From Fidelibacterota bacterium (GTDB lineage: Bacteria > Pseudomonadota > Alphaproteobacteria > Rhodospirillales > Rhodospirillaceae): DNA of 64,000 nucleotides. Positions 1-64,000 of this stretch are shown piece by piece. The stretch lies in contig CANJBL010000001.1 in the NCBI GenBank assembly GCA_947472795.1, positions 124,001-188,000 on the forward strand, in the 5' to 3' direction. Numbering within the stretch: position 1 is the first letter of the stretch; every line of letters starts with the position of its first letter. Made by a program: the position numbers and the translations under genes. A model generated the notes under the pieces. It searched no databases and was not told where the DNA came from. It saw nothing but the letters and a program-made list of their open reading frames with translations.

Positions 1-1247
1 CCACCATTTGATGGCGCGGGCGAGACGGTCGGGCGCGGCACGGGGGCTGCGCCACCTTCCAACGATTTTATGGTATCAGCCGGCGTCGGCAGATCGGCCG
101 CATAGGCCATACGCACCAACACCATCTCCACTGCTTGCAACGGCATCGGCGCGGCGCGTGCTTCGCTCAAACCCTTCAGCAGCATCTGCCAGGAGCGGCT
201 CAGCACACCCATGCCCAGCTTCTCGGCCATGACCAGACCGCGTGTCCGTTCGGTCTCGGCGAGCGCGGGATCGGTGGCGCCATCGGGGGCCACCTTCATG
301 CGCGTGAGCCAATGCACCAGCTCCAGCAGATCCTGCAGCACGACAACGGGGCTCGCGCCAGCTGCGTATTGCGCGGCCAGTTGATGGAGCGCGGTCTTCA
401 CATCGCCGCGCATGACAGCGTCGAGCAGATCAAACACCAGCGCACGGTCGGCGAGGCCCAGCATGTCGCGCACGGCGCCCTCGGTGACCTTGCCGCCGCT
501 AGCCTGCGAAATGGACTGATCGAGAAGGGAGAGCCCGTCGCGCGCCGAGCCGTCGGCGGCCCGCGCGATCAAAGCGAGCGCGCCCTCATCAACACTGGCG
601 CCTTCGCGTTTGCTGATCTCAGCGAACAGCGTCTGCAGATCCTTGCTCTCGATGCGGCGCAGATCAAAACGCTGGCAACGCGACAGCACGGTCACCGGCA
701 CCTTGCGGATTTCGGTGGTGGCGAAAATGAACTTCACATGCTCCGGCGGCTCTTCCAGCGTCTTCAACAACGCATTGAAGGCCTTCTCCGAGAGCATGTG
801 CACTTCGTCGACGATGTAGATTTTGTAGCGTGCCGAAGTGGGGCGATACCGCACACCCTCGAGCAGTTCGCGGATGTCATCGATGCCGGTGCGGCTGGCG
901 GCATCCATCTCCAGCACATCCACATGGCGGTCTTCGGCGATGGCCGTGCAATGCACGCACACACCACAGGGGGCCGGCGTCGGCCCGCCCTTGCCGTCGG
1001 CGCCAACACAGTTGAGGGCGCGGGCGATGAGCCGGGCGGTGGTGGTTTTACCCACGCCGCGCACACCGGTCAGCATGTAGCCCTGGGCCAGGCGGCCGGA
1101 GGTGATGGCGTTGGTCAGGGTGCGCACGAGCGCATCCTGACCGATCAGCTGGGTAAAGGTGGTGGGGCGATATTTGCGCGCGAGAACCCGGTAAGCATCT
1201 GCGGCACCTGCATTTTCTGACCGATCGGCGGAGGTGCGGTCGGTCAC
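1..1247 (-). CDS. dnaX: DNA polymerase III subunit gamma/tau, partial (C-terminus outside window)
   Basis: Clamp-loader ATPase of the replicative polymerase. I translated the minus strand from a GTG at 1247; the frame stays open to the left edge, so about 415 N-terminal residues are present and the C-terminal tau part is missing. Visible motifs are the YRVLARKYRP start of the family, a Walker A GVRGVGKTT near residues 61-69, zinc-binding cysteines at about 80, 94, 97 and 100, and a Walker B DEVH near 147-150. An in-frame TAA lies a few codons upstream of the GTG, which limits start choice; AGGA about 11 nt upstream is a loose Shine-Dalgarno (SD). The gene lies just downstream of the SRP RNA on the same strand, a frequent alphaproteobacterial arrangement. 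Confidence 0.93.
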   Translation of the reverse strand, partial: MTDRTSADRSENAGAADAYRVLARKYRPTTFTQLIGQDALVRTLTNAITSGRLAQGYMLTGVRGVGKTTTARLIARALNCVGADGKGGPTPAPCGVCVHCTAIAEDRHVDVLEMDAASRTGIDDIRELLEGVRYRPTSARYKIYIVDEVHMLSEKAFNALLKTLEEPPEHVKFIFATTEIRKVPVTVLSRCQRFDLRRIESKDLQTLFAEISKREGASVDEGALALIARAADGSARDGLSLLDQSISQASGGKVTEGAVRDMLGLADRALVFDLLDAVMRGDVKTALHQLAAQYAAGASPVVVLQDLLELVHWLTRMKVAPDGATDPALAETERTRGLVMAEKLGMGVLSRSWQMLLKGLSEARAAPMPLQAVEMVLVRMAYAADLPTPADTIKSLEGGAAPVPRPTVSPAPSNG

Positions 1248-1289
1248 GGGCGCGGGCGTCCTGGCTTAAAGAGTGTGCGGCGGAAAGGG

Positions 1290-1390
1290 TGAGAGACTGG
1301 ACAGCGACCCGCACCGAAACTCGTTACGGCTGCTTCCTTCCGGACCTGACCGGGTTGGCGAGGGGTACGTCCACCGCCAGCCTCTCGAGG
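1290..1390 (-). ncRNA. ffs: Small signal recognition particle RNA (4.5S-type)
   Basis: The minus strand carries the nearly invariant SRP domain IV core GGTCAGGTCCGGAAGGAAGC (within about 1337-1360) that binds the Ffh M domain. Flanking halves pair into one long hairpin: GAGAGGCTGG at the 5' end matches CCAGTCTCTC at the 3' end. Ends are estimated from this pairing and from a promoter-like -10 just upstream, so they may be off by several bases. It acts with Ffh (52734-54182) and FtsY (56811-57770) in co-translational targeting of membrane proteins. Confidence 0.92.
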
Positions 1391-1395
1391 GTCAC

Positions 1396-1424
1396 TATAT
1401 CAGATGTTCTGCGGGGCCATGCAA
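1396..1424 (-). promoter_or_regulatory. ffs promoter: Putative sigma-70 type promoter of the SRP RNA
   Basis: On the minus strand TTGCAT (1419-1424) and GATATA (1396-1401) are separated by 17 nt. This would place the transcript start near 1389, where the SRP RNA helix begins. The -35 matches the consensus only partly. Confidence 0.4.
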
Positions 1425-1451
1425 GCCCGGCCAGAGGTTCATTTCAGGACT

Positions 1452-1480
1452 GCCAACCAATTCCAGGGGTTGGCTTTTTT
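1452..1480 (+). terminator. Rho-independent terminator-like hairpin upstream of gpmI
   Basis: GCCAACC (1452-1458) pairs perfectly with GGTTGGC (1468-1474) over a 9-nt loop and is followed at once by six T residues (1475-1480). The T-run is on the plus strand only, so it is oriented towards gpmI, yet no plus-strand gene precedes it in the window. It may be a leader attenuator or the end of a short unannotated transcript. Confidence 0.55.
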
Positions 1481-1565
1481 GCGGTTGCAAGCAAAGGGCG
1501 AAGCGGTCAAAAACCCTGGCATGTCCTGGCCTCAAAGGGGCCAAGCGCTTATATAGTCAGGCAGC

Positions 1566-3140
1566 ATGAGCACACCCGCCCACACGCGCCCCAAACCCCT
1601 GATTCTCTGCATCCTCGACGGCTGGGGATATAGGGCGGAAAAGCAAGATAACGCCATCGCCCAGGCCCGCATGCCGACCTGGGACCACCTGCTGGCCACC
1701 TACCCCCATGCCCTTCTGGAAACCAGCGGACTCGACGTCGGCCTGCCCCAAGGGCAGATGGGCAACTCCGAGGTGGGCCATATGAACATCGGCGGCGGAC
1801 GGGTCATGACCCAGGAATTGCCGCGAATCGACATCGCCGTGGAAGACGGCAGCCTCGCCCGGAACCCGGACCTGCAAGATTTCATCGCCAAACTGAAGGC
1901 CAGCGGCGGCACCAGCCACCTGCTTGGTCTCGTTTCACCGGGCGGCGTGCATTCGCACCAGGACCATCTCGCGGCTCTCGCGCGAATCGTCGATGGCGCC
2001 GGCGTGCCCGTGCGCATTCATGCTTTTCTTGATGGCCGCGATACGCCGCCGTCGTCCGCGTCTGGATTCATGGAAAAATTCCTCGGCGATTTGAAAGGTC
2101 TCAAGGACACCAAGATCGCCACCGTCGGCGGGCGCTACTACGGCATGGACCGCGACAAGCGCTGGGAACGTGTCGAGAAGGCATATGACGCTGCTGTTGA
2201 TGCGAAAGGCGCCACCGCATCCGATCCGCTCGCAGCTATCAAAGCGTCATACGCCAACAAAGTCACCGACGAGTTCATGATCCCCGCCGTTATGCCGGGC
2301 TACAGCGGCATGAAGAACGGCGACGGCGTGCTCATGGGCAACTTCCGCGCCGACCGTGCGCGCCAGATCCTGACCGCGCTGCTCGATCCTGCTTTCAACG
2401 GCTTCGCGCGCGCGCGCGTGGTGAAGTTCGCCGCCGCCACGGGCTTCGTGAAATATTCCGACGCGCATGCTGCCTTCATGACGGCCATGTTCAAGCCGCA
2501 ACCCTCCGACAACACCCTGGGCGAGATCATCAGCCGCGCCGGTTTGACGCAGCTGCGCATCGCCGAGACCGAGAAGTACGCGCACGTCACTTTCTTCTTC
2601 AACGGCGGCGAGGAAAAAGAATTTCCCGGCGAGAGCCGCATCATGGTGCCGAGCCCCAAGGTCGCCACCTACGATCTGCAGCCCGAGATGTCGGCGAGTG
2701 AAGTGACCGACAAGATCGTCGATGCCGTGGAGAAACAGCACTTCGACGTCATCGTCGTCAACTACGCCAACGGCGACATGGTGGGCCACACCGGCATCCT
2801 GGCGGCGGCCGTCAAAGCCGCCGAGACCATCGACGGGTGCTTGAAGCGCCTGGAAGACGCCGTGAAGAAGAGCGGCGGCACGCTGCTGATCTCTGCCGAT
2901 CACGGTAATCTTGAGATGATGAAAGATCCCAAAACCCACGAGCCGCACACGCAGCACACCGTGGGCGAAGTACCGGTGGTACTGGTGAATGGGCCCGGAA
3001 ACATTGATCATCTGAACAATGGCCGCCTTGCCGATCTCGCGCCGACCGTGCTGCAACTCTTGGGGCTCGCGCAGCCGCAACAAATGACCGGCCACTCTTT
3101 GTTGGCGGTTAAGCCGAATGCACACCGTGCGTCGGCCTGA
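1566..3140 (+). CDS. gpmI: 2,3-bisphosphoglycerate-independent phosphoglycerate mutase
   Basis: Glycolytic/gluconeogenic enzyme interconverting 3- and 2-phosphoglycerate with two Mn ions; cytosolic. The 524 residues match the usual family length (about 510-520). Visible are the N-terminal metal motif LDGWG (18-21), the phospho-serine motif GNSEVGHMN with Ser68, DGRDTPP, FRADRARQ, and the C-terminal metal-binding NGDMVGHTG and ADHGN. The start ATG follows a weak SD. It is first in a plus-strand series; the next gene starts 23 bp before its stop, so the two are probably cotranscribed and translationally coupled. Confidence 0.96.
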   Translation: MSTPAHTRPKPLILCILDGWGYRAEKQDNAIAQARMPTWDHLLATYPHALLETSGLDVGLPQGQMGNSEVGHMNIGGGRVMTQELPRIDIAVEDGSLARNPDLQDFIAKLKASGGTSHLLGLVSPGGVHSHQDHLAALARIVDGAGVPVRIHAFLDGRDTPPSSASGFMEKFLGDLKGLKDTKIATVGGRYYGMDRDKRWERVEKAYDAAVDAKGATASDPLAAIKASYANKVTDEFMIPAVMPGYSGMKNGDGVLMGNFRADRARQILTALLDPAFNGFARARVVKFAAATGFVKYSDAHAAFMTAMFKPQPSDNTLGEIISRAGLTQLRIAETEKYAHVTFFFNGGEEKEFPGESRIMVPSPKVATYDLQPEMSASEVTDKIVDAVEKQHFDVIVVNYANGDMVGHTGILAAAVKAAETIDGCLKRLEDAVKKSGGTLLISADHGNLEMMKDPKTHEPHTQHTVGEVPVVLVNGPGNIDHLNNGRLADLAPTVLQLLGLAQPQQMTGHSLLAVKPNAHRASA

Positions 3141-4518
3141 ATATTTCTCGCGAAAATTTCTGGCGCTGTGCGCGGCGCTTACAGCTTTTTCTATTCCAGT
3201 TTCTATTCCGGCACGCGCGCAAGACGCAGCGCCCGACCCCGCGAAATTGAAATCCCTCGAACGCGATCTTCGACAGATTCAAAGCGAGCGCGACAAACTC
3301 CAAAATCAAACCGCCGCCTCGGCGCGCGCGCTGGAAGCGATCCGCGCCGACACCATCACGACGGCCAAGGAGATTCAAGACCAGGAGCATTCACTCACAC
3401 TCTTGGAAACGCGCGTCGCCGAATTGGAGACGGACTCACAGCGCCTGACCAAAGCGCTCGGCCGGCGCGACGTGCAGATGGTGGAGGTGCTGCTAGCCAT
3501 CGAACGACTAGCCTTGCGCCCCACCGACGCGCTGACGCTGAGCCCGCTGTCTCCCAGCGATGCGGTGCGCAGCGCGATCCTGCTGCGCTCGGCCTTGCCC
3601 AACATCCGCCAATCTTCGGTCAATCTGCAAGGTGAGCTCAAGGACCTCTACCGCGTCCGCACCGATCTCGTGACCCACAAGGAGCAAGCGGCGGCGGGTG
3701 CGGCAGCCCTTCTCGAGAAACACAAACGCCTCGATGCTCTGGTGCGCGAAAAGGCCGACAAGCACGAAACGCTGCTGGCACTTGGGCAGGACATCAACCA
3801 ACGCATGACCCGCATGGCCCAGGAAGCAGCCGACCTGCGCGCGCTGTTTGCCAAGCTTGCTGAAGAGAAGACCCGGCGTGAAGCCTCGGAACGCCAGCAA
3901 GCCGAACGCCAACAGGCGGAGCGGGAAAAACAGCAAAAGCTCGCTGCCCAACCAGCGCCCCAACCTGCCACTCAGCCCGGCATCACACCTGTGCCCAAAC
4001 CTGGCCCCTCCGCTGACAAACCCGGCAACAAGCCGGCCGAGCGGCAAATGGCATCGCTGCCGCCCTCTTCGAGACCTGGCAATGAAGAAGCTGTAACCCG
4101 CTCCTTCGCCAAGGCGCGTGGTACGCTGCCGTTCCCGGTGGAGGGCAAATTAGCCAGCCGCTACGGCGAGGCCTCACAAACGGCGGGAGAAGCCGGGTTA
4201 TTGGCCAAGGGGATCACCATCACCGCCCGCGCCGGCGCGCAGGTGGTGGCGCCTTTTGACGGAATTGTCGCCTTTGCCGGGCCTTTTCGCGGGTATGGGC
4301 AACTCTTGATCATCGAACATAGCGAGGGATATCATACGCTTCTTGCCGGTATGGGGCGTATCGACGGCGTAGTCGGACAACGCGTTCTCGCGGGCGAACC
4401 AATCGGTGTAATGGAGGATTCTGGCGCTCCTTCGTTGTACGTTGAGCTGCGCCGGGACGGACAACCCATAAATCCCCTTCCCTGGCTCGCGAGCCGCGCC
4501 GGAAAGAATAACGGTTAG
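3118..4518 (+). CDS. EnvC-like murein hydrolase activator (coiled coil + degenerate LytM/M23 domain)
   Basis: Periplasmic regulator expected to activate septal amidases during cell separation. The 466-aa product has an N-terminal signal peptide (cleavage near the ARAQ at about 33-36), a long coiled-coil region rich in Glu, Gln, Arg and Lys (about 40-270), a Pro/Ala/Gln-rich linker (about 275-340) and a C-terminal LytM domain (about 345-460). In that domain the M23 zinc ligands are not conserved: the HxGxD position reads AKGITIT and the HxH position reads LYVEL. This is what EnvC-type activators show, as opposed to active endopeptidases. It overlaps gpmI by 23 bp and precedes ctpA, a conserved alphaproteobacterial order. 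Confidence 0.88.
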   Translation: MHTVRRPEYFSRKFLALCAALTAFSIPVSIPARAQDAAPDPAKLKSLERDLRQIQSERDKLQNQTAASARALEAIRADTITTAKEIQDQEHSLTLLETRVAELETDSQRLTKALGRRDVQMVEVLLAIERLALRPTDALTLSPLSPSDAVRSAILLRSALPNIRQSSVNLQGELKDLYRVRTDLVTHKEQAAAGAAALLEKHKRLDALVREKADKHETLLALGQDINQRMTRMAQEAADLRALFAKLAEEKTRREASERQQAERQQAEREKQQKLAAQPAPQPATQPGITPVPKPGPSADKPGNKPAERQMASLPPSSRPGNEEAVTRSFAKARGTLPFPVEGKLASRYGEASQTAGEAGLLAKGITITARAGAQVVAPFDGIVAFAGPFRGYGQLLIIEHSEGYHTLLAGMGRIDGVVGQRVLAGEPIGVMEDSGAPSLYVELRRDGQPINPLPWLASRAGKNNG

Positions 4519-4591
4519 ACTTTTTACCTTTAGAAATCTGCCTCTCGAAATTTAGCCTGTCGCACATCCCTTCACGAACGGTGTCACCAAA

Positions 4592-5992
4592 ATGCGCATG
4601 AAACTCCTCGCCGGTGCTGCGGTCCTGGCTCTCGCTTTCGCCTTCAATGGCGCGGCACCCTCCCACGCCGCCGAGGTCAAAGGCGCGAAGTTCTCGGAAG
4701 ATACTTACAAGTATCTCGAACTTTTCGGCGATGTGTTCGAGCGCGTGCGCAAGGACTACGTGGAAGAGGTTTCCGACCAGACGCTGCTCGAGAACGCCAT
4801 CAACGGCATGCTCACCTCACTTGATCCGCACTCGGCCTACATGCCCGCCAAGGGCTTCCAGGACATGCAGGAGCAAACCAAGGGTGAGTTCGGTGGTCTC
4901 GGCATCGAAGTCACTATGGAAGGCGGCATCGTGAAGGTGGTCTCGCCCATCGATGACACACCGGCGTCCAAGGCCGGCGTGCAACCCGGCGACTTCATCA
5001 TCGCCATCGACGGCAAGCCCGCAATTGGCCTGACGCTGAACGACGCGGTCGACAAGATGCGCGGGCCCATCAACAGCTCGATCACGCTGACACTGCGCCG
5101 CATTGGCGCCGATCCCTTCGATGTGAAACTGACGCGCGCCGTCATCGCCGTGCAGTCGGTCTCAAGCCGCGCTGAAGGCGACATTGGTTACATCCGCCTC
5201 TCCGGCTTCACCGAGAAGACCCAGACCGGCCTCGACAAAGCCATCAAGGACCTGAAGGCAAAAATCGGCGCCGACAAGATCAAAGGCTACGTGCTTGACC
5301 TGCGCAACAATCCGGGCGGCTTGCTCGATCAGGCTGTCTCAGTCTCCGACACTTTCCTCGATCACGGTGAGATCGTCTCCACGCGCAGCCGCCGTGCCGA
5401 AGAAACGCAGCGCTATAATGCGAAGCCCGGTGACGAGATCGACGGCAAGCCCATGGTGGTTCTCATCAACGACGGCTCCGCCTCGGCGTCGGAAATTGTC
5501 GCCGGTGCTCTACAAGATCATGGCCGCGCCATCATGCTCGGCACCAAGAGCTTCGGCAAAGGCTCGGTGCAGACCATCATCCCGCTACAACGTGGCGAAA
5601 GCGCCATGCGCCTGACCACCGCGCGTTATTTCACGCCGAGCGGCCGTTCGATCCAGGCCAAAGGCATCGTACCGGACATCGAAGTGGAACAGGCCAAGCT
5701 CGAGCCCATCGAACAGCGCGGCTTCCGCCGGGCCGAAGGCGACCTGAAGGGCGCGCTCACGAATCCGGATGATGCGAAGAACGCCGCCAAGGCCCCTGCG
5801 AAAGATGCCGCGAAGCCCAACGGCAACGGTCCCGCCGCGCCGGCCAACGCGCCGCCGCCGCCGGGCGCCAACGCCGATCCCAACAAGAAGCCCGAAGAGA
5901 AGCAGGCCGCGGTGGACCAGGACTACCAGCTCCGCCGCGCGCTCGACCTCTTGCAAGGCATATCGCTCTATCAGAAAGCCGCCTCTAACTAG
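4592..5992 (+). CDS. ctpA: Carboxyl-terminal processing protease, S41 family
   Basis: Periplasmic serine protease that trims or degrades exported proteins from the C-terminus. The 466-aa sequence begins with a signal peptide (MRMKLLAGAAVLALAFAF...), followed by a PDZ domain (about 95-180) and the S41 catalytic core. The catalytic serine lies in the GSASASE motif (about 295-301) and the catalytic lysine is Lys323 in SFGKGSVQ. The C-terminal 90 residues are Ala/Pro/Lys-rich and low in complexity. Met1 or Met3 could be the start. It lies between the EnvC-like gene and the YibQ-like gene, suggesting linked roles in envelope remodelling. Confidence 0.94.
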   Translation: MRMKLLAGAAVLALAFAFNGAAPSHAAEVKGAKFSEDTYKYLELFGDVFERVRKDYVEEVSDQTLLENAINGMLTSLDPHSAYMPAKGFQDMQEQTKGEFGGLGIEVTMEGGIVKVVSPIDDTPASKAGVQPGDFIIAIDGKPAIGLTLNDAVDKMRGPINSSITLTLRRIGADPFDVKLTRAVIAVQSVSSRAEGDIGYIRLSGFTEKTQTGLDKAIKDLKAKIGADKIKGYVLDLRNNPGGLLDQAVSVSDTFLDHGEIVSTRSRRAEETQRYNAKPGDEIDGKPMVVLINDGSASASEIVAGALQDHGRAIMLGTKSFGKGSVQTIIPLQRGESAMRLTTARYFTPSGRSIQAKGIVPDIEVEQAKLEPIEQRGFRRAEGDLKGALTNPDDAKNAAKAPAKDAAKPNGNGPAAPANAPPPPGANADPNKKPEEKQAAVDQDYQLRRALDLLQGISLYQKAASN

Positions 5993-6122
5993 CGCCGGTC
6001 TCGACGCGCCGGGCACACATCCGGCGCCTTAAGAGGGTATTAAGGGCTGGCCGCGTACAACACAGTCGGGCAATTGTGTGACCCGCCTTATGGATAGGCG
6101 CGGGTTTAAGCCGGAGGATGGC

Positions 6123-7817
6123 ATGGGTCTCAGAGATCTCTTCCGCCGTGGCGACAGCGATGCGGTGAAGGATCCCTTCAGTGGTGGGAGTGAAGACTTC
6201 TACGACGAAGGCGAATCCCGCTTTGCCGGCAAAGGCCCCAAGATTGCCCTCGCCGCCAGTGGCGTGCTGTTCCTTGCTTTGGTCGGCGGCGTCGCGGCGA
6301 TATTCATGACCGGCGACAAGACCGCCTCCACCGTGCCCATGACCGGCAGCTTCGCCGACCTGCAGGTGGAAGAGGACGCGGCCACGCCCGCTGCCGCTCC
6401 GGGCGCAGCTCCCGCCGCCAAGGCTCCCGTTATCGCCGATGCGACAGCGGCCACAGACCGTTCCGTCTCCCGCCGCCCTTGGCTTGAAACAACCGCCGCG
6501 CCTGCCGCCGCAACACCGCCGCGTCTCGGCGTGACCGACACCACCCCGCCCAAAGGCGCGATCACACCCGTCACACCTCCTGCCGCCAAGACGCCGCCCG
6601 CCGCAGCTCCCGCTCCACCCGTCAAAGTCGCTGAAGCGCCCAAAGCACCCGAAGCCAAACCGGCGGCAGCGCCCGCCACCGCTGCGAAACCAGCGGAAAT
6701 CAAAACTGCCGAAGCCAAGCCCACCGAGACAAAGCCCGCCGAGACAAAACCGGGTGAGACAAAACCTGCGGCAACAACGGCTGCGGCGACAAAGCCCGCG
6801 GAAACGAAAACCGCCGGCATGATGGCGCCCCCCGCCGCGACGACGCCGTCCATGCCCGCTGGCACAGCCATGAAGCCCGTATCCCTGCCGCCGTCCGATA
6901 TGAAGATTGCAGAGGACGTCGTCGATCCCACCAAAGACATCGGCGGCATTCCCGCCTTGAAGGCGTCCGGCGAAGTGCCAGGTGCTCCGCGCCTCTACGA
7001 TCTACCCAAAGGCGCCGATACGGGCCCGGCCGTCGCCGGCGGACGCCCGCGCCTTGTCGAACCGCCGCTGCCGCCCACGGACAAGATTGCGGTTGCCGCA
7101 CCTCCGCCGCGCTATGCCAGCCTTACCGACGTGAAGAAAGACGCCGCGCCGCCAGCAGCCACCGGCGCGAAGGTCGCTTTTGTTGTCGATGGTCTTGGTC
7201 TCAGCCAGAGCGCGACCGACGCGGCCATCAACAAACTGCCGGCGTCCGTCACGCTCGCCTTCAGCCCCTACGCCCGCGATTTGAAGAAGTGGATGGAGAA
7301 GGCAAAGGCAAAAGGCCACGAGGTGCTGATCGAAGTGCCCATGGAGAGCAAGCAATTCCCCGCCGATGATCCGGGCCCGTTGGGTCTACTCACCAGCGCC
7401 GAGCCCAAAGAGAACCAAGAGCGTCTGGAGACCATCCTGAAAGCGTCTGCAGGTGCCATCGGCGTACTCGACGACATGGGCAGCAAGTTCCGTGAATCCG
7501 GCGAGCACATCAATCCGTTCTTCGCCAGGCTGAAGCAATCCAACCTGTTCTACGTGCAGGGTACGCCCGGCGTGCGCGTCGGCGAAGCAACTGTGCCCAC
7601 GGCCATATCCGACGTCGTCATCGACGAACGGCCCTTCCGCGCCGCCATCGATGCGCGTTTGGATTACGCCGAACGCCTCGCCAAGTATCAAGGCAGCGCG
7701 GTTGCTTCGGTCAGCGCCAAGCCCGTGAGCTTTGAGCGCTTGGTGCTGTGGCTCGAGCAGGCCCAGAAGAAGGGCGTGACCCTGGCGCCCATCAGCCAAG
7801 TCCTGATCAAGCAGTAA
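6123..7817 (+). CDS. Divergent polysaccharide deacetylase family protein (YibQ-like), membrane anchored
   Basis: 564 residues. The start was set to ATG 6123 (MGLRDLFRRGD) because GGAGG lies 5-6 nt upstream; an in-frame GTG at 6078 lacks a comparable site. Domains: short cytosolic N-terminus, one membrane segment (about 38-64, ALAASGVLFLALVGGVAAIF), a roughly 270-residue Ala/Pro/Lys linker with repeated AKP-xETKP units (about 195-250), and a C-terminal divergent polysaccharide deacetylase domain (about 345-560) starting VAFVVDGLGLS. Family members are periplasmic with unclear substrates, presumably peptidoglycan-related; here this is inferred from the envC-ctpA neighbourhood. The linker would let the domain span the periplasm. 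Confidence 0.85.
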   Translation: MGLRDLFRRGDSDAVKDPFSGGSEDFYDEGESRFAGKGPKIALAASGVLFLALVGGVAAIFMTGDKTASTVPMTGSFADLQVEEDAATPAAAPGAAPAAKAPVIADATAATDRSVSRRPWLETTAAPAAATPPRLGVTDTTPPKGAITPVTPPAAKTPPAAAPAPPVKVAEAPKAPEAKPAAAPATAAKPAEIKTAEAKPTETKPAETKPGETKPAATTAAATKPAETKTAGMMAPPAATTPSMPAGTAMKPVSLPPSDMKIAEDVVDPTKDIGGIPALKASGEVPGAPRLYDLPKGADTGPAVAGGRPRLVEPPLPPTDKIAVAAPPPRYASLTDVKKDAAPPAATGAKVAFVVDGLGLSQSATDAAINKLPASVTLAFSPYARDLKKWMEKAKAKGHEVLIEVPMESKQFPADDPGPLGLLTSAEPKENQERLETILKASAGAIGVLDDMGSKFRESGEHINPFFARLKQSNLFYVQGTPGVRVGEATVPTAISDVVIDERPFRAAIDARLDYAERLAKYQGSAVASVSAKPVSFERLVLWLEQAQKKGVTLAPISQVLIKQ

Positions 7818-7828
7818 TTGCGCCGCTC

Positions 7829-8350
7829 ATGACTAAACCTTATCGCCGGGGCGTGGGCATTGTTCTCATCAATGCCCAAGGAAAAGTGTTCGTTGCTCAG
7901 CGCATCGATACGAAAGAACCCGCGTGGCAAATGCCGCAGGGCGGGATCGACAAAAGCGAGACACCCCGCGCAGCGGCTTTACGTGAACTCCATGAAGAGA
8001 CCGGCACCGACAAGGCGCGCATCATCGGCGTAACGAAAGCGTGGCTGCGCTACGACTTACCCACCGACCTGCAAAGCAAAGTCTGGAAGGGCAAGTACCG
8101 TGGTCAGGAGCAGAAGTGGTTCCTGATGCGCTTCACGGGCACGGACGCGGATATCAACATCGAGACAGAACATCCCGAATTCTCGGAATGGAAGTGGGCG
8201 GCCTTCACCCACTTGCCACGTTCTATCGTTGGCTTCAAACGCGACATTTACAAACAGGTTGTCGCGGCGTTCAAAGACAAAGTCGCGGGCCTTACCGCAA
8301 AACCTGTGCGCAAAAAATCTGCGAAGAAGAAAAGCAAACGCGGCAGATAA
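7829..8350 (+). CDS. rppH: RNA pyrophosphohydrolase (Nudix)
   Basis: Removes pyrophosphate from the 5' triphosphate of mRNAs and starts their decay. The 173-aa protein has a complete Nudix box (about 39-60; G-x5-E-x7-REL-x-EE-x-G) after the family-typical WQMPQGGID, and a very basic C-terminal tail (KKSAKKKSKR) likely to bind RNA. ATG 7829 was chosen over longer in-frame options because MTKPYRRGVG matches the family N-terminus and the start lies just 11 bp after the yibQ-like stop. Last gene of the gpmI series. Confidence 0.94.
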   Translation: MTKPYRRGVGIVLINAQGKVFVAQRIDTKEPAWQMPQGGIDKSETPRAAALRELHEETGTDKARIIGVTKAWLRYDLPTDLQSKVWKGKYRGQEQKWFLMRFTGTDADINIETEHPEFSEWKWAAFTHLPRSIVGFKRDIYKQVVAAFKDKVAGLTAKPVRKKSAKKKSKRGR

Positions 8351-8419
8351 ATTCCTACCGTCGCCCTGGGATTCATTCTCAGGGCCCAGAGCAATAAATC
8401 ACGACTCTTCGGATTTACT

Positions 8420-8449
8420 CTGGATCCTGGGGACAAGCCCCAGGATGAC
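8420..8449. repeat. Dispersed 30-nt palindromic repeat, copy A
   Basis: CTGGATCCTGGGG (8420-8432), ACAAG loop, CCCCAGGATGAC (8438-8449): a 9-bp perfect stem with a 5-nt loop. The same 30-nt frame recurs at 23432-23461 with paired changes in the stem. It lies between the convergent rppH and ferritin-like genes and could act as a bidirectional transcript-end structure; there is no U-run. Confidence 0.7.
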
Positions 8450-8457
8450 TCCGCAGA

Positions 8458-9285
8458 TTAGGCCGCCGCCAGGAACGGGCGGAATTTTCGGCCGCGGTGA
8501 CGGATCACCATCCACAGCACACGGCTGACCAGCTTCGCCGCCCAACCTTCCGGGTTGAGCCCTGCGGCCTGCGCAAACATCAACCCGGCGCGGCGTACAT
8601 GCCGTTCCTGATAGAAGCCAAAAGCCCGCTGAGTGTAGGCCGTGTTGGCGACCGCGCGTTTGTAAGGCGCGGCCACGGCGTTGCCCGCGTGATAGGCCGA
8701 AGCGATCTCGTCGTCGTCGGCTTCCTTGAAGCGGGTGAAAGCCACACGCAGGCGATCCCAGCGCGAAGCCTTTGCTTCCCGCGCCACGTAACGCTCCATG
8801 TGCGAGAAGAAAAGTTTGTAATGCCGGAACTCGTCGGCGGCGATGTTCTTGCATATCTCTTTCAACACCGGTTCGTCCACCGCGTCGCGGATCGCGGAAT
8901 AGAACGAGCTGGTGCCCGTCTCCACCACGCAGCGCGCGCACAGCTCGCCCACCTGTGAGCCGCGCACGGAAGCGGTGGCATCCACCGGAATGCGGTACAT
9001 GCCCGTGAAGGCGGCGAAGCTTTTGTCGAAGTCGAAAGTGGGATCGGCCAACGCCGCCCAGCGCCCCAGCGCCATGCCGTGCTGTTCTTCTTCCTCGGCC
9101 CAGTGATCGGCGACCGCGCAGAATTCGGGATCGTCTTTGAAGATGTTGCAGAGGTAACGGCCGTAGTCGGCGCCGTTACGCTCGACCATGGCGGCAGTCT
9201 TGATCACCTTCAGGACGTCGGGTGACACTTTCGCGGCGTCGAAGCGCGACCAATCAATCGAATCGAGGGTCCAAGGTTGTCGCAT
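8458..9285 (-). CDS. Ferritin-like diiron protein of unknown function
   Basis: 275 residues. The helical sequence shows a four-helix diiron pattern: Glu35 (MVERNG), E66-x-x-H69 (EEEEQHG), Glu122 (VVETGT) and E152-x-x-H155 (ADEFRHY). This spacing is typical of the ferritin-like/acyl-ACP-desaturase/rubrerythrin superfamily. A basic, Trp/Phe-rich C-terminus (about 235-275) may contact membrane. No signal peptide is visible. A hydroxylase/desaturase or peroxide-scavenging role is possible; I cannot choose. It lies alone, convergent with rppH, downstream of atpC on the same strand with a 137-bp gap that contains an imperfect hairpin near 9358-9389. Confidence 0.7.
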   Translation of the reverse strand: MRQPWTLDSIDWSRFDAAKVSPDVLKVIKTAAMVERNGADYGRYLCNIFKDDPEFCAVADHWAEEEEQHGMALGRWAALADPTFDFDKSFAAFTGMYRIPVDATASVRGSQVGELCARCVVETGTSSFYSAIRDAVDEPVLKEICKNIAADEFRHYKLFFSHMERYVAREAKASRWDRLRVAFTRFKEADDDEIASAYHAGNAVAAPYKRAVANTAYTQRAFGFYQERHVRRAGLMFAQAAGLNPEGWAAKLVSRVLWMVIRHRGRKFRPFLAAA

Positions 9286-9422
9286 GGGTCTTTAAAGACG
9301 GCTCCGAAGGACTGCAGGAGAACGCTCTGCCGAACGTTCCTATAGTCCACTCTTCCCTTTTACAAAACTAGCATGTTTGTAAGGGGTTAGGTCTAAAAAC
9401 CATAAAGGCGCGGCTGCGGCCG

Positions 9423-9830
9423 CTAGTGGAGGGCGCCGCTCTGGGTCAGGAACTCCGCCGCCGCCATGGCGACGCGGGCCTTCTTCAGCTCTTCTTCAGT
9501 GGTGGCGCGTTCAATCAGGGCCTTGGCTTTGCTCAGACGTTCAGCGGCATAGGCCTGCGTCAACTGGGCCTGCGGAACTGCATCATCCACCAGAACCGTA
9601 CAGCTCGACGGCGTCACTTCCGCAAAACCGCCCGTCACGAAGAAACGTTCGCGCACGGCGCCGGCCTGATAAACCTCGACGAAGCCCGGCTTCAGGGTCG
9701 AAAGCAGCGCCATATGAAGGGGCAGCACACCGAAGACACCTTCGGTGCCGGGCACCAATACCATCTCTACCTGCTCCGAGAGCAAGAGACGTTCGGGCGA
9801 AACCAGTTCGAACTTCAGTGTGTCTGCCAT
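9423..9830 (-). CDS. atpC: F1F0 ATP synthase subunit epsilon
   Basis: 135-residue epsilon subunit of the F1 central stalk, which couples rotation to catalysis and can inhibit ATP hydrolysis. N-terminal beta-sandwich (LKFELVSPERLLLSEQVEMV, VPGTEGVFGVLPLHMAL) and a C-terminal helical hairpin (about 85-133). Last gene of the atpHAGDC operon; it follows atpD after a 74-bp spacer that contains a long hairpin. An AGGA lies shortly before the ATG. Confidence 0.96.
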   Translation of the reverse strand: MADTLKFELVSPERLLLSEQVEMVLVPGTEGVFGVLPLHMALLSTLKPGFVEVYQAGAVRERFFVTGGFAEVTPSSCTVLVDDAVPQAQLTQAYAAERLSKAKALIERATTEEELKKARVAMAAAEFLTQSGALH

Positions 9831-9862
9831 TCTTAATCCTGAGCTTAGGGCTCTTTATTTTT

Positions 9863-11335
<1,473 letters not shown>

Positions 11336-11365
11336 CTATCTTCCTTACAGATCAGAGGGCCGCGC

Positions 11366-12244
11366 TTAGATCGCTTCGGCGCCCGAGATGATTTCGATGA
11401 GTTCCTTGGTAATCATGGCCTGACGCTGGCGGTTGTAGTTCAGCGTCAGTTTGTTGATCATTTCGCCGGCATTGCGGGTGGCCGAATCCATGGCGGCCAT
11501 CTGCGCGCCGAAGAACGACGCACCGTTTTCCAACTGTGCGCGGAAAATCTGGATGGCCAGATTGCGCGGCAACAGTTCGGCGAGAATTTCCTGATCCGAC
11601 GGCTCGTAGTTGTAAACCACCGCATCGGCGGAGCCGCCGGTGGCTTGAGGAACCGGGAAAGGAATCAGCTGCTGGCGTGTCACGACCTGCGTAATCGCCG
11701 ACTTGAAGCGGGCATAGACCATCGTCGCAACATCGAACGCGCCGGCGTTGAACATGTCGACGACCTTGGTGGCGACGTCTTGAGCTTCGCTGAACACAGC
11801 GGTCTTTTTACCAAACTCGATCATCTCACCGACAATCAGGTCGCGGTAATCGCGGCGCATGGCGTCGCGGCCCTTACGGCCGACGGCGAGAATCTTCACC
11901 GTCTTGCCGCGCTCAAGCAGTTCGCGCACAAGGCCGCGCGCCGAGCGGATGATGTTGGAGTTGAAGCCGCCGGCCAGACCGCGATTGGCGGTCATCACGA
12001 CGATAAGATGGACGTCGTCCTTGCCCGTGCCGGCCAGTAGCGGCAGCGCGTCAGCGCGGCCTTGGGCCGCACCAGCAAGATTACCAAGCATGCGTTCCAT
12101 GCGCTCGGCATAGGGACGCGCGGCTTCCGCGGCTTCTTGCGCACGGCGCAGCTTCGACGCCGCCACCATTTTCATAGCGGAGGTGATCTTCTTCGTCGAT
12201 TGCACCGAAGCGATGCGAACGCGGAACTCTTTTAAACTTGGCAT
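11366..12244 (-). CDS. atpG: F1F0 ATP synthase subunit gamma
   Basis: 292-aa rotor shaft subunit. N-terminal signature [20 protein letters not shown] and the C-terminal helix with [20 protein letters not shown] are both present. Length is as expected. It sits between atpA (34-bp gap) and atpD, as in other F1 operons. Confidence 0.97.
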
Positions 12245-12278
12245 AGGGCTAAACCCGTCCTTGGACTAAACCCACGCC

Positions 12279-13811
<1,533 letters not shown>

Positions 13812-14372
13812 TTATCCGACCCCTTTCATGGCGAGCTTCAGACGTTGAAGTTTTGATTTGATGGAGCTGTCCACCATGCGGCTGCCGATCTTGACGATCA
13901 GGCCGCCGAGAATGGATGGATCAACTTTCGAGACGATGTCGACATTGCGGCCGACGGATTTCTTCAAGGCTTCGATCAGCGAAGCCGTTTGGCTTTCGGT
14001 CAGCGGCGCGGCACTTGTGACCTGCGCCGTGGCCTGGCCGCGGCGATCAGCGAGAATCTGGCGGAAGCCGGCAATGATACCCGGCAAAGCGAACAGACGG
14101 CGATTGGCGGCCAGCAAACCGAGAAACTTGTGCGACAGCGGCGAGAATTGCGCTTTTTCCGCCAAAGCGGCGATGGCCTTGCTCTGCTCGCGGCGGGAAA
14201 TGACGGGGCTTTTCACAAAGCGTTGAAAATCCGCGCTTTCATCGACCATTTTCTGCAAAGCGGTGAGATCGTTGGCGACCGCATCCACGGCGCCCTTCTC
14301 GTCAGCCAAATCATACAGAGCGGACGCGTACCGCGCGCTCACGCCACTGACGTTCATATTGTCCGCTGGCAC
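13812..14372 (-). CDS. atpH: F1F0 ATP synthase subunit delta
   Basis: 186-aa stator subunit linking F1 to the peripheral stalk. OSCP/delta features: N-terminal RYASALYDLADEKG and C-terminal VDPSILGGLIVKIGSRMVD. First gene of the F1 operon. The F0 genes (atpB, E, F) are absent from this window, consistent with the separate F0 operon of alphaproteobacteria. The 169-bp gap to priA probably holds the operon promoter, but I could not define one. Confidence 0.96.
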   Translation of the reverse strand: MPADNMNVSGVSARYASALYDLADEKGAVDAVANDLTALQKMVDESADFQRFVKSPVISRREQSKAIAALAEKAQFSPLSHKFLGLLAANRRLFALPGIIAGFRQILADRRGQATAQVTSAAPLTESQTASLIEALKKSVGRNVDIVSKVDPSILGGLIVKIGSRMVDSSIKSKLQRLKLAMKGVG

Positions 14373-14541
14373 CTGGAAAACGCCCCTTGTGAACCGGTCG
14401 AGAAATCAACTTAAGTCGTTGATTCGGCGTGCACTTTTTATGTTATCCGGGCTCCGGATTGCAGCGCCGGCGGGTTGGTACCACACCGCCTCTGGCGTTG
14501 CAACAGGTCGGCGTCAGCCGTCATGAGATCTAGGTGGGAAA

Positions 14542-16791
14542 TCAATAGAAACTGTAGGGGTCCACGTCGATCTGGACCCTGACCGCAGAGGGGATTTTCA
14601 CCCGTCCTAGCCAGTCCGCCACCAGGGCTTGCGGCGGGGTATCGCGCCGGGTCTTCAGCAGCAGGCGGTGGCGGTGGCGCCCGCGCAGCAAAGCCATGAA
14701 GGCTGGGGCCGGACCCAGCACCTCCAGCCCCTCGCCCCGGGGGGCGGCGTTGGCAAGCATCCGGCCCGTGGCGACCACGGCGGCCTCGTCGTGGCTGGAA
14801 AGGATGAGGGCCGTCAAACGCCCGAAAGGCGGCATTTCCAGCACCCGGCGGGTATCGGCTTCGCTGTCGATGAAACTGTCCTCGTCGCCCGACAACAGCG
14901 CTTGGATCACGGGATGCGCGGGGTCGTAGGTCTGCAACAGCACGCGGCCGGGTTTCTCGGCGCGCCCCGCGCGGCCCGAGACCTGGTGCAAAAGCTGATG
15001 AGTGCGCTCGGCGGCGCGCAGGTCCCAGCCCGACAAACCCAAGTCCGCATCCACCACGCCCACCAGCGTCAGGCCCGGGAAGTGGTGCCCCTTGGCCAGC
15101 ACTTGCGTGCCCACAAGAATATCGATGCGGTGCGCGAGGATATCGTCGATGAGTTCGGCGACGGCAGAAGGCCGCTCCAGTGTGTCGCTGGCCACCGCGC
15201 GCACGCGTGCATCGGGCCAGCGCGCCATGGCTTCTTCGGCCACGCGCTCGATGCCCGGCCCGCACGGCACAAATGAGCCTTCGGCATTGCACGACGAACA
15301 TTGCGGCGGTGCTTTCGCGCCGTAACCGCAATGATGGCATTGCAAGTTATGCGTTAGGCGGTGCTCCACCAACCACGCCGTACAGCGCGGACAGTTGAGG
15401 CGATGACCACAGGTGCGGCACAGCGTGAGCGGTGCGTAACCACGGCGATTGAGGAAGAACAGCACTTGCTCGCCCGCCATCAACGTCTGGCTCGCGGCAT
15501 TCACCAAGGGCGGCGCCAGCCACGCCCGGCCCCAGCGGCCTTTCTCCGGCGGATGCTTTTTCATATCGATGATGTCGATTTTCGGCAGCGTCGCCGCGCC
15601 GTAACGCTGCGGCAGGTGCACCACGCCGTAGCGATGACTGCGCACATTCATCACCGTCTCCAGCGACGGCGTCGCCGTGGCGAGGATGATAGGGATGTTG
15701 CCCTCTTTTGCGCGCACCACCGCCATATCGCGGGCATGATAAATGACGCCGTCTTCCTGCTTGAAGGCGCTGTCATGTTCTTCATCGACAATGATGAGCC
15801 CGAGATTGTTGAAGGGCAGGAACAGGGCTGAACGTGCGCCCACCACCACTTGCGCGGCCCCCGAGGCAGTCCCCGCCCAAGTCTCACGCCGCGCTTTATA
15901 TGTAAGGTCCGAATGCCACTCGGCGGGTACAGCGCCAAAGCGCTTCTGGAAGCGTGAAAGACCATGCGCCGTCAGCGCGATCTCGGGCACCAGCACGAGC
16001 ACCTGCTTGCCAGCACGCAAAGTCTCGGCCACGGCTTCGAAATACACTTCCGTTTTGCCGGAACCGGTCACCCCTTCCAGCAACGTGACGGAGAACCCTG
16101 CCCCGCAATTCGCGCGCAAAGACTCGGCGGCTTTTGCTTGCGCGGGGGCGAGCACGGGGACCTGAAAATCCGCGCGCGGCGCGACAAAGGGCGACGCAGG
16201 TGCTGCCTCCACCACCGCCAGCGCGCCGCTGGTGATCAGGTCGCGGATCACGCCAGCGCCGACGCCGCTTTCGCGTGAGAGTGCGGCAGCGGATTCAAAT
16301 GCACCCTTGGCGGCGATAGCCAGCACCTTCTCACGGGCGGCCGTGACCTTCACGCCTGCGTCCCCCAAAGACTTTCCAAAGGTGATGGCGGTGGCCACTT
16401 TCTGCTGCGGCCAGCGGCGCGCGGGGTTCAGTGTCATGCGCAAGACCGCACCCGCCGGCTGCAAGGTGTACCCCGCCACCCAGTCGATGAACTTGCGCAG
16501 CACATCGGGCAGCGCCGGCAAGTCCAGCTTGTGGACAACTTCGCGCAATTTGGATTCGGCGATCTCGCCCGCGCCGGCACCCCAGACCACGCCCACCTCG
16601 AAGCGCCGCGCCAGCGGTACTTCGACGATATCGCCCGCCCTCAGAACCAGACCTTCCGGCACGAGGTAGTCATAGGCTTCTTCCACGGGCAGCGGCAGAA
16701 GCACGGCCACGCGCGCACCCGCTTCAAAAGAAGGAGCAGGAAAAGCCTGTAAATCCGGCTGCGCGCTGGGCGTGGATTGGAGGGAAGTCAT
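14542..16791 (-). CDS. priA: Primosomal protein N' (replication restart helicase)
   Basis: 3'-5' DNA helicase that reloads the replisome at stalled forks. 749 aa. An N-terminal DNA-binding domain is followed by Walker A GVTGSGKT (240-247), a DEEH box, and the zinc region with CRTCGH, CPRC, CHHCG and CSSC cysteine pairs (about 455-515) inside the C-terminal helicase lobe. Upstream of atpH on the same strand and divergent from the aldolase gene, an arrangement common in alphaproteobacteria. Confidence 0.96.
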
Positions 16792-16891
16792 GGTCTACAC
16801 TCTTTGCCCAAGCACGGGCAGCGACGCAAGCCGTCCGCCACGCCTCCATTTCTGTCTTATTCGTTGTTTTTTCGGGGACCCGCACAGCGCC

Positions 16892-17545
16892 ATGAAATTC
16901 TTCATCGACACCGCCGACATCAAAGAGATCAAAGACCTGGCCGCCACGGGCATGGTCGATGGCGTGACCACAAACCCGACGCTGGCCGCCAAGTCGGGCA
17001 AAAAGTTCGTCGATTTGATCGCTGAAATCTGTGCTGTCGTCCCCGGTCCTGTCAGCGCCGAAGTCACGGCCCTGGATCACGCCACCATGATGAAAGAGGC
17101 CGCCGTCCTGACCAAGATCGCCAAGAACGTCACGATTAAGGTGCCGCTGACCCCGGATGGCCTCAAAACCTGCAAGGCGCTGTCGGATGACGGCACGATG
17201 GTGAACGTGACCCTCTGCTTCTCGCCCGCCCAGGCGCTCCTGGCCGCCAAAGCCGGCGCCAGCTTCATTTCCCCCTTCGTAGGCCGCCTGGACGACATCG
17301 GCACCGACGGCATGGCGCTGATTGATGATATTTGCACCATCTATAACAATTATGGCTTCCCTACCGAGGTATTGGTGGCCTCCATCCGCCACCCCATGCA
17401 TGTAGTAGAGGCCGCCAAGATTGGGGCCCATGTCTGCACCATGCCCCCCTCCACCCTGCGCCAGTTGTTCAACCATCCCTTAACCGATAAGGGGCTAAAA
17501 GCCTTCATGGACGATTGGGCAAAGACCGGTCAGTCCATCCTATAA
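16892..17545 (+). CDS. Transaldolase / fructose-6-phosphate aldolase family (TalC-type)
   Basis: 217-aa TIM-barrel class I aldolase of the short transaldolase subfamily. It probably serves the non-oxidative pentose phosphate pathway (dihydroxyacetone transfer) or cleaves fructose 6-phosphate. Visible: [14 protein letters not shown] start, TTNPTL (26-31), Schiff-base lysine Lys83 in TIKVPLT, and [14 protein letters not shown] 16892 fits the family N-terminus; longer in-frame extensions would run into the promoter region shared with priA. Often annotated tal or fsa; substrate preference cannot be read from sequence alone. Confidence 0.92.
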
Positions 17546-17563
17546 GGGAACACCATAAGGGAG

Positions 17564-17583
17564 AGCCTTCGCCCGCGAAGGCT
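17564..17583 (+). repeat. Perfect 8-bp hairpin in front of the DUF484 gene
   Basis: AGCCTTCG (17564-17571), CCCG loop, CGAAGGCT (17576-17583), directly before a GGGGAT ribosome-binding stretch and the ATG at 17591. No U-run follows. It could tune translation of the downstream gene or protect the aldolase mRNA end. Confidence 0.45.
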
Positions 17584-17590
17584 TGGGGAT

Positions 17591-18319
17591 ATGGCTGATC
17601 AAGGAAAAGCCGGCGCAAAAGACACCGGCGTCGGACCGAAGACCGATCTCAGGGAAGCTGACGTCGTCGCGTATCTGCGCCGCAATCCGCGTGTGCTTCT
17701 GAACCATCCCGATCTTTTGAGCGCCATCACGCCCGACGCGCGCTTCGAGACCGACACCGTCGTTGTCGACATGCAGCGCTTTGTGGTCGAACGTCTGCGC
17801 CGCCAGGTCGATGACCTTCGCGCCACCAGCGCGCACCTTGTCACCACGACGCGCTCGAATATGTCGCTGGTGGAACGCACCATGGAGTGCGGCCTTGCGC
17901 TTCTTTATGCGCGCGACTTCAACGAACTCGCGCAAATCCTGCACGACGATCTGCCCGTGCACCTCGGCGTTGATGCCGTGGCCATCGGCTTCGAAACCGA
18001 TACTGTGCCGACAGACGCCTGCCACATCATCCGCGCTCTTCCGCCGGGCTTAGTGAATACGCTGGTGAACTCCGGCGAGACCACGCGCATCCGCTCCGAG
18101 ACTGAAGGCGAAGCGTCAATCTATGCCAGCGCCGCCGGTCTTGTGCGCTCGGATGCTCTCGTCGCGCTTCCCGAAGGCGATGGTCTGCCTGCCGGTCTCT
18201 TTGCCGTTGGTTGCCGCAACCCCGGCCACTTCGATCAAGGCCAAGGCACCGAACTCATCGCCTTCCTGGGCCATGTCACCCGTTACGCCGTAGGACGGTG
18301 GTGGACTCTGCAACTCTAG
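17591..18319 (+). CDS. DUF484 family protein
   Basis: 242-aa cytosolic protein of a family regularly found next to xerC in proteobacteria; function unknown. It has the DUF484 start (DVVAYLRRNPRVLLNHPDLL, about 24-43), a short coiled-coil stretch (about 62-85) and a GAF-like C-terminal half. Its stop overlaps the xerC start region by 19 bp, implying coupled translation. Confidence 0.88.
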   Translation: MADQGKAGAKDTGVGPKTDLREADVVAYLRRNPRVLLNHPDLLSAITPDARFETDTVVVDMQRFVVERLRRQVDDLRATSAHLVTTTRSNMSLVERTMECGLALLYARDFNELAQILHDDLPVHLGVDAVAIGFETDTVPTDACHIIRALPPGLVNTLVNSGETTRIRSETEGEASIYASAAGLVRSDALVALPEGDGLPAGLFAVGCRNPGHFDQGQGTELIAFLGHVTRYAVGRWWTLQL

Positions 18320-19257
18320 GCCCAGCCGTCCACTACGCCGCGCGCGGCGATCTTTCGCGCGCCATCGCCGATTGGTGCACGTGGCTCTCTGCCGAGCGCC
18401 GCCTTTCCGCTCACACCTTCGATGCTTACGCGCGCGATCTCGCGGCTTTTCTGCTGTTCCTCACCGATCATCTGGGCACGCAACCGGATTTAAATGATCT
18501 TGGCACGCTGAAGCCCGCCGACTTCCGCAGCTATCTCGCCCACCGCGCCAACGCCGGCATCGCGCGCAGTTCCATCGCGCGCAATATGTCCACCTTGCGC
18601 AATTTTTTCCGCTACTTGGAGCGCAGCGACCGTCTGCACAATCCGGCGGTGAAAGCGGTGAAGACGCCGAAGCTGCCAAAGTCCGTGCCCAAGGCGCTGG
18701 AGGAAGGCGAAGCCATGGCCGCCATCACCACCGCCGGCGAGATGCACGACGAACCTTGGCTCGACGCGCGCGACACAGCACTTCTGATATTGCTTTACGG
18801 ATGTGGCCTGCGTATCGGCGAAGCGCTGGCACTCACCTGTGGCGATGTGCCCGAGGGCGATGTCATGCGCGTGGTCGGCAAGGGACGCAAGGAGCGCATC
18901 GTCCCCGTGCTGCCCATCGTGCGCGACGCCATCGCGGCCTACCGCAAGATCTGCCCTTTCGCGCAAGAGTCCACCGCGCCTCTTTTCGTCGGCAAGCGCG
19001 GCAAGGCCCTCAACCCCGGTGTGGTGCAGCGCCAGATGCGCCGCTTGCGCGCACTTCTCGGTTTACCGGAAACCGCGACACCGCATGCCTTGCGACACAG
19101 CTTCGCCACGCACTTGCTCGCGCAGGGCGGCGATCTGCGCACCATTCAAGAACTTCTCGGTCACGCTTCTCTCTCCACCACGCAGCGCTATACGGTAGTG
19201 GATGCGGCGCGTCTTAAGAAAGTGTACGACGACGCTCATCCGCGGGCGCGAAGCTAA
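18301..19257 (+). CDS. xerC: Tyrosine recombinase XerC
   Basis: Site-specific recombinase that with XerD resolves chromosome dimers at dif. 318 aa from GTG 18301. All catalytic residues are visible: Arg171 (GCGLRIGEAL), Lys195 region (GKGRKER), His262 and Arg265 (PHALRHSFATHLL), His288 (LGHASL) and nucleophile Tyr297 (TQRYT). AGGA at 18292-18295 favours GTG 18301; GTG 18298 is also possible. N-terminal SAM-like core-binding domain about 15-110. The gene overlaps the end of the DUF484 gene. Confidence 0.94.
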   Translation: MDSATLGPAVHYAARGDLSRAIADWCTWLSAERRLSAHTFDAYARDLAAFLLFLTDHLGTQPDLNDLGTLKPADFRSYLAHRANAGIARSSIARNMSTLRNFFRYLERSDRLHNPAVKAVKTPKLPKSVPKALEEGEAMAAITTAGEMHDEPWLDARDTALLILLYGCGLRIGEALALTCGDVPEGDVMRVVGKGRKERIVPVLPIVRDAIAAYRKICPFAQESTAPLFVGKRGKALNPGVVQRQMRRLRALLGLPETATPHALRHSFATHLLAQGGDLRTIQELLGHASLSTTQRYTVVDAARLKKVYDDAHPRARS

Positions 19258-19264
19258 CCCACAT

Positions 19265-20029
19265 TCATTGCCACGGATTGCGCGGACGATTGCCTGAGTT
19301 GGGCACCGAACCGCGCCGGAACGATGTCCGCTCGGCAGCAAAGGCGCGACTCTGAGGCGGCGTGAACACCTGCACACCGCGCTGACGAAATAAGAACAAC
19401 ATCACCATACCGGCGACGAAACCGCCGATGTGCGCGAGGAACGCCACACCCGCCTCGCCCGCGCTGGCCGATGCCGAACTCAACAGCTGCATCGCGAACC
19501 AGAAACCCAGCACGATGAACGCCGGGATATTGACTGTGGTGATGAAGATCATGAACACGAAGACCTTCACATTGGCGCGCGGGTGCAGGATCAAATAGGC
19601 GCCGAGCACACCGGCGATGGCGCCCGACGCCCCGATCATGGGCACCTCGGACCCGGGCGCCGACAAGGCCTGGCTCAGGGCCGCCGCCACGCCGCACAAA
19701 AGATAGAACACCAGGTAACGGCCATGGCCCAAGGAGGCCTCGATGTTGTCACCAAAGATCCAAAGGTAAAGCATATTGCCCAAAAGGTGCATCCAGCCGC
19801 CATGCAGGAACATGGACGTAAAGATGGTCAGCACCGCCGGCGCTCCGCCTTCCTCGGCGGCCGCGCCGAGCAAGTGCCTGGGGATAAGTCCGAAGGCCGC
19901 AACGGCCGCTTCGTTCTTTTCTCCCAGGGACAATTGCCATAGAAATGCCGCCGTGCATGCCATAATCAGCCCGGTGTTGACGAAGGGCGTGATGGTGTGC
20001 GGATTGTCGTCGCGGATGGGCAGGAACAT
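19265..20029 (-). CDS. Rhomboid family intramembrane serine protease
   Basis: 254-aa membrane protein with about six hydrophobic segments. Rhomboid signatures: HGGWMHLLGNMLYLW (76-90), catalytic Ser135 in GASGAIAG and catalytic His200 in LAHIGGFVAG. Met at 20029 (MFLPIRDDNP) was chosen because the family usually starts close to this point; a start at 20101 would overlap the divergent gene. The C-terminus (about 220-254) is Arg/Pro-rich and cytosolic. Substrates unknown. It ends 7 bp past the xerC stop (convergent). Confidence 0.9.
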   Translation of the reverse strand: MFLPIRDDNPHTITPFVNTGLIMACTAAFLWQLSLGEKNEAAVAAFGLIPRHLLGAAAEEGGAPAVLTIFTSMFLHGGWMHLLGNMLYLWIFGDNIEASLGHGRYLVFYLLCGVAAALSQALSAPGSEVPMIGASGAIAGVLGAYLILHPRANVKVFVFMIFITTVNIPAFIVLGFWFAMQLLSSASASAGEAGVAFLAHIGGFVAGMVMLFLFRQRGVQVFTPPQSRAFAAERTSFRRGSVPNSGNRPRNPWQ

Positions 20030-20070
20030 CGGGCTATAGTAAAGCCGCGGCACACAGGGAGCAAAGGCGG

Positions 20071-20715
20071 ATGAGACGGCGTTGGATTGCGATCTCTGCA
20101 AGTGCCAGCTTCGTGCTATGGAACCTCGCGCTATGGAATGTCGCGGCGTCCGCCGCCGACCTTCCCGTCTATCCCGATCCCGACACCGACAAACCCTGCA
20201 CGAGCGCCGGCGACAGCCCCGAGTGCGCCGTGAAGACCTTCTGGCTGTGCACGGAGAGATCGGTCGCCAATTGCAAGACCGTGGGCCTAGATGTGCAGGC
20301 CGACGGCACCCAACACAGAGTTGACGAGACTGTCACCGGCACCGCCTGGACCAAACCTTGGACCCTGAGCTGGACCGAACTGCTCAACGTCACACACCCG
20401 GGCTATAGCGTGTGGGAGATTGTGGACTTACGCGAAGTCACGCCACAGCGTTTGCGCGGCGTGTCCGGTGGCCGGCGCGCCCTCGCAGGGTCGTTCGAGA
20501 TGCTCATCAACATGGTGAACGCCGGCGGTGACGACGAGAAAGAAAGCGTCTTCGTCACGCAGAAAAAAGGTGTGTGGCTGGTCACGGGTTTTAACCGCTG
20601 GCGCGAAGGCGAAGCCATCAATACCTGCGAGCGGCGCAAACTTGGTTCACTCGCCTGCCGCTATACTTTGACAGGCCTAACACCCTGGCAGCTGGACCCA
20701 ACAGCGCCTAAATAA
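20071..20715 (+). CDS. Secreted six-cysteine protein, function unknown (paralogue of the N-terminal domain at 32637-33749)
   Basis: 214 aa with a signal peptide (MRRRWIAISASASFVLW..., cleavage near ASAAD at 26-30). Mature part has six Cys at 43, 52, 60, 68, 186 and 196. The first four lie in CTSAGDSPECAVKTFWLC plus NCKTVGLD. A PWTLSW motif follows (97-102), then VWLVTGFNRW before the last cysteine pair. Cys spacing (+9, +8, +8, +118, +10) nearly equals that of the protein at 32637 (+9, +8, +9, +116, +12), so the two share a domain, likely periplasmic and disulfide-bonded. No known family recognised. It is divergent from the rhomboid gene (41-bp gap) and convergent with the glycosyltransferase, overlapping it by 8 bp. 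Confidence 0.8.
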   Translation: MRRRWIAISASASFVLWNLALWNVAASAADLPVYPDPDTDKPCTSAGDSPECAVKTFWLCTERSVANCKTVGLDVQADGTQHRVDETVTGTAWTKPWTLSWTELLNVTHPGYSVWEIVDLREVTPQRLRGVSGGRRALAGSFEMLINMVNAGGDDEKESVFVTQKKGVWLVTGFNRWREGEAINTCERRKLGSLACRYTLTGLTPWQLDPTAPK

Positions 20716-21475
20716 TCTCGCCTTTCAGCCTGGCCACATGCGTGAAGCGCGCGAGTGCTGCTTCTTCCATCTGCGGCGTCATGCGGAAACCGTCGTCGAT
20801 CCCCTTGCTCGCCCAGTCGGCTTTTGCGTGACGGAACTTCTCGCGCTGGCGGTCCAGGGCATTGCCCGGTGAAGCAAACTGCGCGCAGGTCTCCACGTTG
20901 ATTTTCTTGTGCTTCACCAGCCGGCGCAGGCAGGCGCGGTAGAGCGTGTCCTCGGTGCCGTGCGTGCGGAAGTCGGGCTCTTCTGGGAAGCCAAGGATCA
21001 TGTCGTGCCAGACACGCCGCAAGCAAAAATTGATGGGGCAGCTTTCATCCAGCGACGTGCGCCAGTCCTCATGCATCGGCATATCGATCCTCACGCGCGT
21101 GAAGACGTAGCCCAGCGAGTCGTCGGCCAGCAGCGCGTCCAAGCAGGTCAGGATGTGAGTCGCATAGAACACATCGTCGGCATCGAGAAAAAAGAGGAAA
21201 GCCCCCGTGGACTGCCTCACACCTTCATTGCGCGAAAACCCTGCGCCACGGTTGTCGGCATTGCGCAGCAGGCGCGCGCCGCCCCATGCCGTCACAATAT
21301 CCGGCGTATCGTCCGTGGATTTATCGTCCACCACGACAATCTCAATCTCGGCCGGAATACTCTTGGTGCAGGTCTCTATCGCCGCCGCCGCGCTGTCGAG
21401 CGTGCGAAGGATGGTCTTGGCAGCGTTATAGGCAGGGATGATGACAGTCGCTGTCGGTGATCGCGCGCGCATCAT
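20708..21475 (-). CDS. Glycosyltransferase family 2
   Basis: 255-aa GT-A fold enzyme that would transfer a sugar from a nucleotide-sugar donor. Signatures: ATVIIPAYNAAKTI at the N-terminus, VVVDDKSTDDT, and the metal-binding FLDADD. ATG 21475 has GAGGGG 5-6 nt upstream and was preferred to a start at 21505, which would overlap the VOC gene. No membrane segment is seen. It lies downstream of lpdA and the VOC gene on the same strand, so it is probably read from the end of the TCA cluster. Acceptor unknown; a role in surface glycans is inferred. Confidence 0.85.
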   Translation of the reverse strand: MMRARSPTATVIIPAYNAAKTILRTLDSAAAAIETCTKSIPAEIEIVVVDDKSTDDTPDIVTAWGGARLLRNADNRGAGFSRNEGVRQSTGAFLFFLDADDVFYATHILTCLDALLADDSLGYVFTRVRIDMPMHEDWRTSLDESCPINFCLRRVWHDMILGFPEEPDFRTHGTEDTLYRACLRRLVKHKKINVETCAQFASPGNALDRQREKFRHAKADWASKGIDDGFRMTPQMEEAALARFTHVARLKGEII

Positions 21476-21486
21476 TCCACCCCTCT

Positions 21487-21891
21487 TTATTCGGGGTTGT
21501 GACACACGGTTTCGATATTGTGACCGTCGAGATCGCGCACAAAAGCACCGTAGTAATTGGCGTGATACTGGGGCCGCAAGCCGGGCGGGCCGTTATCGGT
21601 GCCACCCGCTGCTATCGCGGCCTTATAGAAAGCGTCTACTTGCGCGCGGCTTGTCACGCGGAAGGCAAAATGGATGCCGGGCTTGTGGGCCGGTGCATTC
21701 GGCGCCGAGGCCGCGATCCAGAAATCCGGTTTGCCCGTCGCGGTTTCGCCCAAGCCCGCCACATCCACATAGCCGGTGACGCTGGCAGGAATTTCCATGA
21801 GCACGCCGTAGCCGATGGGCGCCAGCGCTTTCGCGTACCACGCCTTGCTCTTGGCAAAATCGCTGACGGTGATTCCTGTATGGTCGATCAT
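21487..21891 (-). CDS. VOC (glyoxalase/dioxygenase-like) family protein
   Basis: 134-aa protein with the vicinal-oxygen-chelate fold: starts MIDHTGITVSDFAKSKAWY and ends YGAFVRDLDGHNIETVCH, with His4 and a C-terminal Glu as likely metal ligands. Substrate unknown; members include lactoylglutathione lyases and resistance proteins. The ATG follows directly on the lpdA stop (TAAATG), so it is translated from the same mRNA. Confidence 0.82.
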   Translation of the reverse strand: MIDHTGITVSDFAKSKAWYAKALAPIGYGVLMEIPASVTGYVDVAGLGETATGKPDFWIAASAPNAPAHKPGIHFAFRVTSRAQVDAFYKAAIAAGGTDNGPPGLRPQYHANYYGAFVRDLDGHNIETVCHNPE

Positions 21892-23310
21892 TTAGATGTG
21901 CAGCGCGCGTTTGTCGGCGGCCAGGGCCGCTTCCTTCACGGTCTCGGCGAGCTGCGGGTGCGCGTGACAGGTGCGGGCGATATCTTCGCTCGAGGCGCCA
22001 AACTCCATGGCCACGGCCACTTCCATGATGAGATCACCGGCGGCAGGGCCAACGATATGGCAGCCCAGCACGCGGTCGGTCTTGGCGTCGGCCAGGATCT
22101 TGGCGAAGCCATCCGTATCGCCATTGGCGCGCGCGCGGCCGTTGGCGGTGAAGGGGAACTTGCCGACGTTATAAGCGATGCCCGCTTCCTTCAGCTGCTC
22201 CTCGGTCTTGCCGATGCCCGCCACTTCCGGCCAGGTGTAAACCACACCCGCGATGGCGTCGTAATTGATGTGCCCGGGCTGACCCGCGAGAATCTCGGCG
22301 CACACCGAGCCTTCGTCTTCAGCTTTATGCGCCAGCATCTGGCCGCCGATGACGTCGCCAATGGCGAAGATGCCTTCCACATTGGTCTGGAAGTTTTCGT
22401 CCACTTCGACAAAGCCGCGATTGCTCATCTTCACACCTGCGGCATCGAGGCCGCAGCCTTGCGTGAACGGGCGGCGGCCGATAGCCACCAGCACCACGTC
22501 GGCGTTGATGGTTTCCGCTGGTCCGCCTTTGGCGGGCTCGATGGTGACGGCCACGCCGTCTTTGCCCGGCTTCGCGCCCGTGACCTTGTGGCCCAGCTTG
22601 AACTTCATGCCCTGCTTTTCGAGGATGCGCTGCATCTGCTTGCGCACTTCGCCGTCCATGGGCGGCAGGATGAAGTCGAGGAACTCCACCACCGTCACCT
22701 CGGCGCCCAAGCGGCGCCAGACCGAGCCCATCTCCAGGCCAATGACGCCAGCACCAATGACCACCATGCTTTTCGGCACCTTCGCCAGCGTCAGCGCGCC
22801 GGTCGAAGAGACAACCTGCTTCTCATCAATACTCACACCTGGCAGCGGCGTCACCTCGGAGCCCGTGGCGATGACCACATACTTCGTAGTGTAGGTGGCT
22901 TCTTTCCCGTCCAGGTCCTTCACCGTCACCTGATGGGCATCGCGCTCGGCCTTGGCGATGCGGCCATAACCCTTGATGTAAGAGATCTTGTTTTTCTTCA
23001 TCAGGAATTCGATGCCGGTGGTGTTCTGTTTCACCACGTCATCTTTACGCGCCATCATGGTCGCGAGATCGAGCTCGATCTTGCCGACCTTGATGCCATG
23101 AGACGCAAAGGAGTGATGTGCTTCCTCGTAAAGATGTGAAGACTGCAGCAACGCTTTTGAAGGAATACATCCGACAGTGACGCACGTGCCGCCAAGATTG
23201 CCGCGGCTTTCGACGACCGCGGTTTTCAGGCCCAGCTGTGCCGCGCGAATGGCGCAGACATAACCGCCGGGACCGCCGCCGATGACAATGACGTCGAAAG
23301 AATCAGACAT
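21892..23310 (-). CDS. lpdA: Dihydrolipoyl dehydrogenase (E3 of 2-oxoglutarate dehydrogenase)
   Basis: 472-aa FAD enzyme that reoxidises lipoamide with NAD+. FAD-binding GGGPGGYV (11-18), redox-active Cys43/Cys48 in [13 protein letters not shown], central NAD-binding [13 protein letters not shown], and the dimer-interface catalytic [10 protein letters not shown] near the C-terminus. AGGA lies 7 nt before the ATG. Position after sucB shows it serves the 2-oxoglutarate dehydrogenase complex. Confidence 0.97.
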
Positions 23311-23332
23311 AGATCGTTCCTACTATCTCGTC

Positions 23333-23402
23333 GTCCTCGGGCCCGGCGGCCTTTGGCCGCCTTCTTTCAAATCGCGCGCGTTTTAGCGCGCGACCCGAGG
23401 AC
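23333..23402. repeat. Three-way-junction-like inverted repeats in the sucB/lpdA spacer
   Basis: An outer pair GTCCTCGGG (23333-23341) / CCCGAGGAC (23394-23402) encloses two hairpins: GGCGGCC-TTT-GGCCGCC (23345-23361) and CGCGCGC-GTTTTA-GCGCGCG (23373-23392). All three stems are perfect. No U-run follows in either direction. It is transcribed between sucB and lpdA and probably acts as an RNA stability or processing element. Confidence 0.6.
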
Positions 23403-23431
23403 CCCGAGTGAAGTCTCAACCTGTTGCAATA

Positions 23432-23461
23432 CTGGACCCTCGGGTCAAGCCCGAGGGCGAC
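23432..23461. repeat. Dispersed 30-nt palindromic repeat, copy B
   Basis: CTGGACCCTCGGG (23432-23444), TCAAG, CCCGAGGGCGAC (23450-23461), with an 8-bp stem. It aligns base for base with 8420-8449; two stem positions differ on both sides so that pairing is kept. It lies 10 bp beyond the sucB stop. Confidence 0.7.
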
Positions 23462-23471
23462 AGCGGGGTAT

Positions 23472-24770
23472 TTAAGTCTCGATCAAAAGACGGCTCGGGT
23501 CTTCGAGGGTTTCCTTCACGCGCACCAGGAAGGTGACGGCTTCGCGGCCGTCGACGATGCGGTGATCGTAAGAGAGCGCCAGGTACATAATGGGGCGCGC
23601 AACGATGCTGCCATCCTCTTGCACCACCGCGCGCTGCTTGATGTTGTGCATGCCCAGGATGCCCGACTGCGGCGCATTTAGAATCGGCGTCGAGAGCATG
23701 GAGCCGTAGATGCCGCCGTTGGTGATGGTGAAGGTGCCGCCGGTCATGTCCTCGATGGTCAGCTTGCCGTCGCGTGCCTTGCGGCCCAAGCCGGAAATCT
23801 CGGCCTCGATCTCAGCATAAGACTTGGTGTCGCAGTCGCGCACCACAGGCACCACGAGGCCCTGCGGCGTGCCGACCGCCACGCCGATGTCGTAATAGTT
23901 CTTATAGACCAACTCATCGCCCTGAATTTCGGCGTTCAACGCCGGCAATTCCTTGAGCGCGGCAACGCAAGCCTTGGCGAAGAAAGACATGAAGCCCATC
24001 TTCACACCGTGCTTCTTTTCGAAAGAATCTTTGAACTTCGCGCGCAGCGCCATCACCGCCGACATGTCGGCTTCGTTGAAGGTCGTCAGCATGGCCGCCG
24101 TGTTCTGGGCGTCTTTCAGGCGCTCGGCGATCTTTTTGCGTAGGCGCGTCATCTTCACGCGCTCTTCGCGGGGCCCGCGATCCGGCACGCTTGCCTTGGT
24201 GGCACGCTCGCCGCCGGAGGCGATGTACGTCAGCACGTCAGCTTTGGTGAGACGCCCACCCTTGCCCGACGCCGGGATCTTCTTCGGATCTAACCCGTGA
24301 TCGTCCACGAGATGGCGCACGGAAGGCGCCAGCGGGGTATCGGAAGGCAGTGACACCGCCGCCACGGCGGGCTTCGCGGCCGGCGCTGGTGTTGCAGGAG
24401 CTGGCGCAGCAGGGGCCGGCGCTGCGGGTTTCGGCGCTGGCGTTGGCGCGGCAACCTTGGGCGCTTCGGCTTTGGCTGCGGGGGCAGCAGCCGCAGGCTT
24501 GGCCGCCTCGGTTTTCTTGGCCGGCGCAGCCGCGCCGCCTTCACCAAGCACGCCCAGCACCGCGCCCACTTGCACTTCCGCGCCGGTATCGGCGGTGATG
24601 GCGCTCAAGGTGCCTGCGCCTTCGGCGCGCACTTCCACCGTGACCTTGTCGGTCTCCAGTTCCACCAGCGGCTCGTCCATGGCCACGGCGTCACCGACTT
24701 TCTTGAACCACTTGGCCACCGTCGCTTCGCTGACGGATTCTCCCAGGGTGGGCACTTTGATGTCGGGCAT
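23472..24770 (-). CDS. sucB: Dihydrolipoyllysine-residue succinyltransferase (E2 of 2-oxoglutarate dehydrogenase)
   Basis: 432-aa E2 core. Domains: N-terminal lipoyl domain with Lys42 in [11 protein letters not shown]; an Ala/Pro-rich flexible linker (about 78-145); peripheral-subunit binding domain ([19 protein letters not shown], about 150-185); and the catalytic acyltransferase domain ending in [13 protein letters not shown], which contains the catalytic His. GAGGA precedes the ATG. Between sucA and lpdA. Confidence 0.97.
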
Positions 24771-24792
24771 GGCGTCCTCAATTCAAAAGAGG

Positions 24793-24856
24793 TGCCCGGT
24801 TTCCTCCGGGCATCCTTGGTGTGTGATCCCGCCGCGCGTGGGTGTTCCCAGCGCGG
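24793..24856 (-). repeat. Two tandem stem-loops in the sucA/sucB spacer
   Basis: TGCCCGG (24793-24799) pairs with CCGGGCA (24806-24812). CCGCGC (24832-24837) pairs with GCGCGG (24851-24856), with an inner GGG/CCC. No U-run follows, so termination is not indicated; an mRNA-processing role between E1 and E2 cistrons is a guess. Confidence 0.4.
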
Positions 24857-24878
24857 CCGTATTCTTATTCTCTGTCGC

Positions 24879-27842
24879 TCACTCGGCCGCGAGCTTGCCG
24901 ATCTTGGAGACACGGCGGAAAGGCTGCGGAATTTCTTCAATGGGCGTGTTGAGCGCCCACTCGCAAATCTGGTTCTGCTCGCGCACGTGCGTCTTCATCA
25001 AGCCTGTGGCCGGCGAAGCCGCCGGCGGACGGCCCGCGTACACGGGCCGCTTGGCCTTGATGGCCACGCCTTCCAGCGCATACTCCAGGCGGCGGTCCAC
25101 GAACGTCCACGAACCCATGTTGGCCGGCTCTTCCTGGCACCAGACGACTTCAGCGTTCTTGTATTTAGCGAACTCGCGCGCCAGTGTTTCCTTAGGCCAG
25201 GGGTAAATCTGCTCGACACGCACGATGGCAACGTCGTTGACGCCCTTGTCTTCGCGGGCCTGCAGCAGATCGTAATAGACCTTGCCGGAACAGCAGACGA
25301 CGCGGCGTACCTTGTCGGGTGCTGCGATCGTTTGCGTTTCGCCGTACACACGCTGAAAGCTTGTCTCACCCGCCATCTCCTGCAGCGTCGAAACACAGCG
25401 CTTGTGACGCAGCAGCGACTTCGGCGTCATGATCACCAGCGGCTTTCTAAAGTTGCGGCGCATCTGGCGACGTAGCGCATGATAGTAGTTGGCGGGCGTG
25501 GTGATGTTGCAGACCTGCCAGTTGTCCTGAGCGGAAAGCTGCAGGTAGCGTTCCATGCGCGCCGAGGAATGCTCAGGGCCTTGACCTTCGAACCCGTGCG
25601 GCAACAGCAGGACGAGCCCTGACAGGCGCAGCCACTTGCTTTCGCCCGAGTTGATGAACTGATCAATGATCATCTGCGCGCCGTTGGAGAAGTCACCGAA
25701 CTGCGCTTCCCACAGCACCAACGTATTCGGGTCGGCGAGGCTATAGCCGTACTCGAAGCCGAGGATGGACAGTTCTGACAGCGGACTGTCGATGACCTCG
25801 AAAAGCGCCTGTTTTCCGGGGCGGATGTTGTTGAGATAGACGTAGCGTTCTTCGGTGTTCTGGTCGATGAGCACCGACTGGCGCTGCGAGAATGTACCGC
25901 GGCCGCAATCCTGACCCGAGAGGCGCACGGACGTGCCTTCGACGGCGAGTGAACCGTAGGCCAGCGCTTCCGCCGTCGCCCAGTCGATATCCTTACCGCT
26001 ATCGATGGCTTCGCGTTTGGCTTTCAGTTGGCGGGTGATCTTGGGATTCACGGCCCAGCCTTGCGGCGCCGTGCAGAGGGCGTTACCCACTTCCTTCAGC
26101 ACATCCAGCGATACGCCGGTTTTGTCGTCGCGGTATTCTTCTTCCTCGCCCATCTGCGCGAGGCCCTTCCAAGCACCCTCCAACCAGTCGGCCTTGTTGG
26201 GCTTGAAGCTGGCGGCGGATTCGAAGTCGGCCTCCATCATGTGCATGAACTTGCTCATCATGAGGTCGGCTTCTTCCTTGCTGTGCAGGCCTTCGCTCAC
26301 CAGCTGCTGCGCGTAGATCGTGCGCACGGTGGCGTGGTTTTCGATGGCCTTGTACATCAGGGGCTGGGTGAATTTCGGTTCGTCGCCTTCGTTGTGGCCG
26401 AAGCGGCGGTAACAAACCATGTCGAGCACAACGTCGGAGCCGAATTCCTGGCGGAACTCCATGGCCAGGCGCGCGCAGTACACAACTGCCTCTGGATCGT
26501 CGGCATTGCAGTGGAAGATGGGCGCCTCGACCATTTTCGCGATATCGGTGCAGTAAAGCCCGGAGCGGCTGTATTGCGGCGTGGTCGTGAAGCCGATCTG
26601 GTTGTTGATGACGAAGTGCAGTGTGCCGCCGGTGGAATAGCTGGTGATCTGCGAGAAGCCAAAGCACTCGGCAATGATGCCCTGGCCGGCGAAAGCCGCG
26701 TCACCGTGGATCAAAAGGCCCATGACCTGCTTGCGTCCGGCATCGCCCAGCTGCTCTTGCTTGGCGCGCACTTTGCCGAGCACCACGGGATCAACGACTT
26801 CGAGGTGCGACGGATTGGCGGTGAGCGACAGGTGTACGACGTTGCCGTCGAAATCACGGTCAGCGGATGTGCCGAGGTGATACTTCACATCGCCGGAACC
26901 TTCGACGCTCTCGGGGTTCGGCGAGTTGCCCTGAAATTCCGAGAACAGCGCGCTGAAGGGCTTGTGCATGACGTTCACAAGCACGTTGAGGCGCCCGCGA
27001 TGCGCCATGCCGATGACGATCTGCTTCAAGCCCAGCTGGCCGCCGCGCTTGATGATCTGCTCCAGCGCCGGAATGGCGGCTTCACCGCCGTCGAGACCGA
27101 AGCGCTTGGTGCCCGTGTACTTGATGCCAAGGAATTTCTCGAAACCTTCAGCTTCGGTCAGGCGCTCAAGAATCGCCTTCTTACCGTAGTCGGAGAAATT
27201 TGGCTCGAGGCGGTCCTTCTCGAAACGCCGCACCAGCCAGTCGCGTTGCTTCGGCGATTGGATGTGGTTGAATTCAACACCGATAGTGCCGCAATAGGTC
27301 TGGCGGCAGAAATCCAGAATCTGTTGAAGCGTCGCCTTCTCCATCCCCATGACACCGCCGAGATGGATTTCGCGCGACAGGTCGGCATCGGTGAATCCAT
27401 GCGTACGGTAATCAAGCTCGGGGTGATCGGACTTTTTGCTGTTCGACAGCGGGTCGAGATTGGCGATCTGGTGTCCACGCGCGCGGTAAGCGCGGATAAG
27501 CTGCAGGGCGTGGATGGAATCCTCGGCCTGCTTCATCAGGGCCGCTTTGTCGAAAGACGCGCCGGCGGCACCATTGGCGGCAACACCATTGGCAGTGGCG
27601 GCTTTGCCTTTGTCTTTTCCCTTGGCCGGTACCGCATCGGGATCGGCCACGCCAATCACGGCGGCATCGGACGGTGACCAGCTGGCCCCTTCCAGATCCT
27701 TCAGAAGGGCTGCTTCTTCGTCAGCGAGATCGCTGAAAAAACGCGCCCAACTTGCATCAACGCTGGCGGGGTTTTTGAGGTAGTTGGCATAAAGCTCTGC
27801 GATGAAAGTCGCATTCGCGCCGGTGAGAAAGGAGGCGTCCAC
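24879..27842 (-). CDS. sucA: 2-oxoglutarate dehydrogenase E1 component
   Basis: Thiamine-diphosphate E1 subunit that decarboxylates 2-oxoglutarate in the TCA cycle. The family N-terminus FLTGANATFIAELYANYL is followed by an Ala/Lys linker (about 60-95 of the mature frame), HRGRLNVLVNV, the ThDP/Mg region (GDAAFAGQG), and the C-terminal transketolase-like domains. GTG 27842 is chosen as start because AAGGA lies 8 nt upstream and it fits the family start. A GTG at 27905 (1008 aa) is open in frame but has a poor ribosome site. 987 aa from the chosen start. Confidence 0.95.
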   Translation of the reverse strand: MDASFLTGANATFIAELYANYLKNPASVDASWARFFSDLADEEAALLKDLEGASWSPSDAAVIGVADPDAVPAKGKDKGKAATANGVAANGAAGASFDKAALMKQAEDSIHALQLIRAYRARGHQIANLDPLSNSKKSDHPELDYRTHGFTDADLSREIHLGGVMGMEKATLQQILDFCRQTYCGTIGVEFNHIQSPKQRDWLVRRFEKDRLEPNFSDYGKKAILERLTEAEGFEKFLGIKYTGTKRFGLDGGEAAIPALEQIIKRGGQLGLKQIVIGMAHRGRLNVLVNVMHKPFSALFSEFQGNSPNPESVEGSGDVKYHLGTSADRDFDGNVVHLSLTANPSHLEVVDPVVLGKVRAKQEQLGDAGRKQVMGLLIHGDAAFAGQGIIAECFGFSQITSYSTGGTLHFVINNQIGFTTTPQYSRSGLYCTDIAKMVEAPIFHCNADDPEAVVYCARLAMEFRQEFGSDVVLDMVCYRRFGHNEGDEPKFTQPLMYKAIENHATVRTIYAQQLVSEGLHSKEEADLMMSKFMHMMEADFESAASFKPNKADWLEGAWKGLAQMGEEEEYRDDKTGVSLDVLKEVGNALCTAPQGWAVNPKITRQLKAKREAIDSGKDIDWATAEALAYGSLAVEGTSVRLSGQDCGRGTFSQRQSVLIDQNTEERYVYLNNIRPGKQALFEVIDSPLSELSILGFEYGYSLADPNTLVLWEAQFGDFSNGAQMIIDQFINSGESKWLRLSGLVLLLPHGFEGQGPEHSSARMERYLQLSAQDNWQVCNITTPANYYHALRRQMRRNFRKPLVIMTPKSLLRHKRCVSTLQEMAGETSFQRVYGETQTIAAPDKVRRVVCCSGKVYYDLLQAREDKGVNDVAIVRVEQIYPWPKETLAREFAKYKNAEVVWCQEEPANMGSWTFVDRRLEYALEGVAIKAKRPVYAGRPPAASPATGLMKTHVREQNQICEWALNTPIEEIPQPFRRVSKIGKLAAE

Positions 27843-28070
27843 GGGGTAAGTCCTTAAGGTCCCAAAACGGGCGCCCGGGCGGCCCTTGGACGGGCCTTCA
27901 GACACGAGCGGCCAATGGCCTAGTAATAGCGGAATCTCCCATTTCCGACAACGACTTAGACCGATTCGCCCGCGGACCGCCCGGATCGGGGATCCAATGC
28001 CGCCCTTCCCTCCGACTCCCGGGTTCCACAGGTCTTTCTATAGAAATCAATGGGTTAGTATAACCGGCAG

Positions 28071-28742
28071 TTACAAGCCGTAGGTGGCCGGGTCGCTGGA
28101 ATAGCCGAACAGGGCCGCATCCTCGGCCACAAGCCGGCCCACGGCCGCGAAAGTTTCACGGCTGTACAGACTGGGCCAGGCCGCGTGATAGCTCTGATTG
28201 AAGTGATCGAGCGCCAGCGCTTTGACGCCCAGGCGCTGTGTGACCGCGCCGAAATCCGCCGCGAGCGATTCGTAACGGCCCACCATCGACACCGCGAGCT
28301 TGCCGTCCGCATCCGCGACGAAGGGTTTCTGCAAACCGACCCAACGCGCACCTTCTTCCTTCGCCAAGACCTTACGCACATAGACCGGGAACGTGCCCGC
28401 TGCCTCGGCCTCGGCATGTCCCGCCACATCCGGATTGATCAGGCGGTAATGAAACCACGACACCGCCACGTCCCATGGATTGCGCACAAAGGCGAAGGAG
28501 AAAAAGCCGTCATAGGTTTCGCGGCCCATCACCGTGATGAGCTGACGCGCCGACGCGTGCTCGCCCAGTTGCAAGAACATGGGCGGCAACCCGGCTTCAC
28601 CCGCGCGCCGTGTGCGCGTTACGACGTCATTCTTCGCAACCGAGAAAAAGATGTCGTGCTGCGACAGTGCGCCGTGGATGGATGTGCCCGCGGCCTTGGG
28701 CACGTGAATGAAGATGAAGCGCTTGTCCGGTGCGAGGATCAT
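28071..28742 (-). CDS. Sulfotransferase family 2-type protein
   Basis: 223 aa. PAPS-binding signatures: 5'-phosphosulfate loop HVPKAAGTSI (13-22) and the 3'-phosphate motif FVRNPWDVAVSWFHYRL (about 85-101). It would move sulfate from PAPS to a carbohydrate or lipid; the acceptor is unknown. No signal peptide. It lies between pagL-like and sucA genes inside the TCA cluster. No SD is evident; a short hairpin (CGCGAG/CTCGCG, 28745-28764) abuts its start codon. No sulfate-activation genes are in the window. Confidence 0.8.
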   Translation of the reverse strand: MILAPDKRFIFIHVPKAAGTSIHGALSQHDIFFSVAKNDVVTRTRRAGEAGLPPMFLQLGEHASARQLITVMGRETYDGFFSFAFVRNPWDVAVSWFHYRLINPDVAGHAEAEAAGTFPVYVRKVLAKEEGARWVGLQKPFVADADGKLAVSMVGRYESLAADFGAVTQRLGVKALALDHFNQSYHAAWPSLYSRETFAAVGRLVAEDAALFGYSSDPATYGL

Positions 28743-28772
28743 GCCGCGAGCATCATATCTCGCGCGGCGATT

Positions 28773-29306
28773 CTATTCGCGGAATTCGAAGGACCAGGAC
28801 AGCAGCACAGAATTGACACCGGGGTTCTTCCGATGCGTGCCGCCATTGGAAATATGATCGACGGAAACACCAAGGCGGCTGTCGCGCGTGATGGCGTAGT
28901 TCACACCCATCCCCAGATGGAATTCCATCACGCCGCCCAGGAACAAGCCATTCCCATTGTGATAGGCGCCGATGCCCGCGGAGGGCACAACTTCCCAGTT
29001 ATCGTCGGCGAAACGGAAGGGCGCGGCAAACCCGCCATAGGCAAACGCGGCAAGCGCGGTATTTCCCATGATGCCGATCATGGGGTGGAAGCCCCTGAAA
29101 ACTCCGTCTTCGGGCTGCAGCAGCGCATAGGCGGAGCGGTACTCGATCCGCCCTTCCACTTCCTGTTCGCGGTGGAAGGCCATGTCATAGGCCCCGGCGC
29201 TCATGGTGAACACCGCTTTGTCACGCGCTTGCGCGGAATGAGACATCCCAAGCAAGCCACCGAGAAGAACACAGGAAACCAAAAACGCCGATACGCGCTT
29301 GAACAT
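28773..29306 (-). CDS. PagL-like lipid A 3-O-deacylase (outer-membrane acyl hydrolase)
   Basis: 177-aa predicted outer-membrane beta-barrel with a signal peptide (MFKRVSAFLVSCVLLGG..., cleavage near SAQA). The C-terminal block DHISNGGTHRKNPGVNSV has the PagL His-x-Ser-Asn pattern with catalytic His151 and Ser153; alternating hydrophobic strands end with an aromatic C-terminal strand (LLSWSFEF). The family removes the 3-O-linked acyl chain of lipid A in the outer membrane. ATG 29306 has GAGG 8 nt upstream, better than GTG 29312. Located between sucD and the sulfotransferase gene. Confidence 0.82.
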   Translation of the reverse strand: MFKRVSAFLVSCVLLGGLLGMSHSAQARDKAVFTMSAGAYDMAFHREQEVEGRIEYRSAYALLQPEDGVFRGFHPMIGIMGNTALAAFAYGGFAAPFRFADDNWEVVPSAGIGAYHNGNGLFLGGVMEFHLGMGVNYAITRDSRLGVSVDHISNGGTHRKNPGVNSVLLSWSFEFRE

Positions 29307-29328
29307 CGTCACTACCTCAACAAACTTG

Positions 29329-30210
29329 TTAGACGCCCTTCTTCATGGCCGCAACCATCGTCGAGCCGAGAGAGGCTGGCGAATCCGCGATCATGAACCC
29401 TGCGCTCTTCATGGCTTCGAACTTGTCGGCTGCCGTACCTTTGCCACCAGAGATGATGGCGCCAGCATGGCCCATGCGACGGCCCGGAGGGGCCGTCGTG
29501 CCGGCGACGAAGCCGACGATGGGCTTCTTCTTCTTCGCCGCTTTGTAGAAGGCTGCGGCGTCTTCTTCGGCGCTGCCGCCGATTTCGCCGATCATGATGA
29601 TGCCTTGGGTTTCGTCGTCGGCCAGGAACAGTTCCAGGCAGTCGATGAAGTTGGTGCCGTTCACCGGATCACCGCCGATACCGATACACGTCGTCTGGCC
29701 GAGGCCCGACGCGGTGGTCTGCGCGACGGCTTCGTAGGTCAGCGTGCCGGAACGCGACACGACGCCGATCTTGCCGCGCAAGTGGATGTGGCCCGGCATG
29801 ATGCCGATCTTGCACTCACCGGGCGTGATGATGCCCGGGCAGTTCGGTCCGATAAGACGTGTCTTGGAACCGGCGAGGGCGCGCTTCACACGCACCATGT
29901 CCAGCACCGGAATGCCTTCGGTGATGCAGACCGCGAGACGGATCTCGGCATCGATGGCTTCCAGAATGGCGTCGGCGGCGAACGGCGGCGGCACGTAGAT
30001 CACCGAGGCATCGGCGCCGGTCTTTTGCTTCGCGTCCGCCACGGTGTCGAACACCGGCAGATCGAGGTGCGTGGAGCCGCCCTTACCGGGCGTCACACCG
30101 CCGACCATCTTGGTGCCGTAAGCGATGGCTTGCTCGGAGTGGAAGGTCCCTTGGCTGCCGGTGAAACCCTGGCAGATGACCTTGGTGTTTTTATCGACGA
30201 GAACGGCCAT
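29329..30210 (-). CDS. sucD: Succinyl-CoA synthetase, alpha subunit
   Basis: 293-aa CoA-binding, phospho-histidine subunit of the TCA enzyme that makes ATP or GTP from succinyl-CoA. Visible: [16 protein letters not shown] near the N-terminus, IGPNCPGII, and the phosphorylated His in [10 protein letters not shown]. Its ATG overlaps the sucC stop by one base (TAATG). Confidence 0.97.
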
Positions 30211-31409
30211 TACGCGGCCTCCTTCACGGCCTTGACCACTTTCTGAGCGGCATCGGCAAGATTATCGGCGGAAATGATGGGCAGGCCGGAATCGGCCATG
30301 ATCTTCTTGCCCAGCTCGACGTTGGTGCCTTCCAGGCGCACGACCAGCGGCACGTTCAGGCTGATTTCGCGCGCGGCGGAAACCACACCTTCTGCGATGA
30401 CATCGCAACGCATGATGCCGCCGAAGATGTTCACCAGAATGCCTTCGACGTTCGGATCGGACAGGATGATCTTGAAGGCGCGCGTAACGCGCTCCTTCGT
30501 GGCCCCGCCGCCGACGTCCAGGAAGTTGGCGGGCGAGCCGCCGTAGAGCTTGATGATGTCCATGGTCGCCATGGCGAGGCCCGCGCCGTTCACCATGCAG
30601 CCGATGGAGCCGTCGAGCTTGATGTAGTTGAGATCATGCTTCGAGGCTTCGAGTTCCATCGGATCTTCTTCGTCCTCGTCGCGCATCTCCATGATTTCGG
30701 GATGGCGGTAAAGGGCGTTGGAATCGAAGTTCATCTTAGCGTCCAGCGGCAACACATCACCGTCGACCGTGACCACCAGCGGATTGATCTCCAGCATGGA
30801 GGCATCGGTCTCGAGGAACGCACGATAGAGTGACATCAAGAGCTTGGTGCAGGACTTGACCTGGTTGTCCTTGAGGCCCAGCGCGAAAGCGATCTTGCGG
30901 CAATGGAACCCCTGGATGCCCGTGGCTGGATCGATGCTCTGGAACACGATCTTTTCCGGCGTGTTGTGCGCCACGTCCTCGATGTTCACGCCGCCTTCGG
31001 TGGAGGCCATGATGGTGACACGGGAGTTGCCGCGGTCCACCAGCATGGAGAGATAGAGTTCGCGCGCGATGTTGCAGCCGGACTCGATATAGACGCGCTT
31101 GACCTTCTTGCCGTCGGCGCCCGACTGAATGGTGACCAGCGTATTGCCGAGCATCTGCTTGGCGTTTTCCTTCACATCGGCGACGGACTTGACGACGCGC
31201 ACGCCGCCTTTGCCGCCGGCGGCTGCTTCCTTGAAGGTGCCTTTGCCGCGCCCACCCGCATGGATCTGCGACTTGACCACGAAGACGCTGCTCTTCAGGC
31301 CTTGCGCCACTTTCTCAGCTTCCTCGGCGGTGTACGCGACCCCGCCGTCGAGCACGGGCACGCCGTACTTCTTCAGAAGCTGCTTGGCTTGGTACTCATG
31401 AATATTCAT
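30210..31409 (-). CDS. sucC: Succinyl-CoA synthetase, beta subunit (ADP/GDP-forming)
   Basis: 399-aa ATP-grasp subunit carrying the nucleotide and succinate sites. Starts [19 protein letters not shown]; also [20 protein letters not shown] and [11 protein letters not shown]. Second in the mdh-sucC-sucD run, 18 bp after mdh. Confidence 0.97.
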
Positions 31410-31427
31410 TGCAGTCCTGTCTGGTTT

Positions 31428-32408
<981 letters not shown>

Positions 32409-32546
32409 TTATGGCCGATTATTTGTGGCCGGTGACGGCCCCTTGGGACGGCCAAGTTCTGAGCGCAAACTTAAGCGTCTGGGGGCCTTCGAATTGAGGT
32501 GCCGTGGTAGCGCGAAACCCCTCTTCAGAGCAAGCGTGGGGTGCCC

Positions 32547-32571
32547 GGAACACGGCTTCTTTCCTCGGGTT
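32547..32571 (+). promoter_or_regulatory. Weak EcfG-like promoter candidate for the six-cysteine/M23 gene
   Basis: GGAAC (32547-32551), a 16-nt spacer and GGTT (32568-32571). This is one base off the alphaproteobacterial EcfG consensus GGAAC-N16/17-CGTT and lies 66 bp upstream of the ATG at 32637. Could easily be chance; compare the exact match at 43471. Confidence 0.25.
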
Positions 32572-32636
32572 CGGGAGTGAACTAAGCTTTTTGCCGGTCT
32601 CGCGGAATCGGCTTTTTTGGGGAGGACAGCACGAAC

Positions 32637-33749
32637 ATGCCGGCAGGGCCGAAAATTGCCGTTCTCGCGCTGATTCTAGGCCTTTGTTCTGGCGCGTCTG
32701 GTGCGTCGGCCCAGAGCCGGCCTGGCCAGACGCAGCCCCCCCAGGCTTTCGACGGCAGTTTCTGGACAAGGGCTTCCAGCGACAAGTCCTCTGGCTCACC
32801 TTTGGATCCGGCTTCCCTCTGTACCAGTGCGGGCGGAAGCCCCCTCTGCGCCCTCAAAACCTATCTCGCCTGCGTGCTCTACGATGCGCCCCACCTTTGT
32901 GCCGCCGTCGGGTTGGACAAAGTACCCGAGCGCTATCCCGGTCCCGACACCCTCGATGCGGCCGTCTTGAGTGAGCCTTGGACATTACCTTTTGAGCGGC
33001 TCATGCCCGAGGCTTTCGCGGTTCACATTTATGACGGGGGTGATGTGCCCGCGTCGCGTTTTCAGATCCGGCGCGGCGCAAGTACCGCTTACGACCCCCT
33101 TCCCGGCGCCGCTGCGGCCACCGAATTGCTGATGGATATCCCCGAGCCTTACGTAAAGGGCATGGTCTATCGCCTTTCCTTTTTCTTCCGTCCCGTCAGT
33201 GGCGCTTGGCATCTCACGTCCTGGTCCAGTTCCCGGCCGAAAGCCTGCGACGTGTCTTTTGGCACGGCCTCGTGGGCGCCGTGCCGGTGGTTTGTGAAAA
33301 ACCTGCGGCTGCGCGATGTCTTCGCCGCCGACAGCAAACCTGTGTGGGCCTCGCCCAAGACGCCCGGGCACGACGACTATCCGCATCCCGGCTTGGAGAT
33401 CATGACAGGCATGCCCAATGAGCCGGTCATGGCGCCTTTCGCCGGTACCGTGATCCGGCGCGGTCTCAAATATCCCGACATGCCGCTGTACGATTGGGTG
33501 GTCGTCAACGGCGAAGGCGCGCAAAATAATATGAGCGTGAAATATGCTCTTGTGGACCGCACAGGTCCGCAGGCCGGCGAACACGTTGAAGCGGCCACGT
33601 CCCTTGGCAAACCGGAGTGGGTGGAGAGCGAACATGCCGGCGCCGGGCGCTTCATCCATATGGAGCTGTTCCGCGACGGCACTGAGATCGATCCGCGCTC
33701 GGTCATGCGCCAGCGCACGCCACAGGACCAAAATTCAATCAGCCCCTAA
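32637..33749 (+). CDS. Secreted protein: six-cysteine domain fused to a degenerate M23-like domain
   Basis: 370 aa with a signal peptide (AVLALILGLCSGASGASA, 8-25). Residues about 55-225 are homologous to the protein at 20071: CTSAGGSPLCALKTYLAC, VGLDKV, EPWTLPFERL, and Cys at 62, 71, 79, 88, 204 and 216. Residues about 240-360 resemble a LytM/M23 fold (HPGLEIMTG, PVMAPFAGTVIRRG, GEHVEAATSLGKPEW, FIHMELFRDGTEIDP). The zinc site is only partly kept: His250 is present, the Asp position is Glu254, one His of HxH is Phe339 and the other is His341. It may bind peptidoglycan without cutting it. AGGA precedes the ATG. Divergent from mdh, followed by two lipoprotein genes. Confidence 0.8.
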   Translation: MPAGPKIAVLALILGLCSGASGASAQSRPGQTQPPQAFDGSFWTRASSDKSSGSPLDPASLCTSAGGSPLCALKTYLACVLYDAPHLCAAVGLDKVPERYPGPDTLDAAVLSEPWTLPFERLMPEAFAVHIYDGGDVPASRFQIRRGASTAYDPLPGAAAATELLMDIPEPYVKGMVYRLSFFFRPVSGAWHLTSWSSSRPKACDVSFGTASWAPCRWFVKNLRLRDVFAADSKPVWASPKTPGHDDYPHPGLEIMTGMPNEPVMAPFAGTVIRRGLKYPDMPLYDWVVVNGEGAQNNMSVKYALVDRTGPQAGEHVEAATSLGKPEWVESEHAGAGRFIHMELFRDGTEIDPRSVMRQRTPQDQNSISP

Positions 33750-33766
33750 CCTATGAGACTGGCCCC

Positions 33767-33937
33767 ATGAAAACTCTTCTTGCCCTCTCACTTGCCTGCG
33801 CTTTCGTCCTGACTCTCGCCGGATGCTCCACGTCTTCCGATTCGTCGGCGACGGTTTCGCGCTCGCGTCCCTCCACCACCACCATCGATCGCGAAAAGAA
33901 GCCAGCGCCAAAGCTGGTGGAAACGCGGAGACAATAA
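33767..33937 (+). CDS. Small lipoprotein, unknown function
   Basis: 56-aa product not long enough for most ORF cut-offs. MKTLLALSLACAFVLTLAGC shows a complete type II signal peptide with lipobox LAGC and acylated Cys20, followed by a short Ser/Thr- and Lys/Arg-rich tail (SSATVSRSRPSTTTIDREKK). Its TAA overlaps the ATG of the ChaN-like gene by one base (TAATG), strong evidence that it is real and coupled to it. It follows the six-cysteine/M23 gene by 17 bp. Confidence 0.72.
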   Translation: MKTLLALSLACAFVLTLAGCSTSSDSSATVSRSRPSTTTIDREKKPAPKLVETRRQ

Positions 33938-34986
33938 TGAACGTCCGGCAGGCCGCCGCTCTTCTTGGTCTCGCGTCGCTTCTCGGCGCCTGCGCCGTGA
34001 CGGCACCCCGTTTCGTCGCACCGTCCAGCCTGCCCGATCTGACGTCTTTCGCTTTGCTGCGGACAGACGGAGGCGCGCGCGCGTCACAGCGCGTTTCCGT
34101 AGAGGAAGCTGCCGATGCTTTGGCACACTACGACGTTATCTTTATCGCTGAATCCCACGAGCACCCCGCGAACCATCTTGCGGAGATGGAACTGTTCCGC
34201 AGCCTTCACGAACGCGCGCCCGCCCTCACGCTCTCTATGGAGCAGTTCGAACGCGATGTGCAGCCGGTGGTCGATGACTATCTCGCCGGCAAAATTGGCG
34301 AGAACCCTTTCATGGAGAAGGCGCGGGCCTGGGGCAACTACACCACCAGCTACCGGCCTCTGATCGAATACGCCAAGGCGCACAAGTTGCCGGTCATCGC
34401 TGCCAACGCACCCGAGAAAGTCGTGCGCTGTGTCGGCAAGGAAGGCGAAGCGTTTTTCGCGCGCATGAAGCCCGAGCAACGCGACTGGGCCGCGACAACA
34501 CTCCATTTGGAAGACGGCGCTTATAAAAATCGCTTTCTCGGTTTTGTCGGCACAGACGCCGGCCACGGCGGCGACGGCTCAAAGGATCAGAATGCCGCCG
34601 CGCGTAAACCGCCGAGCGAAACAGCTTTGCGCAGCTATGCGGCGCAAGTGACCCGCGACGACACGATGGCGGAATCCATTGCCCGCCACCTGCAACAGAA
34701 CCCGGGCCGCAAGGTCGTGCACATCAATGGCGTGTTCCATAGCGACTCCTTTCTCGGCACCGTCGAACGCCTGAAGTTGCGCCTGCCCGCCTTGAAAATC
34801 GCCGTTGTGACTCCGGTGTTCGCCACCAACCCCGCCGAGATCAAGGTCAGCGATAAGGACGCCAAAACCGGCACCTTCATTCTCCTGCTGCGCGAGACGC
34901 CCGAGAGCTACGCCGACACAGACGAAATGAAAGCCGCCGTGGCGCGCCAGGTCACGGCCCGCTCCAAGACGCAATGTGAACTTTGA
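33937..34986 (+). CDS. ChaN family lipoprotein (haem-binding/TIKI-like fold)
   Basis: 349 aa from ATG 33937, chosen because it gives a lipoprotein signal with lipobox LGAC (Cys19) and overlaps the preceding stop; an upstream in-frame ATG at 33823 would add a signal-less extension. The family core is visible: IFIAESHEHPANHLAEMELF, LTLSMEQFERDVQPVVDDYLAG, KLPVIAANAPEKVVR and VVHINGVFHSDS. ChaN-type proteins are linked to haem or iron uptake and related to TIKI proteases. Third gene of an apparent envelope operon beginning at 32637. Confidence 0.83.
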   Translation: MNVRQAAALLGLASLLGACAVTAPRFVAPSSLPDLTSFALLRTDGGARASQRVSVEEAADALAHYDVIFIAESHEHPANHLAEMELFRSLHERAPALTLSMEQFERDVQPVVDDYLAGKIGENPFMEKARAWGNYTTSYRPLIEYAKAHKLPVIAANAPEKVVRCVGKEGEAFFARMKPEQRDWAATTLHLEDGAYKNRFLGFVGTDAGHGGDGSKDQNAAARKPPSETALRSYAAQVTRDDTMAESIARHLQQNPGRKVVHINGVFHSDSFLGTVERLKLRLPALKIAVVTPVFATNPAEIKVSDKDAKTGTFILLLRETPESYADTDEMKAAVARQVTARSKTQCEL

Positions 34987-35001
34987 GGCGCGAAGTGTGA
35001 C

Positions 35002-35967
35002 CTAGCGGTAAGCGAAGCCGATGCCGCATCCGGGATACCAGTGATCCTGCGGCTGCTCGCGGAAGAACGTGAATCGCCGCCCCGTCTCCTCTGCGAACCG
35101 CAGGAGCGCATCGCTGGCATGGGCATTGTCGCTGATGATCATGCTGCCGTCCTGAAGACGCGGCGCGATGGCGCGGTATTCCTCGGCCTCATAATCGACG
35201 CTGTGGTCGCTGTCGTTGATGAAAAGATCGATGGGCTCGCCGATCCCCTTCAGCGTCGTCAGGGAATCGCCGTAGGCCACGCGGCCCACAGCCGCATAGG
35301 GCTCAGCGATCAAATATCCTGCTTCGGGCCGGATTTCCGTTCCGATATAACGGCCCGGATGTCCTTCCGCCGCGTTGCGCAAGAGAGCCGCGCACAACAG
35401 AACGCCGCCCAACCCCTTGTCGACACCGGTTTCCACAATCAGGCGGGGTTTCAACACGCGCGCCACCGCGTACCACCCCAAACGCCGTCCAAACCGGGGA
35501 ACGGAGTCCGTGACAGCCCGCAAGGCTTGCGGCTGCTTTGCCGTCATCGCGGCGACATGGGCGGCGAGCCCTGCATCGTCCATGGCCTCGGCCATATAAG
35601 CCGCCATGTCCTTCGCTGATGCCTTCAGTACCATCGCCAGGTGGTGACTGAGGTGCGCGAGATTGCGCGACGTCAGATGATAAGTGTGATTGGTGTCCTC
35701 GCGCGACGACACCAGCCATTGCGCGATCGCGTTCACAATGCGCGTGGCCTGCGGCAGAGCACGTGCCGCCCGCTCAGCGATCTTGACCTGTCCAGCCTCG
35801 TCTTGCGGCGGAACAGACGTCATGGGCACGGTGGCAGAAAGCGTCACATTATCCCGCGGCGAGCGGAACGACATTTCCAGTTTGTCGGCATGAAAAGAAA
35901 GACCGACGCCGCGCGCCGCATCTTCGATCTGAAGAGACTTACCACTCACGGCTGCCTTCTCCCTCAA
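35002..35967 (-). CDS. Class I SAM-dependent methyltransferase (Methyltransf_24 type)
   Basis: 321 aa. The C-terminal half is a Rossmann methyltransferase: motif I LIVETGVDKGLGG (about 176-188), acidic IGTEIRPEA, and DLFINDSDHSVDYEAEE. The N-terminal 150 residues are helical and unassigned. Small-molecule or glycan O-methylation is possible; substrate unknown. Same strand as zapE (12-bp gap), so probably cotranscribed with it. Confidence 0.78.
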   Translation of the reverse strand: MREKAAVSGKSLQIEDAARGVGLSFHADKLEMSFRSPRDNVTLSATVPMTSVPPQDEAGQVKIAERAARALPQATRIVNAIAQWLVSSREDTNHTYHLTSRNLAHLSHHLAMVLKASAKDMAAYMAEAMDDAGLAAHVAAMTAKQPQALRAVTDSVPRFGRRLGWYAVARVLKPRLIVETGVDKGLGGVLLCAALLRNAAEGHPGRYIGTEIRPEAGYLIAEPYAAVGRVAYGDSLTTLKGIGEPIDLFINDSDHSVDYEAEEYRAIAPRLQDGSMIISDNAHASDALLRFAEETGRRFTFFREQPQDHWYPGCGIGFAYR

Positions 35968-35979
35968 CTGCCCACATAC

Positions 35980-37107
35980 TCAACTCCCCACATGGCGCTG
36001 CGCGATATAATCGGCAGCTTGCATTTCAATGAGACGCGAGGCGGTGCGCGCGAACTCAAAGCCGCCTTCATGTCCGGTGTAAAGTTGGGTCGGTCCCACG
36101 GCCGCCGAACAGACCAAGGCCGTGCGATGTTCATAGAGCGCATCGACCAGCGTGACGAAGCGCCTGGCGGAGTCTTTCTTCTCTTCGCTCATCTGTGGGA
36201 TGTCCTTCAGGATCACGGTCGAGAACTGCGCCGCGATGGCAAGATAATCGCTGGGCCCTAAGGGCTGCTCGCATAGATCGTGGAACGTGAACCGCGCGAC
36301 ATCATGCCCCGCCGCCGGCACAACGATGCGCCGGCCCGGCATCTGCACGAAGTCGGGGCGCGGGGCCGCATCGTCCGTCAGGCGCGCCCAGGCATCATTG
36401 AGCGCCGCATCGGCCGTAGCTCCCAGCGGTGTGAAATACACGGTCTGGCCTGCGAGGCGGCCCAAGCGATAGTCTTGCGCCGCGTCGAGCGCGAGCAGGT
36501 CCAGCTTGTCCTTTATGATGGCAATAAACGGCAGGAAGCGCTCGCGCTGCAAACCATGCTTGTAAAGGTCGTCCGGATGCCGGTTAGACGTCGCCACCAC
36601 CACCACACCGCGCTCGAACAGCTTCTGGAACAGGCGGCCGACAATCATAGCGTCGGCGATATCGCGCACCTCCAGCTCGTCGAGACAGAGAAGCGTGGCG
36701 TTATCGGCGATACCGTCGGCCATGCCGGGAATGGGATCGCCCTCGTCCGCGTACATGGGCATCTGGCGGCGGCGGTGAATCTCGGCATGGATATCGCGCA
36801 TGAAGGCATGAAAGTGCACACGCTCTTTGGCGGCAACGGGCGCGATCTCAAAAAAGAGATTCATCAGCATGGATTTGCCGCGCCCCACGCCGCCGTAAAG
36901 GTAAAGCCCACGCGGCGTTGGTGCTTCGGTGCGCGCCGCAAAACCAAGCCGATCCATCCAGCCGCGCTTGCCGCTCTTGGCCGCATAACCCTTCAGCGCT
37001 TCGCCCAGCTCGGACAGCTTGGCGGCAGCGGCTTCCTGTGCCGGATCGAACTTCAAGTCGTCGGCGGCCACCAGCGCGCGGTAGCGTTGCAGCGGAGTCT
37101 CGGTCAT
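35980..37107 (-). CDS. zapE: Cell division protein ZapE (AFG1-like ATPase)
   Basis: 375-aa AFG1-family P-loop ATPase; in E. coli ZapE acts on the Z ring. Walker A YGGVGRGKSMLM (71-82), Walker B LCLDELEVRDIADAM, and TSNRHPDDLY. Length matches the family. The upstream terminator at 37121-37157 separates it from the DHH gene. Confidence 0.92.
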   Translation of the reverse strand: MTETPLQRYRALVAADDLKFDPAQEAAAAKLSELGEALKGYAAKSGKRGWMDRLGFAARTEAPTPRGLYLYGGVGRGKSMLMNLFFEIAPVAAKERVHFHAFMRDIHAEIHRRRQMPMYADEGDPIPGMADGIADNATLLCLDELEVRDIADAMIVGRLFQKLFERGVVVVATSNRHPDDLYKHGLQRERFLPFIAIIKDKLDLLALDAAQDYRLGRLAGQTVYFTPLGATADAALNDAWARLTDDAAPRPDFVQMPGRRIVVPAAGHDVARFTFHDLCEQPLGPSDYLAIAAQFSTVILKDIPQMSEEKKDSARRFVTLVDALYEHRTALVCSAAVGPTQLYTGHEGGFEFARTASRLIEMQAADYIAQRHVGS

Positions 37108-37120
37108 TGGTGGGGTTTCA

Positions 37121-37157
37121 AAAGAAAACGTGCCACTCCTGATAAAGGAGCGGCACG
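37121..37157 (-). terminator. Rho-independent terminator of the DHH phosphoesterase gene
   Basis: Read on the minus strand: CGTGCCGCTCC, a 7-nt loop region, GGAGTGGCACG (37129-37157; one G-U pair), then TTTTCTTT (37128-37121). It sits 30 bp after the DHH stop and before zapE. Confidence 0.75.
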
Positions 37158-37187
37158 ATTTATTGTAGCCATCATCGAGGTTGCGGC

Positions 37188-38117
37188 TTAGCCGTCCTTG
37201 TTGATCTTCTCGATCAGGTCTTTCAGCGTCTTTTCAGACAGATCGTTGGGCACCTGACATGTGCCGGCAGCATTATGACCGCCGCCGCCGTACTTCAGGC
37301 ACAACTCGCCGACATTGGTCCTGCTGGAGCGATCGAAGATCGACTTCCCGATAGCGAACACGGTGTTCTGCTTCTTCAGGCCCCACATGACGTGGATGGA
37401 GATGTTGGTCTGGGGGTACAGCGCGTAGATCAGGAAGCGGTTGCAGGCCCAGATGGTCTCTTCTTCGCGCAAGTCCAGCACGACGAGGTTCTTGTGCACC
37501 GTCGTGCAACGCTTGATCTGGTCCTTGGCCTTGCTCTCATGCTCGACGTAAAGGTCCACGCGCTCGACGACGTCCGGCAGCATGAGGATGTCTTCCACCG
37601 ACATCTGCACACACTTGTCGATCAGCTCCATCATCAGCTGGTAGTTGGAGATGGTGAATTCGCGGAAGCGGCCCAGGCCCGTGCGCGCGTCCATGATGAA
37701 GTTCATCAGGTCCCAGCCTTGCGGGTTCAGGACTTTATCCTTGTTGAACTGCGCTGCATCGCCCTTATCGACGGCGTCCATCAGAGCCTGCGAAATACGC
37801 GGCACCTTCTTCTTGCCGCCGTAGTAGTCATAGACCACGCGCGCCGCCGAGGGCGCCTTGGGGTCGATGATATGGCTTTCGCGCTTGCCGACGCGGATGG
37901 TTTCGCTCTCGTGGTGGTCGAAAGCGAGATGCACCCCTTCCACAAACGGTAGGTTGGTGGTGATATCGCGGTTGGTGATCTCAATAACGCCGTCCTGCAT
38001 ATCCTTGGGGTGAACGAACTTGATCTCGTCGATCATGTTCAGTTCCTTCAAGATCGCGGCGCAGACGAGACCGTCAAAGTCGCTGCGCGTTACCAGACGG
38101 TATTTCCCTGCGGACAT
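37188..38117 (-). CDS. DHH family phosphoesterase (exopolyphosphatase-related)
   Basis: 309 aa. N-terminal DHH domain with TRSDFDGLVCAAIL (10-23) and FDHHESE (66-72); C-terminal DHHA1 domain with GGGGHNAAGTCQV near residue 283. Members hydrolyse phosphodiester or phosphoanhydride bonds with Mn2+ (nanoRNase, c-di-AMP/pGpG phosphodiesterase, exopolyphosphatase); substrate cannot be assigned. ATG 38117 has a strong GAGGGGGAG site upstream, preferred over a start at 38168. Monocistronic with its own terminator. Confidence 0.86.
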   Translation of the reverse strand: MSAGKYRLVTRSDFDGLVCAAILKELNMIDEIKFVHPKDMQDGVIEITNRDITTNLPFVEGVHLAFDHHESETIRVGKRESHIIDPKAPSAARVVYDYYGGKKKVPRISQALMDAVDKGDAAQFNKDKVLNPQGWDLMNFIMDARTGLGRFREFTISNYQLMMELIDKCVQMSVEDILMLPDVVERVDLYVEHESKAKDQIKRCTTVHKNLVVLDLREEETIWACNRFLIYALYPQTNISIHVMWGLKKQNTVFAIGKSIFDRSSRTNVGELCLKYGGGGHNAAGTCQVPNDLSEKTLKDLIEKINKDG

Positions 38118-38276
38118 CGAAAACTCCCCCTCGACAAAAGTGCGTGTGGGCGAAAAGATAAACAGCACGAGGGGTTAAGACAACGGCCCAATCGGCGCCG
38201 CGGCATTGCCAAAGCACGGAAAGATCACCGCAAGCCCTGTGGATAACATAACAAACACCTCTCAAGGACCCGGCCT

Positions 38277-38624
38277 ATGGCACTTTTGCGACGGCTCTCA
38301 AGGATAAAATCGCCCCGAATGGCAAAAATCGCTGCCGGACTGGCCCTGCTTGCGGTTCTGCCGCTGTTGGGGTCTTGCACGGGCACGGCCTACGTCGATA
38401 CCCGCCGAGAAGCGGGGCAGAAGGAGCCCATCGGCCCATCGACACCCGATATGGCGGCTATCTGCTATTCCAAGACCGGCACGGGCCAGGCCACAGCCGC
38501 GAAGATGGCCGAATCGGAATGCGCCAAGACCAGCCGGGTGCCTCAACTCGATCATGAAGACCGGTGGGGCTGCACCATGGTAGCACCCCGGCGAATTTTT
38601 TACCGGTGCGTGCCGAAATCGTGA
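38277..38624 (+). CDS. Small cysteine-containing putative lipoprotein
   Basis: 115 aa. AAGGA 8 nt before ATG 38277 supports this start, although the signal segment begins only at about residue 15 (MAKIAAGLALLAVLPLLGSC). Lipobox LGSC gives acylated Cys34. The mature part has four Cys at 63, 82, 99 and 111, likely two disulfides, and ends RIFYRCVPKS. No family recognised. A start at 38319 would give a more typical signal peptide. Confidence 0.65.
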   Translation: MALLRRLSRIKSPRMAKIAAGLALLAVLPLLGSCTGTAYVDTRREAGQKEPIGPSTPDMAAICYSKTGTGQATAAKMAESECAKTSRVPQLDHEDRWGCTMVAPRRIFYRCVPKS

Positions 38625-38677
38625 GTCCCGGCGTTGGATGAGATAGACTATCTCTTCCGGCACGAAGGAGCCCTCCT

Positions 38678-39697
38678 TTGAGGAAAATGCGTTTCGGGGC
38701 AATGGTGGTGACCGTCGTGTTGGCGGTGACCGCCTTCGTAGGTGCCCAGCGCATGGCCTGGATTCCAGGCCCGTGGTCCAAACAGAAACGCTTTGAAGCC
38801 CGGACTGCGGAAACCTACACCGCCGCCATCGCCGCCGACCCTGATAACTACATGGTCTATTACCGGCGCGGCGTTACCTACAAAGAGCACGGCCAATATG
38901 AGAAGGCGCTGGCGGACTTGAACGAAGCCGTGCGTCTCAGCCCCGAGACGTTGACGGCCGAACAGCTCGGCGAGCGCGCCTTCAATACGCGCCTTACGGA
39001 AACGCACACCATGAACTTGGTGGTTCTGGCGCGAGTCGCGCGCGGCGAGGTGCTGCAAGCCTTAAACCGACCCGATGAAGCGCTGATGGATTTTGATAAA
39101 GCGATCACCACCGACTTCCGGAATCTGAACGTTCTGTATGCGCGTGGCATGCTCCGCGCCGTCACGGGGCACTATGATGCCGCCCTCGCGGACTTCAATG
39201 CGCTGCTAGATCGTCGCGCTTCACCCGATTGGCTCTTCGGCCGCGGCTTCGCGAGCTACCTTAAAGGTGATTGGGTCGCCGCCGCCCAGGATTTCCAGCG
39301 CCTTGCAACTCTCTCTCCCGCCAACAGCAATATACTTGTCTGGCTGACAAAAGCGCAGTTGCGCTCGGGCAATCCGATCTTGCCCGCCCAACGTGCGGTG
39401 CTCACATCCCACAGCGAAGCTGCCCCTATTATCGACGCCTATATGGCGGACCATGATGCGCACGATTTTGTCGCTGGCGTGCTGGCGGGTGCCAGCGCGG
39501 CCCCCGGCAACAAGCGTCAGCGCCAATGTGAAACGGCTCTGTTCCTCGGTGAATGGCTCACGTTGCACGACGACGGCAAGGGCGCTCGCGACATGTTCGT
39601 GCAGGCTGAAACAACCTGCGTCCCGCTGAGCTTGGAGCATGCCACCGCGGCAGCCGAGTTGAAGCGCCCCACCGCCTTGGTCAAAGCCGTGCAATAA
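38678..39697 (+). CDS. TPR-repeat protein, membrane anchored or secreted
   Basis: 339 aa. An N-terminal hydrophobic segment (about 8-23) is followed by TPR-like units: NYMVYYRRGVTYKEHGQYEK (about 57-76), ARVARGEVLQALNRPDEAL (about 117-135), LYARGMLRAVTGHYDAAL and a further DWLFGRGFASYLKGDWVAA. The C-terminal 120 residues carry a Cys pair (QCETALFL...ETTCVPLS). TTG 38678 is a likely start because GAAGGAG lies 7 nt upstream; ATG 38687, behind GAGGAAA, is the alternative. Partners unknown. It ends just before the sdhB terminator region. Confidence 0.72.
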   Translation: MRKMRFGAMVVTVVLAVTAFVGAQRMAWIPGPWSKQKRFEARTAETYTAAIAADPDNYMVYYRRGVTYKEHGQYEKALADLNEAVRLSPETLTAEQLGERAFNTRLTETHTMNLVVLARVARGEVLQALNRPDEALMDFDKAITTDFRNLNVLYARGMLRAVTGHYDAALADFNALLDRRASPDWLFGRGFASYLKGDWVAAAQDFQRLATLSPANSNILVWLTKAQLRSGNPILPAQRAVLTSHSEAAPIIDAYMADHDAHDFVAGVLAGASAAPGNKRQRQCETALFLGEWLTLHDDGKGARDMFVQAETTCVPLSLEHATAAAELKRPTALVKAVQ

Positions 39698-39820
39698 AAA
39701 AGCCGCCGGATTTCTCTAGGCCGCGATCAGCAAAAGTGGGAACCGGTTTTGCGTCCGATCGCGGCCTTTATAAAAGTCACGGGTCCGATCAAAAGATCGG
39801 ACCCGTTTTGCGGCTTTTTT
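39696..39820. terminator. Three-way-junction terminator element between the TPR gene and sdhB (convergent)
   Basis: Outer stem AAAAAAGCCGC (39696-39706) / GCGGCTTTTTT (39810-39820) gives a U-run on both strands, so it can terminate both converging transcripts. Inside are GGCCGCGATC (39719-39728) / GATCGCGGCC (39757-39766), which encloses GCAAAA (39730-39735) / TTTTGC (39747-39752), and CGGGTCCGATC-AAAA-GATCGGACCCG (39780-39805). The loop sequence around GTGGGAACCGG resembles dispersed repeats I recall from other alphaproteobacterial genomes. Confidence 0.7.
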
Positions 39821-39839
39821 ATTTCGATCTGCGCCGGCG

Positions 39840-40622
39840 TTAGCCCGCGCGCTCCACCAGCTTCATCTTGATATCCGCGATCGCCTTGGCGGGGTTCAAC
39901 CCTTTGGGGCAGGTATTGGTGCAGTTCATGATGGTGTGGCAGCGATAGAGGCGGAACGGATCCTCAAGGTTATCGAGGCGCTCGCCGGTGGCTTCGTCGC
40001 GGCTGTCGTTGATCCAACGCGCAGCCTGCAGAAGGATGGCCGGGCCTAGATAACGGTCGCCGTTCCACCAATAGCTCGGGCAGCTCGTCGAACAGCAGAA
40101 GCACAAAATGCATTCCCACAAGCCGTCGAGCTTCTCGCGCTCCTCCGGCGACTGGAGGCGCTCGCCGCTGGACGGCGGCGGCGTGTCAGTCTTCATCCAC
40201 GGCTCGATAGAGGTGTACTGCGCATATACATGCGTGAGATCTGGCACCAGGTCCTTGATCACCGGCATGTGCGGCAGCGGATAAACCTTCACCGCGCCCT
40301 TGCAGTCTTCGATGGGCTTTAAACAAGCAAGAGTGTTTCCGCCGTCGATGTTCATCGAGCAGGACCCGCAAATCCCTTCGCGGCACGAGCGGCGCAAGGT
40401 CAGCGTCTGATCCATCTCGTCTTTGATCTTCAGAAGTGCGTCCAGCACCATAGGGCCGCAGGTGTCCATATCGACGTCGTAAGAGTCGATGTGCGGATTG
40501 GCATCGGTGTCCGGATCATAGCGGTAGACGTCGAACCGCTTGACGTTCTTGGCACCGGCCGGCGCGGGATAGCTCTTGCCCTTTGTGGGCTTGGAATTCT
40601 TCGGGAGTGTGAACTCAACCAT
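39840..40622 (-). CDS. sdhB: Succinate dehydrogenase iron-sulfur subunit
   Basis: 260-aa subunit carrying the [2Fe-2S], [4Fe-4S] and [3Fe-4S] clusters that pass electrons from FAD to quinone. Cys motifs: CREGICGSC with a distal Cys (2Fe-2S), [11 protein letters not shown] (4Fe-4S/3Fe-4S) and [14 protein letters not shown]. Last gene of sdhCDAB, followed by the terminator at 39696-39820. Confidence 0.97.
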
Positions 40623-40645
40623 GGTTCTGTTCCTTCTGCGCTCGT

Positions 40646-42430
40646 CTAGTACACACGCGCCTTAGGCGGAATGTATTTCACGTCGTTGGTCAGGGTGTAG
40701 GTGTGCACCGGACGGTAATCGAGCTTCACCTTCCAGTCGTCGCCGATCCAAGCCAGCGTGTGCTTCATCCAGGTCGCATCGTCGCGGTTCGGGAAGTCCT
40801 CGTGCGCGTGTGCACCGCGGCTCTCGTGGCGCGCGTCGGCACCGGCGATGGTGGCGAGCGCGCAGGCCATCAGGTTTTCCAACTCCAGCGCTTCGATGAG
40901 ATCGGTGTTGAAGATCAACGAGCGGTCCGAGACTTTCAGATCGCGCAGGGAGCCCGACACCTGACCCAACTTGTCGTAGCCTTCCTTCAAGGTCTTCGAG
41001 GTGCGGAACACAGCTGCATCGTTCTGCATGATGCGCTGCATGTTCTTGCGGATCTGCGCGGTGGTCATGGAGCCGCTGGCATTGCGAATACGATCAAGGC
41101 GGCTGAGCGCGAGATCGGCGGCATCCTTGGGCAGCGGACGGTGCGCGGCACCTTTCTTGACGATGTCCTTGGCGCGCAGAGCAGCGGCGCGGCCAAACAC
41201 GACGAGATCGAGCAGCGAGTTGGTGCCAAGACGGTTGGCACCATGCACCGAGACGCAGGCGGCTTCGCCAATGGCCATGAGGCCGGGAATGACGTTGTCG
41301 GGTTTGCCCGGCAACGGTTGGATGGCCTCTGCCATGTAGTTCGTCGGAATGCCGCCCATGTTGTAGTGCACGGTGGGCAGAACGGGGATCGGTTCTTTCG
41401 TCGCATCGACGCCGGCGAAGACCTTCGCCGTTTCGGTGATGCCCGGCAGGCGCTGGTGCAGCACTTCCGCACCCAGGTGTTCAAGATGCAGCAGGATGTG
41501 GTCTTTCTCAGCGCCCACGCCCTGGCCTTCGCGGATTTCCATGGTCATGGCGCGGCTGACGACGTCACGCGAGGCGAGGTCCTTGGCCGTCGGCGCATAG
41601 CGCTCCATGAAGCGTTCACCGTGGGAATTGGTGAGGTAACCGCCTTCACCACGCGCGCCCTCCGTAATGAGCACGCCGGCGCCGTAGACGCCGGTGGGAT
41701 GGAACTGCACGAACTCCATGTCCTGCAGCGGCAAGCCGGCGCGCGCCACCATGGCATTGCCGTCGCCGGTGCAGGTGTGCGCCGAGGTGCAACTGAAGTA
41801 AGCGCGGCCATACCCGCCTGTGGCCATGACAACAGTGTGCGCCTTGAAGCGGTGGATGGTGCCCGTGGCCATGTCGAGCGCGACAACGCCGCGGCAGCCT
41901 TCACTGTCCATCATCAGGTCGAGCGCGAAATACTCGACGAAGAACTCGGCGTGATGCTTCAGGCTCTGCTGATAAAGCGTATGCAGAATGGCGTGACCGG
42001 TACGGTCGGCGGCGGCGCAGGCGCGCTGCACGGGCGCTTCGCCGAAGTTGCGCATATGGCCACCGAAGGGCCGCTGATAAATTTTGCCTTCGGGCGTGCG
42101 GCTGAAAGGCACGCCGTAGTGTTCGAGTTCGAGCACCGCCGGAATGGCTTCGCGGCACATGTATTCGATGGCGTCCTGGTCGCCGAGCCAGTCAGAGCCC
42201 TTCACCGTGTCGTACATGTGCCAGACCCAGTTGTCCTCGGCCATGTTGCCGAGCGCGGCACCGACGCCGCCTTGGGCTGCGACCGTGTGACTGCGGGTCG
42301 GGAAGACTTTGGTGATGCAGGCGGTCTTCAGACCGTGCTGCACCATGCCGAAGGTGGCCCGCAGGCCAGCACCACCGGCGCCGACGACAACCACGTCGTA
42401 TTCGTGGTCAACGATATTATATGCGGCCAT
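40646..42430 (-). CDS. sdhA: Succinate dehydrogenase flavoprotein subunit
   Basis: 594-aa catalytic subunit of complex II. FAD-binding [12 protein letters not shown] (14-25), covalent-FAD His48 in [10 protein letters not shown], and the active-site block with GARGEGGYL and the HxxR-type [14 protein letters not shown]. Normal length. 4 bp after sdhD. Confidence 0.98.
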
Positions 42431-42434
42431 GCGC

Positions 42435-42827
42435 TTAGACTCCGAAGGTGACGATCAGCGTGGATACGATGCCGAAGGCCGCGAGGCCGTAGCAGAGCAA
42501 TTTGACGAGGATGATGGAGCCGATGCGCAGGCCGTGGCTGGCAACGTAATCTTCCAGCACCACCTGCATGCCAGCGTCGGCGTGATGCAGGCCAACGCCA
42601 AGGAACAGGATCATCAGCGTGCAGTTCACCGGGCTGCCAAGCCAGGCCGTGAAAGTTTCATAACCGGTACCGGCAAGACCAACGAGCGACGCGACAAACC
42701 ATACGGTGAGCGGGATCAATGCCAGCGACGACAGGCGCTGCAGCCACCAGTGATGCAGGCCGCTTTTCGCCGAACCGAGCCCGCGCGCGCGGGCCAAAGG
42801 AGAGCGGAGATTTTCCGGTGCGAACAT
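42435..42827 (-). CDS. sdhD: Succinate dehydrogenase membrane anchor subunit
   Basis: 130 aa with three hydrophobic segments (about 30-50, 62-80, 100-125). The haem/quinone region reads [16 protein letters not shown]. Starts with the family-like region [20 protein letters not shown]. Second gene of the sdh operon, 10 bp after sdhC. Confidence 0.93.
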
Positions 42828-42837
42828 GTGCCGTCTC

Positions 42838-43233
42838 CTATGGGCGCAAGGCCAGGACCCAGCTCACCGCCGTGAGCAGGATCGTACCGACCAGCACAAG
42901 CAAATTGCCGCGCTTGGTTTGGGCGATCTCGAAGTTCATGCCGACATCCCAGAACAGGTGCCGGATGCCGTTACACAGGTGGTAAAACAGCGCCACCGAG
43001 AAGCCGAGCAGGATGAGATAGCCCAGCGGCGAGCCGATGAAACCTGTGAACTGGGCATAGGCCTCGGGGCCCATGGCGGCCGCGCCGATCCACCAGACCA
43101 AAAGCAGCGTGCCGATGGTCAGGCCGATGCCGGTGATGCGGTGCGTGATGGACATCCAGGCCGCCAGCGGCAACCGATACACTTGAAGGTGTGGCGAGAG
43201 CGGCCGGGCGGCGGGTTTCGCGGCTTGGGTCAT
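42838..43233 (-). CDS. sdhC: Succinate dehydrogenase cytochrome b556 subunit
   Basis: 131 aa with three membrane segments. Signature HLQVYRLPLAAWMSITHRIT (20-39) and the haem-ligand region LCNGIRHLFWD. First gene of the sdh operon; the 478-bp gap upstream holds its promoter and that of the divergent Gly-rich gene. Confidence 0.94.
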   Translation of the reverse strand: MTQAAKPAARPLSPHLQVYRLPLAAWMSITHRITGIGLTIGTLLLVWWIGAAAMGPEAYAQFTGFIGSPLGYLILLGFSVALFYHLCNGIRHLFWDVGMNFEIAQTKRGNLLVLVGTILLTAVSWVLALRP

Positions 43234-43711
43234 GGCGGGTCCAGCGGTTGAGTAGTGAGTGTCTAGCTGTAGCTAAGATTAAGTGTTTAAAGGACATTTC
43301 AGGTGCAAAAGCACGGTCTGTCCAATGTCCCCGTGCCATTCCTACCCACCCCCTTCGGTGAAGTCAATTCAACGGCGGCGTTTCCAGCGCACGGCTGACC
43401 GGACAAAACTGCAGTGTCCCGAAGGCCTTAGGTCCCATTTCAGGAAGCCCTACCGCTTCTGCTGAATCCCGGAACTTATTCCCGGACAAGGCGTTTTCCC
43501 AGGCAGACAAAAGGTATCGCAAGCACTGCCTGAGACAGCCAAAGAGGCTGCTCTTAAAAAGACACAAAGTCCTCTCCTTTCGGACACACACCGGACGTTC
43601 TGTTCATTGCAGACAACACTTCGTTACCCCACCGCCCCTTTCTCGGGTTGTGGCAAGACGTCGCGAACGGGCCTTGTTTACCAAAGCAACACGACACACA
43701 GGAGATACATC
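43234..43711. other. 478-bp divergent intergenic region (sdhC / Gly-rich protein)
   Basis: No convincing coding frame. It contains the EcfG-like promoter (43471-43495) and, in the presumed 5' leader of the plus-strand gene, two hairpins: CAGGCAG (43500-43506) / CTGCCTG (43526-43532) and CAGCC (43536-43540) / GGCTG (43546-43550). The sdh promoter must lie in the left third, but no clear boxes stand out. Confidence 0.6.
43471..43495 (+). promoter_or_regulatory. Putative EcfG (general stress sigma factor) promoter
   Basis: GGAAC at 43471-43475, 16-nt spacer, CGTT at 43492-43495: an exact match to the alphaproteobacterial PhyR-EcfG consensus GGAAC-N16/17-CGTT. Transcription would start near 43501 and read into the gene at 43712 with a leader of about 210 nt. 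Confidence 0.6.
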
Positions 43712-44329
43712 ATGTTGAAGAAGCTCATTCTGACGACAGCCTTCATCGCGCTCAGCGCCGCGGCTCCGGCCTCGGCCCAGTTACTGGGCGGCGGAGGTGC
43801 AGTCGGCGGCGCGGTCGGTGGCGCCGGCTCTGTTGGCGGCATTGGCGGCGGCGGTTTAGGCGCGGGCGGTGATCTCGCCGGCTCGACCAGCGGCTCGCTG
43901 CGTCGCGGCGGTGCTGGTGCCGATATCACCGGCAACGCCACCGGTAACGCCACGGGCAACGTCAACGCCAATACACGTGCGGCCCGTAACCGCGCGGCTG
44001 GTGCGGCCAATGCCACGACTCGCGCTGGTGCGAATGCCGGTGCTGCTGCGAGCGGTACCGCGGCGGGTGCGGCGAATACGGCCGGTAGCGCCGCTACTTC
44101 GGCGCGCGGATCGGCGTCTGGCGCTGCTTCCGGTGCGGCCAACGCGGCCGGCAGCGTCAATCCCGATGTGAGCGGCGCGGCCAGCGGTGGCGCGGCTAGC
44201 AACGTCAACGTCGATCAAAATTCTGTCGGCGTATCGGGCAGCGGCAATGCGTCCGGTTCTGCCGCCACCGGCAGCACCGGGGCAAGCGTTGGCGGTTCCG
44301 GCTCTGCCGGCGCGAACGTCCGTCGCTAA
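43712..44329 (+). CDS. Gly/Ala/Asn/Ser-rich secreted low-complexity protein
   Basis: 205 aa from ATG 43712, which has AGGAGA 6 nt upstream. Signal peptide MLKKLILTTAFIALSAAAPA, cleavage near ASA-Q. The mature protein is almost entirely Gly, Ala, Ser, Asn, Val, Thr and Arg: Gly-rich block (LGGGGAVGGAVGGAGSVGG), GNATGNATGNVNANTRAARN, Ala/Arg-rich and Gly/Ser/Ala-rich blocks (SGAASGAANAAGSVNPDVSG), ending VGGSGSAGANVRR. No Cys. No domain recognised; a disordered or matrix-like extracellular/periplasmic protein. A strong terminator follows, so it is probably monocistronic and stress-inducible. Confidence 0.78.
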   Translation: MLKKLILTTAFIALSAAAPASAQLLGGGGAVGGAVGGAGSVGGIGGGGLGAGGDLAGSTSGSLRRGGAGADITGNATGNATGNVNANTRAARNRAAGAANATTRAGANAGAAASGTAAGAANTAGSAATSARGSASGAASGAANAAGSVNPDVSGAASGGAASNVNVDQNSVGVSGSGNASGSAATGSTGASVGGSGSAGANVRR

Positions 44330-44346
44330 GCGTCTTAGATAAAAGA

Positions 44347-44380
44347 GGGCGTCGCCAGACTCTGGCGGCGCCCTTTTTTT
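44347..44380 (+). terminator. Rho-independent terminator after the Gly-rich gene
   Basis: GGGCGTCGCCAGA (44347-44359) pairs with TCTGGCGGCGCCC (44361-44373; one T-G pair) and is followed by seven T residues (44374-44380). It starts 17 bp after the stop codon. Confidence 0.88.
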
Positions 44381-44474
44381 ATGGGCCGAGCCACGTGACA
44401 GTTTTCCCATGACAGTTTTATAGCGCGGCCACCCCACCTTGCCGCCCATACATAAAACAGTGTAGAGCGCTGGC

Positions 44475-45155
44475 ATGACTCTCGTCGGCCTCACACAATT
44501 CTTTCCCAATCTGGCGTTCCTCGATCTGGCTTTTGTGCGCGGCATTATCGTTGGCTTCGCACTGGCGGCACCTATGGGGCCGGTCGCGGTTCTGTGCATA
44601 CGACGCGCGCTGGCGCGTGGACGCGTGCAATCTTTCGTCGCAGGATTGGGCGCCGCTGTTGCGGACATGATCTTTGGTGCCGTGGCAGGTCTCGGCATTA
44701 CAGTCATCAGCACCTTCGTGCTGCACTATGAGATGGCCATTGGCCTCTTCGGCGGCATTCTTGTGCTGGCCATGGGCATCACGACGTACCGCACGCCCAT
44801 TGTCATGACCGATGGCACTGTAGAGGTGAAAAGCCTGCGCCGCGATTTCATCGCCGCATTCACCATGGCCATCACCAATCCCGCCACCATGCTGGCAGCC
44901 GCCGGCGTCTTCGCCGCTTTCGGCCCCGTCGATATGGTCAAAGAATCCGCGCGCGCTTTCTGGCTGGTGGTCGGTGTGTTCACGGGCTCGGCCATCTGGT
45001 GGCTGACGCTCTCGGGCGCCGCCGCCACGTTGCGCGGGCTTTTCATCGCCAAGGGCCTGCCGTGGCTGAACAAGATCTCCGGCACCATCATCGCGCTTTC
45101 AGGCGTGATCGTGCTGGTGGTGACGGTGATGAAAGCCCTGGAGACGCGACCTTAG
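44475..45155 (+). CDS. LysE family amino-acid exporter
   Basis: 226-aa inner-membrane protein with about six hydrophobic segments. Family signature GFALAAPMGPVAVLCIRRAL near the N-terminus and the conserved ITNPATMLAAAGVFAAFG. LysE/RhtB transporters export amino acids or derivatives; substrate unknown. The last codons and stop are duplicated in tandem just downstream. Confidence 0.87.
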   Translation: MTLVGLTQFFPNLAFLDLAFVRGIIVGFALAAPMGPVAVLCIRRALARGRVQSFVAGLGAAVADMIFGAVAGLGITVISTFVLHYEMAIGLFGGILVLAMGITTYRTPIVMTDGTVEVKSLRRDFIAAFTMAITNPATMLAAAGVFAAFGPVDMVKESARAFWLVVGVFTGSAIWWLTLSGAAATLRGLFIAKGLPWLNKISGTIIALSGVIVLVVTVMKALETRP

Positions 45156-45170
45156 GAGACGCGGCCTTAG
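45141..45170 (+). repeat. 15-bp tandem duplication covering the lysE-like stop codon
   Basis: GAGACGCGACCTTAG (45141-45155) is followed directly by GAGACGCGGCCTTAG (45156-45170). In frame both copies read Glu-Thr-Arg-Pro-stop, so readthrough of the first stop would add only four residues. Confidence 0.8.
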
Positions 45171-45204
45171 CGGGGTGTCGCGCGTTGACGCGCGCGAATA
45201 TGAA

Positions 45205-46269
45205 TCAGCGCGAAGCGCTGAGGTATTCCTTGACCAGCACTTCGGCGATTTGGACGGCGTTCAAGGCAGCGCCTTTGCGCAGGTTATCCGCCACGCACCA
45301 GAATGAAATCCCGTTCTCGACGGACATATCCTTACGAATGCGCGAGACGAACACCGCGTCCTCGCCCGCAATCTCGGCCGGCGTGACGTAACCTTCGTCG
45401 GTGCGGTGATCGACGACGCTGATGCCCGGCGCCTTGGCCAGGATCGCACGCGCTTCTTTGTCCGTGATGCGCTTTTCGGTTTCGATGTTGATGTATTCGG
45501 CGTGGCCGATAAAGGTCGGTACACGTGCGCAGTTCGCATGCACGCGAATCTCGGGGTCGAGAATCTTGCGCGTTTCAGCCACCATCTTCCATTCCTCCTT
45601 GGTGTCTCCGTCGTCGAGGAAGATGTCGATGTGAGGAATGACGTTGAAAGCGATCTGCTTGGTGAAGATCGACTTGGTCTGCGCCGCGGCCTGATTGGCG
45701 TAGATGCCCTTGGTCTGGTTGAACAACTCATCCATGGCGGCCTTGCCCTTGCCGGACGTCGATTGATAAGTCGTCACTACCACGCGCTTGATCTTGAAAG
45801 CATCGTGCAGCGGCTTCAGCGCCACCACCATTTGAATCGTAGAGCAGTTCGGATTGGCGATGATGCCTTTCTTCTTGTAGCGCGCAATGGCTTCCGGGTT
45901 CACTTCCGGCACCACCAGCGGCACGTCCGGGTCCATGCGGAAGTACGACGTGTTGTCGATGACCACGCAACCGGCAGCCGCCGCGCGCGGGCTGTGGATG
46001 GCAGAGACCTTGGCGCCAGGTGAGGACAATGCAAGGTCCACACCCTTGAAGTCGAAAGTCTCCAGGTTTTGGACCTTCAAAACCTCGTCTTCGCCGAAGG
46101 AGACTTCCGCGCCCACCGAACGCGCCGAGGCCAGCGCATGCAACTTGGAGATCGGGAACTTGCGATCCCAAAGGGTATTCAGCATCTCGCGGCCGACATT
46201 GCCCGTGGCACCGATGACGGCCACGACATAGCCTTCACGGCGAGCGGGAGAGTTGGAGGCGTCAGGCAT
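45205..46269 (-). CDS. asd: Aspartate-semialdehyde dehydrogenase
   Basis: 354-aa NADPH enzyme making aspartate semialdehyde for Lys/DAP, Met and Thr. NADP-binding VIGATGNVGREML (18-30), catalytic Cys142 in NPNCSTIQ, and the later HANCARVPTFIGH block. Convergent with the lysE-like gene (49-bp gap), divergent from the DUF962 gene. Confidence 0.96.
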   Translation of the reverse strand: MPDASNSPARREGYVVAVIGATGNVGREMLNTLWDRKFPISKLHALASARSVGAEVSFGEDEVLKVQNLETFDFKGVDLALSSPGAKVSAIHSPRAAAAGCVVIDNTSYFRMDPDVPLVVPEVNPEAIARYKKKGIIANPNCSTIQMVVALKPLHDAFKIKRVVVTTYQSTSGKGKAAMDELFNQTKGIYANQAAAQTKSIFTKQIAFNVIPHIDIFLDDGDTKEEWKMVAETRKILDPEIRVHANCARVPTFIGHAEYINIETEKRITDKEARAILAKAPGISVVDHRTDEGYVTPAEIAGEDAVFVSRIRKDMSVENGISFWCVADNLRKGAALNAVQIAEVLVKEYLSASR

Positions 46270-46396
46270 GGCTCAATCCATTGTTGGCGTTATCGTTTTT
46301 ATCGGAGCGCGCGGCCAATTCAGGGCACCGGTCCAAAAGGTGCGGCAAACTACGCTTCCCGCACCGTGAAAGCAATATTGGGGCATACTTCCAGAT

Positions 46397-46735
46397 ATGA
46401 GCGCACCCATCCGCAGCTATGCCGATTTCTGGCTTTTCTATCTGCGCGAGCACGCCCGCGCCGAGACAAGGGCGCTGCATTATATGGGCACATCCTTGGC
46501 ACTCGGCTTCCTTGCCGCCGGCATCCTGATAAACCCGTGGTGCTTCGCCGCAGCACCCATTGCCGGTTACGGCTTCGCGTGGCTCGCGCATCTGACGGTA
46601 GAGCACAATCGCCCGGCCACCTTCACGCATCCGTGGTGGTCGCTGCTCAGTGATTTCAGGATGTTCGGGCTTTTCCTCACGGGGCGCCTCGCGGCGCATC
46701 TCGTGAAAGCCGGCGTTAGCCGCGTGAGAGGCTAG
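46397..46735 (+). CDS. DUF962 / Mpo1-like protein
   Basis: 112-aa membrane protein with two or three hydrophobic segments. Family pattern: [29 protein letters not shown] and the C-terminal [22 protein letters not shown] with conserved His residues. Yeast Mpo1 is an Fe-dependent 2-hydroxy fatty-acid dioxygenase; activity of the bacterial family is not established. Its TAG overlaps the infA stop through a shared CTAG. Confidence 0.82.
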
Positions 46736-47004
46736 CGGCGCTTGAACTGGCGCGGCGCATCCGAGGACGGCGGGCGCTCGCTGGTATCCTTGTGGCGAAA
46801 GATCAGGCGGCCTTTGTTAAGGTCGTAGGGTGTCACTTCGACAGTGACGCGGTCGCCCACCAGCGTGCGGATGCGGTTCTTCTTCATGCGGCCGGCGGTG
46901 TAGGCGATGATCTCGTGATCGTTGGAGAGTTTGACGCGATAGCGCGCTTCGGGAAGCACGTCCGTAACCACACCTTCGAACTCGAGCAATTCTTCTTTCG
47001 CCAT
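46732..47004 (-). CDS. infA: Translation initiation factor IF-1
   Basis: 90 aa from ATG 47004 ([13 protein letters not shown]), which has CGGAG 5 nt upstream; an in-frame ATG at 47058 would add an Ala-rich 18-residue extension that is not typical. S1-type OB fold with the [19 protein letters not shown] and [14 protein letters not shown] core. Compared with the 72-residue E. coli protein it has a basic C-terminal tail of about 17 residues (ending QFKRR). Assists 30S initiation complex formation. Confidence 0.95.
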
Positions 47005-47172
47005 AGGCACTCCGACTGAAGGTTGAACAGCGGCGGGTTGAGCAGCGGCCGCGGCCATCTTGCGCGGCTTTTACATAGACTTTTAGGCGCTGTTTTTCAA
47101 TAAAAGACTGCGCTCGTGTACACCCGCAGCGGCACCAAAGCCCCGAAAAGCGTCGTTTTCCGTGCGGTTCCT

Positions 47173-48285
47173 TTAGCCTGCGAGCTTGGTCAGTTCCTTC
47201 AGCACCGCATCGCCCATGGCATCGGTGGAGACTGTCGGCTTGCCCTTCTCGGCGATGTCCGCCGTGCGCACGCCCGCCGTCAGCACATTCTGCACGGTCT
47301 TTTCCAACAGGTCGGCGTTGGCCGCCATGTTGAAAGAGTAACGCAGCATCATGGCGAAGGAGAGGATCATGGCCAAAGGATTGGCGATGCCCTTGCCGGC
47401 GATATCGGGGGCCGAACCATGGATCGGTTCATATAGCGCTGCCTGACGGCCCGACGCTTCGACGGGACCGAGGCTCGCGGACGGCAACATGCCCAACGAG
47501 CCGGTGAGCATGGAAGCCAGGTCCGAGAGAATATCACCGAACAGGTTGTCGGTGACGATGACGTCAAACTGTTTGGGATAGCGCACCAACTGCATCGCAC
47601 AATTATCGGCATACATGTGGCTCAACTGCACGTCGGAATATTCCGCCGCATGCAGCTTGGTCACTTCCTCGCGCCACAGCACGCCGCTTTCCATGACGTT
47701 GGCCTTCTCGACCGAGCAGAGCTTGTTTCCCCGCTTCCGGGCCAACTCAAACGCCACGCGCGCCACGCGGTGGATTTCCGATGTCGTGTAAACTTGCGTA
47801 TTGGTGCCGCGGCGCTCGCCATTCGGCAGCGTCTCGATGCCGCGCGGATCACCGAAGTACACGCCGCCCATGAGCTCGCGCACGATCATGATATCCAGAC
47901 CCTGCACCACCTCCGGCTTCAGGGTGGAGGAATTGACGAGCGCATCGAACACCGGCGCCGGACGAAGGTTAGCGAACACGTTCATGCCCTTGCGCAGGCC
48001 CAAGAGGCCACGCTCGGGGCGATCTTTGAAAGGCAAATTGTCCCACTTGGGTCCGCCGATGCTGCCCATCAGCACGGCGTCCGCAGCCAGGGCACGCTTC
48101 AGCGTGTCCGGCGTCATTGGCGTGCCGTGTTTGTCGTAGGCGCAGCCGCCGAGCAGGTCTTCGCTGACTTCAAACGACGTGCGGCCGGTCTTCTGGAACC
48201 AGTCCATCACTTTACGCGTGGCGTTGGTCACTTCCGGACCAATGCCGTCGCCGGGGAGAAGAAGGATTTTCTTGGTGTCCGTCAT
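47173..48285 (-). CDS. leuB: 3-isopropylmalate dehydrogenase
   Basis: 370-aa Mg/NAD-dependent enzyme of leucine biosynthesis. N-terminal [12 protein letters not shown], substrate-binding [31 protein letters not shown], and [18 protein letters not shown]. 24 bp downstream of leuD. Confidence 0.97.
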
Positions 48286-48309
48286 GGTGGTTCTCCCCGT
48301 AATTGAAAG

Positions 48310-48939
48310 TTACGCGCTTGCCTGCGCATACAGCCAGGGCTGCTCGCGGCGCTGTTTGTCTTCGAACGTCTTAATCTCGCCGGTGCTCTGCAGCGTGATA
48401 CCGATATCATCCAGGCCGTTCAGCAGATTGGTGCGCTTGGTGCCGTCGAGGCTGAAGGGTGTGACGGCACCGTCGGGCGCGGTGATGGTCTGGTTCTCGA
48501 GATCGACGGTGAACTCACCGCCGGCTGTGTTGCCCGTGCCGGCTTTGGCGGCCAGTTTGTCCACTTCTTCCTGCGGCAGCGTGATGCAGAGAATGCCGTT
48601 CTTGAAGGAGTTGCCATAGAAGATATCGGCAAAGCTTGGCGCAATGATGCATGTGAGGCCGAAGTCGGCGAGGCTCCAGGGCGCGTGCTCGCGGGACGAC
48701 CCACAGCCGAAGTTGGCACCGGCGATCAGAATCTTGGCATGCCGGTACGGCTCTTTATTCAGGATGAAATCGCTACGCTCCGCGCCGTTCTCGTCGTAGC
48801 GCATGGCGTAGAAGGCCGACTTGCCGAGGCCCGTGCGCTTAATGGTTTTCAGGAAGCGCGCCGGGATGATCATGTCGGTATCGACATTCACCAAGGTCAT
48901 CGGCGCCGCGACAGCCTTCAGGACTTTGAACTTTTCCAT
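48310..48939 (-). CDS. leuD: 3-isopropylmalate dehydratase small subunit
   Basis: 209-aa swivelling-domain subunit of isopropylmalate isomerase. [14 protein letters not shown] near the N-terminus and [17 protein letters not shown]. Works with LeuC, whose gene ends 11 bp upstream. Confidence 0.97.
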
Positions 48940-48950
48940 GGGTGCCTCGC

Positions 48951-50354
48951 TTAGATCTTACGAACGTCGGTCAAGCGACCGGTGATGGCCGCAGCCGCAG
49001 CCATGGCCGGGCTGACGAGGTGCGTGCGTCCGCCCACACCCTGACGGCCTTCGAAGTTGCGGTTGGAGGTGGACGCGGAGCGTTCACCTGGCTTCAAGAA
49101 GTCGGGGTTCATGGCCAGGCACATGGAACAGCCGGGCTCGCGCCACTCGGCGCCCGCTGCGCGGAACACTGCATCCAGGCCTTCCTCTTCCGCCTGATGT
49201 TTCACGAGGCCCGAACCGGGCACCACGAGCACACGCACACCTGAAGCAACCTTGCGGCCCTTCAGCACTTCTGCGGCGGCACGCATGTCTTCGATGCGGC
49301 CGTTGGTGCAGGAGCCGATGAACACCGTCTCCACTTTAATCTGATCCAAGGGCATGCCGGCCGTGAGGCCCATGTATTCCAGCGAGCGCTTGGCCGCTGT
49401 CTGCTTTGCAGGATCGGCGAAGCTCTTCGGGTCGGGCACGTTCGCTGTGATCGGCAGCACGTCCTCGGGGCTTGTACCCCAGGTCACATGCGGCACCAGA
49501 TCGGCGGCGTTGATATTCACTTCTTTATCGAACACCGCATCCGGGTCGGACTTCAGTGTCTTCCAGAACGCTACGGCCTGTTCCCACTGCGCGGCCTTCG
49601 GCGCGTAAGGGCGGCCTTTCAGGTGTTCGAAGGTCTTCTCATCCGGCGCGATGAGGCCGGCGCGCGCACCGCCCTCGATCGACATATTGCAGACCGTCAT
49701 GCGGCCTTCCATGGAGAGATCGGTGAAAGCTTCACCGGTGTACTCGATGACATGGCCCGTGCCGCCGTTGGTGCCGATCTTGCCGATCACAGCCAGCACC
49801 AAGTCTTTCGCTGTCACGCCGGCGGGCAGCTTGCCCTCCACGTGTACGCGCATGTTCTTGGACTTCTTCATGATCAACGTCTGGGTGGCGAGCGTATGCT
49901 CCACGTCCGAGGTGCCGATACCGAAGGCCAGCGCGCCAAAGGCGCCATGCGTCGAGGTGTGCGAATCACCGCAGACAATCGTTTTACCCGGCTGGGTCAA
50001 ACCCTGCTCAGGCCCAACGATGTGCACGATGCCCTGGCGGATATCCGACATTGGGAAATAGCTGACGCCGAAATCGCGGCAGTTCTTCTCCAGCATTTCC
50101 AGCTGCAAGCGCCCTTCCGGGTCCTTGATGAACTCCAGACGGTCCGAGGTCGTGGGCACGTTATGGTCGGGAACGGCGAAAGTCTTCTCCGGCGCATGCA
50201 CCTTGCGGCCCGCCGCGCGCAGACCTTCAAAGGCCTGCGGCGAGGTGACTTCATGAATGAGATGCAGGTCGATGTAGAGAATGGTGGAGCCGTCGGAGAG
50301 CGTGCGGACGGCGTGGCTGTTCCAGAGCTTGTCGTACAGAGTCGTCGGGGCCAT
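48951..50354 (-). CDS. leuC: 3-isopropylmalate dehydratase large subunit
   Basis: 467-aa aconitase-family enzyme. Substrate/cluster motifs: [20 protein letters not shown], the cluster cysteine in [12 protein letters not shown], and [11 protein letters not shown]. First gene of leuCDB. The 130-bp upstream gap to rplS has a hairpin (50417-50441) but no recognisable leucine leader peptide. Confidence 0.97.
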
Positions 50355-50416
50355 GGCACCTATATCCTGGGAAGCGTGTGGGAGGCTGCGTAGCTTCCCC
50401 GCACTTCTCGCATCAC

Positions 50417-50441
50417 GCAGCGTGGCCGGATGCCACGCCGC
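50417..50441 (-). promoter_or_regulatory. Hairpin in the rplS/leuC intergenic region
   Basis: GCAGCGTGGC (50417-50426) pairs with GCCACGCCGC (50432-50441) with one mismatch/wobble and a 5-nt loop. No U-run follows on the minus strand. Possible processing site or leader structure between rplS and leuC. Confidence 0.4.
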
Positions 50442-50484
50442 AATTTAACAAACGTACTTTAGGAGGCCTTGCGTGGGTCGCGGC

Positions 50485-50868
50485 TTATTCAGCAGCTTCA
50501 CCTTCACCGCCCATGCCTTCTTCGGTGATGCGGGCGGCACGGCCGCGACGATCACGCAGATAATAGAGCTTCGCACGGCGCACGCGGCCTTTGCGCACCA
50601 CTTCGACCTTGTCGATGATGGGGCCAAACACCGGGAACACGCGCTCGACACCTTCGCCGAAGGAGATTTTGCGCACGGTGAACGAAGAGTTCACGCCGGC
50701 GTTCTTGCGGGCGATGCACACGCCTTCGTAAGCCTGGGTGCGTTCGCGCTGGCCTTCCAAGACCTTCACATGCACGCGGAGCGTATCACCGGGCGAGAAA
50801 TCCGGCAGCGTACGCTTGGCCTTCATTTCGGCCATGTAGTCGTTCTCGAGTTTCTGCAATGTATCCAT
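50485..50868 (-). CDS. rplS: 50S ribosomal protein L19
   Basis: 127 aa. L19 signature: [19 protein letters not shown] and the C-terminal [20 protein letters not shown]. Located at the 30S/50S interface. Last gene of rpsP-rimM-trmD-rplS; C-terminal Ala/Gly/Glu tail is a little longer than in E. coli (115 aa). Confidence 0.98.
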
Positions 50869-50918
50869 GGTTGTCGTCCTTCTTCTGCATCTCTCAAAAT
50901 AAAACTTATCTCAAAAAT

Positions 50919-51629
50919 CTAACGGCTCTTCGTCCTCTCGTAGCGCGCCCACAAATCGGGGCGGCGCTCTTTCGTCGTCTCTTCCGCCTGGGCCTTGCGC
51001 CATGCCTTCACGTTGGCATGGTGGCCCGATCTCAAGACCTCGGGCACCTCGCGGCCGCGCCACACATCGGGGCGCGTATAGTGCGGGTACTCCAGAAGGC
51101 CCGTCTCGAAACTCTCGTCTTCCAGAGACTCCGTTTTACCAACGACGCCCGGAAGCAATCTCACAGTCGCATCCAGCAGCGCGATCGCTGCCGCCTCGCC
51201 GCCCGAGAGGATGAAATCGCCGAGACTGATCTCCTCGACCTCTTTCTCCTCCAGAAGGCGCTGATCCACACCTTCGTAGCGGCCGCAGAGCAACGTCACA
51301 CCAGGACCTTTGGCCAGAGCCCGTACCCGCTCCTGATCCAGAACCTTCCCGCGCGGGGTCAGATAGATCAGCGGCGTGCCCGGTGGACGAGAGGCGGTGA
51401 TGGCAGCTTCCAGAACATCCGCTCGCATCACCATACCGGCGCCACCCCCGAAGGGACTGTCATCGACGGTACGGTGTTTGTCGCTCGCGAACGTGCGGAT
51501 ATCCACCGTCTCCAAAGTCCACACTCCGTCTTGCAAGGCTTTGCCGGCGAGGGAGGCGCCCAAGGGTCCGGGGAACATGTCCGGAAACAAGGTCAGCGCC
51601 ACGGCACGGAAAGGTTTCACACTCTCCAT
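50919..51629 (-). CDS. trmD: tRNA (guanine37-N1)-methyltransferase
   Basis: 236-aa SPOUT methyltransferase that makes m1G37 and prevents frameshifting. Trefoil-knot motifs [12 protein letters not shown] and [13 protein letters not shown], plus [17 protein letters not shown]. 50 bp upstream of rplS. Confidence 0.97.
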
Positions 51630-51671
51630 GTCAGTCCGTCCTCAAGCCCAAAGCTTCGCGGGCCTTCAGTG

Positions 51672-52250
51672 TCATTGCTTTCCTGCCTCGCCTCCTTCCT
51701 GTCCTTCTTTCCGGCGCTCCGCTTCATCGGCGGCTGCGTCGGTCTCGAATAATCCCGGCAGTGCATTCATCACCACCTTGCCGCCCTTCACATCTACCGC
51801 CGCGACGGCGGCTTCAGAGAACGGCACCAGCTCACTCGACCGTCCCGGCATATCCACCTCCAGGATGTCGCCGGCGCCGAAGTTATGGACCGCCGAGATA
51901 ACCCCGAGGCTTTCGCCCGTCGCCAGAACCACCGCCAGGCCAACAAGATCGGCGTGGTAGTAGGTTCCGTCGCCGACCGCAGGTAACACCTTGCGATCGA
52001 CATAAAGCTTCAAGCCCTTCAAGCCTTCCGCCGCCGTGCGGTCCGCAACACCTTTAAGGCGCGCGATCACGACACCCTGGGCCTGGCCGACGATTGTGAC
52101 CGTGAAGGTCCGTCCGTCATCGGTTTCCACCGGCCCGTAAGCGGCGATGCCGTTGGGCTCTTCAGTGAAGCTCTTGATCCTGACCTCACCGCGCAATCCC
52201 TTGGCGCCGACAATGACACCGAGGCATATGCGAGACGAAGGTGAGCTCAC
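51672..52250 (-). CDS. rimM: Ribosome maturation factor RimM
   Basis: 192 aa. N-terminal RimM domain (CLGVIVGAKGLRGEVRIKSF) and C-terminal PRC-barrel (DGTYYHADLVGLAV, VHNFGAGDILEV). Helps 30S assembly and 16S processing. C-terminal tail is rich in Glu/Lys/Gly. Confidence 0.94.
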   Translation of the reverse strand: MSSPSSRICLGVIVGAKGLRGEVRIKSFTEEPNGIAAYGPVETDDGRTFTVTIVGQAQGVVIARLKGVADRTAAEGLKGLKLYVDRKVLPAVGDGTYYHADLVGLAVVLATGESLGVISAVHNFGAGDILEVDMPGRSSELVPFSEAAVAAVDVKGGKVVMNALPGLFETDAAADEAERRKEGQEGGEAGKQ

Positions 52251-52262
52251 TGAACTAAGCCT

Positions 52263-52643
52263 TTAGCCTTCCGCCGGCGCCGCTGCCGCTGCTTCAGCGG
52301 CCGCTTTGGCGGCTTCTTCAGCAACGCGCAGACGCTCTTGCGCCTTGGCGCGCGGCTTGTCCTGCTTGGTCTGCGTATGCACTTCCGGCGCGGTCGTGAT
52401 GCCGACCTTCGACAGAAGACGCTGCACGCGATCCGTGGGCAGAGCGCCGGTGCCGATCCAATGCTTGATGCGCTCTTCCTTCAGGACGAGACGCTCTTTG
52501 TGATCATGCGGCACGCGCGGATTGTAGGTGCCCACCTTTTCGATGAAGCGGCCATCGCGCGGATAACGCGAGTCAGCAACCACGAGGCGGTAGTAAGGCT
52601 GGGCTTTGGCGCCCACGCGCGACAGTCTGATTTTAAGCGACAT
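52263..52643 (-). CDS. rpsP: 30S ribosomal protein S16
   Basis: 126 aa. Core MSLKIRLSRVGAKAQPYYRL with GRFIEKVGTYNP and ERIKHWIGTGALPTDRV. It has an Ala/Lys/Glu-rich C-terminal extension of about 40 residues beyond the E. coli length. 12 bp upstream of rimM. Confidence 0.97.
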   Translation of the reverse strand: MSLKIRLSRVGAKAQPYYRLVVADSRYPRDGRFIEKVGTYNPRVPHDHKERLVLKEERIKHWIGTGALPTDRVQRLLSKVGITTAPEVHTQTKQDKPRAKAQERLRVAEEAAKAAAEAAAAAPAEG

Positions 52644-52733
52644 GCGAGTTCACTCTCCTTGTTAAATCTTGGTCTTCTAAATCTTCGTTCTCGTTAAACC
52701 GTATTCTCAAATTCCGAATTCAAATTCTAAGAA

Positions 52734-54182
52734 CTATCTGCGCCCGAGAGGCGGGCCGCCAGGACGCGGCATGTTCATGCCGCCGCCCATCATTCCTCCG
52801 AGACCTCCGCCGCCACCGCCCATCATGCCGGCGAGCGCGCCGAGGCCGCCCATCTTCTTCATGCGCTTCATCATGGTTTCCATCTGCTGATGCTGTTTCA
52901 GCAGCTTGTTCACTTCAGCGACACTCGTGCCCGAGCCCGTGGCAATGCGCTGCTTGCGCGAAGCTTTGATGAGGTCGGGCAAGCGGCGCTCCTTCGGCGT
53001 CATGGACTGGATGATAGCTTCCAGGCGCTTGAAGGTCTTGGGATCGAGCTGGGAGTCCTTCACCTGCTTCAGCGCATTGCCGATGCCGGGGATCAGACCC
53101 AAAATTCCTTTCATGTCGCCCATGCGCTGGATCTGCTGCAATTGGGAGAGCATGTCGTTGAGGTCGAACTTGCCTTCCTGCATACGCGCGGCAAGCTTCT
53201 CGGCCTTCTCGTGATCGACATTGGCCACGGCCTTCTCGACCAAACCGACCACGTCGCCCATGCCGAGGATGCGGCCCGCGATGCGCGTGGGATGGAAGAC
53301 TTCCAGTGCATCGACCTTTTCGCCCACACCCATGAGCTTGATGGGGCGCCCCGTGACGGCGCGCATGGACAAAGCAGCACCGCCGCGCGCATCGCCATCG
53401 ACGCGCGTGAGCACGATGCCGGTGATGCCGACTTTCTCGTTGAAGGACTGCGCCGTGATGACCGCGTCCTGGCCGATCATGGCGTCGGTGACGAGCAGTG
53501 TTTCGTGCGGCTTCACGATTTCGCGCACGCTCGCCACTTCAGCCATCATGGCTTCGTCGATGGTGAGACGCCCGGCGGTGTCGAAGATCACCACATCGAA
53601 CACGCCCGTGCGTGCGTCAGCGAGACCGCGCTTGGCGATGTCGAGCGGCTTCTGGCCGGCGACAATGGGCAGTGTCACCACGCCCACTTGCTTGCCGAGG
53701 ATGGCGAGCTGCTCTTGTGCGGCGGGACGATATGTATCTAGCGAGACCATCAGCACGCGCTTCTTGCCTTTGACCTGCAGGCGGTGCGCGATCTTGGCGG
53801 TGGTGGTAGTTTTGCCCGAACCTTGCAGACCGACCATCAGCACAGCCACAGGTGCGGGTGCCGCGAGGTCGATGCCGGGTGCATCGAAATTGATGGCGCC
53901 TTCGGGATTGGTCGGATCACCGCCCAGCATTTCGACCAGTGCATCGTGCACGATCTTGATGACCATCTGGCCGGGCGTGACCGATTTGACGACGGCTTCG
54001 CCCTCGGCTTGAACGCTGACTTTGGCGATGAAGTCCTTCACCACCGGCAGCGCGACGTCGGCTTCCAACAACGCCACGCGCACTTCGCGCATAGCGGCAG
54101 CAATGTCCGACGGCGTGAGCGCGCCGCGGCGCGTCAGCTTATTCAGGACAGAACCAAGTTTGTCGGTCAGCGTATCGAACAT
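52734..54182 (-). CDS. ffh: Signal recognition particle protein
   Basis: 482-aa SRP GTPase from ATG 54182 (MFDTLTDKLG), the family start; a longer frame from 54224 is unlikely. N domain, G domain with GLQGSGKTTT (118-127), DTAGRL and TRVDGDARGGAAL, then the Met-rich M domain with a Gly/Met C-terminus (MMGGGMNMPRPGG). Binds the SRP RNA encoded at 1290-1390 and pairs with FtsY encoded 2.6 kb away. 90 bp upstream of rpsP. Confidence 0.97.
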   Translation of the reverse strand: MFDTLTDKLGSVLNKLTRRGALTPSDIAAAMREVRVALLEADVALPVVKDFIAKVSVQAEGEAVVKSVTPGQMVIKIVHDALVEMLGGDPTNPEGAINFDAPGIDLAAPAPVAVLMVGLQGSGKTTTTAKIAHRLQVKGKKRVLMVSLDTYRPAAQEQLAILGKQVGVVTLPIVAGQKPLDIAKRGLADARTGVFDVVIFDTAGRLTIDEAMMAEVASVREIVKPHETLLVTDAMIGQDAVITAQSFNEKVGITGIVLTRVDGDARGGAALSMRAVTGRPIKLMGVGEKVDALEVFHPTRIAGRILGMGDVVGLVEKAVANVDHEKAEKLAARMQEGKFDLNDMLSQLQQIQRMGDMKGILGLIPGIGNALKQVKDSQLDPKTFKRLEAIIQSMTPKERRLPDLIKASRKQRIATGSGTSVAEVNKLLKQHQQMETMMKRMKKMGGLGALAGMMGGGGGGLGGMMGGGMNMPRPGGPPLGRR

Positions 54183-54379
54183 CGCCCGCTTAAATCCTAA
54201 AGTCTCAAAATCCCGTTCGCCCAAACGGCAATCGCGCCCGTGCGCGTAATCGCGGACGGACGGACCCCCTTGGGAGCAAAAGCCCGGAACGGATGGGCTG
54301 CCCTCGACTCCTTGGAGCCGGAAAGCGCGGTTTATCTACGGGAGCACAGGGATCAAGTCAAGGTGAGGGCTGATAATAT

Positions 54380-54396
54380 ATAGCCGACTATGTATA
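54380..54396. repeat. Twin repeat, copy 1 (possible operator)
   Basis: ATAGCCGACTATGTATA. One base differs from the copy at 54463-54479, and the two are in the same orientation, 83 bp apart. Confidence 0.55.
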
Positions 54397-54462
54397 AGGG
54401 GAAATTGGGAATGAAATGGGCCAAGAGAATAGCAGAAAATTAGGCGCTGTTTTCATATAACA

Positions 54463-54479
54463 ATAGCCGGCTATGTATA
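54463..54479. repeat. Twin repeat, copy 2 (possible operator)
   Basis: ATAGCCGGCTATGTATA. The first 12 bases are a perfect palindrome (ATAGCC/GGCTAT), as expected for a dimeric regulator's site; in copy 1 the palindrome has one mismatch. Confidence 0.55.
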
Positions 54480-54666
54480 TGATTTTCGGGCAGTTCCCGG
54501 GCCGTCGATCTGCATTCCCGGTGAACAGCGGGACTCCTTCGCCTCTGGACGCGCAGGAATTTCGCGAAATATAGAGCTGGATCAAGCGACTAGCGTAAAT
54601 TCAGAGGTACTCTATATAGGGGCTCCGACCCTGGACAGGGCCACCCCTCGCACCTATAACGCCCTC

Positions 54667-55515
54667 ATGGACAAGAACCCGGCCTCGCAGGGCCTGCCTT
54701 TCCGCAAGATGCACGGTCTCGGCAACGACTTCGTCGTACTGGACACGCGGACGCACGCCCTGATGCTGACGCCCAAGTCCGCCCGGGCCATCGCCGACCG
54801 GCGCACGGGTGTGGGCTGCGACCAGATCATGATCATCGAGCCGGCTCGGAACGGCGGCGACGCCTATCTCGCCATCCGCAATTCCGACGGCGGCGTGGTG
54901 GAGAGCTGCGGCAACGGCAGCCGCTGCGTCGCCGATGTGCTGCTGAAGGAAACCGGCAAGGACAAACTCACCCTGGAGACTCTGGCCGGACCGATCATTG
55001 CCAGCCGCGCGCCTGGTGGACTCATTTCCATCGACATGGGCCCAGCGCGCGAGGCCTGGAATGAAATTCCTCTGGCCGAGGCCGCCGACACCTTGCACCT
55101 GAAAATCGGTGAAGGCCCGCTGCAAGATCCCGTCGGCGTGAACGTCGGCAATCCGCATGCGGTCTTCTTCGTGCCAGACGCGGAGGCGATCAATCTGACG
55201 GCGGTAGGCCCCAAGATCGAGCACCATCCCCTCTTCCCGCAGCGGACCAATGTGGAAGCAGTGCAGGTGGTGGACCGAACACACCTGAGAATGCGCGTGT
55301 GGGAACGCGGCGCGGGCATCACGCTGGCGTGCGGTACTGGCGCTTGCGCCACGCTGGTGGCGGCCGTGCGGCGCGGGCTCACCGAACGCAAGGCCATCGT
55401 GACAGTCGATGGCGGCGACCTTGAGATCGAATGGCGCGCGGACGGCCGGGTCATCATGACCGGCCCCGTGGCGGAGACCTTCGTGGGTACCATCGACCGG
55501 AGCCTGCTCGCGTGA
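54667..55515 (+). CDS. dapF: Diaminopimelate epimerase
   Basis: 282-aa PLP-independent racemase converting LL- to meso-diaminopimelate for lysine and peptidoglycan. Catalytic Cys81 in ESCGNGSRC and Cys222 in ACGTGACA; MHGLGNDFVVLD at the N-terminus. Its TGA overlaps the GTG start of mtaB (GTGA). Confidence 0.97.
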   Translation: MDKNPASQGLPFRKMHGLGNDFVVLDTRTHALMLTPKSARAIADRRTGVGCDQIMIIEPARNGGDAYLAIRNSDGGVVESCGNGSRCVADVLLKETGKDKLTLETLAGPIIASRAPGGLISIDMGPAREAWNEIPLAEAADTLHLKIGEGPLQDPVGVNVGNPHAVFFVPDAEAINLTAVGPKIEHHPLFPQRTNVEAVQVVDRTHLRMRVWERGAGITLACGTGACATLVAAVRRGLTERKAIVTVDGGDLEIEWRADGRVIMTGPVAETFVGTIDRSLLA

Positions 55516-56810
55516 GCGTGTTGAAACCTTCGGACCCTAAATTTTCAGAAGTGGCTCCGCGCGTTGTCAGCCTCGGCTGCCGTCTGAACACTTACGAGTC
55601 CGAAGTCATGCGCGCACATGCGCGTGACACTGGCCTGTCCAATGCCATCATCGTCAACACCTGCGCGGTGACTAAGGAAGCGGAGCGCCAGGGTTTGCAA
55701 ACCCTGCGCCGTCTGCGCCGCGAGAACCCGGACGCCCACATTGTCGCCACCGGCTGCGCCGTGCAACTCGACCCATCGCGTTACGCCGACATGCCTGAAG
55801 TGAACCGCGTGCTCGGCAACGAGCACAAGATGAAGCGCGAAAGCTTCCTGCCCGAACTGACTGCGCCGGACTTCAACACACCCGTGCTTGTCACCGACAT
55901 CATGGAGGTGCGCGAGACGGCCGAGCATCTCGTCGAAGGCTTCGACGGACGCGCGCGTGCATTCGTGCAAGTCCAGCAGGGCTGTGACCACCGCTGCACC
56001 TTTTGCATTATTCCCTTCGCGCGCGGCAATAACCGCAGCGTGCCCATGGGCCGCATCACGCAGGAAGTGCGCGGACTGGTGGAAGCGGGTTACCGCGAGA
56101 TCGTCATCACCGGTGTCGACATCACCGGCTACGGCGGCGACCTGCCGGGCAACCCGAGTCTGGGACAGATGGTACGCCGTCTGCTGATGGCCGTGCCGGA
56201 GCTGCCGCGCCTGAGGCTTTCATCCCTCGATCCCGCCGAAGTCGATGACGATCTTTTCGCCCTCATGGCCGATGAGCCGCGCCTCATGCCGCACTTTCAT
56301 ATCTCGGCCCAGGCCGGCGACGACATGATCCTGAAGCGCATGAAGCGCCGCCATACGCGGGCCGACGTCATTTCTTTTTGCGACCGCGTGCGCTCGTTGC
56401 GCCCCGACGCGGTGTTCGGCGCCGATTTTATCGCGGGTTTTCCGACCGAAACCGAGGAGATGTTCCAGGGCACGCTGGACCTGGTGGATGATGCCGGCCT
56501 TACCTTCCTGCATGTCTTCCCCTACTCCATCCGCCCCGGCACGCCGGCGGCAAAGATGCCCCAAGTCAATGGCCGCACGGTCAAAGCGCGCGCCGCCAGC
56601 TTGCGCGCGAAAGGGCACACCGCCCTTGCCGCGCATCTGCAGCATTACATCGGCCAGACCTTGGATGTTCTGGTGGAGCAGCCGCAAGACGGCCGCATCC
56701 CACACTATGCGTCGGTGAAACTGGCGGGCGTGGCAACGCCGGGCACCATCGTGCGCGCGCGTATTGTCGGCGCTCAAGCCGAAAACCTTTACGCTGAAGC
56801 CATCGCATAA
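55512..56810 (+). CDS. mtaB: tRNA threonylcarbamoyladenosine methylthiotransferase
   Basis: 432-aa radical-SAM methylthiotransferase forming ms2t6A37 in tRNA. N-terminal cluster cysteines Cys23 (SLGCRLN), Cys51 and Cys82; radical-SAM Cys158, Cys162, Cys165 in QGCDHRCTFC; C-terminal TRAM-like region. GTG 55512 overlaps the dapF stop by 4 bp and gives the expected N-terminus. Followed without gap by ftsY. Confidence 0.94.
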   Translation: MSVLKPSDPKFSEVAPRVVSLGCRLNTYESEVMRAHARDTGLSNAIIVNTCAVTKEAERQGLQTLRRLRRENPDAHIVATGCAVQLDPSRYADMPEVNRVLGNEHKMKRESFLPELTAPDFNTPVLVTDIMEVRETAEHLVEGFDGRARAFVQVQQGCDHRCTFCIIPFARGNNRSVPMGRITQEVRGLVEAGYREIVITGVDITGYGGDLPGNPSLGQMVRRLLMAVPELPRLRLSSLDPAEVDDDLFALMADEPRLMPHFHISAQAGDDMILKRMKRRHTRADVISFCDRVRSLRPDAVFGADFIAGFPTETEEMFQGTLDLVDDAGLTFLHVFPYSIRPGTPAAKMPQVNGRTVKARAASLRAKGHTALAAHLQHYIGQTLDVLVEQPQDGRIPHYASVKLAGVATPGTIVRARIVGAQAENLYAEAIA

Positions 56811-57770
56811 ATGTTCGGTAGAGATGAACCCCCTGAGCCGCCCAAAAGCGGTTGGCTTTCACGCCTTGTCTCTGGTCTCAGCAAATCGTCGAGCAAGCTG
56901 GTCACAGGCATCTCGGACATCTTCACCAAAAGCAAGCTGGACGACGCGGCGCTGACCGATCTTGAAGACCTGTTGCTCTCGGCGGACCTGGGCACGGCCA
57001 CTGCGTCGAAGCTCACATCGGAACTCGCCAAGACGCGCTTCGGCAAGGACATCTCGCCCGAAGAAGTACGAACGGCCTTCGCGGCGGACATCACCAAAAT
57101 TCTAGAGCCGGTGGCACGGCCCCTCAGCGTCGACCCCGCCAAGAAGCCCTTCGTCATTCTTATGACCGGCGTGAACGGCGCGGGCAAGACCACCACCATC
57201 GGCAAGCTGGCGCACCAATTCCGCCGCGAGGGTTTGAAAGTCTCGCTGGCCGCGGGCGATACGTTCCGCGCTGCCGCCGTCGAGCAGCTCAAGGTCTGGG
57301 GTCAGCGCACCAACTCACCCGTCATCGCGCGCGAGACCGGTGCGGATGCTGCTGGACTCGCGTTTGAAGCACTTATCGAGGCGCGCCAGCGCGGCGATGA
57401 TGTGCTGCTGGTGGATACCGCCGGCCGCCTGCAAAACAAAGACACGCTGATGGCCGAATTGCAGAAGATCGTGCGCGCCATCAACAAGGTCGACCCCAGC
57501 GCACCGCACGCGACGTTGTTGGTGTTGGATGCCACTGTCGGGCAGAACGCACATCAACAAGTGGACGTGTTCAAAAGCATCGTCGGGGTGACGGGGCTGG
57601 TGATGACCAAGCTGGACGGCACGGCCAAGGGCGGCGTGGTGGTGGCGCTGGCCGAGAAGTTCAAACTGCCGGTGCACTATGTGGGTGTGGGCGAAGGGGC
57701 GGACGACCTCAGGCCTTTCACATCCCACAGCTTCGCCCGAAGCCTGATGGGACTCTCGCCCGAAGGCTAG
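56811..57770 (+). CDS. ftsY: SRP receptor FtsY
   Basis: 319-aa SRP-receptor GTPase, a short form: only about 40 residues precede the N domain, so the long acidic A domain of E. coli is absent. G domain with TGVNGAGKTTT (119-129), DTAGRLQNK and TKLDGTAKGG. The first base of its ATG follows the mtaB stop directly. Its TAG shares CTAG with the stop of the convergent amidotransferase gene. Confidence 0.96.
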   Translation: MFGRDEPPEPPKSGWLSRLVSGLSKSSSKLVTGISDIFTKSKLDDAALTDLEDLLLSADLGTATASKLTSELAKTRFGKDISPEEVRTAFAADITKILEPVARPLSVDPAKKPFVILMTGVNGAGKTTTIGKLAHQFRREGLKVSLAAGDTFRAAAVEQLKVWGQRTNSPVIARETGADAAGLAFEALIEARQRGDDVLLVDTAGRLQNKDTLMAELQKIVRAINKVDPSAPHATLLVLDATVGQNAHQQVDVFKSIVGVTGLVMTKLDGTAKGGVVVALAEKFKLPVHYVGVGEGADDLRPFTSHSFARSLMGLSPEG

Positions 57771-58473
57771 AGCTTGAGACCGTCCAGCCAGTCGTTGAAG
57801 CAGCGTTTACCTTGCTGCTCTAAGGCTGGGCCGTACCGGCGGGTGTCGTCGCGCAGGCGCGCGACGTTGGTGCCTTGCGTGGCCGCGATCTCCAGCGCGT
57901 GGCCGACGAACCATTTCTCGAGATCACGCGTGCGCACTTCGGGATGGCATTGGAAGGCCAGCGTGCTTTTGCCCCAGGCGAAAGCCTGATGCAGGCAGAT
58001 ATCCGTACCAGCCAGAAGCTTCGCGTCCTTCGGCAGATCGAAAGTGTCGCCATGCCAGTGCAGCATAAAAGTATGCTCGGCGGCGAGATGGCGCACGGGC
58101 GATTCGAGTCCAGCGGTGGAGAGCAGCAGCGGACCCCAACCCAATTCCTTCTCGCGGCCGGGATAAACGCGGGCCCCCAGAGCGCGGGCAATCAATTGCG
58201 CGCCGAGGCAAATGCCGAGCGTGGGCTTGTCGGCGGCCAGGCGCTTGGTGATCGCCGCCAACTCATCCTTCAGGAAGGGATAAAGATGATCCTCATAGGC
58301 GCCGATGGGCCCCCCGAGGATGACGAGCATATCGGGCTTCAAGGCATCGAAGGTCTTCCAGTCAGCGACCGGCGCTTCGACGTACGTTACTTTCCAGCCG
58401 CGGTCCGTAAAAATCTCTTCAAGAATTCCCAGGTCTTCAAACGCGACATGCCGGATGGCTGTAACTGTCGCCA

Positions 58474-58474
<1 letters not shown>
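57767..58474 (-). CDS. Class I glutamine amidotransferase (GMP-synthase-like)
   Basis: 235 aa. Catalytic Cys89 in LGICLGAQLIARALG and His177-Glu179 in FQCHPE. VILGGPIGAYEDHLYPFL is typical of stand-alone GATase1 proteins resembling the GuaA N-terminal domain. Substrate unknown. Its ATG overlaps the secA stop (TGATG), so it is probably translated from the secA mRNA. Confidence 0.88.
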
Positions 58475-61197
<2,723 letters not shown>

Positions 61198-61522
61198 TGA
61201 AACCTCTAGAAACCGGGAAGAAGGGCGGTCGAACCCGCCCAAATGCGGAACGGACAGACGTATTGGCGAAACAGATAGAAGCTGGGTGCCCCGAAGTCAA
61301 CGACGCGCCCTTGGGATTCGGCGGATTTCCTTGATATTTTCGGGCGTTATGCGGAGAAAATTTTCCCTAGGGGAGCACGTGTTGCTGCCCCGGCACGCGG
61401 CCTTCAGCACCTCTTCAGCGCCCCCGGGTGTACCCCTGGCGGGCGCTTGTTCCCGCCTTCGGCTTATGTCATTGAAGCGCGGCCTTTTTTGCCATTCGTT
61501 TCAGACATGAGGGTGCCCCGCC
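61198..61522. other. 325-bp divergent intergenic region (secA / argJ)
   Basis: No gene recognised; the peptidyl-prolyl isomerase gene found here in some relatives is not present. It contains the secA leader hairpin (61223-61240) and, nearer argJ, a complex stem GCGCCC (61418-61423) / GGGCGC (61441-61446) enclosing GGGT/ACCC. No arginine-operator-like site was evident. Confidence 0.5.
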
Positions 61523-62755
61523 ATGGGTCACGGAATTTCACCCCTCGCACCGACCACTGTCCCCACCCTTCCACCTTTAAGGGGAGTGCGCCTGGCAACC
61601 CATGCCTGTGGCATTCGTTACGAGGGGCGCACGGACTTGCTGGTGGCCGAGCTGACGCCCAACACAGCCGTGGGCGGCGTGCTGACCAAGTCGCTGACGG
61701 CCTCGGCCCCAGTGGATATGTGCAGAGCCAACCTGAAGGGCGGCAAAGCGCGGCTTTTGGTGGTGAACGCCGGCAACTCCAATGCCTTCACCGGGCAAAA
61801 GGGCATCTCCACGGTGGAAGCCACGGTGAGCGCCGGCGCGCGCGTTTTCGGCTGCAAGCGGAATGAAGTGTTCATTTCCTCCACGGGCACCATTGGCGTG
61901 CCGCTGCCGGCGGAGAAAATCACCAATGCTTTCCCCGCCGTGTTCAGCGCTTTGAAGGAAGATGGTTGGGCCGAAGCCGCCAAGGCCATCATGACCACCG
62001 ACACCTTCCCCAAGGCGGCCACGCGTGTGGCCACCATCGACGGCATGCCGGTGACCATCAACGGCATCTGCAAGGGATCGGGCATGATCGCCCCTGATAT
62101 GGCGACGATGCTGGCTTATGTGTTCACCGACGCCGCCCTTGAGCCCGCAGCGGTGCAGACCCTGATCACCGCCGGTGCCAACAAGAGCTTCAACTGCGTA
62201 ACCGTGGACGGCGATACCTCCACCTCCGACACGCTGCTGATGTTCGCCACTGGCCAGGCCAAGCACCGCTACGTCTCAAGCGCCGTGGACCCGCGCCTGA
62301 CGGAATTCCGCGCGAAGCTCGATGACCTTCTCATCGATCTCGCCAAGCAGGTGGCGCGCGACGGTGAAGGCGCGACGAAATTCATCGAGATCAAAGTGAC
62401 GGGTGCTGACGGCGACGCAGCCGCACGGCGCATCGCCATGTCCATCGCCAATTCGCCCCTGGTAAAAACCGCTGTCGCCGGCGAGGACGCCAACTGGGGC
62501 CGCATCGTGATGGCCGTGGGCAAGGCCGGCGAGAAGGCGAGCCGCGACCGGTTGGCCATTACCATCGGCGGCGTACTGGTGGCGCGCAACGGCGAAGCCG
62601 TGGAAGGTTACAACGAAGCGCCGGTGACCGCACACATGAAGGGCCGCGAGATCGTGATCGAAGTGGATGTGGGCATTAGCCGTGGATCGGCCACGGTGTG
62701 GACCTGCGACCTGACGCACGGATACATCGATATCAATGGCTCCTACCGGACCTGA
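61523..62755 (+). CDS. argJ: Bifunctional glutamate N-acetyltransferase / amino-acid acetyltransferase
   Basis: 410-aa enzyme of the cyclic arginine pathway (ornithine acetyltransferase, possibly N-acetylglutamate synthase). The autocatalytic cleavage site lies in SGMIAPDMATMLAYV between Ala194 and Thr195, Thr195 being the nucleophile. Also NAGNSNAFTG and the C-terminal INGSYRT. The last 20 bp overlap the mutT start. Confidence 0.96.
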   Translation: MGHGISPLAPTTVPTLPPLRGVRLATHACGIRYEGRTDLLVAELTPNTAVGGVLTKSLTASAPVDMCRANLKGGKARLLVVNAGNSNAFTGQKGISTVEATVSAGARVFGCKRNEVFISSTGTIGVPLPAEKITNAFPAVFSALKEDGWAEAAKAIMTTDTFPKAATRVATIDGMPVTINGICKGSGMIAPDMATMLAYVFTDAALEPAAVQTLITAGANKSFNCVTVDGDTSTSDTLLMFATGQAKHRYVSSAVDPRLTEFRAKLDDLLIDLAKQVARDGEGATKFIEIKVTGADGDAAARRIAMSIANSPLVKTAVAGEDANWGRIVMAVGKAGEKASRDRLAITIGGVLVARNGEAVEGYNEAPVTAHMKGREIVIEVDVGISRGSATVWTCDLTHGYIDINGSYRT

Positions 62756-63221
62756 CACCGAAGGCGTTGCTGGCGACGAGGATGGCTGTTTCTCGGCCGA
62801 CATCCCGCCGCCGCGTGTTGGCTTGCCGGTTGTGACCGTGGTGGCCGTGGCGCTGCTGGATGCGGATGCGCGCATCCTTCTCGCGCAACGCCCGGCGCAC
62901 AAGCATCTGGGCGGCCTGTGGGAATTCCCTGGGGGCAAGGTAGAGCCCGGCGAAACCCCCGAGGCCGCACTCGTGCGCGAACTGCACGAGGAACTGGGCG
63001 TGGACATCCGCGCGAGCTGCCTCGCGCCGCTGAGTTTTGTGTCGCATTCCTATGAGAAATTCCATTTGCTGATGCCGCTTTATGTGTGCCGGCAATGGAG
63101 GGGCCGTGTGACGGCCAAGGAAGGCCAGCAGCTGGCTTGGGTACGGGCAGAGCGTTTAAGGGACTATGCCATGCCGCCGGCGGATGAGCCGTTGATTCCG
63201 GTCTTGCAGGACTGGCTTTAG
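62736..63221 (+). CDS. mutT: 8-oxo-dGTP diphosphatase MutT (Nudix)
   Basis: 161 aa. Nudix box FPGGKVEPGETPEAALVREL then HEELG (64-88), with ILLAQRPAHKHLGGLWEFPG typical of MutT. Sanitises oxidised dGTP. About 30 N-terminal residues are unusual; the ATG at 62736 overlaps argJ by 20 bp, and a later in-frame GTG near the conserved VVTVVAVALLD could be the true start. Confidence 0.9.
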   Translation: MAPTGPDTEGVAGDEDGCFSADIPPPRVGLPVVTVVAVALLDADARILLAQRPAHKHLGGLWEFPGGKVEPGETPEAALVRELHEELGVDIRASCLAPLSFVSHSYEKFHLLMPLYVCRQWRGRVTAKEGQQLAWVRAERLRDYAMPPADEPLIPVLQDWL

Positions 63222-63240
63222 ACCGGACACACTGCGGGAT

Positions 63241-63996
63241 ATGACCGACGCCCCCACAGCCTGCCTCATCATCATCGGCGACGAGATCCTGTCGGGCCGC
63301 ACGCAGGATGCGAACCTGAAGTTCTTCGGCGAGCGCCTGGCGGCCATGGGCATCCGCCTGAAAGAAGCGCGCGTCATCCCCGACGTGGCGGACGTCATCG
63401 TCGAGACGCTGAACACCGTCCGCGCGCTTTATACATATGTCTTCACGACCGGCGGCATCGGGCCCACGCACGACGACATCACAACCATGTGCGTCGCCCG
63501 CGCCTTTGGCCGCACCGTCATCAAACACCCCGAGGCCGTGCGTCGGCTGGTGGCATTCTACGGCCACATGCCCAACGAAGCACGCCTGCGCATGGCCGAA
63601 GTGCCCGATGGGCCGGGCGTGGATTTGATCGACAATCGTGTGAGTGCCGCGCCGGGCTATCGCATCGGCAACGTCTTTGTGATGGCGGGTGTGCCGAGTA
63701 TCGCAGCTGTGATGTTCGATGCAGCGGCGCCGATGTTGCAACGGGGTGATCCGGTGTTCTCCAACCACGTCGAGGCCGACGTGAAGGAAGGCGACATGGC
63801 CGCCGAGCTGACCGACATTCAGGCACGCTATCCGCACGTGAGCATCGGCAGCTATCCCTCTATGCGGGGTGGAAAGTACTGCACCAGCATCGTCGCGCGC
63901 GCGACGGACAAGAGCGCGATCGAGAAAGCCTTAAGTGAAGTGGCCACGCTGATGAAGAAGCTTGGCGGCGTGCCGGAGATGGGGAGCTTAAGCTGA
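63241..63996 (+). CDS. Molybdopterin-binding (MoaB/CinA N-terminal type) protein
   Basis: 251 aa. N-terminal MoCF-like domain (about 5-170): CLIIIGDEILSGRTQDANL, VFTTGGIGPTHDDITT and the later VMAGVPSIAAVMFD. It lacks the C-terminal nicotinamide-nucleotide amidase domain of full CinA. Related stand-alone proteins are annotated as competence/damage-inducible CinA-like, ADP-ribose pyrophosphatase-like; activity not assigned. 19 bp after mutT; ends 4 bp before the window edge. Confidence 0.86.
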   Translation: MTDAPTACLIIIGDEILSGRTQDANLKFFGERLAAMGIRLKEARVIPDVADVIVETLNTVRALYTYVFTTGGIGPTHDDITTMCVARAFGRTVIKHPEAVRRLVAFYGHMPNEARLRMAEVPDGPGVDLIDNRVSAAPGYRIGNVFVMAGVPSIAAVMFDAAAPMLQRGDPVFSNHVEADVKEGDMAAELTDIQARYPHVSIGSYPSMRGGKYCTSIVARATDKSAIEKALSEVATLMKKLGGVPEMGSLS

Positions 63997-64000
63997 TTTC

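Follow-up and report, generated by a model that had tools for sequence, protein, structure and literature searches.

A candidate EcfG-type stress promoter upstream of a probably exported, low-complexity protein of an apparently undescribed family in an alphaproteobacterial genome

The window analysed here, i.e., the whole 64-kb stretch of DNA (G000:C1:124001-188000), belongs to a 3.2-Mb genome (G000) assembled into 51 contigs. Between sdhC and a gene for a LysE-type translocator, it carries a single ORF for a probably exported protein, together with a putative promoter of the EcfG type, a ribosome-binding site and an intrinsic terminator (Table 1); in the ORF listing, the same frame begins at an upstream TTG. 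A sequence-only reading of this DNA had described a good ribosome site, one ORF and a strong terminator, all of which are borne out. The terminator hairpin was missed by a simple scanner, and a terminator-like hairpin with a T-run, judged by eye, also follows the gene in 7 of 10 orthologues. An AAGTCAA block, which corresponds to the -35 element of the likely sdhC promoter, was seen by eye in each of the 8 genomes that have the ORF immediately next to sdhC. A promoter scanner reported no sigma-70-like sites around the ORF, which is weak evidence because this scanner is strict and also misses the likely sdhC promoter. Elsewhere in the window, a bacterial small SRP RNA (RF00169; 1289-1385, minus strand) represents the only Rfam match at gathering score.

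Table 1. Features of the sdhC-LysE region in the window, and divergent genes at the corresponding place in three relatives
Feature	Coordinates	Strand	Basis
sdhC, succinate dehydrogenase membrane subunit (PF01127)	42838..43233	-	Pfam match; upstream, divergent
Likely sdhC housekeeping promoter, TTGACT-N17-TAGGAA	43339..43367	-	By eye; passed over by scanner
Putative EcfG -35 element, GGAAC	43471..43475	+	Exact pattern match
Putative EcfG -10 element, CGTT, 16-nt spacer	43492..43495	+	Exact pattern match; in this genome, N16 sites as a class are overrepresented in front of genes
Stretch between motif and ATG, 216 nt	43496..43711	+	Sequence; almost entirely leader should the transcript begin directly downstream of the -10 element
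Ribosome-binding site, AGGAGA	43700..43705	+	Sequence; 6 nt before ATG
ORF, 205 aa, probably exported Gly/Ala/Ser/Asn-rich protein	43712..44329	+	Sequence; orthologue at same place in 10 other genus genomes
Signal peptide, residues 1-23 (...APASAQ)	43712..43780	+	Cleavage site by eye; A22 and Q23 invariant in alignment of 11
Predicted single long helix, residues 69-147	43916..44152	+	AlphaFold2; block pLDDT 60-89 for residues 71-140
Intrinsic terminator, hairpin and T-run	44341..44379	+	Fold -33.3 kcal/mol, z -5.0, 0/200 shuffles as good
LysE-type translocator (PF01810)	44475..45155	+	Pfam match; after terminator
Divergent autotransporter beta-domain gene, G012	L118 2565-3749	+	PF03797, E 3.5e-12
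Similar divergent ORF, G018	L106 511-1779	-	Likeness by eye
Similar divergent ORF, G016	L110 2574-3734	+	Likeness by eye

The sequence-only reading had placed an exact GGAAC-N16-CGTT match at 43471-43495, and a pattern scan of the 64-kb window returned precisely this site (GGAACTTATTCCCGGACAAGGCGTT), with a GGAAC box and a (C)GTT box set apart by the 16-17 nt between GGAAC and CGTT that characterize EcfG-dependent promoters. Taken by itself, such a match is unremarkable, with 0.56 copies expected in the window and at least one copy present in 41 of 100 window shuffles. A whole-genome scan for the motif gave a divided answer. Counts were uninformative because the pattern read backwards is as common in this genome or commoner (39 copies of the N16 pattern against 69 reversed; 25 of the N17 pattern against 27 reversed), and raw counts were hence dropped as evidence. 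Position relative to genes, by contrast, separated the motif from controls: 17 of 39 N16 sites (Fisher p 0.0002) and 7 of 25 N17 sites (Fisher p 0.018) lie in front of a gene, compared to 1 of 30 control sites with the wrong spacings N20 or N21. For this comparison, a site was considered to be in front of a gene if no predicted gene covered it and a gene followed on the same strand at a distance below 300 nt; all 39 N16 sites, all 25 N17 sites and the first 30 of the 37 control sites were taken. Gene prediction relied on a simple coding model, for which 45 ORFs of the window served as the training set, so individual gene starts may be wrong. The motif exceeds chance only as a class, through its position before genes.

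The genome also encodes the machinery that would use such sites. PhyR (PF22029, PF22233), an ECF sigma factor and NepR (PF18557) are encoded within about 3 kb on contig G000:C2, with the sigma factor gene adjoining that for NepR; hence all three components expected of a host for EcfG-dependent promoters are present. The compact general stress locus (G000:C2 about 246500-249700, or L105 6500-9700) comprises genes for PhyR, a small divergent gene, ecfG, nepR and a PRC-barrel-like gene, and N17 sites stand before the small divergent gene, before the PRC-barrel-like gene and 44 nt upstream of ecfG. While this locus suggested N17 as the sole functional spacing, that idea was rejected, as N16 forms the larger gene-associated class. 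Targets of the gene-associated sites, judged by eye, include ecfG, PRC-barrel and glycine-zipper proteins. Given the excess of gene-fronting N16 sites and the presence of PhyR, NepR and EcfG, the GGAAC-N16-CGTT class looks functional in this genome, and the earlier identification of the motif as the general stress consensus of alphaproteobacteria is supported by a regulon that is visible through site position. In one relative (L066, G003), the region upstream of ecfG carries back-to-back EcfG sites that share the palindromic GGAACAAAGTTCC, with -35 boxes overlapping on both strands.

The distance of the window site to its gene is long. Its motif ends 217 nt before the ATG, beyond the proximity of about 100 nt that is typical of EcfG promoters though not obligatory, and among the 17 gene-fronting N16 sites just one (L010, 258 nt) is farther away; 14 of these 17 and 4 of the 7 gene-fronting N17 sites fall within 100 nt of a coding start. 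In a Sphingomonas melonis study (PMC6599016), the EcfG motif is given as GGAAC-N17-20-GTT and sites gather within 100 nt with farther ones allowed, and the table of top targets lists an exact site 270 nt before a strongly EcfG-dependent gene. The window site thus shares with EcfG promoters the exact GGAAC and CGTT boxes and a host with PhyR, NepR and EcfG, as well as a 16-nt spacer found in other gene-associated sites of the same genome, but differs from published sites and from those of its own genome, which cluster within 100 nt, in its distance to the ATG, and it differs further in not being conserved in close orthologues. AGTT sites are only weakly gene-associated in this genome (5 of 29, at 41-128 nt). 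Since neither these five nor the single gene-fronting control (at 142 nt) lies at least 150 nt from its gene, a chance site that far away appears to be uncommon, although the numbers are small.

Conservation was examined by taking the region from sdhC to the LysE gene from 15 further genomes of the genus. An orthologous ORF occupies the same place in 10 of these 15 genomes as well as in this one (in G013 the contig stretch ends before the LysE gene), and a search of the locus and a profile search of the genomes found it absent in G001, G008, G009, G010 and G017; G007 yielded only a fragment at a contig end and was not counted, and in two genomes no match to sdhC was obtained. In the upstream sequence, taken up to 330 nt from the ATG, none of the 10 syntenic orthologues has a strict EcfG site, while three (G012, G016 and G018) have the relaxed form GGAAC-N17-20-GTT, ending about 210-280 nt before the ATG. 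The promoter is therefore not conserved upstream of orthologues (strict 0/10, relaxed 3/10), whereas at the ecfG locus of relatives a strict site was kept on the strand leading away from ecfG in 8 of 8 genomes and before ecfG in 6 of 8; that comparison covered 300 nt upstream in 11 NepR loci minus this genome's own, one without ecfG and one with a short upstream region. At least 4 of the 11 genes with a relaxed site were obtained in a fraction of 0.0005 of 2000 shuffles when all 11 were treated as independent. However, the G018 leader is strongly alignable to both the G016 and the G012 leader, and the 310 nt upstream in this genome could not be aligned above shuffle level to any of five orthologous leaders; as the three leaders resemble each other and not that of this genome, the three relaxed sites are nearer to a single event than to three. 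Homology of these sites to the one at 43471 is unsupported, with alignment scores at shuffle level. The relaxed sites of the three relatives are located at the beginning of a divergent gene of autotransporter type (Table 1). This gene stands between sdhC and the orthologue in the three relatives and is not there in the window. In the genus tree, deep nodes are too weakly supported to place this genome.

A second element was found upstream of the orthologues. The pattern T[TC]GnCGnnATGGnnRCGTT (R, A or G), or a looser form that also ends in CGTT, is present in 8 of the 10 orthologues at 75-155 nt upstream of the ATG, e.g., at L106 1881-1899 in G018. The corresponding motif models score 55.2 at width 12 and 92.4 at width 20, compared to at most 44.1 and 60.8, respectively, in 6 shuffled sets each, values that are inflated by relatedness. 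Across the genus there are 14 exact matches in 10 genomes and 1 match for the reversed pattern; 5 of the 14 precede the orthologous gene (G002, G006, G013, G016 and G018) and 9 lie elsewhere. The element is possibly an operator or a promoter of another kind. Its assignment as the -10 element of an EcfG promoter was rejected by eye, as no GGAAC lies 16-17 nt before it.

These observations give substance to a first alternative, namely that the long intergenic region contains GGAAC-N16-CGTT by chance and that a nearer promoter, associated in the orthologues with the second element, drives the gene. The long distance to the ATG, the lack of the strict motif in the orthologues and a leader that cannot be aligned to theirs all argue for it, as do the presence of the second element before 8 of 10 orthologues, with a model above all 6 shuffled sets (a result inflated by shared ancestry), and the fact that 5 of its 14 exact genus-wide matches, in 5 genomes, precede this very gene. 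Against it, the element is weak in this genome (CAACACTTCGTT, score 5.3), which has no exact match, and most exact matches in the genus are found away from the gene, while gene-fronting N16 sites are rare by chance and similar genes in another genus (G020, below) carry strict EcfG sites. We regard this alternative as a serious possibility that nevertheless falls short of even odds.

The protein fits the earlier description as Gly/Ala/Asn/Ser-rich and unassigned. Its mature part consists of 27% Gly, 26% Ala, 13% Ser and 9% Asn, with a GRAVY of +0.015 and a pI of 11.9, and none of the 11 aligned members has a match in Pfam or NCBIfam. As conserved features, these members share a signal peptide, a head rich in Gly and a Gly/Ser tail. 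The signal peptide suggests that the window protein is probably exported. AlphaFold2, run on four sequences, returned the signal helix, the helix of residues 69-147 and no other regular structure (mean pLDDT 52.6), so that the predicted architecture is a Gly-rich head, one long Ala-rich helix and a disordered tail. Comparison of the model with PDB folds gave 0 matches, as expected for a low-confidence single helix. Periodicity, measured in the 11 orthologues as identity autocorrelation beyond residue 55, had mean z values of 3.4 at 4 residues, 2.6 at 11 and 2.0 at 22; z at 11 residues reached 3.8-5.7 in G006, G003, G016 and G018, while the window protein itself had z values of 5.1 at 4, 3.3 at 22 and -0.2 at 11. 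An Ala-rich helix of the LEA (late-embryogenesis-abundant) type would be expected to show this pattern, which is seen in several members and less clearly in the window protein.

The likeness to LEA proteins is partial. As in LEA group 3 or LEA_4-type proteins with 11-residue repeats (PF02987), the window protein is Ala-rich and mostly disordered with a predicted long helix, may belong to a stress regulon, and has several orthologues with 11- and 22-residue periodicity. It differs in being Gly-rich, with few charges, neutral hydropathy and periods of its own at 4 and 22 but not 11, in its probable export and in matching no model; a search of the 11 members at E values up to 10 found 0 Pfam families, LEA families included, in a setting where HMMER filters drop most weak matches. 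Hydrophilins are defined by more than 6% glycine and high hydrophilicity; the window protein far exceeds the first value but is not strongly hydrophilic.

A second alternative concerns the role of the protein, whatever its promoter, and holds that it is a structural part of an extracellular matrix or surface layer instead of a stress protectant. A signal peptide recognized by eye, low complexity rich in Gly, Ala, Ser and Asn, and disordered ends would all suit such a part, and so would the surroundings of the orthologue in G012, G016 and G018, where a divergent autotransporter gene (PF03797 in the first, similar ORFs in the other two) adjoins it. The charged helical 11-residue repeats of several orthologues point the other way, and the lack of a Pfam or NCBIfam model for any of the 11 members also counts against it. 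A structural role may likewise be considered a serious possibility, though less likely than not.

More distant homologues bear on both questions. A search with the single protein matched 9 of 61 genomes, all in the genus, and a profile of the 11 proteins found 17 matching genomes among 73 from the family, 12 of them within the genus; the weaker matches outside it (G078, G079, G088, G089 and G020) represent two other genera, and no relatives of sdhC, the LysE gene or asd were found within 1.5-2.9 kb around them. In a comparison with shuffles that keep the signal peptide and the composition, conducted for six proteins and leaving out G079, five exceeded 300 of 300 shuffles and the sixth 299 of 300. 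In G020, which belongs to another genus of the family, two tandem genes (L171 249-1337) encode probably exported Gly/Ala-rich proteins and each has a strict site, an N16 site ending 60 nt before one ATG and an N17 site ending 80 nt before the other; the second protein is among those that exceeded 300 of 300 shuffles, and the first is the one with 299. The first gene was found beside the profile hit, was itself no hit and was not called by the coding model, and its start was chosen by eye, with a distance of 48 nt if its GTG is the start. The 3.9-Mb G020 genome has 82 strict sites; among the first 30 of them, 15 lie before genes, including, by eye, ecfG. The five homologous genes of G088 (two), G089, G078 and G079 have neither a strict nor a relaxed site within 300 nt, and one strict site lies about 700 nt upstream of the G088 gene on C93. 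With strict sites in G020 and these genes lacking them, there is good support for EcfG control of such proteins in one other genome, with a patchy picture overall.

The best explanation of the locus brings the PhyR, NepR and EcfG genes, the gene-associated N16/N17 class, the ORF with its terminator and the protein family with its periodicity together in a single-gene unit driven by EcfG from the 43471-43495 site. Under stress, phosphorylated PhyR would bind NepR and release the general stress sigma factor EcfG, which would start transcription just after 43495; the transcript would run through a leader of about 210 nt and one ORF and stop at the terminator. The product would leave by its Sec signal peptide to the periplasm or the outside. 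Rich in Ala and Gly and disordered for the most part around a single long helical core of repeats, it would most likely act as a LEA-like protectant or filler of the cell envelope. We put the probability of this explanation, and of 43471-43495 being a used stress promoter, at about 0.58; the genome-wide class test and the G020 genes speak for the stress promoter, tempered by the distance and the non-conservation of the site. A stress-controlled role as an envelope protectant is the more tentative part. Of the self-contained stress unit proposed in the sequence-only reading, the boundaries stand, with a terminator of its own and the next gene beyond it, while stress control is weakened by the 217-nt distance and the lack of conservation, the latter being an outcome that the sequence-only reading had itself named as counting against its proposal.

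That a genuine EcfG promoter here mainly yields a small regulatory RNA or a leader peptide encoded in 43500-43710, while a second start serves the ORF, is very improbable: the leader is long (about 210 nt, as proposed earlier) and holds a hairpin-plus-T site at 43579-43595, but this is no more than chance would give (1 site found against 1.3 in shuffles), no Rfam family matches the leader at gathering score (weak hits were disregarded), and the two hairpins described earlier, while predicted, belong to a fold no better than that of shuffled sequences (z -0.66, 47/200 as good).

While this kind of promoter is already well known, the protein family is apparently undescribed, as the titles and abstract openings surveyed gave no published description of it. 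A broader reading, which we consider unlikely and offer as a suggestion, is that an exported LEA-like family of helical repeat proteins is put into the envelope by alphaproteobacteria of this family as part of the general stress response; EcfG promoters would then have arisen independently in this species and before the two tandem genes of another genus, and other lineages would have kept an older, different control element. If EcfG control holds, an exported low-complexity helical protein family would extend the known outputs of the general stress response in alphaproteobacteria, for which a table in PMC6599016 lists many hypothetical proteins among the top targets, and the locus would illustrate the turnover of promoters upstream of a single orthologous gene. 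In addition, the positional test of sites across the genome provides a list of candidate EcfG targets for an uncultured lineage that, from assembly names alone, probably inhabits lakes.
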